This document shows, piece after piece, positions 1 through 47,067 of a stretch of DNA of 47,067 nt; position 1 is the first letter of the stretch, and each line of letters begins with the position of its first letter. This DNA is from Giesbergeria sp. (GTDB lineage: Bacteria > Pseudomonadota > Gammaproteobacteria > Burkholderiales > Burkholderiaceae_C), in assembly GCA_017985015.1 (NCBI GenBank), contig JAGNYI010000023.1, positions 1-47,067 of the forward strand. The letters are read 5' to 3'. The notes below the pieces were generated by a model that was not told the DNA's origin, ran no database searches, and saw only the letters and a program-made list of their open reading frames with translations. The translations under genes and the position numbers were made by a program.

Positions 1-473
1 TCGGCCGTGGCGTCGCCGCGCAGCACGGGGCGTTCGGCGCCATCGGGCAGCGCTGCATCCTCAAGCATGCCGGTATAGGCCCGGATGCCGGTTCCGCCGA
101 CGATGCCGCGCACCAGAGTGAAAACGCTGGAGACGCGCAACCAATGCGCATCTTTCTGCGGCACGTCGATGAGGATGCGTGCGGTGCCGTCGCCACCCAG
201 TTCAATACGGCGCACCCGGCCAATCGGAAAGCCCGAAAACGTCATGTCCATGCCCACCACGACGCCCTCTGAATCGTCGGCGATCAGCACCAGGCGCTGC
301 GTGGGCTCAAAGGCGCCACGCGCCACCATCAGGTACAGGGCCGATCCGACCACCAGAAAGAGCGTGAAGAACAGCAGCGCGAAGGCCTTGAGCCGCAGAT
401 GCGCCACGGGGCGAATGAGTTCGGCTTCGCCCAACTCGGCGGCCATCGGTTCAGGCTGTGATGGAGAGGTCAT
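1..473 (-). CDS. MCE-domain (MlaD-like) lipid transport protein, C-terminus beyond window
   Basis: This is the first 157 codons of a substrate-binding protein of the Mla/MCE lipid transport class, which works with an inner-membrane ABC permease to move phospholipids across the periplasm. A cytoplasmic N-terminus of about 28 residues is followed by one membrane segment (about residues 29-50). An MCE domain then begins near residue 56, with the typical G-hinged pattern GVVVGMDMTFSGFPIGRV. The start ATG at 473 lies 33 bp after the MlaE-like permease stop, so the two genes are probably co-transcribed. The gene runs off the left edge, so its length and tail are unknown. It could be a PqiB- or LetB-like multi-MCE protein instead of a single-MCE MlaD. 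The short visible part does not decide this. Confidence 0.8.
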   Translation of the reverse strand, partial: MTSPSQPEPMAAELGEAELIRPVAHLRLKAFALLFFTLFLVVGSALYLMVARGAFEPTQRLVLIADDSEGVVVGMDMTFSGFPIGRVRRIELGGDGTARILIDVPQKDAHWLRVSSVFTLVRGIVGGTGIRAYTGMLEDAALPDGAERPVLRGDATA

Positions 474-506
474 GCAATCCAGAACGAAGAGAAAGATTCA
501 AGAAAT

Positions 507-1304
507 TCAGTAGTAGTTGCCAACGAGAGAGATCATCTCGATCAGCAGCAAGACGGCAAACATGCGGGCCAACCCGCCCAACTCGGAGCGGCGCTCACTC
601 TTGCCCAAATCGTAGAGCCCGGCGGTCATGGGAATCACGGCGATGGCCAGGCTGAAAAACAGCGTCTTGAGCGCAAACACCAGCGTCACTTCGGGCGAAA
701 ACACATGGCCGAACATGCGCGTAAAGCTTACAAGGCCGGCCGTGTTGAAGCCATACACGCTCAGGTACGACATGACCAGCGCCACCACGCAGGACAGCGC
801 CGCCAGGGTCACACTGGCAAACGCGGCAGCCACCACGCGTGGCAGCAGCTCCATACGTACGGAGTCCGCGCCGGCCCGGTCCAGCGCCGCCAGCCGCCCG
901 CTCACGCGCAGGCTGGCAAGCTGAGAGCCGCTGGGGATGGCGCAGCGCATGGCGACAAACATGGCGGCCGTCAACGGAATCAACTCCAGCACCAGCACGC
1001 GAATCACCATCTCCAGCGCATAGCGCGAGAGGCCGTAACTGAGCGCTGTCACCACCACGATGCGGGTGATGACCAAGCTCAGCAGCGCAGCCAGCACGGT
1101 AAAGCCGAGCAGGATGGGGGTGGTTTCCAGATAAATGCGCCGCGCCATCAGGCCCCGCCCCAGCCGGCCGTAGCTCGACGGCGAGAGCCCCAGCACCAGC
1201 ACGACGGCGCCCAGATAGACGATGCGCCACCAAGCCAGCGCCCAGCCCCAGATCAGACGCGCAAGGCGCTCGGGCAAGGTGTGAACGGCTTGGCTTAGCA
1301 GCAT
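507..1304 (-). CDS. MlaE-family ABC transporter permease
   Basis: This 265-residue inner-membrane protein resembles MlaE-type permeases of phospholipid (Mla) transporters, which average about 260 residues. It has an N-terminal amphipathic stretch and several hydrophobic segments, including LLGFTVLAALLSLVITRIVV around residues 65-85 and further helices near 165-195 and 205-230. The family-typical central region runs ELIPLTAAMFVAMRCAIPSG. The ATG at 1304 is the first start after the divergent intergenic region. The gene heads an operon with the MCE protein downstream. No MlaF-like ATPase gene lies upstream, because that side is occupied by a divergent YitT-family gene. The ATPase must lie beyond the left edge or elsewhere in the genome. 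Confidence 0.8.
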   Translation of the reverse strand: MLLSQAVHTLPERLARLIWGWALAWWRIVYLGAVVLVLGLSPSSYGRLGRGLMARRIYLETTPILLGFTVLAALLSLVITRIVVVTALSYGLSRYALEMVIRVLVLELIPLTAAMFVAMRCAIPSGSQLASLRVSGRLAALDRAGADSVRMELLPRVVAAAFASVTLAALSCVVALVMSYLSVYGFNTAGLVSFTRMFGHVFSPEVTLVFALKTLFFSLAIAVIPMTAGLYDLGKSERRSELGGLARMFAVLLLIEMISLVGNYY

Positions 1305-1340
1305 GGCACTTGATCATAGCGTTGCCAGCAAAATTTCTAA

Positions 1341-1388
1341 TAAAATATGCCTCTAGCGCTTATTCCAATTACGTAGATAGCTATAAAA
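1341..1388 (+). repeat. Intergenic AGCGCT/AGCTAT repeat element, copy 1
   Basis: This AT-richer stretch in the divergent gap between the permease and the YitT-family gene reads GCCTCTAGCGCTTATT followed by GATAGCTATAAAA. It shares GCCTCTAGCGC with the element at 40445-40494 and, in reverse complement, AGCGCTAGAG with the one at 28513-28557. The 143 bp gap also must hold the promoters of both divergent genes. I see no confident -35/-10 pair apart from this element. Confidence 0.6.
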
Positions 1389-1447
1389 TTGGAAGCATTC
1401 ATCGTTTGCTGACTGTGGCCCGCACTCCGGGCATCCTTCCTGCCCCC

Positions 1448-2080
1448 ATGCCTGGAACGCCTTCTTCCCCACCGGGCCTTCCCGCCGCAGTGCCCCATAG
1501 CCTGCTTGAAGACGCGATCGCCATCTTCACCGGGGTGACGCTGATCTCCGTCGGCGTGGCGTTGTTCACCAGCGCCGGCCTACTTACAGGCGGCACGGCT
1601 GGGCTCGCCTTCCTGCTGCACTACACGGCTGGCTGGGGCTTTGGCAAGGTGTTCTTCGTGATCAATCTGCCCTTTTACTGGCTCGCACTGCGCAAGTTTG
1701 GCAAGGCGTTTGCGCTCAAGACCTTCATTGCCGTGGCGCTGCTGTCACTGCTGACCGAATTGCAACCGCAGTTTCTGCGCTTTGCCGATCTGCAGCCGCT
1801 GTATGCTGCCATCGCGGGAGGCCTGATCACCGGCACGGGCTTCCTGGCGCTTTTCCGGCACCGCTGCAGCCTGGGCGGTGTCGGCATTCTGGCGCTGTAC
1901 CTGCAAGACCGGCACGGCTGGCGCGCCGGCAAAATTCAAATGGGGATCGACTGCGCCATCGTGCTGCTCGCGCTGTGGAGCGTGGAGCCGTCTCGCGTGG
2001 CGTATTCGGTGGTGGGTGCCGTGGCGCTCAACCTGGTGCTGGCCATGAACCACCGCCCGGGGCGTTACATGGTGGTTTGA
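1448..2080 (+). CDS. YitT-family integral membrane protein
   Basis: This 210-residue polytopic membrane protein belongs to the YitT/COG1284-like family of unknown transport function. About five hydrophobic helices are visible, beginning near residue 20 (AIFTGVTLISVGVALFTSAG) with the family's Gly-rich turn LLTGGTAGLAFLLHY. The C-terminal DUF2179 domain of many Gram-positive YitT proteins is absent, so this is the short form. I chose the ATG at 1448. The open frame extends upstream to 1310, but those 46 codons run through an intergenic repeat element and show no membrane-protein character. The gene is convergent with the phosphoribosyltransferase gene, with a 23 bp gap and no obvious terminator between them. 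The function is unknown. Confidence 0.7.
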   Translation: MPGTPSSPPGLPAAVPHSLLEDAIAIFTGVTLISVGVALFTSAGLLTGGTAGLAFLLHYTAGWGFGKVFFVINLPFYWLALRKFGKAFALKTFIAVALLSLLTELQPQFLRFADLQPLYAAIAGGLITGTGFLALFRHRCSLGGVGILALYLQDRHGWRAGKIQMGIDCAIVLLALWSVEPSRVAYSVVGAVALNLVLAMNHRPGRYMVV

Positions 2081-2103
2081 AGCGCCAGAACGTGTTTACG
2101 CTC

Positions 2104-2628
2104 TCAGACGCGCCACTTTTCCAGCAGTTTGTCCGGATTGAGGCTGTCGTAGGTCTCGAAAGGCTGGTGAATCCACGGGTTGGTGGGCAGATATTCCACC
2201 GAATAATCGGCCTCGAACGTCGACAAGGCCTTGGTCCAGATCACGGCGCTGCGCAGTTCGGTGATTGGAGCGTAATTGGTCTTGAGCATCTTGATGACAG
2301 CGTTCAAGGTATGACCGGTATCGGCCAAATCGTCCACCAGCAGCACACGGCCGGCGATCTCGCCCTTGGGCGTGGTGATGAAGCGCGCGATGTCGAGGTG
2401 TCCCTGCACCGTGCCAGCCTCGGCGCGGTAGGAGCTGGTCGACATGATGGCCAGGGGTTTGTCGAAAATGCGGCTGAGAATGTCGCCGGGGCGCAAGCCC
2501 CCGCGCGCCAGGCACAGGATGGTGTCGAACTGCCAGCCCGACTGGTGCACACGCAGCGCCAGTTTTTCAATCAGGCTGTGGTATTCGTCGTAACTGACGT
2601 AGAGATGCTTGCCGTCTTCTGTCAACAT
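2104..2628 (-). CDS. Type I phosphoribosyltransferase, probably purine salvage
   Basis: This 174-residue protein has a type I phosphoribosyltransferase fold. The PRPP-binding signature VLLVDDLADTGHTL lies at about residues 95-108, with the paired acidic residues that bind PRPP. The N-terminal ARGGLRPGDILS loop at about 41-52 is typical of xanthine/guanine/hypoxanthine salvage enzymes. It probably transfers a purine base to PRPP in the cytoplasm. The start ATG at 2628 is preceded by a clear AGGAG Shine-Dalgarno sequence. The gene lies 58 bp downstream of purA on the same strand, which fits a purine role. The exact base specificity (hypoxanthine, xanthine or guanine) cannot be read from the sequence. 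It is the last gene of the long minus-strand housekeeping run. Confidence 0.8.
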   Translation of the reverse strand: MLTEDGKHLYVSYDEYHSLIEKLALRVHQSGWQFDTILCLARGGLRPGDILSRIFDKPLAIMSTSSYRAEAGTVQGHLDIARFITTPKGEIAGRVLLVDDLADTGHTLNAVIKMLKTNYAPITELRSAVIWTKALSTFEADYSVEYLPTNPWIHQPFETYDSLNPDKLLEKWRV

Positions 2629-2658
2629 GGGTTAGCTCCTGTTTCAATAGCTATCAAA

Positions 2659-4030
<1,372 letters not shown>

Positions 4031-4049
4031 TCAGAAATCACACAAGGCA

Positions 4050-5198
4050 TCAGAGGGCACGAGCCACCCATTCGCCGCCAATGCACGCCAGTTCCCTGTC
4101 GCAGCGAAATTCATCCACTTCACTCTCTTGCCCGGGCAACACGCAGACCACGGTCTCGCCACTCGCGCGCAAGGCCTCAATGGCCGCCCGCACTTCGGCC
4201 GCGTCTCCCCACGGGGCACGAATGGCACCGCGCAGTACGCGTGCGGGAACGATGCTAACCAGTTGCTTGAGGTCCATGCCAAAGCCCACCGCCGGGCGCT
4301 TGCGGCCGAACGCCGCTCCCACCGCGTCGTAGCGGCCTCCCTTGGCGACCGCATCGCCCGCAGCGTGCGCATAAATGGCAAAGTGCACTCCGCTGTAGTA
4401 CGCGTAGCCGCGCAAATCGGCCAGATCGAACCCGACGCGGGTATCCGCAATTCGGCTGGCAAGCCACTGCAAATCGTCAAGCGCCGCACCAATAGCCGGC
4501 AACGCTGGCAAAACGCGTCGCGCCTCGGCAATCACTGAGGTGTCACCGTACAACTGCAGGAGCGCGAGCAGTCCCTCGCGCGAAGCGGTCGGGAACCCGC
4601 GGCACAGCGAGGCCAGTTCGCTGGCGTCCTTGGCTGCGAGTGCGGCGTAGATGGCATTGCGGACGCTGGGTTCCAAGGAAACCGATTCAAGCAGGCTGCG
4701 GACAATACGAATGTCGCCCATATCCACACATGCAGTACGCACCTGCGCTACGCGCAGGCAGGCAAGCGCCAGTTCAAGACTCTCCAAGTCGGCCTCGCGG
4801 CCGGCGTGCCCGTAGGTTTCTGCGCCAAACTGCAGCGGCTCGCGCGAGACGTGGGGACGATCTGGCCAAGTGCGCAGCACCGGCCCGCAGTAACACAAGC
4901 GCGTGACGCCATGGCGGTTGAGCAGATGCGCATCAATGCGCGCCGCCTGTTGCGTGGTGTCGGCACGCAATCCGAGCATGCGGCCCGACATCTGATCCAC
5001 CAGCTTGAAGGTCTGAAGATCCAGCGCTTCGCCAGTGCCGGTGAGCAGGGAATCGAGATGTTCCAGCAACGGCGGCATGATCAGCTCATAGCCATAGCCT
5101 CTGGCGGTGTCGAGCAAGCTGCGACGCAATTCTTCGATGTGTCTGGCCTCTGAAGGCAGCACATCGGCAATGTGATCCGGAAGGACCCAAGCAGACAT
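4050..5198 (-). CDS. hisZ: ATP phosphoribosyltransferase regulatory subunit
   Basis: HisZ is a catalytically inactive paralogue of histidyl-tRNA synthetase. It pairs with the short form of HisG and is required for its activity and for feedback control by histidine. The 382 residues include the synthetase-like motif 2 region ([20 protein letters not shown]) and a C-terminal motif 3 equivalent ([15 protein letters not shown]). Compared with hisS in this same window it lacks the tRNA anticodon-binding domain and is shorter. The ATG at 5198 follows a GGGGAAGAGGC-type leader on the opposite side of a 107 bp gap from hflC. Its position between hflC and purA is typical of Comamonadaceae-like betaproteobacteria. 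A short HisG should be encoded elsewhere in this genome. Confidence 0.93.
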
Positions 5199-5243
5199 GT
5201 AGGGGAAGAGGCAGAGGGAAAACGGTGATTCTACCGGGTACGT

Positions 5244-5270
5244 CCGTGCGCGCGTGCAAGTAGCGCACGG
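5244..5270 (-). other. Perfect 8 bp hairpin between hflC and hisZ
   Basis: CCGTGCGC (5244-5251) and GCGCACGG (5263-5270) form a perfect inverted repeat with an 11 nt loop in the 107 bp gap between hflC and hisZ. No T-run follows on either strand. It is therefore more likely an mRNA stability or processing structure than a rho-independent terminator. Confidence 0.45.
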
Positions 5271-5305
5271 CTCGGCAGGAACAAGCTGCCTGCGCGCGGA
5301 ACTCT

Positions 5306-6208
5306 TTACTTGCGGCCCGTGCCAGGCTCAGGCGCAGGCGAACGCATGGAACGGAAGAAATCCGACGACGCAGGGTCCACCACCATCACGTCTCCTTTCT
5401 TGTTCATGCTTGCCTTGTAGGCTTCGAGGCTGCGATAAAACCGCGCAAACTGCGGGTCCTTGCCAAAGGCATCGGCGTAAATTTTGGCAGCAGCTGCGTC
5501 GCCTTCGCCCTTGACCTTCTGGGCATCACGGTAGGCATTGGCAACTGCGATCTCGCGCTGGCGGTCCGCGTCGGCACGAATTTTTTCTCCTTCGGCGGCG
5601 CCGGTGGAACGCAGTTCATTCGCTACCCGCTTGCGCTCGGCCTCCATGCGCCGGTAGACCGATTCGGTGATGGCTTCGACATAGTCGATGCGCGTAATGC
5701 GCACATCCACGACGTCCACGCCCCACGGCTTGGCACCGCGCACCGATTCCAGCACCTCGCGCTTGACGTCGGCCATCAGATCTTCACGCTTGAGCGAGAG
5801 CAATTCCTTGACCGTACGTTTGTTGATTTCTTCCTGCAGCGAGTTGCGCACCACGCGGTTGAGCTGCATGGCTCCGGCGTTTTCGTCCAGCCCCACGTTG
5901 CGGATGTACTGCGACGGCTCGCTGATCCGCCAGCGCACGTACCAGTCGATCACCACGCGCTGCTTTTCGGCAGTGAGCATGGGTTCGGCGTCCGTACTGT
6001 CAAGCGTCAGAAGGCGTTTGTCGATGTATGAGACGTTTTGAAACGGCGGTGGCAGCTTGAAATTGAGCCCCGGCTCAGTGATCACCTCTTTGATCTGCCC
6101 CAAGGCATACAGCACACCGAACTGGCGCTGATCGACAACGAAAACCATGGAACTGAGCAAGGCCAGCGCCACGAGAATGGTAGATGCAATAAAACCGACC
6201 CTGTTCAC
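5306..6208 (-). CDS. hflC: HflC, modulator of the FtsH protease
   Basis: HflC is an SPFH/band-7 membrane protein that forms a large periplasmic complex with HflK around the FtsH protease and modulates its activity. The 300 residues start with a single N-terminal membrane helix (about 6-26), followed by the family motif [14 protein letters not shown]. The SPFH domain carries [12 protein letters not shown], and a charged helical region with [20 protein letters not shown] follows. The start is a GTG at 6208 preceded by GGAGAG at good spacing, only 9 bp after the hflK stop, so the two genes are co-translated. The C-terminal tail is Pro/Gly-rich and short. Confidence 0.95.
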
Positions 6209-6217
6209 TCTGCTCTC

Positions 6218-7582
6218 CTAGCGCGACTCGCGCTCACGCGAGCGATTGGCATCACGTACACGCGAATCGGTCGACAAATTCGATGGACTGGTAGTCGGCA
6301 AACTCGGACTCACCGCATTGGACGCGGGCTCGGCCGGGGAAGCGGCCGCACCGGCTCCCGCACCCGCACCCGCACCCGCAAGAATCTTGTCAAGCGGCAG
6401 GTACAGCAGATTCGAGCCGCTGCGGGAATCCACGAGCACCTTGGTGACATTGCTGTATACCTGTTGCATCGTCTCGATGTACATGCGGTCTCGCGTGACC
6501 TGGGGTGCCTTTTCGTACTCGGCAAACACTGCCTGGAATCGCTGCGAATCGCCTTGTGCTTGCGCGACAATGCGGGCCTTGTAGCCGTCCGCCTCTTCTT
6601 TCAGACGCGATGCCGCGCCAACTGCACGTGGAATCACGTCGTTGGCATAGGCCTGGGCTTCGTTCTTTGCACGCTCACGTTCCTGGCCGGCCTTGAGCAC
6701 ATCGTCAAAAGCCGCCTGCACCTGCTCAGGAGGCCGCACGCCACCTTGCTGCAAGTTGACCGCTACGACTTCCACGCCGACCTTGTAGCGATCAAGAATG
6801 GTCTGCATCAATTCGCGCACACGCGGCGCAATCTGATCGCGCTCTTCAGCCAAAGCCGAGTCCATGCGCATCTTGCCGACCACTTCGCGCACGGCGGTTT
6901 CTGCCGCCTGCACCACGGCGTCGCCCGGATTGCGGCTCTCGAACAGCCAGGCACGTGCATCGCCCAAACGGTACTGAACCGCGAACTTGATCTCAACGAT
7001 GTTTTCGTCTTCGGTCAGCATGGCCGATTCACGCAGTCCGGTAGATTTGATGATCGTATCGCGCCCCACGTCCACTGAGCGAATTTGCGTCACAAACACC
7101 AGCTCGTGTCGCTGAATCGGGTACGGCAGTCGCCAGTTGAAACCTGCGCCTACCGTGGACTTGTATTTGCCAAACTGCGTGATGACGGCCTGCTGGCCTT
7201 CCTGCACGATGAAAAACCCGGTCCCCAGCCAGATGAGCACCACAATACCCGCAATCAACCCCAGACCTACGCCAGCGTTCTTCATGTCGGGCTGAAAATT
7301 ACCGCCACCAGCGCCGCGCCCGCCGCCGCCACGCTTGCCAGCGAACAGGCCTGTGAGACGCCGATTGAAATCGCGCCACAACTCGTCCAGATCGGGCGGC
7401 TGCCCCCCGGCCTTGGGACCATTCGGACGCTGGTCTGGCCGTTGCTCCGGGCGCTGCTCCGAGGTGGGCTCGTCACGGCCCTCCTCACCCCCCCTGCCCC
7501 AGCGCGGGTCGTTCAGGTTGAACACGCCAAGCAGGCGCAAATACCAAGGCGCCGCGCGCTGCGGCGAAGGGGACGAATTCAT
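6218..7582 (-). CDS. hflK: HflK, modulator of the FtsH protease
   Basis: HflK is the partner of HflC in the membrane complex that controls FtsH. The 454-residue protein is somewhat longer than E. coli HflK (about 419). The first 85 or so residues are Gly/Pro/Arg-rich and cytoplasmic, including HflK-typical PPDLDELWRDFNRRL. One membrane helix follows (LGLIAGIVVLIWLGTGFFIV), then the SPFH domain (QAVITQFGKY, and VVAVNLQQGGVRPPEQVQAA). The tail contains an Ala-Gly run coded by a perfect hexanucleotide repeat. I chose the ATG at 7582 over a TTG two codons upstream. The gene lies between hflX and hflC. Confidence 0.95.
   Translation of the reverse strand: MNSSPSPQRAAPWYLRLLGVFNLNDPRWGRGGEEGRDEPTSEQRPEQRPDQRPNGPKAGGQPPDLDELWRDFNRRLTGLFAGKRGGGGRGAGGGNFQPDMKNAGVGLGLIAGIVVLIWLGTGFFIVQEGQQAVITQFGKYKSTVGAGFNWRLPYPIQRHELVFVTQIRSVDVGRDTIIKSTGLRESAMLTEDENIVEIKFAVQYRLGDARAWLFESRNPGDAVVQAAETAVREVVGKMRMDSALAEERDQIAPRVRELMQTILDRYKVGVEVVAVNLQQGGVRPPEQVQAAFDDVLKAGQERERAKNEAQAYANDVIPRAVGAASRLKEEADGYKARIVAQAQGDSQRFQAVFAEYEKAPQVTRDRMYIETMQQVYSNVTKVLVDSRSGSNLLYLPLDKILAGAGAGAGAGAAASPAEPASNAVSPSLPTTSPSNLSTDSRVRDANRSRERESR
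6357..6380 (-). repeat. CCCGCA x4 hexanucleotide repeat inside hflK
   Basis: Four perfect copies of CCCGCA (plus-strand reading) lie in frame near the 3' end of hflK. On the coding strand they give alternating Ala-Gly in the linker before the C-terminal tail. Changes in copy number would add or remove two residues without a frameshift. Confidence 0.85.
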
Positions 7583-7649
7583 GCGCAAAATTCTCGGTTT
7601 CTGTTAATTTTCGATGGCAACTGCAAAACTGGTGTCGAAAATGGAAAAT

Positions 7650-8849
7650 TCAATCGCTCACCGATGTTTCTCGGCCAGCAGCGGTGTGAGCGAGCACGAT
7701 TTCGCTGATTTTCTCTCGAAGCTCTGCCATTCCAAGAGATTTCAAGGCGCTGACAAAAACACGCGGAACGGAGCGCCCGGCAAGATCGTAGCTATCGACC
7801 AGATTCAACGGCCGCTGCGCCGGCGCAATGTCATCGAGTTTGTTGAAAACCAAAAGCTGCGGAATGTCCTGCGCACCGATTTCCTGCAACACCTTTTGGA
7901 CCTGCTCAATCTGCTCCGGAAAGCCGGAGTGTGCGGCGTCTACCACGTGCAGCAAAAGATCGGCTTCAACCGCCTCCTGCAAGGTAGCCTCGAACGCGTC
8001 GACCAGCCCATGCGGCAGGTCTCGAATGAAGCCCACCGTATCGGAAAGAGAGACCGACCTGCCAATGTCGCCCAGATAGAGCTGCCTGGTGGTGGTATCA
8101 AGTGTGGCGAAGAGCTGGTCTGCTGCGTAGACGCGGGCCTTGACCAGCGCATTGAACAGCGTGGACTTCCCCGCATTGGTATAGCCTACCAAGGAAATGC
8201 TGAAAACTTCGGCGCGTGAGCGATGGCGCCGCTGGGTGTTGCGCGTTCGCTTGACCTTGACCAACCGATCTTTGGTGCGTTTGATGGCCTCGTCGATCAT
8301 GCGGCGGTCGAGTTCAATCTGCTTTTCACCTGGACCTCCGCGCACCCCGGCGCCGCCGGTCTGACGCTCCAGGTGAGACCATCGACGTACCAAGCGCGTG
8401 CTCAGATACTTCAGGCGCGCAAGCTCCACCTGAAGTTTGCCCTCGTGGCTGCGGGCGCGCTGGGCGAATATCTCAAGAATCAGCAGCGTCCGATCATTCA
8501 CCGGAAGCTCCAGCACCCGCTCAAGATTGCGCTGCTGGCCCGGACTCAGGGATTGATCGAAAAGAACCTCTTGCGCCCCGTGCATTTGCGCAAGCATGCG
8601 AATCTCTTCTGCCTTGCCCGAGCCGACAAACAGAGCGGCATCGGGCGCGCTTCGCTTGCAAGTGATGCGCGCCACCGGAGCAAAGCCAGCGGTCTGCGCC
8701 AACAGGCCGAGCTCAGCCAGTTCGCTGTCGAAATCGGGCAAGCCAAAATCCACTCCCACCAGGAGCACCGGCGCAGCAGACGAAGGTGAAATCGCGGACG
8801 AGCTCAAGTCAGCGAGCTTGCCGCTGGGGCCAGGGTGCACAGGGACCAA
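7650..8849 (-). CDS. hflX: GTPase HflX, ribosome-associated
   Basis: HflX is a GTPase that binds the 50S subunit and splits stalled ribosomes, notably after heat stress. The N-terminal glycine-rich HflX domain includes GSGKAEEIRMLAQ and a downstream coiled region (LARLKYLSTRLVRRWSHLER). An Obg-like G domain follows, with the P-loop GYTNAGKSTLFNAL, the switch DTVGFIRDLPHGLVDAF and the NKLD guanine-specificity motif. The 399-residue length assumes the TTG at 8849, 9 bp after hfq. GTG at 8840 and TTG at 8807 are also possible, and none has a clear Shine-Dalgarno sequence, so the exact start is uncertain. The order hfq-hflX-hflK-hflC is the widely conserved one. Confidence 0.93.
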   Translation of the reverse strand: MVPVHPGPSGKLADLSSSAISPSSAAPVLLVGVDFGLPDFDSELAELGLLAQTAGFAPVARITCKRSAPDAALFVGSGKAEEIRMLAQMHGAQEVLFDQSLSPGQQRNLERVLELPVNDRTLLILEIFAQRARSHEGKLQVELARLKYLSTRLVRRWSHLERQTGGAGVRGGPGEKQIELDRRMIDEAIKRTKDRLVKVKRTRNTQRRHRSRAEVFSISLVGYTNAGKSTLFNALVKARVYAADQLFATLDTTTRQLYLGDIGRSVSLSDTVGFIRDLPHGLVDAFEATLQEAVEADLLLHVVDAAHSGFPEQIEQVQKVLQEIGAQDIPQLLVFNKLDDIAPAQRPLNLVDSYDLAGRSVPRVFVSALKSLGMAELREKISEIVLAHTAAGRETSVSD

Positions 8850-8858
8850 GAAGAACAG

Positions 8859-9122
8859 TCATCGGGCTTCGCCCGTTTCGCTTTCGTCATCACCCGGCTC
8901 GGCCGTGGTGAAACTGACGGGCCTGCCAGGCACGATGGTAGAGATGGCGTGCTTGTAGACCATTTGCGTGACCGTGTTGCGAAGCAGCACCACGTACTGA
9001 TCGAAGGATTCGATCTGACCCTGCAGTTTGATGCCATTGACGAGGTAAATCGAAACAGGCACATGCTCGCGGCGCAGGGCGTTGAGAAAGGGATCCTGAA
9101 GAAGCTGACCTTTGTTGCTCAC
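8859..9122 (-). CDS. hfq: RNA chaperone Hfq
   Basis: Hfq is a hexameric Sm-like RNA chaperone that pairs small RNAs with mRNAs. This 87-residue protein begins [20 protein letters not shown] and has the Sm1 pattern [19 protein letters not shown] and the Sm2 pattern [13 protein letters not shown], both essentially canonical. After residue 72 a short acidic tail ([13 protein letters not shown]) replaces the long tail of enterobacterial Hfq. I chose the GTG at 9122 instead of the ATG six codons upstream. GGAG lies 6 nt before the GTG, and the encoded N-terminus then matches the family exactly. The gene opens the hfl block. A promoter in the 154 bp gap downstream of der is likely but I could not define it. 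Confidence 0.97.
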
Positions 9123-9128
9123 GATATT

Positions 9129-9132
9129 CTCC
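9129..9132 (-). promoter_or_regulatory. Shine-Dalgarno deciding the hfq GTG start
   Basis: GGAG on the minus strand lies 6 nt upstream of the GTG at 9122. It sits inside the upstream extension of the open frame, which argues that the ATG at 9140 is not the start. Confidence 0.7.
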
Positions 9133-9294
9133 GTGTTCAAGTTTGTTGTTGTAAAAATGGGACCTTACCACAGGCAGACCGCTTTTTTGCCTGCTCTTGC
9201 GGCTTTCACACCCGATGGCAGGGTTGTCTTGCAGTCAGACACCTGCCGCCATCAACTCATGCTGGGGTGGCTATCGTCATCGCACATCTGCGCT

Positions 9295-10638
9295 CTACGG
9301 TTTCTCGTTGTCGGCGTAAGGGTTGTGTGAAGTCTTCAACTCGATCCGCAGAGGAGTTCCCACCAGATCGAACTCCTTGCGAAAACGCGCTTCCAGAAAC
9401 CGCTTATAGGCGTCGGTCACGTGCTCTAGCGAGTTTCCATGGATCACGATGACGGGAGGATTCATCCCCCCCTGATGCGCATAGCGCAGCTTGGGGCGAA
9501 ACATGCCGGCGCGCTTGGGGCTTTGAAACTGAACGGCCTCGAGCAACAGGCGCGTGAGCACCGGCGTTGACATCTTGCACGTTGCGGCCTTGTAGGCCTG
9601 CGTCAGGGCAGACCACAGTGGACCAAGCCCCTGGCGCTTTTGCGCCGAAATGAAATGCAGCGATGCAAATTTCAGAAATGCCAGACGGGTTTCGATGGAA
9701 CGCTCCAGCAATTGCCGTTGATAGTCGTCAACGGCATCCCACTTGTTGACCGCAAGCACGACCGCACGTCCCCGCTCCAGGATGTAGCCTGCAATATGGG
9801 CGTCCTGATCCGTTACCCCTTGGGTGGCGTCCAGCAGCAAAAGCACCACATTGGCAGAGTCGATGGCTTGCAGCGTCTTGACGACGGAGAATTTCTCAAT
9901 CGCCTCAAACACCTTGCCTTTCTTGCGGAGACCCGCGGTATCAATCAGGTCAAATCGCTGGCCATTGCGCTCGAAAGGAACGGTGATGGCATCCCGCGTT
10001 GTGCCTGGCATGTCAAACGCCACCAGGCGCTCCTCGCCCAGCCAAGTATTGATCAGGGTCGATTTCCCTACATTGGGGCGGCCCGCCACAGTCAAGCGGA
10101 TGGCGGCTTTGTCACCGGTCGGCAGTTCCGTCTCGTCTGGCTTCGGCAGCGGTGCCAGGGCCAAGTCGATCAGATCGCGAATACCCTGGCCGTGCGCTGC
10201 GGACACTGCATGCACGTCGCCCAAGCCCAACTCATAGAACTCGGACAGTTGTGCCGCGCCGACCATGCCCTCTGCCTTATTGGCGGTCAGGACGCAGGGT
10301 TTTCCCAAGCGGCGCAGGTACTTGGCAATGTCGTGGTCTTGTGCAGAGACTCCGGCGCGGGCGTCCACCACGAAGACCACCGCGTCGGCTTCTGCAACTG
10401 CCTGGCGGGTTTGCTTCGCCATTTCGCTGTAAATGCCGCTGGAGGCCTCGGGCTCAAAGCCGCCTGTATCGATCACGATGAATTCACGCGCACCTTGGCG
10501 CCCATGACCATAGTGGCGATCACGCGTCAGGCCAGCAAAATCGGCGACGATGGCGTCGCGCGACTTGGTCAATCGATTAAAAAGTGTCGACTTGCCGACG
10601 TTGGGTCGGCCGACGAGCGCAATGACTGGATTCAACAC
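9295..10638 (-). CDS. der: Ribosome-assembly GTPase Der (EngA)
   Basis: Der has two tandem G domains and a C-terminal KH-like domain and is essential for 50S ribosomal subunit maturation. The first P-loop [14 protein letters not shown] is at residues 10-23. The second, [14 protein letters not shown], is near residue 188 with switch [15 protein letters not shown] provides guanine specificity in the second domain. The C-terminus contains [14 protein letters not shown] and ends in a short charged tail. The length of 447 matches the family. The start is a GTG at 10638, about 12 nt after the bamB stop, and a TGAGG sequence overlapping that stop can serve as the ribosome binding site, which suggests coupling. 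bamB-der adjacency is conserved across many Proteobacteria. Confidence 0.97.
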
Positions 10639-10650
10639 AATGAAGCTGCC

Positions 10651-11805
10651 TCAATCGGGACGAAAACCGAAGACACCACCGCTGCGCGTCACAACCACCA
10701 GCGTATCGGCAGCGGCAACCGGCGCGACATCAATCGGCGAACTGTCGGTTCCGATGCGGTTGAGTGGACTCGCATCTTCCCGCGACAGGAAATGCACCCA
10801 ACCGGTGTCGTCCCCCACCACCACGGATCGACCCAACAAAAGCGGAGCGGAAAGATGGCGGTAGCGCAGGCGCTCGCTGACCCACAAGCGTTTACCGTCG
10901 GCGCGGTTCCATGCGACTACCGTGCCGTTGCTCTCCGAGCCGAACACGGCGTTCTCATCGCCCGAAATGCCTGTGCCTCCATCGGCCTTTTGTGCCCAAT
11001 CCACACGGCCTCCCGCCAAATCAACGCAGGCCACGCTGGCCTGAAACGCTCTGGCGCAAAGGCGTGACTGCGAACGGGCAGCGGGCGCCACCAATTCCAC
11101 CAGGCGCTCAACATCGTTGGTGCCACGCGGATTGGCCAAGGGTGCATCCCAGAGAACCGCGCCGCTATTTGGATTGACCCCAACCAGGCGCCCACCCATA
11201 CCCACTACCAGCGTATCGCCCACCGCCAGCAGCACGCCGGATTGGCGAAGCACCAGGGGCGCTCCCGTCCCGGGCTGCGTCCAAAGCGAGGAGCCACTGG
11301 CCGCATCGAAGGCAGACAAGGAACGATCTGCTGCAAGGACAAAAATGCGCTCACCAGCCACCAAGGGCGCTGTGAAAACCTGTGCAGGAAGGCGATGTCG
11401 CCAAACCACACTCCCCGACTCAAGCGCGATCAGGTCGTTCTCACGCGATACCACAGCAGCCCAGCGCCCGTCACTGCCGACACCGGCCGCAAGGCGGTTG
11501 GGGAGCTTGGCCCGCCAGATGTCGGCGCCGGTTCGGGCATCCAGGCTGGCCACCGTACCGTCCGAAGACGCCAGCGTGACGGAACCCGCCTGAACATTGA
11601 CCTGCAAAGGCAGGCCTGCAGTGCTCCCAACGCGTGTTGCCCAGGCTTGCCGCACCCCAAGCACGGGGATATTGGGACCCAATTCCGCAGGCTTGGGACG
11701 TTCGGCGGCACCCTTCCAAAGGGAGCATGCGGAAAGAACCACCACAGAAAGCAACAGTGCAGCGGATCGCACCCTGCGAGAAATCCTGGAGTTTGAACCC
11801 ATCAT
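10651..11805 (-). CDS. bamB: Outer-membrane assembly lipoprotein BamB
   Basis: BamB is a beta-propeller lipoprotein of the BAM complex, which folds outer-membrane proteins. The 384-residue precursor has a positively charged signal sequence and the lipobox LSAC, giving a lipidated Cys at about residue 27. The rest carries repeated PQQ-like propeller blades, for example TVASLDARTGADIWRAKLP, LSAFDAASGSSLWTQPG and VGVNPNSGAVLWDAPLA. The ATG at 11805 overlaps the stop of the upstream YfgM-like gene as ATGA. A second ATG immediately follows it. The YfgM-like protein, BamB and Der are encoded consecutively, as in enterobacteria. Confidence 0.95.
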   Translation of the reverse strand: MMGSNSRISRRVRSAALLLSVVVLSACSLWKGAAERPKPAELGPNIPVLGVRQAWATRVGSTAGLPLQVNVQAGSVTLASSDGTVASLDARTGADIWRAKLPNRLAAGVGSDGRWAAVVSRENDLIALESGSVVWRHRLPAQVFTAPLVAGERIFVLAADRSLSAFDAASGSSLWTQPGTGAPLVLRQSGVLLAVGDTLVVGMGGRLVGVNPNSGAVLWDAPLANPRGTNDVERLVELVAPAARSQSRLCARAFQASVACVDLAGGRVDWAQKADGGTGISGDENAVFGSESNGTVVAWNRADGKRLWVSERLRYRHLSAPLLLGRSVVVGDDTGWVHFLSREDASPLNRIGTDSSPIDVAPVAAADTLVVVTRSGGVFGFRPD

Positions 11806-12482
11806 TTCACTGCGTCCTTCGCGAGATTGGAGGCGTTTTCCTCTGGACGAACGCCCATCGCGTTCAACTTGATTTCCACCAAGCGCCGATATTCCACCGA
11901 AGGCTCAAAATCCTTGTAGGCAAGCTTGTACTGTGCAATCGCCTCGTCGCGCTTTCCGAGAAGCGAAAAAATATCGCCCTTCCGGTCAGCGATCGCAGCC
12001 CTAAACTCAGGAGGAAAATCCGGGGCCAACTGCGCCAGCGCCTGATCGTATTCTCCCTGGGCAATCAGAACGCTCGATAAGCGAATCCGCCCAATTGCTT
12101 TGTAGCCCTCATCACTGCCACTGGAAGCCACCCAGTTGAGCGCCTCCTTGGCCAGATCAAGCTTGCCAACCTCTTGCTGTACCTTTGCAACCAGAAGACC
12201 GGCTTGAGAGGCTTGTGTCGTTCCGCTGTGCTTGGCGCGCATATCGCTGAAAGCCTGCGCCAAACGCTGACCATCCTTAGCGGCAGCAGCTGCTTCGATC
12301 GCGTCATAAAGTGCACTGGCCTGCGTCGCTTGCCGCGCTTGCCAAAACTGGTAGCCATTCCAGCCCGCCAAGCCCAGCAGCACGATGGTGAGCAACGACG
12401 AAATCAACGTACCCCACGTGGCCCAAAAATGCTTGAGCTGGTCCAGTTGTTCTTGTTCTTCCAGATCGAGATGATTTGCCAT
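11802..12482 (-). CDS. YfgM-like membrane-anchored TPR protein
   Basis: This 226-residue protein resembles YfgM, an inner-membrane protein with periplasmic tetratricopeptide repeats that associates with the SecYEG translocon and the PpiD chaperone. The N-terminus is acidic (NHLDLEEQEQLDQLKHFW). One membrane helix follows (about 24-44), then a helical region with TPR character, for example KVQQEVGKLDLAKEALNWVA and LGKRDEAIAQYKLAYKDF. I chose the ATG at 12482. The frame opens 4 codons earlier at a TTG, but the ATG start fits the family N-terminus. It lies 12 codons after the hisS stop region and overlaps bamB by 4 nt. The hisS-yfgM-bamB-der order matches E. coli. Confidence 0.88.
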   Translation of the reverse strand: MANHLDLEEQEQLDQLKHFWATWGTLISSLLTIVLLGLAGWNGYQFWQARQATQASALYDAIEAAAAAKDGQRLAQAFSDMRAKHSGTTQASQAGLLVAKVQQEVGKLDLAKEALNWVASSGSDEGYKAIGRIRLSSVLIAQGEYDQALAQLAPDFPPEFRAAIADRKGDIFSLLGKRDEAIAQYKLAYKDFEPSVEYRRLVEIKLNAMGVRPEENASNLAKDAVK

Positions 12483-12494
12483 GTCTTTTTGCAA

Positions 12495-13808
12495 TTAAGA
12501 GGTTGCCGAGAGAATGAGTGAGGTGGCCCACGTGGCGGCATCCGCCAGAGGCTGCTCCGACTGCGCACCACTTCCGTCGCGCAAGGATTTGACGACACAC
12601 GCACCGCGTGAGAACTCGTCCGCTCCAAAGATGATCGCATACCGCGCACCGCTGGCATCCGCACGGCGCAGTTGCGACTTCATGCTGCCCATTCCTTCGC
12701 CAACGCTGCCCGGACTGTGCATCTGCACTTGGACGCCAGCATGACGCAAGGTTTCAAAAACCGCAGAGGCCTCGGGAATCAATTGGGCCTCGGGCAGCAC
12801 GGCATACACATCGGGTACCGGCATGGGGAATGCCTGCGACTTTAAATTGAGCAGCTCAAAGACACGCTCGACCCCCATCGCCCAGCCTACAGCCGGTGCA
12901 GGTTTGCCACCAATCTCTTCTATCAGGTAGTCGTACCGCCCACCCCCGCAGATGGTTCCTTGCGATCCCAACTCGTCGGTGACAAACTCAAAGACGGTAC
13001 GGTTGTAATAGTCAAGGCCGCGGACCAGTCGCGGATTGAATTGCCAGACAACTCCATTCGCATCCAGAATAGCGGTGACCAGGTTAAAATGGGCCAGAGA
13101 TTCTGCATCCACATAATCCCGCAAGCGGGGCGCAGCTTCGATCAAGGTCTGCATCGCTGGATTTTTGCTGTCCAGAATGCGTAGCGGATTGCTGTGCAAG
13201 CGACGCTTGGCGTCTTCATCCAAAGAATCGAGTTGCTGCTCAAAATACTGGATCAATGCAGTCCGATGGGCCTTACGCTCTGCCGGTTGCCCGAGCGTAT
13301 TGAGCTCCAATCGAATATTGTCTAGCCCAAGCTCTTTCCAAAGCGCATTGGCCAACAATATAAGCTCGGCATCAACTTCAGCCCCCGGGAAACCAAGCGC
13401 TTCTGCGCCAATCTGATGAAACTGCCGGTACCGGCCGCGCTGCGGCCGTTCGTGGCGAAACATTGGCCCCATGTAATACAGGCGTTTGCCACCGTCATAA
13501 AGCAAAGAATGCTCAGTGACAGCGCGCACCACGCCAGCCGTGCTTTCGGGTCTTAGAGTGAGCAATTCACCATTCAAACGGTCTTCAAAGGAATACATTT
13601 CCTTTTCGACGATATCCGTGACTTCGCCCAATCCTCTAACAAAAAGTGCCGTGTTTTCGACAATTGGCGTACGGATATTTCGATAGGCATAGCGCGCCAT
13701 TAAGTCCCGCACTTTTTTCTCAAGCCATTCCCAACCGGCAGAGGCAGGAGGAAGAATATCATTCATCCCCTTGACTGAAGATATTTTTTCTTTTTTCGTT
13801 TGAAGCAT
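12495..13808 (-). CDS. hisS: Histidyl-tRNA synthetase
   Basis: HisS charges tRNA-His with histidine. It is a class II synthetase: motif 2 appears as [17 protein letters not shown], the histidine-binding signature as [15 protein letters not shown], and motif 3 as [17 protein letters not shown]-terminal anticodon-binding domain begins near YAVLPEAQL and extends to the end. I chose the ATG at 13808 (437 residues), since the family N-terminus should lie about ten residues before the conserved [10 protein letters not shown]. The frame also opens at a TTG (13856) overlapping the ispG stop, and at an ATG (13829). The paralogue hisZ in this window lacks the C-terminal domain. Downstream lies the YfgM-like gene. 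Confidence 0.95.
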
Positions 13809-13852
13809 ATGTCTAGGCGAAGCCAGCATCGAAAGAATGATTCCGCGCGAAA

Positions 13853-15136
13853 TCAATTTTGCTGGGCAGCATTTTTTCCAAAACGGCGTTCGATATAGTT
13901 TTCAACCAGCACTCGGAATTGCAAAACAATATTTTCACCACGGAGCGTCACACTTTTTTCACCATCCACGTAAACGGGCGCAGCTGGCGCCTCGCCGGTG
14001 CCCGGCAAACTGATACCAATATCTGCGTGTTTGCTCTCTCCCGGGCCATTCACAATGCAGCCCATTACAGCCACTTTGAGCGATTCGACACCAGGGAATG
14101 TTTTCTTCCATTCAGGCATGCGCTCGCGCAAAAAATCATCGATGTCTTTCGCCAGTTCCTGGAACGTGGTGCTGGTAGTGCGGCCACAACCGGGACACGC
14201 GGTGACACTGGGGACGAAACGGCGCAATTCGAGGGCTTGAAGAATCTCAGAAGCGACCACAACCTCCTGGTTGCGACTCTCGCCCGGTTGCGGCGTAAGC
14301 GAAACCCGAATCGTGTCTCCAATGCCCTCCTGTAACAGAATGGAAAGCGCAGTCGCGGAGGCAACCGTTCCCTTGGTCCCCATGCCGGCCTCAGTCAGGC
14401 CCAGATGCAAGGCGTAGTCGCAACGGTTCGCAAGCTCACGGTAGACCGCAACCAGATCCTGCACGCCACTGACTTTGCATGAGAGGATGATCTGATCGCC
14501 TGCAAGACCGATTTCCTCGGCGCGCCGAGCGGAATCGACGGCGGAGGCAATCAAGGCTTCGTACATGACCTGCCGAGCGTCCCACGGATTTTTCCGCAAA
14601 CTGTTCTCGTCCATCAGGCTGGCGAGCAACTCTTGATCCAGACTCCCCCAATTCACGCCGATCCGCACTGCCTTGTTCCAGCGCGCAGCAGTCTCGACCA
14701 TCACTCCAAACTGCCGATCGCGCTTCTCACCCTTACCGACATTGCCCGGATTGATACGGTATTTGGCCAAGGCCTGCGCGCAGGCAGGATAGTCCGTGAG
14801 AAGCGTATGCCCGTTGTAATGAAAATCGCCAACCAACGGGACATCCATACCCATTCGATCCAGCTGCTCACGTACATAGGGAACCGCTGCCGCCGCCTCG
14901 GGCGTATTCACAGTGATGCGCACGAGTTCCGACCCGGCCAGGGCCAGCTCCTTGACCTGGATGGCCGTTCCCACTGCGTCCACAGTATCGGTGTTGGTCA
15001 TGGACTGGATGCGCACCGGAGCGTCACCCCCCACCGTCACACACTTGCCGTTGCATTCAATACGCGCCTGCCGCGTGCGGCGACGCATCGGCTGGGAAAA
15101 AGAAATAGGCAACCGCATAGCGTCAGACCTGTTCAC
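13853..15136 (-). CDS. ispG: 4-hydroxy-3-methylbut-2-enyl diphosphate synthase
   Basis: IspG (GcpE) is a [4Fe-4S] enzyme of the non-mevalonate isoprenoid pathway that converts the cyclic diphosphate MEcPP to HMBPP. Iron-sulfur ligands are visible as [14 protein letters not shown] and later in [20 protein letters not shown]. The N-terminal TIM-barrel has [17 protein letters not shown] and [14 protein letters not shown]. The length of 427 (421 if the second ATG at 15118 is used) exceeds the roughly 370 residues of E. coli IspG, as in other betaproteobacteria. The ATG at 15136 overlaps the rodZ stop as ATGA, supporting translational coupling. The stop overlaps the extended hisS frame. Confidence 0.96.
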
Positions 15137-16047
15137 TGCTTGACCTCAAATCGAGCCACGTTCTCCCGCGCCGACGCAGCAAGATCGAGCTTGTCTCCCA
15201 TCACAAATACATCCGTCGCATCCGCTCGCCCGACAACAATCGCCAGACGGCCCGATTGATTAAAGGACGCACTCTCGCCCGCCTTCAGCGTACGTTCGAG
15301 CACAACCACACCCTGTGCATCCTTGACCTGAATCCAGCTTTCGCCCCGTGCCTTGAACACAACCCGCGGCGCACCAAGAGCAGGCTCGCTTACATTCTCG
15401 TTGGCAGGAACGGCAGGCAGAGAGACACTCCCGGCCACCGGCGCGCTGGCCACTGTGTTAACTACCGGCGCGACTGGAGCAGGCAATGCCTTCGCAATAG
15501 CTGCAGGTGCGGGGACAGGTGTCGCCATGTCCGCAGTGTCGGCAGCCGAGGAAGCCGCTTCAGGAGTCAATGCCTCGCTCGCGCTGTCAGACCAATTCAG
15601 GGCCGACGGAAACCAGGCAAGTACTCCTGCCCCAACCAAAAGTACTACCACAGCCAGAACGAGAGGTTTTGAAAGTCGGCTGATTGCTCCACGCGAACGC
15701 GAACGTTCCGAGCCATCCCGGAAGCTTGCATTGACAGAGGTCTGCCTCGCTGGCAGCCGATGTGCGGAGCCTTGGGGCAACAGGGCTAACACGGGTGTCG
15801 AATCGATCTTGAGGGCGCGGCACACACTGCCTGCCAAAGCACGCGAAAAAACGGCATCGGGCAGCGCTTCAAAATCATCACGCTCCAGAGCCTCAATCTT
15901 GCTGACGGGTACCTTCAGAGAAAAGGCAATAGACTCGATATGAACACCAGCTGCAACTCGGGCCTCACGCAATAAGGCGCCTGCCGAGCCAGCGGGGCGA
16001 TGTTCAGGGTCTTGTCCAGAGCTCGCCCATTGCTCGCGATCACTCAT
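15133..16047 (-). CDS. rodZ: RodZ-like cytoskeletal membrane protein
   Basis: RodZ links the MreB cytoskeleton to the cell envelope and supports rod shape. This 304-residue protein has an N-terminal Cro-like helix-turn-helix domain (about residues 23-84, including [18 protein letters not shown] and [18 protein letters not shown]). A basic Ser/Arg-rich juxtamembrane stretch and one membrane helix (about 128-147) come next. An Ala/Pro/Val-rich linker and a C-terminal DUF4115-type domain ([20 protein letters not shown]) complete it. The ATG at 16047 overlaps the pilF end by 8 nt and has AGGTG about 6 nt upstream. The frame also opens 11 codons earlier, inside pilF. Neighbours pilF and ispG are typical. 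Confidence 0.88.
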
Positions 16048-16873
16048 CGAAAGCACCTCGCTGAAAAGCTGAATGTTCACGCGAATCGGGAAAGCGCCGG
16101 CGGAGCTGGTCTCCGAGCTGGCGCACGGCCACCGGATCCTTCAAAGCGCGTTCGATCTTGATACCGAGCCAGAGCGACTCTGCGTTGGCCCGTTCGCTAT
16201 TGTTCAAGCGGCGCACGTAAAACTGCGCGCGTTTGAAGTCGCCGCGCTGAAAAAGCAGCAGGCCGATGTTGTAGGCCACCACCGGATTTCCAGCATCAAT
16301 TTCATAGGCAGAAAGCAAAGTCTTTTCCGCGAGCGCATTGTTTCCCGCACGCGACTGGCACAAACCCTGCGCCATGAGTGTTTTGCTGCGGGCAGGATAG
16401 GTTGGATCGGCCAGCACACGGACGAAGAGCTGATCGGCCTCGGCATATTTCTGTTGCTGACATAGCAACCACCCCCGGTTATGCAAGGCGTCGACGTCCC
16501 CCGGATGCAAAGCCAGCGCACGTTGAAAGCTCTCATCTGCCTGCGCAAAGTCATTGAGTCGCATGTAGACAAGACCACGCACGTTATAGGCGTCGGCATA
16601 TGTTGGATCTGCTACCAGCGACTGCTTTACTTCGTCAAGTGCCACTTTCGTCTGGCCCAGGCCCAAGTAGCTCACGGCGAGTTCCAGACGAATACGCGCC
16701 CGACGCCGCACTTCGGGTTCGTCGGATGGCGTCAGATACTGCCCCTCCTGTGCTCCGACGGAGGATTTTCCGAGATTGGCACAGCCAGAGAGGCCGGCGC
16801 CTGCACCAAGCAGTACGAGCAAGAGAAAAATGCTATTCATCCAGAAGCTGCGACGCCCAACAGAATCAGCCAA
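16040..16873 (-). CDS. pilF: Type IV pilus biogenesis lipoprotein PilF/PilW
   Basis: PilF (PilW) is an outer-membrane-targeted TPR lipoprotein required for secretin (PilQ) multimerisation and stable type IV pili. The 277-residue precursor has a lipobox LSGC with the modified Cys at residue 31. TPR repeats follow, for example [38 protein letters not shown] and [20 protein letters not shown]. The start is a TTG at 16873. A perfect AAGGAGG lies 6 nt upstream within the end of rlmN, and the genes overlap by 8 nt. An ATG 11 codons later would shorten the signal sequence. rlmN-pilF-rodZ-ispG-hisS is conserved in many Proteobacteria. Confidence 0.92.
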
Positions 16874-18023
16874 TGCCTGCCTCCTTGTAATCAGATTTCT
16901 TTGAATTCACCCGATGGATGGAAATGGTCCGACGCAGCGCCATGCGTTCTGCAGCGCGCGTACGGTCCTTGACTTCCCCTGCCAACTGCCCGCAGGCGGC
17001 ATCAATGTCGTCTCCCCGCGTCTTCCTGACGGTGGTCACTATGCCGGCGGTGCTCAATATTTCTGCAAACGCGGCAATGGCAGGAGGCTGGGACCGCAAC
17101 AGCCCCGAAGCGGGAAAAGGGTTGAAAGGAATCAGGTTGAACTTGCACCACGACTTGCCAGGCAAGGCCTGACGAATCAGCTCAACCAATTGATGCGCCT
17201 GTTCGGGACGGTCATTGACTCCGTCCAGCATGCAATATTCAAAAGTAATGAAATCACGCGGCGCAAATTCCAGATAGCGAATGCAGGTATCCAGCAACTC
17301 TTGCAGCGGGTATTTGCGATTGAGTGGGACCAGATTGTCGCGTAGCGAATCTTCCGAAGCGTGCAGCGACACAGCAAGCGCTACGGGGCAGTCGCGCGCG
17401 AGCCGATCCATCATGGGGACCACCCCTGAGGTGGAAACCGTTACCCGACGACGCGAAAGTCCATAGGCGTGGTCATCCAGCATAGTGCGCAAGGCCGGCA
17501 CCAGCGCAGAATAGTTCTGCAACGGCTCGCCCATGCCCATCATCACGACGTTGGAAATGATCCTGTCCGAGCGGCCCAGCGTACGTCGCAGGCTGTGCTC
17601 GGCGAACCAGAGCTGCCCAATAATCTCGCCGGATGTGAGGTTCCGACTGAAGCCCTGGTGGCCGGTGGAGCAGAAACGGCATCCCACCGCGCAACCCGCC
17701 TGCGAGGAAATACACAAAGTGGCACGGTCGACTTCGGGGATAAAAACCGCTTCCACCGCGTTGCCACCACCGACATCAAAAAGCCACTTGACCGTGCCAT
17801 CTTTCGAGCGATGCTCGCTGGCCACAGTGAGAGGTTCGACACAGGCGTTCTGCTCGAGTTTCTGGCGCAAGGACTTTGCGATATCGGTCATTTGCCCGAA
17901 GTCGCTCACGCCCTGTTGATGGATCCATCGATACAGTTGCGTGGCCCGAAAACGCTTCTCCCCCAGGCTTTCGCAGAAAGCCACCAGTCCAGGGAGATCG
18001 AATTCGAGAAGGTTCGTTTTCAT
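16866..18023 (-). CDS. rlmN: 23S rRNA/tRNA adenine-C2 methyltransferase RlmN
   Basis: RlmN is a radical SAM enzyme that methylates C2 of A2503 in 23S rRNA and A37 of some tRNAs. The [4Fe-4S]-binding CxxxCxxC motif appears as [15 protein letters not shown]. The surrounding SAM-binding pieces are [14 protein letters not shown] and [13 protein letters not shown], and the C-terminal Cys lies in [12 protein letters not shown]. The length of 385 matches E. coli RlmN (384). The ATG at 18023 starts the standard N-terminus ([20 protein letters not shown]). ndk lies 55 bp upstream and pilF overlaps its end. Confidence 0.96.
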
Positions 18024-18078
18024 GAATAGAGTTGCCAGGCGGGTAGGCGCTAAATCCCCAACCTGGCGAACACCACGC

Positions 18079-18504
18079 TCAACGCGAATACACGTTCATG
18101 CCGGGAAAGAAAAAGGCAATTTCCACTTGCGCGGTTTCTGCCGCATCGGAACCATGCACGGCATTCGCATCAATGCTGTCGGCAAAATCAGCACGAATCG
18201 TTCCGGCGTCGGCCTTCTTGGGATCGGTAGCGCCCATCAGCTCGCGGTTTTTCAAAATGGCGCCCTCACCTTCCAGCGCCTGAATCATGACAGGCCCGGA
18301 GATCATGAAATCCACGAGATCCTTGAAAAAGGGACGCTCCTTGTGCACTGCGTAGAACTGCTCTGCCTCCAAACGGGACAAGTGTGCCATGCGGGCTGCA
18401 ATGACGCGCAGACCGGCAGCTTCAAAGCGGGCATAAATCTGGCCGATCACGTTCTTGGCGACGGCGTCGGGTTTAATGATAGAGAGGGTGCGTTCGATAG
18501 CCAT
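18079..18504 (-). CDS. ndk: Nucleoside diphosphate kinase
   Basis: Ndk transfers phosphate between nucleoside tri- and diphosphates through a phospho-histidine intermediate. The 141-residue protein carries the standard start [20 protein letters not shown] and the catalytic His in NAVHGSDA near residue 117. The ATG at 18504 gives the correct N-terminus. The 40 open codons upstream do not resemble anything. It lies 55 bp before rlmN and 116 bp after rluB on the same strand. Confidence 0.97.
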
Positions 18505-18620
18505 TTGGGTTTTCCTGAAAGAAACAACAAAGTTTTCGTCGGTACGACAAAAGCCTTCAATTCTAGCTTCCGGGGCAAGCCGTCCGCTGCGAAGCACACA
18601 ATTGCTGCAGGGGCCCCGTC

Positions 18621-19901
18621 TCAACGGCTGCGTCGTCGCGGGCCCGAACCGGACCGACTGCCACGGCGTTCGTCCTGCCTTTGCCGCTTCAGGCTGTCCG
18701 AGCCGATATAGCCGACCGAAGTCTTGAGCGGATCCGGTTGTGCGCTGGCCCCGCCCGGCGCACCTTTGGCCGCAGACCCACGCGGCGACTTGCCGCCTCC
18801 GAAGGCCCCGCGGCCCGAGCCCTTGCGCGCGCCATCTGCCGCCGAAGCGTCCAGCCGGACGACTGGCCTGGCTTCGTTCTCGACACCAGCCGCTTTCATC
18901 AGCGCACGAATGTCACCGTCAGCCAGCTCCAGAAATGTTCCCCGACGCAAGCCCTTGGGCAACACCATCGCACCATAGCGAATTCGGATCAAACGGCTGA
19001 CGGCGTGCCCCACGGTCTCCAACATACGACGGACTTCGCGGTTGCGTCCTTCGGAGATCGTTACGCGGTACCAGCAATTGGCGCCTTCACCGCCGCCCTC
19101 TTCAATGGAGCCGAAAGTGGCCAGCCCGTCGTCCAACTGTACGCCTGTCAGCAAGCGCTCCTTCTCCTCCGCGCTCAATGCCCCTAGCACCCGCACCGCG
19201 TACTCACGCTCCAAACCAAAACGCGGATGGGTGAGCCGGTTGGCAAGTTCCCCCGAACTCGTAAACAACAGCAAGCCCTCGGTATTGAGGTCCAAGCGCC
19301 CCACAGACTGCCATTTGCCTTGCTGCAGGCGTGGGAGCTTTCGAAACACGGTGGGGCGATTCTGCGGATCATCGCGTGTCACCACCTCTCCCACGGGCTT
19401 GTGGTACGCGATGACTCGGGCAGGAGGAGGATCAATGCGGTAGCGGATCGGCTTGCCATTGACTTTCACCTGATCGCCATACTGAATGCGCTGACCGATG
19501 TGAGCAGGTTCGTTGTTGACCGAAATGCGCCCCTCCAGAATAAGTTGCTCCATCTCCAGGCGGGAGCCCAATCCGGCCTGCGCCAGCACCTTGTGCAGCT
19601 TGGGAGTTTCTGCCTGGGGCAGCAAAACCCGCTTGGGCATCGTCTCCTGCGGCTCGGCGACGTCGGCGTCGAACTGACCGGAGACGACATCGGCGAAGGC
19701 GTAGCCACCCGGCAACCCGGACTTAAAGTGTTTCTTGTTGCGTTCGTCGCCAGCATGGGCTGCACCCCCAGGCTCAGGCTTGATGCGGGCCGCTCGCACG
19801 ACTCCATCTCCGATAGACTTCGCGACCTCTGGAGCAACGGCCACCGATTTAGTCGACAGTTCGGTGGGCAATGGTGGGCTGGCGCCCTTGGGATCGGTCA
19901 T
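18621..19901 (-). CDS. rluB: 23S rRNA pseudouridine synthase RluB-like
   Basis: This RsuA-family pseudouridine synthase probably modifies U2605 of 23S rRNA. It has an S4 RNA-binding domain ([18 protein letters not shown], from about residue 101) and a catalytic domain with the active-site motif [19 protein letters not shown] containing the catalytic Asp. The 426-residue protein is longer than E. coli RluB (291). It adds about 100 low-complexity residues before S4 and a basic Gly/Arg/Ser-rich tail after the catalytic domain. I chose the ATG at 19901, which lies 28 bp after the scpB stop. The upstream 39 codons overlap scpB and look non-coding. Confidence 0.9.
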
Positions 19902-19929
19902 AGGTCTATCTTGTGTCACAACATCGGGG

Positions 19930-20544
19930 CTACAACAGCGCGGGTGCGGAAGGCCGAAGCCCGGAAAACTCCGGCTGCTCGCCGGATGCCTCGGCGCGCT
20001 GACGGTCAAGCGAATCAAGAGCGTTCACGGCACCCGGGAGATCAAGTTCTGGCAGCTGATCGAGCGACTGCAAGCCAAGATCGTCCAGGAACTGCCGCGT
20101 GGTGGCAAAGAGCGCTGGCCTGCCCACCGTCTCGCGGTGACCAATCACCTCTATCCAACCACGGTCCTCGAGTTGCTTGACGATGAGGCTGTTCACTGTC
20201 ACACCGCGCACTTCTTCAATGTCACCGCGTGTCACGGGCTGCCTATACGCGATGATAGCCAAGGTCTCCAGTACTGCACGCGAATAGCGCGGCGGTTTTT
20301 CAGGGTGCAGCCGATCAAGGTACTCGCGCATGACAGGCCGGGACTGAAAGCGCCAGCCCGAAGCCACTTGCACCAGCTCAATACCGCTCTGCTCCCATTG
20401 AAGCTGCAGGTCTTCAAGCAACTGCTTGATCGTGTCCGTCCCCACTGCATCATCGAACAGCACACGCAAATCCCGCACGCTCAGGGCTTGCTGGGCACAG
20501 ATCAAGGCGGTTTCAAGAACCCGTTTTGCGTCCACCGTATTCAT
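19930..20544 (-). CDS. scpB: Segregation and condensation protein ScpB
   Basis: ScpB is the winged-helix subunit that joins ScpA and SMC in bacterial condensin. The 204-residue protein contains two winged-helix regions. The first includes [20 protein letters not shown] and the second contains [20 protein letters not shown] and [19 protein letters not shown], both conserved in ScpB. The ATG at 20544 fits. Thirty-nine further open codons upstream are Arg/Phe-rich and unlikely to be coding. scpA is not next to it. The gap to the RluD-like gene (193 bp) shows nothing recognisable. Confidence 0.92.
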
Positions 20545-20737
20545 GGTCGTCGGCGTTTCCGGGAAGTGCGCTGCACAGGTGCGGCGCAGAAAGCAAAAGA
20601 ATGAGCGGGGCAAAACGCGATGCGTTCTGCGCAGAAGGCGCTGCGACGGCCGCACCGGCAAGCCGGCAAAGCGCCGCTCGCGTTGAGCTGTCAGAGGCGT
20701 AAATTGTAGCGCAGCAGCGCGTCCGACAGCCGCGCCG

Positions 20738-21745
20738 TCACGGCGCTTGCAGTCCGCCAGCCACCAGCGCGTCCTGCATGTCCTGCGGCAAGGGAGCGCT
20801 GAAGGCCAGTAGCTTCCCAGTCACAGGATGCTGAAATTCCAGGCGTTGGGCGTGCAGCGCCTGGCGCTCCAAGCCCAGAGCCGGTGCGCCTCCATACAAG
20901 GTATCGCCCACGAGCGGCAGACCGATATGTGCCATGTGCACCCGAATCTGGTGTGTTCTCCCAGTGTGCAGTGTGCAGCGCACCAGACAATGGGCCGGCG
21001 CTTGCTGCAAGAGATGGATGTCAGTACGTGCCAGCTTGCCCGCCTGCCGCGCAAGATCGACTGCGGCCATGCGCAGGCGGTTGCGTGGATCGCGCCCGAT
21101 CGCAGCGTCCACGGTGCGATCCACCGGTCCGCTCCAATGCCCCCAAGCAATAGCCATATATTGGCGATGGACCTCACGCTTACCGATCATCTCAACCAGG
21201 GCATCCATAGCAGAGCGCGTGCGGGCAACAACCATCAAACCGCTGGTGTCCTTGTCGAGTCGATGCACGATGCCCGCTCTGGGTACTTGGGCCGCATGAG
21301 CATCCCGGCCCAGCAAACCGTTGAGCAACGTGCCACTCCAGTTGCCGGGTGCAGGGTGCACTACCAGGCCTGCAGGTTTGTTGACCACGAGCAAATGGGC
21401 GTCTTCGTACGCCACGTCGAGCGCCATGACCTCGGCTCGAAAAGCTTGGCTTTCTTGCGTGGGACGCATCTCCAGCTCAATGCGGTCGCCCACCTTTACG
21501 CGCTGTGCGGGTTTGAGCACCGCCTGCCCATTCAGACGCGCGGCACCTGCAGCCAAAAGCTGCTGCAAATAGGAACGAGAAAATTCAGGTACGCACAGAA
21601 CCAAGGCACGGTCGAGGCGCTCTCCGTGCTGATCGGCGTCGATCACCAAGGATCGAAGTTCGCCCTCGGACTGCGGCGCGTCAGCATCCTCGGACTCCAC
21701 CTCGCCCATCGGTAACAATCCAGGCGCGCGCGCCGATGCGTCCAT
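20738..21745 (-). CDS. RluD-like 23S rRNA pseudouridine synthase
   Basis: This 335-residue RluA-family pseudouridine synthase is most like RluD, which modifies U1911/1915/1917 in helix 69 of 23S rRNA. An N-terminal S4 domain ([20 protein letters not shown]) is followed by [18 protein letters not shown]. The catalytic motif [20 protein letters not shown] carries the active-site Asp, and [20 protein letters not shown] comes after it. The ATG at 21745 lies 4 nt after the nlpD stop, suggesting coupling. RluC- or RluA-like specificity cannot be excluded. In other species rpoS, not a pseudouridine synthase, usually follows nlpD. Confidence 0.85.
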
Positions 21746-21749
21746 GCGC

Positions 21750-22625
21750 TCAGCGTCCCGGCAAATAGCGAGCTGGATCGACAGGTTTTCCCTGGCGGCG
21801 AATCTCAAAATGCAATTTCACACGGTCAGAATCCGTGTTGCCCATTTCAGCAATCTTCTGGCCGCGGCGAACCGTCTGGTCTTCTTTGACCAGCAGCGTA
21901 CGGTTGTGGGCATAGGCGGTTAAAAACACATTGCTGTGTTTGAGGATGATGAGGTTTCCGTAGCCGCGCAAGCCAGCCCCGGCGTAAACGACCCGCCCGT
22001 CGGCCGCAGCAACAATGGCATCGCCGCTTTTGCCGGCAATATCGAGACCCTTGTTGCGCGCCTCATCGAAACCAGCCAGCAAGCTGCCGGTAGCAGGCCA
22101 GATGAAGGCCGTGCCATCCTCGGCAGTAGCGGGAGACGCATGGCTTGCCACCTGCGCGCCCTCCGCAGCCGCTGGCGCTTCCGTGGGAGCCGCTGGCGCT
22201 GCGCCAGCCACCACTGGCGCCACCGAAGGTGCGGCAACAGGACGGGTGACCACGCCGGGTGTGGCTTGGGCCACCGCGGCAGCCTGCGGGGGGGCCACGC
22301 GCAACACCTGCCCCACCTCGATCAGATTGGGGTTGTCAATTTGGTTCCATCGGGCAATGTCTTTCCAGCTCTGCCCGGTATCGAGGCCGATACGGATCAG
22401 CGTGTCGCCCGGTTTGACCGTATAGGTACCGGCACCGCCAGAATTGTCTGCCTGAGGCGCCTTGACGACCGTTGCCGGCGCAGCCTCAGGATTCGATGCA
22501 GAGCCAGCTGCTGCCGTGCCCCGATCCACTACGGGAGCACGTGTCATTCGGGTACCGCACCCGCCAAGGGCCAGCCCGGCAAGCAACAGGGAAATCCCTA
22601 AAACACGAACGCGCGAAACCTGCAT
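21750..22625 (-). CDS. nlpD: NlpD-like murein hydrolase activator lipoprotein
   Basis: NlpD activates periplasmic amidases (AmiC) during septal peptidoglycan splitting. The 291-residue precursor has a signal peptide with lipobox LGGC (Cys about 23) and one LysM domain (YTVKPGDTLIRIGLDTG). An Ala/Pro-rich linker leads to a LytM/M23 domain. The LytM domain has NKGLDIAGKSGD and VKLHFEIRRQGKPVDP. The zinc-ligand histidines of active M23 peptidases are missing (Asn-Lys replaces His-x-Gly), as in E. coli NlpD, so it is an activator and not an enzyme. The ATG at 22625 has AAGGAAA upstream. pcm lies 11 bp before it. Confidence 0.93.
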   Translation of the reverse strand: MQVSRVRVLGISLLLAGLALGGCGTRMTRAPVVDRGTAAAGSASNPEAAPATVVKAPQADNSGGAGTYTVKPGDTLIRIGLDTGQSWKDIARWNQIDNPNLIEVGQVLRVAPPQAAAVAQATPGVVTRPVAAPSVAPVVAGAAPAAPTEAPAAAEGAQVASHASPATAEDGTAFIWPATGSLLAGFDEARNKGLDIAGKSGDAIVAAADGRVVYAGAGLRGYGNLIILKHSNVFLTAYAHNRTLLVKEDQTVRRGQKIAEMGNTDSDRVKLHFEIRRQGKPVDPARYLPGR

Positions 22626-22636
22626 ATGTATTTCCT

Positions 22637-23413
22637 TCAGCCAATGCCCGATTTTAGAGGCACGAAATGGACCGACTCGAGGAGGCACTGTGTGAAGCCT
22701 TGGGAAGAGCGGTCAATCACCAGCAGCGCTTGGCTGCCTGATGCATCGGCCACAGGAGCGACCAAGCGTCCGCCGACGGCAAGTTGTTCGCACCAGGCCG
22801 TCGGCACGGCCGCTCCGCCAGCCGCCGCGAGAATGCCTGCATACGGCGCGCCACTCGCAAACCCCAACATGCCGTCGCCAAAGATCAAATGCACGTTGGG
22901 AAGGCGCAACGGGCGCAAATTGGCACGGGCACGCTCGTGCAGACCACGAAGTCGCTCGATGGTGTAGACCTCGCGGGCTACTCTGGCCAGCACCGCCGCC
23001 TGGTAGCCACAGCCGGTACCGATTTCCAGCACCCGGCCCAAGCCATCGGTGCGCGCGCCGGGCGCTGCCAACAACAGCTCAATCATCCGGGCAACGACGC
23101 TGGGCTTGGAGATCGTCTGGCCAAACCCGATCGGCAAACTGGTGTCCTCATACGCCTGGTTGGCCAAGCCGGAATCGACGAAACAGTGCCGCTCTACCGC
23201 GCCCATGGCCTGCAACACCGGTTCCGACGAGATCCCGCCCGCAGAGAGTCGCCGCAGCATACTGCCGCGCACCGCAGATGAATCGAGGCCCAAGCCGGCC
23301 GGAGCCGCAGATGCGGTCCATGCGCCGGTGCTGCGCGTCGCCGTTGCGGGCGAAATTTGTGTTGGCTGCGCCGTGCCGATACGTGCAGGAAAGCCGGGAC
23401 GCCTAGGTGTCAA
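22637..23413 (-). CDS. pcm: Protein-L-isoaspartate O-methyltransferase
   Basis: Pcm repairs age-damaged proteins by methylating L-isoaspartyl residues with SAM. The conserved part contains [18 protein letters not shown], the SAM motif [18 protein letters not shown] and [14 protein letters not shown]. The C-terminus FVPLKSGIG is typical. The length is 258, against about 208 for E. coli Pcm. The extra roughly 50 N-terminal residues are Ala/Thr/Pro-rich. I chose the TTG at 23413 because it overlaps the surE stop as TTGA and has GGAGG 4 nt upstream. The frame stays open to 23602 with no better signal. surE-pcm-nlpD is a classic order. Confidence 0.92.
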
Positions 23414-24201
23414 GCAGCCTCCGCAATATCCGGCTCGTGCGGCGGATTGCCCCACTGTGCAGCGCTTTGAGCCCAATAGCGAAGATGATCGTGATCGGTC
23501 AGGTCCACTTTCAGGGGCGTCAAGGACACATGCCCCTGCGAAGTGGCGTGAAAATCGGTCCCCTCCGTATCGTCCTTGGCCGCTCCCGCGCTCCCGATCC
23601 AATACATGGCCTCGCCACGCGGACTCTCCTGAACAATGACGCGCTCCGCAGCGTGTCGCCGCCCCAGGCGACAGATTTTCAAAGGCCGCATCGCCTCCAG
23701 CGGCAAATTCGGAATATTCACGTTCAGGAGCCAGGGCGACTCGCCCATCAGGCTGCGCGCGCTCATTTGCGACACGATTTCGGCGGCCTTGCTGGCAGCC
23801 GCATCAATTTCCCCCCAGCCTTTGTCCACTTGCGAGAAGGCGATGGCGGGGATGCCAAAGAGGTAGCCTTCCATGGCGGCGCCCACGGTGCCCGAGTAAA
23901 TGGTGTCATCGCCCATGTTGGCGCCATTGTTGATGCCCGAGACAATCAGATCGGGGCGGTAGTCCAACAAGCCTGTGAGCGCGATGTGTACGCAATCGGC
24001 GGGTGTGCCGTTGATGTAGCGAAACCCATTGGGCGCCGTCTGGACATACAGGGGCGAATGCAGCGTCAGGGCATTCGATTTCGCACTGTTGTTGTGCTCA
24101 GGCGCCACCACTTCCACCTGCGCCACGCGCGACAGGGCCGCGTGCAACGCGACGATGCCGGGAGCCTGGTAGCCGTCGTCGTTGGATATAAGAATCTTCA
24201 T
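23410..24201 (-). CDS. surE: 5'/3'-nucleotidase SurE
   Basis: SurE is a metal-dependent survival-phase phosphatase that cleaves nucleoside monophosphates and short polyphosphate. The 263-residue protein starts [19 protein letters not shown] with the metal-binding Asp-Asp pair. It continues with [15 protein letters not shown] and [29 protein letters not shown], the family signature. The ATG at 24201 gives the standard N-terminus. A 16-codon open extension upstream overlaps the divergent promoter region. The gene starts the surE-pcm-nlpD-rluD run, and its promoter should lie in the 134 bp gap shared with the divergent oxidoreductase gene. Confidence 0.96.
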
Positions 24202-24335
24202 ACTGCTCACGATCGATAGGCAATTGTAGGCCGCGCGGTCATCGGCCAAACGCTTGAACCAGAGGTCTCTCTTGAGACATCCACAGGCGGGAAGCCCCCC
24301 CTATCATCCGCGCTTACCCAGATTGGAGACACCAC

Positions 24336-25310
24336 ATGCACGCATGGCTATGCACTGAACCCACCGGCGTCGAAGCACTGAAATGGACCGAACTTCCTAC
24401 TCCGGCACCGGGTCCTGGAGAAGTACTGATCAAGATTGAAGCCGCCAGCCTCAATTTTCCCGACCTCTTGATTGTTCAGAACAAATACCAGATGAAGCCG
24501 GCACTGCCATTTGTACCGGGTTCGGAATATGCCGGCGTGGTAGAGGCGGTGGGACCTGGTGTGACGCACCTCTCGCCCGGGCAAAGCGTGGCTTGCCTCT
24601 CCGGAACGGGAGGTTTCGGTACCCACACCCTGGCACCAGCGGCCCTGTGCATGCCGCTGCCCAAAGGCTTCCCCGCAGTGGATGCCGCAGCGTTCATCAT
24701 GATTTATGCGACTTCCTGGCATGCCTTGGTCGATCGCGCAATGCTCAAAGAGGGCGAGACGGTTCTGGTTCTGGGCGCAGCCGGCGGCGTAGGCACTGCG
24801 GCTATCCAGATTGCCAAGGCCATGGGCGCCAAAGTGATTGCTGCCGCCTCGACCGACGAAAAATGCGCGCTGTGCCAGTCCCTCGGGGCCGACGCCACCA
24901 TCAACTACAGCACCCACGACCTACGCGAGGCCATCAAACAGGCGACGGGCGGCAAAGGGCCGGATGTGATCTATGACCCGGTGGGTGGCGAGTTCGCCGA
25001 ACCGGCGTTCCGTTCAATCGCCTGGCGCGGCCGCTACCTGGTGGTGGGGTTCGCGTCCGGCCCCATCCCCGCCCTGCCGCTCAACCTGCCTTTGCTCAAG
25101 GGAGCATCCATCGTCGGAGTCTTCTGGGGCGAGTTTGCCAAGCGCGAGCCCAAGGCCAACGCCGCCATGATGGCGCAATTGGCAAGCTGGTACGCGCAAG
25201 GGCGAATCAAACCGGTGATCGATCGCGCGATGCCGATGGCCGATCTGCCCGCTGCCTTTGCACGCATGGGTTCGCGCGCCGTACAGGGCAAGCTGGTACT
25301 GGTGAACTAG
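24336..25310 (+). CDS. Zinc-free NADPH:quinone oxidoreductase (Qor-like)
   Basis: This 324-residue medium-chain dehydrogenase/reductase belongs to the quinone oxidoreductase group, which lacks the structural and catalytic zinc of alcohol dehydrogenases. The N-terminal GroES-like fold includes PGPGEVLIKIEAASLNFPD and PFVPGSEYAGVVEAVGPGV. The NADPH site has the sequence LGAAGGVGTAAIQIAKAMGA, and VIYDPVGGEFAEPAFRSIA follows. It probably reduces quinones or enoyl substrates with NADPH. The ATG at 24336 has a GGAGA sequence 6-7 nt upstream. It is divergent from surE and 85 bp ahead of a diguanylate cyclase gene on the same strand. Confidence 0.9.
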   Translation: MHAWLCTEPTGVEALKWTELPTPAPGPGEVLIKIEAASLNFPDLLIVQNKYQMKPALPFVPGSEYAGVVEAVGPGVTHLSPGQSVACLSGTGGFGTHTLAPAALCMPLPKGFPAVDAAAFIMIYATSWHALVDRAMLKEGETVLVLGAAGGVGTAAIQIAKAMGAKVIAAASTDEKCALCQSLGADATINYSTHDLREAIKQATGGKGPDVIYDPVGGEFAEPAFRSIAWRGRYLVVGFASGPIPALPLNLPLLKGASIVGVFWGEFAKREPKANAAMMAQLASWYAQGRIKPVIDRAMPMADLPAAFARMGSRAVQGKLVLVN

Positions 25311-25395
25311 TTTCGGGCGACGGAGGTCCTTACATGGGCGTCCCAAGCCGTGTCACACTCCAACGTCTTGTCTTTGACACCTGTCGTGGTGGACC

Positions 25396-26922
25396 ATGGC
25401 TGAAAGAACTCCCTCGGACATCGCGCGCGAAACCCTCAAGCAGCTGGCCGTCCGGCGATTGGCGCCAACGCCGGAAAATTTTTCCCAGATTTACGACGAA
25501 ATCTCGGGCTCGCGCAGCCCGCCTGTGTTCCCTGAAGGGCCGCTGCGCCAGATTTTGCGCGTCGTGCCCGGCCAGACGCCGGTGCAGCGCCGTCTGCTCG
25601 ACCAGTTTGAAAAGGCTGTGACGGCCCATGACTGGAGTGCGATCCAGGCGGTGGTGGTGGGTTACGCCAAACTCGGGCTCAGCGGGGCGGTAGTTGCCGA
25701 GCCAGACGCGCTCACGCCTCCAGCCGCCGTGCTACCCGACGAGTTGGCCGAGCAGATTGCGCGGCTGGTAGAAAACACACTGACCGGCCTGAGCTCCGAC
25801 GATGCCCGCCTGCATTTGCTCGGCACGCAATTGCTGCAATTTCTGCGTTCTCCCGCGCCGCCGGCGAGCACGCTGCAACTCATGCTCGCCAATTTCAGCT
25901 TTCGGCTCTCGTTTGCTGCGGAGGACCAGGCCGCAGTTCGCGCCCTGTTGCTTGAATTGCTGAACATGGTGTTTCAGAACATGGTCGCGCTGAGCCTGGA
26001 CGACCGATGGCTGTCCGGCCAGACGCAGGCCCTGGTCGATGCGACAGCGCAGCCGCTGACGCTCAGGCGGTTGGACGATGTGCAGCGGCGCCTGAAGGAT
26101 GTGATTTTCAAACAGACCGAGGCCAAGGAGCGCATGGTTGAGGCACAAGAGCAGATGAAAGAAATGCTCAGCGTCTTCATCGCACGCCTGGGCGCCATCA
26201 CCCAATCGAGTGACAGCTTTCACACCACCATCGAACAGTGCGCTGCACAGATCGCGCGCGCCACCACACTGGACGAGATCACGCCCGTACTCCAGCAGGT
26301 GATGGGCGCCACGCGTTCCATGGCGCTGGACAGCCGCGTGGCCCACGAAGAACTGAACGAACTGCGCCAGCGCGCGCAGGAAAAACAGGAAGAACTGGTT
26401 CGTCTGCAGCAGTCGCTCGACCATGTCAGCCAGCAGGCGCGCCACGATTCGCTGACGGGCTCGCTCAATCGCAAAGGGCTCGACGAAGTGATGGGACGTG
26501 AGATTTCACGCTCGCGCCGCGCCGAGAATCCGCTCTGCGTGGCTTTGCTGGACGTGGACAATTTCAAACAGATCAATGACCGACTCGGCCACGCCACGGG
26601 CGACGCGGCCTTGGTTCACCTGGCTGAAGTGGTGCGCACCGTCATGCGCCCGCAGGACATGCTTGCCCGCTACGGGGGCGAAGAATTCGTCATCGTGCTT
26701 CCCGACACCGGGCTCGCTGCGGGCGTCGAAGCCATGCAGCGCCTGCAGCGCGAGCTGACAAAAAACTTTTTCCTTAAAGACAACGAAAAACTCCTCATCA
26801 CCTTCAGCGCAGGCGTCGCGCAGATGGCAGCCAGCGAAGACAGCCAGGACACCATCAACCGGGCAGACCAAGCGATGTACCTTGCCAAACGCCAAGGCAA
26901 GAACCGCGTCGTTGCCGCCTGA
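25396..26922 (+). CDS. Soluble GGDEF diguanylate cyclase
   Basis: This 508-residue cytoplasmic protein probably makes cyclic di-GMP. The C-terminal GGDEF domain (about 345-505) contains the active-site GGEEF at 427-431. A complete inhibitory I-site RPQD (418-421) lies exactly five residues before it, so product inhibition is likely. Other conserved parts are HDSLTGSLNRKGL, DVDNFKQINDRLGHATGDAA and RADQAMYLAKRQGKNR. A coiled coil (about 320-345) precedes it. The N-terminal 300 residues have no known sensor domain that I recognise. They begin with a conserved-looking ARETLKQLAVRRLAPTPENF segment. No membrane helix is visible. It is followed after 21 bp by the phoD-like gene. Confidence 0.88.
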   Translation: MAERTPSDIARETLKQLAVRRLAPTPENFSQIYDEISGSRSPPVFPEGPLRQILRVVPGQTPVQRRLLDQFEKAVTAHDWSAIQAVVVGYAKLGLSGAVVAEPDALTPPAAVLPDELAEQIARLVENTLTGLSSDDARLHLLGTQLLQFLRSPAPPASTLQLMLANFSFRLSFAAEDQAAVRALLLELLNMVFQNMVALSLDDRWLSGQTQALVDATAQPLTLRRLDDVQRRLKDVIFKQTEAKERMVEAQEQMKEMLSVFIARLGAITQSSDSFHTTIEQCAAQIARATTLDEITPVLQQVMGATRSMALDSRVAHEELNELRQRAQEKQEELVRLQQSLDHVSQQARHDSLTGSLNRKGLDEVMGREISRSRRAENPLCVALLDVDNFKQINDRLGHATGDAALVHLAEVVRTVMRPQDMLARYGGEEFVIVLPDTGLAAGVEAMQRLQRELTKNFFLKDNEKLLITFSAGVAQMAASEDSQDTINRADQAMYLAKRQGKNRVVAA

Positions 26923-26943
26923 GACGTCCTGGAGCACTGCTTG

Positions 26944-28491
26944 ATGGACCGGCGGCGCTTTCTGGCCCTCGCAGCACATGCGTCTGCCGCTGGCACGCTA
27001 GCGCGTTCGGCCTTTGGCGCCGCCCCTTTGCACCACGACCCCTTTGGTCTCGGCGTGGCCAGCGGGGACCCGGCGCCTGATGGCTTCGTGCTGTGGACGA
27101 GGCTCCTCGCGTTGGACGACCCACTGCCTGCTACTGCGCTTCCCGTGCGCTGGGAGGTCGCCGAAGACGCTGCTTTTCGCCGCATCGTGCAGCGCGGCTC
27201 CAGTTTGGCTCGGCCCGAGCTTGCGCACAGCGTGCATATCGAGGTGGCCGGTCTGGCACCTGGGCGCTGGTACCACTACCGCTTCACCCACGGGCAGGCG
27301 GTCAGCCGCGTTGGCCGGGCCCGCACAGCGCCAGGTTTGAATGAGCTGCCCCCACACCTGCGCCTTGCCTTTGCCTCATGCCAGCGCTGGGAACACGGCC
27401 ATTACGCCGCTTGGGGCCATGTGGCCAACGACGCCCCAGACCTGGTTCTGTTCTTGGGCGACTACATCTACGAATACGCTACACCCACGGACACCACGGG
27501 CTTGGCGCGCACCCACACGCTGCTCCATGCCCGCAGCCTGGACGATTTCCGCGATCGCTACGCACTGCACAAAAGCGACCCGCAGCTGCAGGTGGCCCAC
27601 GCGGCCTGCCCCTGGGCCGTCACCTGGGACGACCACGAAGTCCAGAACGACTATGCGGGAGACACCGGCCATGACAGCAGCACAGCGTTTTCTGCGCTGC
27701 GCAGCGCCGGGTTTCAGGCGTTCTATGAACACATGCCGCTGGGCGCCGCCAGGCTCGCGGGGCCGGGCTTTGCCGCGCTGCAGCTCTACAGACGTCTTGC
27801 CTGGGGCCAACTCGCCCAACTGCATGTCCTCGATGGCCGCCAATACCGCCACCGACAGGCCTGCCGCCGTGCCGACGCATCCGGCGCTGGCGCCGTGCAG
27901 GCTAGGCAATGCGCAGAGCTTGAACAGCCCACGCGCAGTTTTCTGGGCGGCGCACAGGAGCACTGGCTGGATGCGGGTCTGGCGCAGGATGCTGAGCGCG
28001 GCGCGCGCTGGAGCGTTCTCGCTCAGCAGACGCTGTTCTCACCGCGCCACTACCCTTCTGGCATCCAGTCCACCGACACCTGGGACGGCTACCCCGCAGC
28101 GCGCGAGCGCCTGACGGCCAGCATCGAGCGGCACACGCCGGCAAGAACAGTGGTGCTGGGGGGAGACATTCACCAGAACTACGTCTGCCGGGTGCCCAAA
28201 AAGGCGCAAGAGTTGGATGGGCCGGCGGTAGCGAGCGAGTTTTGCGGCACCTCGATTTCTTCGCGCTCGGGAACCACGCAGGAAAAGCTTGACGCCATCG
28301 TCCGGCGCAACCCGCACGTGCTGCTGGCGCGCTGCGGCGAGCGCGGCTACGGCATCGCAGACATTACGCCCAAGCTCTGGACCACCCGCCTGCAGGTGGT
28401 GCAGGACCCGATGCGGATGGACAGCGCCGTCCACACGCTGGCGCGTTTTGTGGTCGAACCAGGCCATCCCGGGCCCATTCGAGAGGCATAG
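26944..28491 (+). CDS. PhoD-like Tat-exported alkaline phosphatase/phosphodiesterase
   Basis: This 515-residue protein resembles PhoD, a calcium- and iron-dependent secreted phosphatase or phosphodiesterase. The N-terminus DRRRFLALAAHASAAGTLA is a twin-arginine signal, so export is folded and through Tat. An Fn3-like N-terminal domain (LGVASGDPAPDGFVLWTRL) is followed by the metallophosphatase core with LGDYIYEYATP, WDDHEVQND and GGDIHQNYV metal-binding motifs. I chose the ATG at 26944 over the preceding TTG, since GGAG sits at a good distance. It is probably co-transcribed with the diguanylate cyclase 21 bp upstream. The substrate (phosphomono- or diester) is unknown. Confidence 0.88.
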   Translation: MDRRRFLALAAHASAAGTLARSAFGAAPLHHDPFGLGVASGDPAPDGFVLWTRLLALDDPLPATALPVRWEVAEDAAFRRIVQRGSSLARPELAHSVHIEVAGLAPGRWYHYRFTHGQAVSRVGRARTAPGLNELPPHLRLAFASCQRWEHGHYAAWGHVANDAPDLVLFLGDYIYEYATPTDTTGLARTHTLLHARSLDDFRDRYALHKSDPQLQVAHAACPWAVTWDDHEVQNDYAGDTGHDSSTAFSALRSAGFQAFYEHMPLGAARLAGPGFAALQLYRRLAWGQLAQLHVLDGRQYRHRQACRRADASGAGAVQARQCAELEQPTRSFLGGAQEHWLDAGLAQDAERGARWSVLAQQTLFSPRHYPSGIQSTDTWDGYPAARERLTASIERHTPARTVVLGGDIHQNYVCRVPKKAQELDGPAVASEFCGTSISSRSGTTQEKLDAIVRRNPHVLLARCGERGYGIADITPKLWTTRLQVVQDPMRMDSAVHTLARFVVEPGHPGPIREA

Positions 28492-28512
28492 ATCGCGCCA
28501 ATGGACTATATA

Positions 28513-28557
28513 AATGATAGCTACTAATGCTTGCTGAATAAGCGCTAGAGCCTAAAA
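28513..28557 (-). repeat. Intergenic AGCGCT/AGCTAT repeat element, copy 2
   Basis: The plus strand reads TGATAGCTACTAATGC, then TTGCTGAATAAGCGCTAGAG. It is the reverse-orientation counterpart of the elements at 1341-1388 and 40445-40494. It lies in the 117 bp convergent gap between the phoD-like gene and the acyl-CoA ligase. GCTTgctgaatAAGC gives a short stem, and A/T-rich flanks could make it a weak bidirectional terminator. Confidence 0.6.
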
Positions 28558-28608
28558 ACACTTAAATTTTTCGCTTCTCTGTTCTGCACTAGCAAACAGG
28601 TTGAGACG

Positions 28609-30255
28609 TCACACGTCAATGGCCACCGTCGACCCAGCCTGCTTGCGCAGTTCGAACTTCTGGATTTTCCCGGTGCTGGTCTTGGGCAGTTCGCCAAATA
28701 CCACCGCACGCGGCACCTTGAACCCCGCCAGATGCTGCTTGCAGTGCGCCACGATGTCTTCGGGCGTGGTCTGCGCGCCCGCCTTCAGCTCAACGAATGC
28801 ACAAGGCGTTTCGCCCCATTTCGGATCGGGCCGCGCCACGACGGCGGCAGCCAGCACGTCGGGGTGGCGGTACAGCACATCTTCCACCTCGATGGACGAG
28901 ATGTTCTCGCCGCCCGAGATGATGATGTCCTTGCTGCGGTCCTTGATCTTGATGTAGCCGTCAGGGTATTGCACCGCCAGGTCACCGCTGTGGAACCAGC
29001 CGCCGGCAAAGGCTTCTTCGGTGGCCTTGGGGTTCTTGAGATACCCCTTCATGGCGATGTTGCCCTTGAACATGATCTCGCCCATGGTTTCGCCATCCTG
29101 CGGCACGGGCTGCATCGTCTCCGGGTCCAGCACACGCACGTCGCGCTCCAGGTGGTAGCGCACGCCCTGGCGGGCGTTGAGTCGGGCGCGCTCACCGATG
29201 TCTAGCTCGTCCCAAGCTGCATGCTTGGCGCATACCGTCGCGGGGCCGTACACCTCCGTCAGGCCATAGACGTGCGTCAGGTCAAAGCCCATCTTTTCCA
29301 TGCCTTCGATCATCGAGGCCGGCGGCGCCGCCCCCGCCACCATGGCCTTGATGCCCGCAGGTACGCCCGCCTTCATGGCGGCGGAAGCGTTGACCAGCAG
29401 GCCGTGCACGATGGGGGCGCCGCAATAGTGCGTGACGCCGTGCTCGCGCATGGCATCAAAAATGGCCTGTGCATCCACGCGGCGCAGGCAGACGTTCACG
29501 CCGGCACGCGCCGCCACGGTCCACGGAAAGCACCAGCCGTTGCAATGGAACATGGGCAGCGTCCACAGGTAGACCGCATGCTTGGGCATGTCCCACTCCA
29601 GCACGTTGCTGATGGCATTGGCCGCCGCGCCGCGGTGGTGGTAGACGACGCCCTTGGGGTTGCCCGTGGTGCCGCTGGTGTAGTTCAGCGCAATGGCGTC
29701 CCATTCGTCGCCCGGCAGTTCCCAGGCGAAATGTGGGTCGCCTGCGGCAAGGAAACTCTCGTAGTCGGTTCCGCCCAGCGGGTGCGCAGCCGGTCCGTAC
29801 AGCGCGTCCTGCACCTCGATCAGGATGAGCGGCTGCTTTGAGCTGCGCAGCGCCAGCGCCTTGGCGAGTACGCCCGTGAATTCCGGATCCACGATCACCG
29901 CCTTGGCTTCGCCATGGTCGAGCATGAAGGCGATGGTCTCCGGGTCGAGCCGCGTGTTGAGCGCGTTGAGCACGGCCCCGGCCATGGGCACACCGAAATG
30001 CGCTTCCACCATCGGCGGCGTATTGGGCAGCAGCACCGCCACCGTATCGTTCTTGCCGATGCCCTGCCTTTGCAGGCTGCTGGCGAACTGGCGGCAGCGC
30101 GCGTAGGTCTGTGCCCAGGTCTGGCGCAGGCTGCCGTGCACGATGGCAAGCCGGTCTGGGTAGACCTCGGCACTTCGTTCCAGAAAGCCGAGTGGCGAGA
30201 GCGGAGCGAAATTGGCAGGGGTGCGCGGCAAATGCTGGTCGAATACGGATGTCAT
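28609..30255 (-). CDS. AMP-dependent acyl-CoA synthetase (fatty acid type)
   Basis: This 548-residue enzyme of the ANL superfamily activates a carboxylic acid with ATP to an acyl-adenylate and then to the CoA thioester. The P-loop-like motif A5 is LNYTSGTTGNPKGVVYHHRG. The A8 region reads FHSGDLAVQYPDGYIKIKDR, and then SKDIIISGGENISSIEVED. The C-terminal lysine sits in KTSTGKIQKFELR. The family position suggests a medium/long-chain fatty acid or aromatic acid ligase, but the substrate is not readable. I chose the ATG at 30255 since a GGGGG stretch precedes it. Upstream open codons run into the neighbouring gene's end. Confidence 0.88.
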   Translation of the reverse strand: MTSVFDQHLPRTPANFAPLSPLGFLERSAEVYPDRLAIVHGSLRQTWAQTYARCRQFASSLQRQGIGKNDTVAVLLPNTPPMVEAHFGVPMAGAVLNALNTRLDPETIAFMLDHGEAKAVIVDPEFTGVLAKALALRSSKQPLILIEVQDALYGPAAHPLGGTDYESFLAAGDPHFAWELPGDEWDAIALNYTSGTTGNPKGVVYHHRGAAANAISNVLEWDMPKHAVYLWTLPMFHCNGWCFPWTVAARAGVNVCLRRVDAQAIFDAMREHGVTHYCGAPIVHGLLVNASAAMKAGVPAGIKAMVAGAAPPASMIEGMEKMGFDLTHVYGLTEVYGPATVCAKHAAWDELDIGERARLNARQGVRYHLERDVRVLDPETMQPVPQDGETMGEIMFKGNIAMKGYLKNPKATEEAFAGGWFHSGDLAVQYPDGYIKIKDRSKDIIISGGENISSIEVEDVLYRHPDVLAAAVVARPDPKWGETPCAFVELKAGAQTTPEDIVAHCKQHLAGFKVPRAVVFGELPKTSTGKIQKFELRKQAGSTVAIDV

Positions 30256-30334
30256 GGAACCCCCGGTGAAAGTTGGTGAAAAAGTGCCAAGCGCATAAGG
30301 CTCAATCACAGCATGCCCGGCTTGCGCCGTGCTG

Positions 30335-32020
30335 TCACGCGCCTCGGTTGCGCTGCTTGGCGCGGTACATGGCGGCATCGGCGGCCGCCATCAGGCCGCC
30401 GGCATCCGCCGCATCGCGCGGAAAGAGCGCAAAACCCACACTCGCGCGTATGGGCTGCACCTGCCCATTGAAGTCAAGCGGCTGCGCCAGGGCCTGTTCC
30501 AGTTTCGCTGCAATCTGGGCAGCCTGCTCTGGTGCGTCGAGGTTCTCGCAGAGCACGGTAAATTCATCTCCTGCAAGCCGTGCCACCGTATCGCTCTCGC
30601 GAACAGTCTGCGTTGTCGTCCACGCCACGGCCTTGAGCACTGTGTCGCCGGCAGCGTGCCCCAAAGCGTCGTTGATCGCCTTGAAGTCATCCAGATCCAC
30701 AAACAGCAACGCACACAGGTGTCCGGTGCGTTTCGCCATGGCGAGCGCCTGGGCAAGTCGCTGCTCGAACATGCGGCGATTGGGTAGGCCCGTCAGAGTA
30801 TCGTGATACGCCAGATGCGCCATGTCGTGGTGGCGCGCGCTCAGTTCATCGAGTTGCTGTCCAATCTGCTGCTCCATCTGACTCAGGCTGCGCGCAAGTT
30901 CACCCAGTTCGTCATGCCGATGCACCGGCAGCGCGCCGTGACTGCGGCCTGCCGCAAAAGCCTGCGTTGCGCGCACCATGACCTTGATCGGGCCAGTGAC
31001 CACGCGCGAGATCAGCGCCGCCAGCAGCGCGGCTGCCGCACTGAGCACTGCCAGCACCCACAAGATGCGCCGCCCAAAATTCAGAACCTCGTCCTGCACC
31101 ACGTTCAGCGGCTGTGAGAGGCCGACGATCATGAAGCGCCCGTCTTCCTGTTCGCCGTATGGCAAGCGGGCGAAGGCATAGGCCTGGCGCACGGTCCCAC
31201 CGTCGTTCTGACTGAATACCTGCTCGTTCTGCTTGCCCTCCAACAGCGCTCGCACCGAGGCAAAGCGCTCCTGGATCAGGATGCGCTCGCCCTGGTGCTC
31301 GGCGCCGAACACCTGTGCGGCATCGGGGTGGTCAAGAAAATCACCCCATTGGTTGCTGAGATAAAAATCCAACCCTTTGGGCAGATTGGCACGGAAAATG
31401 GCAAGAAATGCGGGCGCGCTCACATCCACCACCAGTACGCCGAACAAGTGCCCAGCGCTGGTGACGGGCATCGACACATGAAAAACTGCTTCGGACGAGG
31501 TGGCTGCCTCGTCGAATGACATCGCCAGACTTAGCTCCGTTACGTAGCTGGTGTCGGCCGGTAAATTCAAGGCCTCGAAAAAGAAAGGTCGGTAGGCCTG
31601 CTCATGGAGTTCGGCCTGCTTGACCTGCACGACGGATTCGCCCTGGCGGCGCACCCGCACCAGTTCAAGCCCATGGTCGGCAACGCCGATGAGCCGGATC
31701 TGGCGATAGGCCGGCCTGGCCCCCAAGGTAGCCTTGAGCACATCGGCCACCGCGGCGCGCTGCCGCGCGTCGAGCGGTTCTGCGCCGCGCGCCAGTGAAG
31801 ACGCCGCCGTTGTCAGCATCTGAGCATCACGCGTAACCGACCCGAGTCCCGTCTGGAGGTAACGCACCAGCAAGCGTGTGGTGCCAAGCAATGCACTCTC
31901 TGCACGTGCCTGCAGCAGGCTGCGTCCGGCATCAAAGGTGTAGTAGGCAGCCAACGACGCCGCAAGCACGCTGAAGCTGGCAAGCAATATGCCCAGGCGA
32001 AAGGCAATGCCAGTGCGCAT
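30335..32020 (-). CDS. Membrane-bound HAMP-GGDEF diguanylate cyclase
   Basis: This 561-residue protein is a transmembrane sensor with a c-di-GMP-synthesising output. It has a membrane helix at 7-27, a periplasmic sensor of about 290 residues (Cache-like, 28-317), a second helix (318-340), a HAMP linker (341-395) and a GGDEF domain (400-560). The active-site motif is AGDEF (483-487) instead of GGDEF. An I-site RESD (474-477) lies five residues before it, so it may be active with product inhibition, but the variant makes activity less certain. The ATG at 32020 lies 2 nt after the stop of the periplasmic binding-protein gene upstream, so the two are tightly coupled. The periplasmic part probably receives the binding protein or its ligand. 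Confidence 0.88.
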   Translation of the reverse strand: MRTGIAFRLGILLASFSVLAASLAAYYTFDAGRSLLQARAESALLGTTRLLVRYLQTGLGSVTRDAQMLTTAASSLARGAEPLDARQRAAVADVLKATLGARPAYRQIRLIGVADHGLELVRVRRQGESVVQVKQAELHEQAYRPFFFEALNLPADTSYVTELSLAMSFDEAATSSEAVFHVSMPVTSAGHLFGVLVVDVSAPAFLAIFRANLPKGLDFYLSNQWGDFLDHPDAAQVFGAEHQGERILIQERFASVRALLEGKQNEQVFSQNDGGTVRQAYAFARLPYGEQEDGRFMIVGLSQPLNVVQDEVLNFGRRILWVLAVLSAAAALLAALISRVVTGPIKVMVRATQAFAAGRSHGALPVHRHDELGELARSLSQMEQQIGQQLDELSARHHDMAHLAYHDTLTGLPNRRMFEQRLAQALAMAKRTGHLCALLFVDLDDFKAINDALGHAAGDTVLKAVAWTTTQTVRESDTVARLAGDEFTVLCENLDAPEQAAQIAAKLEQALAQPLDFNGQVQPIRASVGFALFPRDAADAGGLMAAADAAMYRAKQRNRGA

Positions 32021-32022
32021 GG

Positions 32023-33099
32023 TCAGAAGCGCTCCGGCCGCTCGCCCGAAACGATGCGTCGCCATAGCCGTGAGCGCAGGGATTCATCTTCCAGCGGTTC
32101 CAGCCACAGAATTTTTGGGCTGGCTGCGCCTGCCTCAAGGCCTGGCGCTGGCTCCAAGGTGTTGGCCAAACCCTGGCGCAGCGTCAACGTCTGGCTGACC
32201 GACGCCTCCAGCATGTAGTTGATCCATTGGTGGGCCAGTAATGGTTCACGTGCCCCTGCAGGCACTGCCCAGCAATCGAGCCAGGCAAGTGCTCCCTCGC
32301 GGGGAATCACGTAGCCAACATCAATTCCCGCATCGCGCAGGAGCTTCAATTGCTGCTGCCCGTAATTGGCAAATAGCAGTGCGGCCTTGTGGTCCCGAAA
32401 CAATCGCACGGCTTCTTCAGGCAAGTTGTAGAACGCCAGCAGATTGCGCCGCAGCTCCACCAGATCGAGCGCCAGGCCGCGCATATTTTCGGGAGGGATA
32501 TGAAACGGTGGCAGTCCACGGTGCAGCGCAGCAAGAGAGAAGCCATGATTTGCACTGTCAAACTCCAGTACCCGGCCGCGCCATTTCGGGTCCCACAGCG
32601 CTGCCCACGAATCGGGCGGAGCCGCCCACTGCGTGCGGTCATAGATCAAGCCCATTTCTGACCAGGTGTAGGGCACTGCATAGACCCGCTCGGCATCCGA
32701 GATTCCAGCAATCAACGCGAGCGGGTGAAACCTCGGCAATTGGTGGGCAAGATTGGGAATTGCCTGCAGATTGAGCGGCTCCAGCTTCTTCGCAGCCACC
32801 AGTCGCGCGATCTCCACCGTATTGGCGGCCACCGCGTCAAACGCCGGCCGGGCGCTCGCCATCTGGCTGCGCAGGGCTTCGTCCGAGCTGACGATAGTCA
32901 CTTCGACGCGTACGCCATGGCGCTTTTCGAATTGCGCCACCACATCCGCGTCTGCATACCCCGGCCAGGCCAGCACACGCAGCAGCGGCGCCGCCTGCGC
33001 CAGCCCAGCAAACGCGGACAGCGTCAGCCAACCGGTCAATACCCATCGCAAGCTGGCAAACAAGCGCCCTAGAGCGCTTCGACCACCAATTGCCGCCAC
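32023..33099 (-). CDS. PotD/NspS-like periplasmic polyamine-binding protein, orphan
   Basis: This 358-residue secreted protein resembles spermidine/putrescine-binding proteins (PotD, NspS). It has a signal peptide ending near residue 37 (LAQA/AP). Family motifs include VYAVPYTWSEMGLIYD (139-154) and AWLDCWAVPAG (272-282). In PotD the Trp and Asp of the equivalent segment contact the polyamine, and both are present here (W273, D275). The start is a GTG at 33099 with AAAGGTG upstream. No ABC permease or ATPase gene lies nearby. The gene is directly followed by a membrane GGDEF protein. I infer a sensory rather than a transport role, as for NspS-MbaA of Vibrio cholerae. The ligand itself is not shown by the sequence. 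Confidence 0.82.
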   Translation of the reverse strand: MAAIGGRSALGRLFASLRWVLTGWLTLSAFAGLAQAAPLLRVLAWPGYADADVVAQFEKRHGVRVEVTIVSSDEALRSQMASARPAFDAVAANTVEIARLVAAKKLEPLNLQAIPNLAHQLPRFHPLALIAGISDAERVYAVPYTWSEMGLIYDRTQWAAPPDSWAALWDPKWRGRVLEFDSANHGFSLAALHRGLPPFHIPPENMRGLALDLVELRRNLLAFYNLPEEAVRLFRDHKAALLFANYGQQQLKLLRDAGIDVGYVIPREGALAWLDCWAVPAGAREPLLAHQWINYMLEASVSQTLTLRQGLANTLEPAPGLEAGAASPKILWLEPLEDESLRSRLWRRIVSGERPERF

Positions 33100-33152
33100 G
33101 CATCACCTTTTTTGGATTTCGTAACAAACAGTTTACGCGGGACAATGATCCC

Positions 33153-35039
33153 GTGAGCATCCCGCAAACTTTTATCCAGGAACTTCTCTCTCGCGTCGAC
33201 GTGGTCGAGGTGGTTGGCCGCTATGTGCCACTGCGCAAGGCGGGAGCCAACTTCATGGGGTTGTGCCCTTTTCATGGCGAAAAGTCGCCCTCGTTCAGCG
33301 TGAGTCCATCGAAGCAATTTTTCCACTGCTTTGGCTGTGGAAAAAGCGGGAACGCCATTGGCTTTCTCATGGAGCATGCGGGAATGGGCTTTGTCGATGC
33401 GGTCGAAGACCTGGCGCGTCAGGTGGGCTTGAGCGTTCCCGACGATCATGTCGCGCCCGCCGACAAGGAGCGCGCCGCCGCTGCCCGCCAGCACCAAGCC
33501 ACCCTGAGCGAAACCTTGGAAAAGGCGGGCCAGGACTACCGCAAGCAGTTGCGGCAGTCACCGCGCGCCGTGGACTACCTCAAGGGGCGTGGCGTCTCGG
33601 GCGAAGTCGCCCAGCGCTACGGACTGGGTTACGCCCCCGAGGGCTGGCGTCACTTGGCCAGCGTGTTTGCACAGTACGACGACCCACTGCTGTCTGACAG
33701 CGGCCTGGTGATCGTGGGCGAAGAGGACGGCAAGCGCTACGACCGGTTTCGTGACCGCGTCATGTTCCCCATCCGCAACGTGAAGGGTGAATGCATCGGC
33801 TTCGGCGGGCGCGTGCTGGGCGACGACAAACCCAAATACCTCAATTCGCCCGAAACGCCCGTCTTCCACAAGGGCAGTGAGCTCTACGGACTCTACGAGG
33901 CGCGCACCGCCATTCGCGAAGCCGGATTTGCGCTCGTCACCGAAGGCTATATGGATGTGGTGGCGCTGGCCCAACTGGGGTTTGAGAACGCCGTCGCCAC
34001 CCTTGGCACAGCCTGCACAGCAGAACATATCGCCAAGCTGCTGCGCTTTACCGACAGCGTGGTCTTCAGCTTTGACGGCGACGCTGCGGGGCGCCGAGCT
34101 GCACGCAAGGCGCTGGACGCCGCCATTCCCCACGCGGCAGACACGCGCAGCGTCAAGTTTTTGTTCCTTCCCAGCGAGCACGATCCCGACAGTTTCGTGC
34201 GCGCCCATGGCGCCAGCGCGTTTTCTCGCCACATTGCCGACGCCATGCCCCTCAGCCGCTTTCTTGTGGAGGCGGCTGGTGAGCAATGCGATCTTGGAAC
34301 GCCAGAGGGCCGCGCCCACATGGCGAGCAACGCCCGCCTGCTTTGGGAACCCTTGCCCGATGGCGCGCTCAAGCGCCAGCTGCTCGGCGAGCTGGCCACA
34401 TTGGCACAGCTCGATCCGCTGGACCTTCAGGAGGTGTGGGAGCAGGTAGCCCTGCGCGGGCGCCCGCCTGCTGCGCCAGCGCCGCGCAAAGCGGCTGACG
34501 CCCGGCGCCCGGCCCGGGCCGAGCCCGGCCGAGGCTTTGCTCCCTCCAGCACCAGCACCAGCACCAGCACCAGCACCAGCGCCCGACGCCGGCGGGCAGC
34601 ACCGGCGGGCCGCGTTGACCATGCGGCGCGGCTGCTGCTTTCGCACATGGAGTTTCTAGACGCCCTGTCGCACGAAGACAACGCCTTGCTTAGCGGCCAG
34701 GAACCGCCGCACGGCCCCTTGTTCGCGTGGATCGAGGCGCAATTTCATGAGCAGGGCGCGCTGCCCTGGGCCGTGTTGCGCGAGTCGCTGCGTGGCCATG
34801 GCTGCGAAGCGCTGGCCGAGCGTGTAATGACCGGTGCACACGCCCAGACCGAAGGCGATACGCACGAACTGCGCCTGGAACTGCGCGGTCTGCTCAACCG
34901 CATGCTGGCAGAACAATTGCGGGTGCAGGAAACCGAAGCCTTGACGGCGGCCAACACCGACCCCGCGGCCTTGCAGCGCTACCGCGCGCTGCAGGCGCGG
35001 CGGGTGGCTCTTGAGCGTTTGGCGCCCCAGGTCTCTTGA
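33153..35039 (+). CDS. dnaG: DNA primase
   Basis: DnaG makes RNA primers for DNA replication. The 628-residue protein has an N-terminal CHC2 zinc-binding domain (CPFHGEKSPSF with FHCFGCGKSGNAIGF). The TOPRIM catalytic core follows (EGYMDVVALAQLGFENAVA, and FSFDGDAAGRRAARKA). A C-terminal DnaB-helicase-interacting domain ends the protein. A Pro/Arg-rich linker near residue 455-490 carries a Ser-Thr run coded by a hexanucleotide repeat. The start is the GTG at 33153. The frame opens earlier, but the family N-terminus (IPQTFIQELLSRVDVVEVVG) begins there. The promoter should lie in the 53 bp region shared with the divergent binding-protein gene. rpoD lies 251 bp downstream. Confidence 0.96.
   Translation: MSIPQTFIQELLSRVDVVEVVGRYVPLRKAGANFMGLCPFHGEKSPSFSVSPSKQFFHCFGCGKSGNAIGFLMEHAGMGFVDAVEDLARQVGLSVPDDHVAPADKERAAAARQHQATLSETLEKAGQDYRKQLRQSPRAVDYLKGRGVSGEVAQRYGLGYAPEGWRHLASVFAQYDDPLLSDSGLVIVGEEDGKRYDRFRDRVMFPIRNVKGECIGFGGRVLGDDKPKYLNSPETPVFHKGSELYGLYEARTAIREAGFALVTEGYMDVVALAQLGFENAVATLGTACTAEHIAKLLRFTDSVVFSFDGDAAGRRAARKALDAAIPHAADTRSVKFLFLPSEHDPDSFVRAHGASAFSRHIADAMPLSRFLVEAAGEQCDLGTPEGRAHMASNARLLWEPLPDGALKRQLLGELATLAQLDPLDLQEVWEQVALRGRPPAAPAPRKAADARRPARAEPGRGFAPSSTSTSTSTSTSARRRRAAPAGRVDHAARLLLSHMEFLDALSHEDNALLSGQEPPHGPLFAWIEAQFHEQGALPWAVLRESLRGHGCEALAERVMTGAHAQTEGDTHELRLELRGLLNRMLAEQLRVQETEALTAANTDPAALQRYRALQARRVALERLAPQVS
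34548..34580 (+). repeat. AGCACC x5.5 hexanucleotide repeat inside dnaG
   Basis: Five perfect copies of AGCACC plus a final AGC lie in frame and encode alternating Ser-Thr in the linker between the primase core and the helicase-binding domain (residues 466-476). Slippage would change linker length by two residues per unit without shifting the frame. Confidence 0.9.
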
Positions 35040-35054
35040 AAAACTTCTGGCAGG

Positions 35055-35060
35055 TATAAT
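35055..35060 (+). promoter_or_regulatory. Candidate rpoD promoter -10 (TATAAT)
   Basis: A perfect TATAAT lies 230 bp before rpoD. TTGAAA at 35036-35041, overlapping the dnaG stop codon, is only 13 nt away, too close for an ideal -35. It is therefore a partial promoter match. It would give rpoD a transcript separate from dnaG, with a long leader. Confidence 0.5.
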
Positions 35061-35180
35061 GTAGGGTTCATCGGCAAGAGCGACAGCAGCACCTCCGGGC
35101 CGGGCACCAGTGACACACGCGCACGACCGCCCTCCTTACCGCAAGGACTGCACACCAAATGATCGCCCAGACATCTTGCT

Positions 35181-35199
35181 TGAAGCCCCTTCGGCTTCA
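35181..35199 (+). other. Perfect hairpin in the rpoD leader
   Basis: TGAAGCC and GGCTTCA pair perfectly over 7 bp with a 5 nt loop about 90 nt before the rpoD ATG. There is no following T-run, so it is not a terminator. It could influence translation or stability of the leader. Confidence 0.45.
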
Positions 35200-35290
35200 C
35201 CCGTAAAGGCCCACTGCCTTTGCCGTGCCACCCGCGCCGGGATTTCAGGCGCTTGCGTCGTCTTTGTTCATTTTGACCCCGAGGTTGTCC

Positions 35291-37654
35291 ATGCCTGCTC
35301 AAAAGCCTGCGAAGTTGCCCAAGTCCGTTCCCGCCGCAAAGGCATTGCCCGCCACAGCCAAGACATCCGCCAAGAAGCCATCCGCAAAAACTGCCCCCAA
35401 GGCAGTGGCTGCGCCGGCTGCCAAGAAAGCCCCTTCCGTGCCCAAGACTGCTGCAAAGACCTCCGAATCCGAAGAAAAAAAGACCCGCACCAAGGCTGCT
35501 GCGCCTGAGGCCGAGACAACCGAGGCACCCAAGAAGCGTGCCGGCCGTCCAGCCAAAGCCGCCGCTGCGCCCAAAGCAGGCAAAGCCGCCAAGGCTCCGG
35601 CCGCACGCGGCAAGAAGGGCCAGGCAGACGCCGACAGCGACGACGCCGATCTCTCTGATATCGAGTCCGACCTGGAGGGCGAGGTTGAGGAAACGACCGA
35701 AGTGGCCACCACAGAAACTCCGGTGGAGAAGGTCAAGCCGCTGCGCATGAAGATCAGCAAGGCCAAGGAACGGGCCTTGATGAAGGAATTCGGCCTGGAC
35801 GAAACCGTTCTGTCCGAAGAAGACCTGGCCAAGCGGCGCTCGCGCCTGAAAACCCTGATCAAGCTGGGCAAGACCCGCGGCTACCTCACGCACGGTGAAA
35901 TCAACGACCACCTGCCCGACAAGCTGGTGGACCAGGAGACGCTGGATGTCGTGATCTCCATGCTCAACGACCTGGGCGTGGCCGTGTACGAGCAGACGCC
36001 CGACGCCGAGCAACTGCTGGTCACCAACACCGCCCAGACAGCTGCCACCGAGGAAGAAGCCGAAGAAGCTGCCGAAGCGGCGCTCTCCACCGTGGACAGC
36101 GAATTTGGCCGCACCACCGACCCGGTGCGCATGTACATGCGCGAAATGGGTACGGTGGAGCTGCTCACGCGCGAAGGCGAAATCGAAATCGCCAAGCGCA
36201 TCGAAGGCGGCCTGATGGCGATGATGGAGGCCATCAGCGCATCCCCTGCCACCATTGCTGAAATCCTCAATATGGGCGAGGACATCCGCGAAGGCAAGGT
36301 CGTCATTTCGACCATCGTCGACGGCTTTTCCGTCCCCAACGAGGCCGACGACTACGTGGCCGAAGAGGATTTCGACGAATTCGACGAGGACGATGACGAC
36401 GATGGCAAGGGTGGCAGCAAGGCGCTGACCAAGAAACTCGAAGAGCTCAAGAACGAAGCCCTGCGGCGCTTCGACAAGATGCGTGAAATGTTCGAGAAAG
36501 TGCACAAGATCTATGACCGCGAAGGCTACGGCACGCCGGCGTACGCCAAGGCACAAAGCGCGCTGTCGACCGAGCTGATGACCATCCGCTTCACCGCCAA
36601 GACGATTGAAAAACTTTGCGACATGGTGCGCGGCCAAGTGGACGACGTGCGCAAGAAGGAACGCGAGCTGCGCCGCATCATCGTGGACAAGTGCGGCATG
36701 TCGCAGGAGATGTTCATCAAGGAATTCCCGGCCAATTTGCTCAATCTGGACTGGGTGGAAAAGCAAGCCGCAGCAGGCAAGCCCTGGAGCACGGTGATGG
36801 CACGCAACATCCCGCCTGTGCAAGACTTGCAGCAAAAACTCGCGGACCTGCAGTCGCGGGTGGTGGTGCCGCTTGCACAGCTCAAGCTCATCAACCGCCG
36901 CATGAACGAAGGCGAAGCCAGTTCGCGCGACGCCAAGAAGGAAATGATCGAGGCCAACCTGCGCCTGGTCATTTCGATTGCCAAGAAGTACACCAACCGC
37001 GGCCTGCAGTTCCTCGATTTGATCCAGGAAGGCAACATCGGCCTGATGAAGGCGGTGGACAAATTCGAATACCGCCGCGGCTACAAGTTCTCTACCTACG
37101 CCACCTGGTGGATTCGCCAAGCCATCACCCGCTCGATTGCCGACCAGGCGCGCACGATCCGCATTCCGGTGCACATGATCGAGACCATCAACAAGATGAA
37201 CCGCATCTCGCGCCAGCATCTGCAGGAGTTCGGCTTTGAGCCCGATGCGTCCGTGCTGGCCGAGAAGATGGAGATCCCGGAAGACAAGATCCGCAAGATC
37301 ATGAAGATCGCCAAAGAGCCGATTTCCATGGAAACCCCCATTGGTGACGACGACGACAGCCACCTGGGCGATTTCATTGAGGACGGAGCCAACACGGCAC
37401 CGCTCGAAGCGGCCATGCAAGCGGGCCTGCGCGACGTGGTCAAGGACATCCTCGATGGCCTGACCCCGCGCGAAGCCAAAGTGCTGCGCATGCGCTTTGG
37501 CATCGAGATGACCAGCGACCACACGCTGGAAGAAGTGGGCAAGCAGTTCGACGTCACACGCGAGCGCATCCGCCAGATCGAAGCCAAGGCACTGCGCAAA
37601 CTGAAGCACCCCAGCCGCAGCGACAAGCTGCGCAGCTTCATCGATTCGCTCTAA
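35291..37654 (+). CDS. rpoD: Primary sigma factor RpoD (sigma 70)
   Basis: RpoD is the main sigma subunit of RNA polymerase. Region 1.1 ([20 protein letters not shown]) begins near residue 186. Region 1.2 includes [20 protein letters not shown]. Region 2 has [20 protein letters not shown] and [20 protein letters not shown]. Region 4 ends with [20 protein letters not shown]. The protein is 787 residues, against 613 in E. coli. The first roughly 180 are a Lys/Ala/Pro-rich low-complexity extension followed by an acidic patch ([20 protein letters not shown]). A second acidic tract ([18 protein letters not shown]) lies in the non-conserved region. I chose the ATG at 35291. The frame stays open 22 codons upstream without a sigma-like sequence. 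Confidence 0.97.
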
Positions 37655-37674
37655 TTCATTCCCCTCTCCCATCG

Positions 37675-37706
37675 CCCCGGCCTGCGTTCGCAAGCCGGGG
37701 TTTTTT
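37675..37706 (+). terminator. Intrinsic terminator after rpoD
   Basis: CCCCGGC (37675-37681) pairs with GCCGGGG (37694-37700), with an inner TGCG/CGCA stem. It is followed by six T residues. It starts 20 bp after the rpoD stop and has the classic form of a rho-independent terminator. The rest of the 209 bp gap to the next gene shows nothing I recognise apart from a good Shine-Dalgarno sequence. Confidence 0.92.
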
Positions 37707-37863
37707 GTTGCCCGCACGCAAAGATCGGCACTTGAAATCGGCGCGGTTGCCGACAGCCGCGGTGGGACGAAGCTGACGCTTCAAGGGCTGGGACGCACGC
37801 AAGATCAAGGCGTCTTTGAGGAAACCCCTTCGGGACCTCACCCATTCACACGAAGGAAAAATC

Positions 37864-38562
37864 ATGCGAACCAAACTCACTCTGCTGGCCGTTCTGGCTA
37901 GTGCCTCCCTTATGGCCAACGCACAGAGCACCGCTCCCGCCATGCCGAACACGGCAGCTGCCACCAACGTGCAATCGATTCCCTCTGGGAACGAGCCGTT
38001 GAACAAGGCACCAACCATGAAGACGCCTTCCGACAAGACGCGTGCGGCTGTTAACGGTGAAGCTGCCGACGCGGCCAGGACGGGCACCATCGCTACAGGC
38101 AACCAACCGTTGACGTCAATGGAAAGCCCGCATTCCAACACCACTCGTTCGATCAAGAGCAGTGAGGGTGCTGCTGCAATCGCGTCCGGCAAGCTTGCAA
38201 CCGGCAACGAGCCGATCGTTGGACTACCCAACGAAAAGGCCCAAAACCAGATGAAGAAGAGCGCCAAAAAGGGCTCGGACCATGCCAAGAACATGGCCGG
38301 TGGCGCCGACGCCGTGAAGTCGGGCAACGAGCCCTATCTCAAGACCCCCACCACCGTGTCCGACAAGACGCGTGCTGACGTGCGCGCAGACACCGCAATG
38401 AATGGTGGAGCGGAGGCTGCCGTTTCGGGCAACCAGCCCCTGGCTCCGCGCACCACCACGACTTCAACGACGAGCCGTGCCAGCGTGAAGGCCGATGCCG
38501 CAGCCGCGGCAAAAAACGACGCCATCAGAACAGGTGACGGCGCTGCCAAGGCCGCCAACTGA
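37864..38562 (+). CDS. Secreted GN(E/Q)P-repeat protein of unknown function
   Basis: I do not recognise this 232-residue protein. A signal peptide is clear (RTKLTLLAVLASASLMANAQ, cleavage probably after about residue 20). The mature part is built from five imperfect repeats, each opened by a [S/T]GN[E/Q]P[L/I/Y] motif at residues 41, 78, 113, 153 and 188. Spacing is 37, 35, 40 and 35 residues. Two repeats also carry SDKTRA about 15 residues after the motif, and most end in an Ala/Gly-rich helix-like segment (GEAADAARTG, GGAEAAVSG). No cysteine, Trp or long hydrophobic segment is present after the signal. The ATG at 37864 has AAGGA upstream. The protein is probably periplasmic or surface-exposed and largely disordered. 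Confidence 0.82.
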   Translation: MRTKLTLLAVLASASLMANAQSTAPAMPNTAAATNVQSIPSGNEPLNKAPTMKTPSDKTRAAVNGEAADAARTGTIATGNQPLTSMESPHSNTTRSIKSSEGAAAIASGKLATGNEPIVGLPNEKAQNQMKKSAKKGSDHAKNMAGGADAVKSGNEPYLKTPTTVSDKTRADVRADTAMNGGAEAAVSGNQPLAPRTTTTSTTSRASVKADAAAAAKNDAIRTGDGAAKAAN

Positions 38563-38571
38563 TATTCAGAG

Positions 38572-38627
38572 CCGCCCTCCTCGGGCGGACACACCAAAGC
38601 GGAGCGCGCAGGCGACTCCGTTTTTTT
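38572..38627 (+). terminator. Double hairpin with T-run after the repeat protein gene
   Basis: The first hairpin is CCGCCC/GGGCGG (38572-38588). The second is CGGAG (38600-38604) with CTCCG (38616-38620), followed by seven T residues. It lies between the convergent repeat-protein and CoA-transferase genes and probably ends the plus-strand transcript. Confidence 0.75.
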
Positions 38628-38630
38628 CGT

Positions 38631-39875
38631 CTATTGCGCCGTAGCTACCGCGCCCGAGTCCGCCATGGATTCCACCTCGGACACGGTGTATCCCACGCTC
38701 TGAAGCACCTCCATCGTATGCGCAGCGAAGCGCGGCGCATCGGCCCGCACCCCCAGGCGCTCGCCTCCCATGCGCAGCGGCAGTAACGCCACCAAAGCTT
38801 CTTCGCCGGCGCGCTCGCCATCGGGTAGCTTCATCGGCTGCAGACCGCCAGAAGCCAGGAGGTGGGGATCGTGCAGCAGGTCTTCTGGTTTCTCGATGCG
38901 TGCAAAGGGCAAGCCTTCTGCCTCGAAGCGATCCGCGAGCGTCGCCGCGTCCAGCCGCCCGAAGCGCTCACGCAACTGCGGAATCATCCGCTCCCTGGCG
39001 CGCACGCGATCGTTGTTGCTGCGCAGGCCCTCGTCGTGCAACAAATCATCAAAACCGAAAACCGTGCACAACCGCACCCATTGCGGATCGCTTACGGCCG
39101 CAAGAAACACCTGCTCACCATCGCCAGAGGTGAAGATGTCGTACACGCCCCAGGAATGGATGCGCTCCGGCATGGGCGCGGCGGGCTGGCCGGTGACCGC
39201 AAACTGCATCATGTGCTGCGCGACGAGAAAAACGTTGTTCTCGAACAGCGCCGAGTCAATTTCCTGCCCCTGTCCTGTCTGGTTGCGCTGCATCAGCGCT
39301 GCAAGTGCTCCGATGGCGCCAAACATTCCGCCCATGATGTCGTTCACGCTCGCACCGGCCCGCAGCGGATCGCCCGAGCGGCCCGTCATGTAGGCCAGAC
39401 CGCCCATCATCTGCACCACTTCATCGAGCGCACTGCGGTGCTCGTAGGGCCCGGGCAAGAAGCCGGTGTGATTGACGTACACCAGGCCGGGGTTGCTCTG
39501 GCGCAGCGTGGCGTAGTCCAGACCCAGCTTGGCCAGCGATCCGGGCTTGAAGTTTTGCACCACCACATCGGCCGAGCCTGCCAGCCGCAGGGCTGCCTCC
39601 AACCCCCTCGGGTGGCGCAAATCGAGTGCCACACTCTTTTTGTTGCGATTGAACAGCGGGAAAAACCCGGCTCCCGCGCCCAGCAGGTGGCGGGTGCGGT
39701 CGCCTTCCACCGGCTCCACCTTGATCACTTCGGCCCCGAGGTCCGCCAGAACCAGGCCGCAGGTCGGCCCCATGACCATGTGGGAAAACTCCACCACTCG
39801 CAGGCCCGACAGGGGGAGATGCTGGCTGTTTGGTGTGCCCGAAGTGGAGGGAGCGGCGGAAGATTCAGGAGTCAT
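38631..39875 (-). CDS. CaiB/BaiF family CoA-transferase
   Basis: This 414-residue type III CoA-transferase moves CoA between carboxylic acids. The N-terminal motif LSGLRVVEFSHMVMGPTCGL, then ADLGAEVIKVEPVEGD and NRNKKSVALDLRHPRG, are characteristic. VVVQNFKPGSLAKLGLDY and GQEIDSALFENNVFL follow. The donor and acceptor acids are not readable. I chose the ATG at 39875, which gives a 21-residue Ser/Pro-rich leader before the fold. The frame continues upstream without family similarity. It is convergent with the repeat-protein gene and divergent from the HxlR-type regulator, which could control it. Confidence 0.88.
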   Translation of the reverse strand: MTPESSAAPSTSGTPNSQHLPLSGLRVVEFSHMVMGPTCGLVLADLGAEVIKVEPVEGDRTRHLLGAGAGFFPLFNRNKKSVALDLRHPRGLEAALRLAGSADVVVQNFKPGSLAKLGLDYATLRQSNPGLVYVNHTGFLPGPYEHRSALDEVVQMMGGLAYMTGRSGDPLRAGASVNDIMGGMFGAIGALAALMQRNQTGQGQEIDSALFENNVFLVAQHMMQFAVTGQPAAPMPERIHSWGVYDIFTSGDGEQVFLAAVSDPQWVRLCTVFGFDDLLHDEGLRSNNDRVRARERMIPQLRERFGRLDAATLADRFEAEGLPFARIEKPEDLLHDPHLLASGGLQPMKLPDGERAGEEALVALLPLRMGGERLGVRADAPRFAAHTMEVLQSVGYTVSEVESMADSGAVATAQ

Positions 39876-40098
39876 GGGCGGCGGGCAAAGGCGTAAGAGT
39901 CGCGAAGCATGATGCCAGAGCATTTCGTGGCGCACCCGCAACAGATTTTCACGCATACGAGTTTCTTGCCTTCCTCACATAACGGGTCTGGTTTTGGAGC
40001 TATTAAACTTGTAGCAAATTCGGTTCAGCGCTATATTGGCTTGCCCGTCCAGCCTGGCACCGAACCACCGCATCCCACCCCTCGCGAGGAGAAGCCGC

Positions 40099-40404
40099 AT
40101 GAGCTCAAAGGAAAACGTCGCCATCAACCAGCTGTTTGAACGGCTCGAATGTCGCTATGCGCTTCGTGTCCTCTGGGCATTGCGAGACGGCCATCCGCAA
40201 ACTTTTCGATTGCTGCAGGACAGCGTGGGCGGCATCACGCCCAACACGCTCAACACCCGCATCAAGGAAATGCGCGAGGCCGGGCTGCTCGACCACGGCA
40301 GCGACGGCTACATCGTCACCCCGTCGGGCACCGACCTGCTCAAGCGGCTCAGCGATGTTCAGGCCTTCGCCAACCGCTGGGTCGCAGCGCGCGCCAAAAA
40401 GTAA
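40099..40404 (+). CDS. HxlR-family winged-helix transcriptional regulator
   Basis: This 101-residue protein has the compact winged-helix fold of HxlR regulators. CRYALRVLWALRDGHPQTFR covers the first helices. QDSVGGITPNTLNTRIKEMR is the recognition helix region, and AGLLDHGSDGYIVTPSGTDL is the wing. A single Cys in ECRY lies at the position where some HxlR proteins sense thiol stress or quinones. The ATG at 40099 has GAGGAGA at good spacing. It lies 111 bp upstream of the FKBP gene, past a repeat element, and 223 bp from the divergent CoA-transferase start. A partial AGCTATTAAA repeat lies in that gap at 39990-40018. Confidence 0.85.
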   Translation: MSSKENVAINQLFERLECRYALRVLWALRDGHPQTFRLLQDSVGGITPNTLNTRIKEMREAGLLDHGSDGYIVTPSGTDLLKRLSDVQAFANRWVAARAKK

Positions 40405-40444
40405 AGCGGCGGCAAGGCAGTGCCTGGCCCATCTCATTTTTCAG

Positions 40445-40494
40445 ATAAAAATGGCCTCTAGCGCACTATTTACGGGCGTTAGAAGCTATCAATT
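40445..40494 (+). repeat. Intergenic AGCGCT/AGCTAT repeat element, copy 3
   Basis: The element reads ATGGCCTCTAGCGCACTATT, then GGGCGTTAGAAGCTATCAATT. It ends 10-20 bp before the FKBP gene's Shine-Dalgarno sequence, so it forms part of that gene's leader. It shares GCCTCTAGCGC with the element at 1341-1388. Confidence 0.6.
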
Positions 40495-40515
40495 AGATAG
40501 CATTCAAGGATTTCC

Positions 40516-40875
40516 ATGGCATTGATATCCACCGATTCCGGCCTCCAGTACGAAGACACTGTCATAGGTGACGGCGCGCAAGCGTCGCGCGGCGAACCGG
40601 TTTCGGTGCACTACACCGGCTGGCTTTACAACGACGGCGTGCAAGGCGCCAAGTTTGATTCGAGCCGCGATCGCAATGATCCGTTTGCCTTCAATCTGGG
40701 CGCAGGCATGGTCATCAAGGGCTGGGACGAAGGCGTGCAGGGCATGAAAGTGGGCGGCCAACGCACCCTCATCATTCCGGCTGGCCTGGGTTACGGCGCA
40801 CGCGGCGCCGGTGGCGTGATCCCACCCAATGCCACGCTCAAGTTCGACGTCGAACTGCTCAAGGTCGGGCGTTAA
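40516..40875 (+). CDS. FKBP-type peptidyl-prolyl cis-trans isomerase
   Basis: This 119-residue cytoplasmic FKBP-domain enzyme speeds up proline isomerisation in protein folding. The fold is complete, with VSVHYTGWLYNDGVQGAKFD, the FAFNLGAGMVIKGWDEGVQG core and the PAGLGYGARGAGGVIPPNAT substrate loop. No signal peptide or extra domain is present. The ATG at 40516 has AAGGA upstream. It is convergent with the sodium:solute symporter gene, which ends 16 bp away, and no terminator-like hairpin is obvious there. Confidence 0.94.
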   Translation: MALISTDSGLQYEDTVIGDGAQASRGEPVSVHYTGWLYNDGVQGAKFDSSRDRNDPFAFNLGAGMVIKGWDEGVQGMKVGGQRTLIIPAGLGYGARGAGGVIPPNATLKFDVELLKVGR

Positions 40876-40890
40876 GGGCGTCCAAATGGC

Positions 40891-42990
40891 CTACATTTCG
40901 GTTTGCGGGCGCGGCTGAAGCGGCGCCGGGCGGGTGATCCAGCTCACCACAACAGCCGCCAGCAGACCGGCGGGGACGCCAAAAACGCCCGCGGACACCG
41001 GCTGTATGCCAAACCACAAACCATCGGCCAACAGCCAGCGCGGTAGATAGGCCTGCACCGTGGGCACGTGAGACAGCAAGTAATAGACCGCTACGCCCAG
41101 GCCGCTGAGCATGCCCGCCACCGCACCTTGGCGGGTCGTGCCCCGCCAGAAGATACCCAGCACCATGACTGGCACAAACGCCGAGGCCGCCAGCGAAAAG
41201 GACGCCGAGACCAGCGGCAAGATGTCTGCCGGCTTGAGCGCTGCGATGAAAGAAGCGATCAGCGCCACAGCCAAGAGCGCAAACTTGGTCAAAATCACTC
41301 GTTGCTCAGGCGAGGCGCTGCGCGGGCGGGCCCGGAAATACAAATCGCGGACCAAGGCGTTGCTGATGGTCAGCAGCAGCCCGTCGGCGGTGGACAGCGC
41401 GGCGGCCAACCCGCCTGCCGCCACCAGGCCTGACACCACATAGGGCAGGCCACCCAACTCGGGTGTAGCGAGCATGATGAGGTCGGCGCCGAGGCGAATT
41501 TCGCCAAACTGCACGATGCCGTCGCCGTTCATGTCTTCCACCGACAGCAGCGAGGCATCCACCCGCGCCCATTGCGCCATCCAGTTGGGCAAGGCGTCAA
41601 AGTGGCTGCCAACCAGATTGTTCATCACCTCGAACTTCACCAACACGGCCAGCGCGGGCGCGCTGAGGTACAAAAGCGCCACAAAAAACAGCGTCCAGGC
41701 CACGGAACTGCGCGCTCCGGCCACCGTGGGCGAGGTGTAGTAACGGGTCAGCAGGTGCGGGAGGCCCGCCGTGCCCACCATCAGGCAAAACATCAGCGCC
41801 AGGAAATTCCGTCGGGAATTGGTAAATGCTGCCTGCATTTCCGGCGTCCCCTCGGGGTCCCCAGCATAGGGCTGGGCATGCTGGGGCAGGCCGCCCAGCG
41901 GCAGAGCGCGGGCGTAGTTCTCCAGCATCTTGCGCTCCCAGAGAGCGCGCGCGGCTTGCGCATTGCGCGGCAGTGCTGCCAGCTCGCGGCTGGCCGCCAC
42001 GATCAGGCCCACGTCGGCATTTTGCGTGCGCAAGCGGCGAATGCGCTCTTGCATGTCGCTGCGCTCGCGCTCCAGTGCCTTGTCCACATCGCCCAGTCGC
42101 GCCTCGTAGTCCTGCGCCCGGTGCAAATAGGCTTGCACCACCTGCTGCTCTTGGGGCGAGGCGAGCAGACCCGCCTCCAGATCAGAGATTTTGCCGATCT
42201 GCTTGCCATACACCATCACCGCAATCGGACTCCCCAACTGTTTGTAGGCCAGCCAGGAGACAGGAATCAGAAACGCGAGCAGCAGCATCACGTACTGGGC
42301 CACCTGGGTCCAGGTGATGGCGCGCATGCCGCCCAGAAACGAGCACAGCAGCACGCCACCGAGCCCCAGCATGATGCCGATCTCGAACTGAACACCCGTC
42401 AGGCGCGAGGCGATGAGACCGATGCCATAAATCTGGGCTACCACATAGGTCGAAGAGCACACCACAGCCGCCAGCGCCGCAATGACGCGCGGCCAGGTAC
42501 CCCCAAAGCGGACATGAAAAAAATCGGGCACGGTGTAGAGCCCCATGGCCCGCAGGTGCGGTGCCACCAGAATGGCCACCAGACAAAAGCCCCCGGTCCA
42601 GCCGAGCAGATAGGCCAGGCCACCGGCCTGCTGGGGCGTGCCCGAATAGCCCTGAAGGTAGAGCGCGCCGGAGAGGCTGATAAAAGATGCCGCGCTCATC
42701 CAGTCGGCCGCCGCAGCCATGCCGTTGTACATGGGCGGGATGCGCCGGCCCGCCACGTAGTACTCCAGCGGATCGGTGGTGCGGCCATAGACCCCGATGG
42801 CGGCGTAGACCATCACCGACAGAAACAGAAAAATCGGTCCGATCCAGTGGCGCGACAGCCCCTGCTGCTCCGCCCAGGTCATCAGCGCCAGAAATGCCAG
42901 CACGCCGACGACATAGAGCGCCAGGATGCGGTGCAATCGCCGCGCATAACCGCGCTCGTCGGCGGCCGCGTGGCTCTGCGGCTCAGCCAA
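40891..42990 (-). CDS. Large sodium:solute symporter with EF-hand-like loop
   Basis: This roughly 699-residue inner-membrane protein belongs to the SSS family, in a large subgroup (VC_2705-type) paired with DUF4212 proteins. About 13 hydrophobic segments are visible. The core signatures are EYYVAGRRIPPMYNGMAAAA and TYVVAQIYGIGLIASRLTG. Two insertions are odd: a charged coiled-coil of about 110 residues (271-381), and an EF-hand-like calcium loop DMNGDGIVQFGE (486-497). I chose the TTG at 42990, which overlaps the DUF4212 stop by 8 nt and has GGAG 7 nt upstream. A TTG at 43047 is also open. Organic acids such as acetate or pyruvate are plausible substrates, inferred from the neighbours. Confidence 0.88.
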   Translation of the reverse strand: MAEPQSHAAADERGYARRLHRILALYVVGVLAFLALMTWAEQQGLSRHWIGPIFLFLSVMVYAAIGVYGRTTDPLEYYVAGRRIPPMYNGMAAAADWMSAASFISLSGALYLQGYSGTPQQAGGLAYLLGWTGGFCLVAILVAPHLRAMGLYTVPDFFHVRFGGTWPRVIAALAAVVCSSTYVVAQIYGIGLIASRLTGVQFEIGIMLGLGGVLLCSFLGGMRAITWTQVAQYVMLLLAFLIPVSWLAYKQLGSPIAVMVYGKQIGKISDLEAGLLASPQEQQVVQAYLHRAQDYEARLGDVDKALERERSDMQERIRRLRTQNADVGLIVAASRELAALPRNAQAARALWERKMLENYARALPLGGLPQHAQPYAGDPEGTPEMQAAFTNSRRNFLALMFCLMVGTAGLPHLLTRYYTSPTVAGARSSVAWTLFFVALLYLSAPALAVLVKFEVMNNLVGSHFDALPNWMAQWARVDASLLSVEDMNGDGIVQFGEIRLGADLIMLATPELGGLPYVVSGLVAAGGLAAALSTADGLLLTISNALVRDLYFRARPRSASPEQRVILTKFALLAVALIASFIAALKPADILPLVSASFSLAASAFVPVMVLGIFWRGTTRQGAVAGMLSGLGVAVYYLLSHVPTVQAYLPRWLLADGLWFGIQPVSAGVFGVPAGLLAAVVVSWITRPAPLQPRPQTEM

Positions 42991-43312
42991 GCTCGCGCTC
43001 CGCGCTGCTCTCGGCGGCCAGCAGCGCACGGGCGTCCTGTCGCTCAAAACGGCTCATGGCCCAGGCATAGACCACCACAATGCCGATAAAGACAAACACC
43101 GCGCCCTGCGAGGCGATCCAGAATCCCACCGGCCAGTTGCCGATGGAAAACAACAGGTCCCGCGCAAAGAAACAAACGCCAAACGAAGTCAGCGCCCAGA
43201 TCGCCAGCAGAACGGCCTTGAGTCGCAGGTGCCGCACGTCGTGCAGATCCGGCGGGAAGGCATGCGCCGCACCCTCTTCGCCGGAAACAGGCTCATCGCG
43301 GGGCAGCTGCAT
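42983..43312 (-). CDS. DUF4212 small membrane subunit of sodium:solute symporter
   Basis: This 109-residue protein has two membrane helices (about 30-48 and 62-86). They include AVLLAIWALTSFGVCFFARD and FWIASQGAVFVFIGIVVVYA, the typical DUF4212 layout. Such proteins are encoded just upstream of large SSS symporters and are thought to be their small subunit. The ATG at 43312 lies 12 bp after the ppsA stop. The end overlaps the symporter start, so translation is coupled. Its N-terminal roughly 25 residues are acidic and cytoplasmic. Confidence 0.88.
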   Translation of the reverse strand: MQLPRDEPVSGEEGAAHAFPPDLHDVRHLRLKAVLLAIWALTSFGVCFFARDLLFSIGNWPVGFWIASQGAVFVFIGIVVVYAWAMSRFERQDARALLAAESSAERELG

Positions 43313-43324
43313 GGCGAAACGGCG

Positions 43325-45730
43325 TCAGTGCGCTGCGGCCAGTAGCTTCCAGGTAGCCACCACGCTGTCCGGATTGAGCGAGATCGACGAAATGCCCTCA
43401 TCGGCCAGCCACTGCGCAAAATCAGGGTGGTCGCTGGGCCCCTGGCCGCAAATACCGATGTACTTGCCCTGCGCCAGACAGGCTTTGATGGCCATGTGGA
43501 TCAGCGCCTCGACGGCCTGGTCGCGCTCGTCGAAATCCTTGGCCAGCAGTTCCAGGCCCGAATCGCGGTCCAGGCCCAGGGTGAGCTGCGTCAGGTCGTT
43601 CGAACCAATGGAGAAGCCGTCGAAGAAGGCGAGGAACTGCTCGGCGAGCAAGGCGTTGCTGGGTATCTCACACATCATGATGAGCTTGAGCCCATCCTTG
43701 CCACGCTGCAGTCCGTGCTGCGCCAGCAGCTGCGTGACGCGCTCGGCCTGGCCAAGCGTGCGCACAAAGGGCACCATCACCTGCACATTGGTCAGGCCCA
43801 TGTCGTTGCGCACGCGCTTGATCGCCTCGCATTCCATGGCAAAGGCTTCGCCAAACTCGTCGCTCACATAGCGCGCGGCGCCGCGGAAACCCAGCATCGG
43901 GTTTTCTTCCTCGGGCTCGTAACGGCTGCCGCCAATAAGCTTGCGGTACTCGTTGCTCTTGAAGTCGGACAGCCGCACGATGACGGGCTTGGGCCAGAAA
44001 GCAGCGGCAATGGTGGCCACACCTTCGGCCACCTTGTCGACATAGAAAGCCCGCGGACTGGCATGGCCACGCGCCACGGATTCGACAGCCTTCTTCAGGT
44101 CGGAATCGATATTCGGATAGTCCAAAATGGCCTTGGGGTGCACGCCGATATTGTTGTTGATGATGAATTCGAGCCGCGCCAAGCCCACACCCTGGTTAGG
44201 CAGCTGGCAGAAGTCAAAGGCGAGTTGCGGGTTGCCCACGTTCATCATGATCTTTGTGGCAATCTCGGGCATCTCGCCGCGCTGCACTTCGGTGACTTCG
44301 GTTTCCAGCAGTCCGTCGTAGATATGGCCGGTATCGCCCTCGGCGCAACTCACCGTGACCAGGGTACCGTCCTTGAGCCGCTCGGTGGCATCCCCGCAGC
44401 CCACCACAGCCGGAATGCCCAGCTCGCGCGCAATGATGGCGGCGTGGCAGGTACGCCCACCGCGGTTGGTGATGATGGCTGAGGCACGCTTCATCACCGG
44501 CTCCCAGTTCGGGTCGGTCATGTCGGTGACCAGCACGTCGCCGGGCTGTACCTTGTCCATCTCGCTGATGCTGTGCACCAAGCGCACCGGGCCGGTGCCG
44601 ATCTTCTGACCAATGGCACGGCCTTCGGCCAGCACTGCCCCCCTGCCCTTGAGCTTGTAGCGCATCTCGGCCTGATTGCCCGCCTGGCTCTTCACCGTCT
44701 CAGGCCGGGCCTGCAGGATATAGAGCAGGCCGTCCTGGCCGTCCTTGCCCCACTCGATGTCCATGGGGCGGCCGTAGTGCTGCTCGATCACCAAGGCGTA
44801 CTGCGCGAGCTGCTCAACGTCGGCGTCGGTCAGCGAATAGCGGTTGCGTTGTTCTGCAGGCACGTCAACGGTCTTGATGAGCTTGCCCTTGAGCGCGCCA
44901 GCGGCCTTTTCTTCCGCTGTGGTGAACACCATCTGAATCAGCTTGGAGCCCAGGTTGCGGCGAATCACGGCCTTGTTGCCGGCGCGCAGCATGGGTTTGT
45001 GCACATAGAACTCATCGGGGTTGACAGCCCCCTGCACCACCGTTTCGCCCAAACCGTAGCTGCTGGTGATGAACACCACCTGGTCGAAGCCCGATTCGGT
45101 GTCGATGGTGAACATGACCCCTGCCGCGCCCAGGTCCGAGCGCACCATGCGCTGCACCCCGGCCGACAGCGCCACCACGTCGTGCGCAAAACCCTTGTGC
45201 ACGCGGTAGGAAATCGCCCGGTCGTTGTAGAGGCTGGCAAACACCTCTTTCATCTTGTGCAGCACCTCGTCAATGCCATGCACATTCAAGAAAGTCTCTT
45301 GCTGGCCAGCAAAAGAGGCGTCGGGCAGGTCTTCCGCCGTCGCCGACGAGCGCACCGCAAAGGTGGCACCGGCGTTGCCTGCGGAGAGCGTGGCAAACGC
45401 TTCGGCAATGGCCTTTTGCAGATCGGCCGGGAAGGGCTGGGCCTCCACCATGGCGCGAATCTCGGCACCCGCAACCGCCAGGGCGCGCACGTCCTCGGTG
45501 TCCAGCGCCGCCAGGCGCTTGCTGATCTTGTCGGACAGGCCACCGTGCGCCAGAAACTGGCGGAAGGCGTGCGCCGTCGTGGCAAAACCGGTGGGCACGC
45601 GCACCCCGTGCGGCAATTGTGAAATCATCTCGCCGAGGCTGGCGTTCTTGCCGCCAACGACCTCGACGTCGCTCATCCTCAGGTTTTCAAACGGTACGAC
45701 CAGGGCGGTCGCGTCAAAGCGTGCAGACAT
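43325..45730 (-). CDS. ppsA: Phosphoenolpyruvate synthase
   Basis: PpsA converts pyruvate, ATP and water to phosphoenolpyruvate, AMP and phosphate and so starts gluconeogenesis. The 801-residue protein has the N-terminal ATP-grasp domain ([40 protein letters not shown]). The swivelling phosphohistidine domain carries the catalytic His in [20 protein letters not shown]. The C-terminal PEP/pyruvate barrel includes [20 protein letters not shown]. The ATG at 45730 is standard. It is divergent from ppsR, which encodes its kinase/phosphatase regulator, across a 183 bp gap. It heads the ppsA-DUF4212-symporter unit. Confidence 0.97.
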
Positions 45731-45913
45731 GGGAGGGCTCCAGAAGTTAAAAGCGGCTCAGTGCACGCGTCGGCCTGCGCGGTCGGACGAGCGACCATGC
45801 GATGCTGCGTGCGCTGTATTTGTGCTTGTGGGCGGCAGGAAGGCATGGGATGAATTCGGATAATCGGCGACATTGTAGGTCCGGCCTCCTGTCACCCTCC
45901 TGTCTGGCTTCCC

Positions 45914-46735
45914 ATGCACACACGCACCGTCTACTTCGTCTCCGACGGAACCGGCATCACCGCCGAAACCTTTGGCAACGCCATCCTCGCGCAATTTGAG
46001 CTGACGCCCCGGCGCCTGCGCGCGCCCTTTACCGACACCGTGGACAAAGCGCACCAGGTGGTGCGGCAAATCAACCACACGGCGGAGCTGGAGGGCAGCA
46101 AGCCCATCGTCTTCACCACGCTGGTCAACATGGAGGTGTTGAAAGTGCTGCAAGAAGGCTGCAAAGGCATGCTGCTGGATATGTTTGGCACCTTTGTGCA
46201 TCCACTGGAGAAGGAGCTGGCCCTGAAGTCGCACCACCGTGTCGGGCGCTTCTCGGACATCAGCCGCAGCAAGGAATACACCGACCGCATCGAGGCCATC
46301 AACTTCAGCCTGGCGCACGACGACGGCCAAAGCCACCGCGACCTGGCCGGTGCCGACGTCATCCTGGTGGGCGTGAGCCGCAGCGGCAAAACCCCCACCA
46401 CGCTCTACCTGGCCATGCAGCACGGCCTCAAAGCCGCCAACTACCCGCTGATTCCCGAGGATTTCGAGCGCCACCAGCTGCCGCCCGCGCTGATGCCTTA
46501 CCGCAAGAAAATCTTTGGCCTGACCATCAGCCCCGAGCGCCTGTCGGAAATCCGCAGCGAGCGCCGCCCTGACTCGCGCTACGCCAGCCTGGAAAATTGC
46601 CGCATGGAAGTGCACGAGGCCGAATCCATGATGCGCCGCTCGGGCATCCGCTGGCTCTCGACCACCACCAAGTCGATCGAGGAAATCGCCACCACCATCC
46701 TGCAGGAGCTGCAACCGGAGCGATTAAGCTATTGA
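45914..46735 (+). CDS. ppsR: PEP synthase regulatory protein (PSRP)
   Basis: PpsR is a bifunctional ADP-dependent kinase and Pi-dependent phosphorylase that switches PEP synthase off and on by modifying a threonine next to the catalytic His. The 273-residue DUF299 protein begins HTRTVYFVSDGTGITAETFG and has the P-loop VGVSRSGKTPTTLYLA near residue 155. The ATG at 45914 matches the family start. Its regulation target ppsA is divergent, so both are likely controlled from the shared 183 bp region. The last codons and stop lie inside a hairpin-forming repeat. Confidence 0.95.
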   Translation: MHTRTVYFVSDGTGITAETFGNAILAQFELTPRRLRAPFTDTVDKAHQVVRQINHTAELEGSKPIVFTTLVNMEVLKVLQEGCKGMLLDMFGTFVHPLEKELALKSHHRVGRFSDISRSKEYTDRIEAINFSLAHDDGQSHRDLAGADVILVGVSRSGKTPTTLYLAMQHGLKAANYPLIPEDFERHQLPPALMPYRKKIFGLTISPERLSEIRSERRPDSRYASLENCRMEVHEAESMMRRSGIRWLSTTTKSIEEIATTILQELQPERLSY

Positions 46736-46750
46736 TTTGATAGCTAAAAG
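46725..46750 (+). repeat. AGCTAT hairpin repeat overlapping the ppsR stop
   Basis: AGCTAT and ATAGCT form a 6 bp inverted repeat with a 7 nt spacer, followed by AAAAG. The left arm encodes the last Ser-Tyr codons of ppsR, and the TGA stop lies in the loop. The sequence matches the AGCTATCAAA half of the intergenic repeat family. It may act as a weak terminator. Confidence 0.5.
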
Positions 46751-46819
46751 CAACCGTGGATATTGCCGTAACAGCCAATTTTGCTTCGAATTTCAGGCAG
46801 AAACCGAGCCCACAGGCCC

Positions 46820-47067
46820 TCAGCCCATCTGCGCAATCGCCTGGCGAAAACGGCGCAGCGACAGGGCGAACATCACCGCGCCAATCAGCAGCAGCGCCAC
46901 GAAGGATGGCCATACCACCGCCAGGCCCGCCCCGCGAAACAAAATGGCCTGGCCCAGCTCGGTGAAATGCGTGGTGGGTGCGAGCGACATCACCGCTTGC
47001 ACCCACTCGGGCATGCTCTCGCGCGGCGTCATGCCGCCCGAGAGCATTTGCAGCGGCAGCATCACCA
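46820..47067 (-). CDS. ABC-2 type transporter permease, N-terminus beyond window
   Basis: This is the last 82 or so residues of an ABC-2 type permease, with the family motif LPLQMLSGGMTPRESMPEW, as in the YhhJ/YbhS/YbhR group of drug or polysaccharide exporters. TTHFTELGQAILFRGAGLAV follows, then a final membrane helix (VWPSFVALLLIGAVMFALSL) and a basic cytoplasmic tail. The gene starts beyond the right edge, so its length is not known. It is convergent with ppsR across an 84 bp gap. The exported substrate cannot be inferred. Confidence 0.85.
   Translation of the reverse strand, partial: VMLPLQMLSGGMTPRESMPEWVQAVMSLAPTTHFTELGQAILFRGAGLAVVWPSFVALLLIGAVMFALSLRRFRQAIAQMG

Follow-up and report, generated by a model that had tools for sequence, protein, structure and literature searches.

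A solute-binding protein gene paired with a diguanylate cyclase gene in Burkholderiales and Pseudomonas: a probable c-di-GMP switch that seems distinct in origin from NspS-MbaA

What is the role of a periplasmic solute-binding protein (SBP) whose gene adjoins that of a membrane diguanylate cyclase (DGC), with no transporter gene nearby? The question is raised by a gene pair in the window, the 47,067-nucleotide stretch of Giesbergeria sp. DNA (contig JAGNYI010000023.1) analysed here. An earlier note on this DNA had likened the pair to the norspermidine-sensing NspS-MbaA system and proposed a betaproteobacterial switch responding to polyamines or another cationic amine. Our analyses favour another reading, which we consider reasonably probable as a whole: the pair would form a ligand-operated c-di-GMP switch, in which an ABC-importer SBP devoid of its transporter was recruited, independently of NspS-MbaA, as a DGC sensor whose ligand is perhaps a sugar or a sugar acid. 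SBPs are described as stimulating chemoreceptors, kinases and diguanylate cyclases or phosphodiesterases, and the two references given for the last class in the available text of PMC9602780 deal with NspS-MbaA and with swarming of Vibrio parahaemolyticus, neither being the pair described here.

Coordinates, Pfam matches and hydropathy agree on a binding-protein gene immediately upstream of a gene for a two-helix HAMP-GGDEF protein, as first described (Table 1). The GTG start of the SBP gene is supported by the Simplicispira hankyongi homologue, a 92% match across the entire window SBP (residues 1-358). An in-frame ATG at 32065 is an alternative start for the DGC and would give a 43-nt overlap with the SBP gene. 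By family score (103 bits with SBP_bac_8, for a cut-off of 27) and by fold, the first protein is an SBP_bac_8/PotD-fold binding protein, and its AlphaFold model has a mean pLDDT of 90.1. According to the model its N-terminal residues likely form a signal peptide, and no 19-residue window of the SBP rises above the hydropathy threshold used. The second protein scores 44 bits with the PF21623 sensor signature (cut-off 27), 40 with HAMP (25) and 154 with GGDEF (24), and the Pfam scan found no EAL domain in it. Hydrophobicity peaks at its residues about 3-29 and 315-349, as expected of two membrane helices, and a third, weaker peak (189-213) lies within strands of the sensor domain, which is modelled as a double-Cache fold. 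The catalytic columns are invariant in 18 aligned rows, and with its intact GGDEF domain and catalytic motif the protein is predicted to be an active diguanylate cyclase.

Table 1. Features of the SBP-DGC gene pair in the window
Feature	Position	Strand	Details
SBP gene (periplasmic solute-binding protein, SBP_bac_8)	32023..33099	minus	358 aa; GTG start at 33099, stop ends 32023
DGC gene (membrane diguanylate cyclase)	30335..32020	minus	561 aa; ATG at 32020, stop ends 30335
2-nt gap, SBP stop to DGC start	32021..32022	minus	sequence
Likely SBP signal peptide, residues about 1-36	32992..33099	minus	modelled N-terminal helix 9-31, then AQA-A
SBP W273-L274-D275	32275..32283	minus	invariant in 18 family members; kept in importer relatives
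DGC periplasmic sensor domain, double-Cache-like fold, residues about 34-314	31079..31921	minus	
DGC HAMP domain, residues 336-382	30875..31015	minus	Pfam
DGC GGDEF domain, residues 404-559, motif AGDEF	30344..30811	minus	Pfam and solved relatives
RESD, candidate product-inhibition (I) site, DGC residues 474-477	30590..30601	minus	five residues before AGDEF; sequence

Directly next to the pair lie a gene for an acyl-CoA synthetase and dnaG. In the region 33090-33153 the SBP gene and dnaG diverge, and a dnaG start at the GTG at 33153 would leave about 53 bp between the two. As the earlier note had remarked, there is no ABC permease or ATPase close by: none was found among the six adjacent proteins or among nine further window genes with Pfam hits (ten scanned), which are housekeeping or enzyme genes, for example of the hisS, hflK, bamB and rlmN types, and the window locus has neither the permease nor the ATPase gene that accompanies the SBP gene in an ABC importer operon. 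A second GGDEF protein of 508 residues is encoded in the window (25396-26922, plus strand), about 3.4 kb from the pair and without an adjoining SBP. The draft genome (95.6% complete) encodes three SBP_bac_8 proteins above the cut-off and two below it. By our reading, the other two above the cut-off are a UgpB-like protein with a downstream permease and an iron-type SBP, and a PF13416 search of this 95.6% complete draft revealed no other PotD/PotF-like SBP. A permease from the nearest importer relatives, used as a query, gave one weak match in the genome (52 bits, 231-aa frame), beyond which no cognate permease for the window SBP was found there.

Is this arrangement conserved? The SBP was detected in 19 of 150 family-level genomes at E 1e-40 or better, and a DGC relative adjoins it in all 19 loci. 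When searched alone, the sensor domain was found in 20 of these genomes, namely all 19 SBP carriers and one more, which corresponds to a Fisher p of 3.6e-23 for co-occurrence over 150 genomes that are phylogenetically non-independent. In the additional genome (G114), which has no SBP, the match is weaker (178 bits) and lies in an 1813-aa frame. Besides the window DGC, 17 of the 18 partners are devoid of EAL, and the last (L027) is a 1388-aa PAS/GAF-GGDEF-EAL protein. In genome G027 (L034), the SBP frame is interrupted, by decay or sequencing error, and the DGC frame is open; this SBP was left out of set A1. The co-occurrence in Comamonadaceae that had been suggested as a check of the pairing is thus found, and it extends beyond that family.

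Among named relatives, we analysed the best 80 named loci of at least 480 confirmed candidates. A sensor frame lies directly downstream of the SBP gene in 79 of these 80 loci, and the contig ends at the SBP in the other (L188). The distance between the SBP stop and the first column of the sensor profile is 56-146 nt in the 79 loci, with a median of 63. This spacing is free of any choice of DGC start codon; some of our gap counts placed the DGC start at the codon closest to the SBP stop and are therefore biased towards short gaps. The sensor frame bears GGDEF in 78 of the best 80 named loci, including two in which the DGC frame is split (L191 and L218), and the contig ends inside the sensor in L186. 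EAL was found in none of the 78, a silence that is meaningful because the same query detects EAL in L103, L124 and 12 MbaA-type proteins. Across 39 loci with 16 genus-level labels, no frames other than those of the SBP and the DGC reach all 16; the next-widest recurring clusters are apparent antisense shadows of these two, after which the maximum is 4 labels. A 4-label cluster seems to include the dnaG-rpoD side of the window. The pair alone recurs at these 39 loci, and the neighbourhoods of the DGC-linked genes yielded no clue to the ligand. Our samples overlap in part, L020 and L167 being identical and L021 and L194 lying on contigs of equal length.

The SBP-DGC pair is thus a conserved two-gene module. 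Chance neighbourhood is argued against by the two-way co-occurrence, the downstream spacing and the recurrence of the pair alone. The prospect that homologues always lie apart from the GGDEF gene, which would have undermined the earlier proposal, is contradicted by their adjacency in nearly all close relatives. We also considered a fused SBP-DGC protein, and by our reading the long L002 and L206 frames are unstopped reading frames.

We searched 349 order-level and 398 phylum-level genomes by profile, with up to 5 first-look candidates per genome so that lower-scoring SBPs may be missed; the matches fell into family members (296 bits or more) and other SBPs (170 or less). All 23 order-level relatives from genomes other than our own score above 440 bits; 12 have a GGDEF-only partner, 1 a GGDEF-EAL partner and 10 no sensor frame nearby (L112, L114-L120, L061 and L065). 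Among the neighbours of eight sampled free-standing SBPs are housekeeping enzymes as well as a chemoreceptor and a histidine kinase. Five of the ten genomes without an adjoining DGC have weak sensor matches (65-88 bits) in other frames of 1264-1366 aa. As a DGC is missing beside 10 of these 23 order-level SBPs, the function of the SBP need not involve one. The phylum sample added 12 family members at 296 bits or more, of which 5 are paired with GGDEF-only and 1 with GGDEF-EAL proteins, and 6 are importer SBPs within ABC operons of alphaproteobacteria-like genomes. Pseudomonas carries the pair alongside Burkholderiales, and the module is therefore not exclusively betaproteobacterial.

GGDEF-only output, as initially described, is true of the window DGC and of nearly all close relatives. 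The 97 DGC sequences collected comprise 61 with GGDEF, 29 with AGDEF, one with HGDEF, one with SGDEF and five with no such motif. Of these five, three are short frames and two are full-length proteins whose site is degenerate. The latter two, from L240 (Aquabacterium) and L197 (Burkholderiaceae), may have an output other than cyclase activity. Of the 92 relatives that have a motif, 72 also carry RxxD. The partners of three family members (L027, L103 and L124) are GGDEF-EAL proteins, indicating that the output domain changed within the family.

The window pair resembles NspS-MbaA, known from Vibrio cholerae and Sinorhizobium meliloti, in that an orphan PotD-fold SBP gene lies directly upstream of that of a two-helix HAMP-GGDEF protein, in the near-overlap of the two genes and in presumed periplasmic docking. 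However, the SBP comes from another branch. Our comparison set consisted of 12 Vibrio-type NspS, each adjoining a GGDEF/EAL-type protein, out of 20 stretches from a PotD search, the genus Vibrio being inferred from two large replicons and tandem PotD. These proteins are 20-25% identical to the window SBP and form one clade (100/100) that excludes it; PotD, PotF and other importer SBPs fall between that clade and the window family. The window clade groups with importer SBPs at 100/97 and 100/99, and in the midpoint-rooted trees importer SBPs are at the base of the family, with DGC-linked and free-standing SBPs above. Union of NspS with the DGC-linked and free-standing SBPs, a grouping chosen after seeing the tree, was rejected (AU p = 1.8e-5), and a single clade of DGC-linked SBPs was not (p 0.17). 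The profile of the window sensor gave no match at E 1e-3 on the 12 MbaA-type proteins, and HHalign gave a probability of 13% over 62 residues between the window sensor and the MbaA periplasmic domain. From the trees and the AU test, the SBP-DGC pair seems to have arisen separately from NspS-MbaA. The supposed kinship with NspS is not supported, given the separate clade and the AU test, and a polyamine ligand deduced from it is weakened on the same two grounds, together with the low identity and the pocket changes described below. In L162 (2530-5062, minus strand), a PotD-side SBP on a long branch adjoins a 475-aa GGDEF frame that gave no match to the window-type sensor, possibly a third, separate SBP-DGC pairing.

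The outputs also differ: in the available text of PMC9993111, the published MbaAs are SGDEF-EAL or EVL proteins devoid of RxxD, whereas the window DGC is GGDEF-only, lacks EAL and retains the I-site. That survey found NspS-MbaA in 222 of 16,076 complete proteobacterial genomes, and the text available to us contains no mention of Betaproteobacteria, Burkholderi- or Comamonad-. We found no publication on the present pair in the open PMC literature, and the SBP-DGC module is real and widespread and appears to be undescribed. SBP-controlled c-di-GMP enzymes are already known; here the ligand is probably different and the origin seems separate.

Which ligand might the SBP bind? Eight predicted norspermidine contacts of NspS are listed in the available text of PMC9993111, and in our alignment three of them are identical in the window SBP (W41, W261 and D263, corresponding to W45, W273 and D275), one is conservative (D70, E74) and four are changed (D90, F131, Y233 and D236, replaced by N93, T145, N245 and Q248, with an uncertainty of a residue or two in the alignment of positions 243-250). 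By fixed offset, a method that fails at indels, all eight were recovered in 4 of the 7 NspS compared. The residues of PotD that we take to be its spermidine contacts, E36, D168 and E171, correspond to G47, S182 and H185; the first and last of these do not vary in the 18-member alignment. W273 and D275, which the earlier note had singled out as polyamine-contacting residues, are correctly numbered and invariant in 18 family members, yet importer SBPs of sugar-type operons retain them too, and they are therefore no marker of a polyamine site. In fold searches, polyamine receptors (PotF and PotD) and YdcS ranked first and sugar-opine receptors lower.

The nearest importer SBPs sharing pocket residues are those of alphaproteobacterial SBP-ATPase-permease-permease operons (L126-L129), with 38-40% identity to the window SBP (37% for L129). 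Common to both are H185, N93, T94, N245-Y246-G247 and Q249-Q250, the alignment of 243-250 again being uncertain. The importer SBPs belong to complete ABC operons beside sugar-type enzymes, whereas the window SBP is associated with a DGC. All four operons include an ILVD/EDD dehydratase and an SDR, for which the best NCBIfam names were L-arabinonate dehydratase and D-xylose 1-dehydrogenase, both below cut-off (two dehydratases and one SDR run). As L127-L129 are mutually 94-97% identical, the four sugar-type loci count as no more than two independent ones. The importer SBP that the tree places closest to the DGC clade, L131, differs in its pocket (Y185, A245); one informative neighbour of it was scanned, and no sugar-acid enzyme was found there. 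We examined 5 of the 710 matching plasmid records; three plasmid relatives, with 34-36% identity, are importer SBPs among sugar-type enzymes. At a distance of 3-4 kb from plasmid relative L143 there are also genes for a tyramine oxidase and an acetyltransferase, and the L142 locus includes an aminotransferase. Judging from sequence, the ligand is probably not a polyamine, and our best guess is a sugar, a sugar acid or a similar polyol. The evidence speaks more for 'not polyamine' than for 'sugar', and we regard the sugar reading as a lead.

In the switch that we propose, in which docking, direction of regulation, enzyme activity and ligand class are all putative, the SBP would be exported to the periplasm, bind a small molecule and, in one ligand state, dock on the double-Cache domain of the neighbouring DGC, by analogy with what is thought for NspS-MbaA. 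The signal would reach the GGDEF dimer by way of the second membrane helix and the HAMP domain and alter c-di-GMP synthesis, with product inhibition via the RxxD site. The ancestor would have been an ABC-importer SBP that lost its transporter and then took on a sensor role. LuxP-LuxQ provides a parallel, since there too a periplasmic SBP signals via a membrane sensor with a Cache/PAS-like periplasmic domain; however, LuxP belongs to another SBP family and LuxQ is a histidine kinase. More tentatively, at somewhat under even chances, we propose that a sugar- or sugar-acid-importer SBP, having lost its transporter, turned into the dedicated periplasmic receptor of a GGDEF-only cyclase and so gave rise to this widespread beta- and gammaproteobacterial c-di-GMP input. 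Control of c-di-GMP by SBPs would then have had two or more origins, with ligands of different classes.

Direct binding of small ligands is common among double-Cache domains, and that of the DGC might do so, the SBP delivering or sequestering the ligand without docking; contact would account more readily for the strict pairing with a dedicated SBP, and we deem this the least probable of the alternatives. Scarcely more probable is that the SBP still serves an unlinked ABC transporter, with the DGC as a mere neighbour, or that both functions coexist. The use of such a protein by a permease, which the earlier note had envisaged as an objection, is half true, as it applies to distant alphaproteobacterial relatives in complete importer operons; these speak for this reading, as do the 10 order-level SBPs standing alone, and unlinked partners are possible. 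Against it are the near-perfect DGC linkage in the family and named samples and the single weak permease match in the genome. Somewhat less improbable, though still unlikely, is a betaproteobacterial polyamine sensor of the NspS-MbaA type acting through the DGC. It would account for the gene order and near-overlap, which are as in published nspS-mbaA (PMC9993111), for the retention of W45, W273 and D275 and for the best structural matches being PotF, PotD and YdcS, and the PF13416 search leaves the window SBP as the only polyamine-type candidate in its genome. These points are countered by the separate clade and low identity to NspS, the four changed contacts, the replacement of the PotD acidic residues, the absence of EAL and the lack of a sensor match on MbaA.

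If this is correct, many environmental, plant- or host-associated Burkholderiales and Pseudomonas would possess an undescribed c-di-GMP input, which surveys keyed on NspS-MbaA would miss. Our observations also suggest caution, since a PotD-like SBP should not automatically be taken for a polyamine receptor. As the family comprises importer-linked, cyclase-linked and free-standing members, it opens the step from transport to signalling to direct study.
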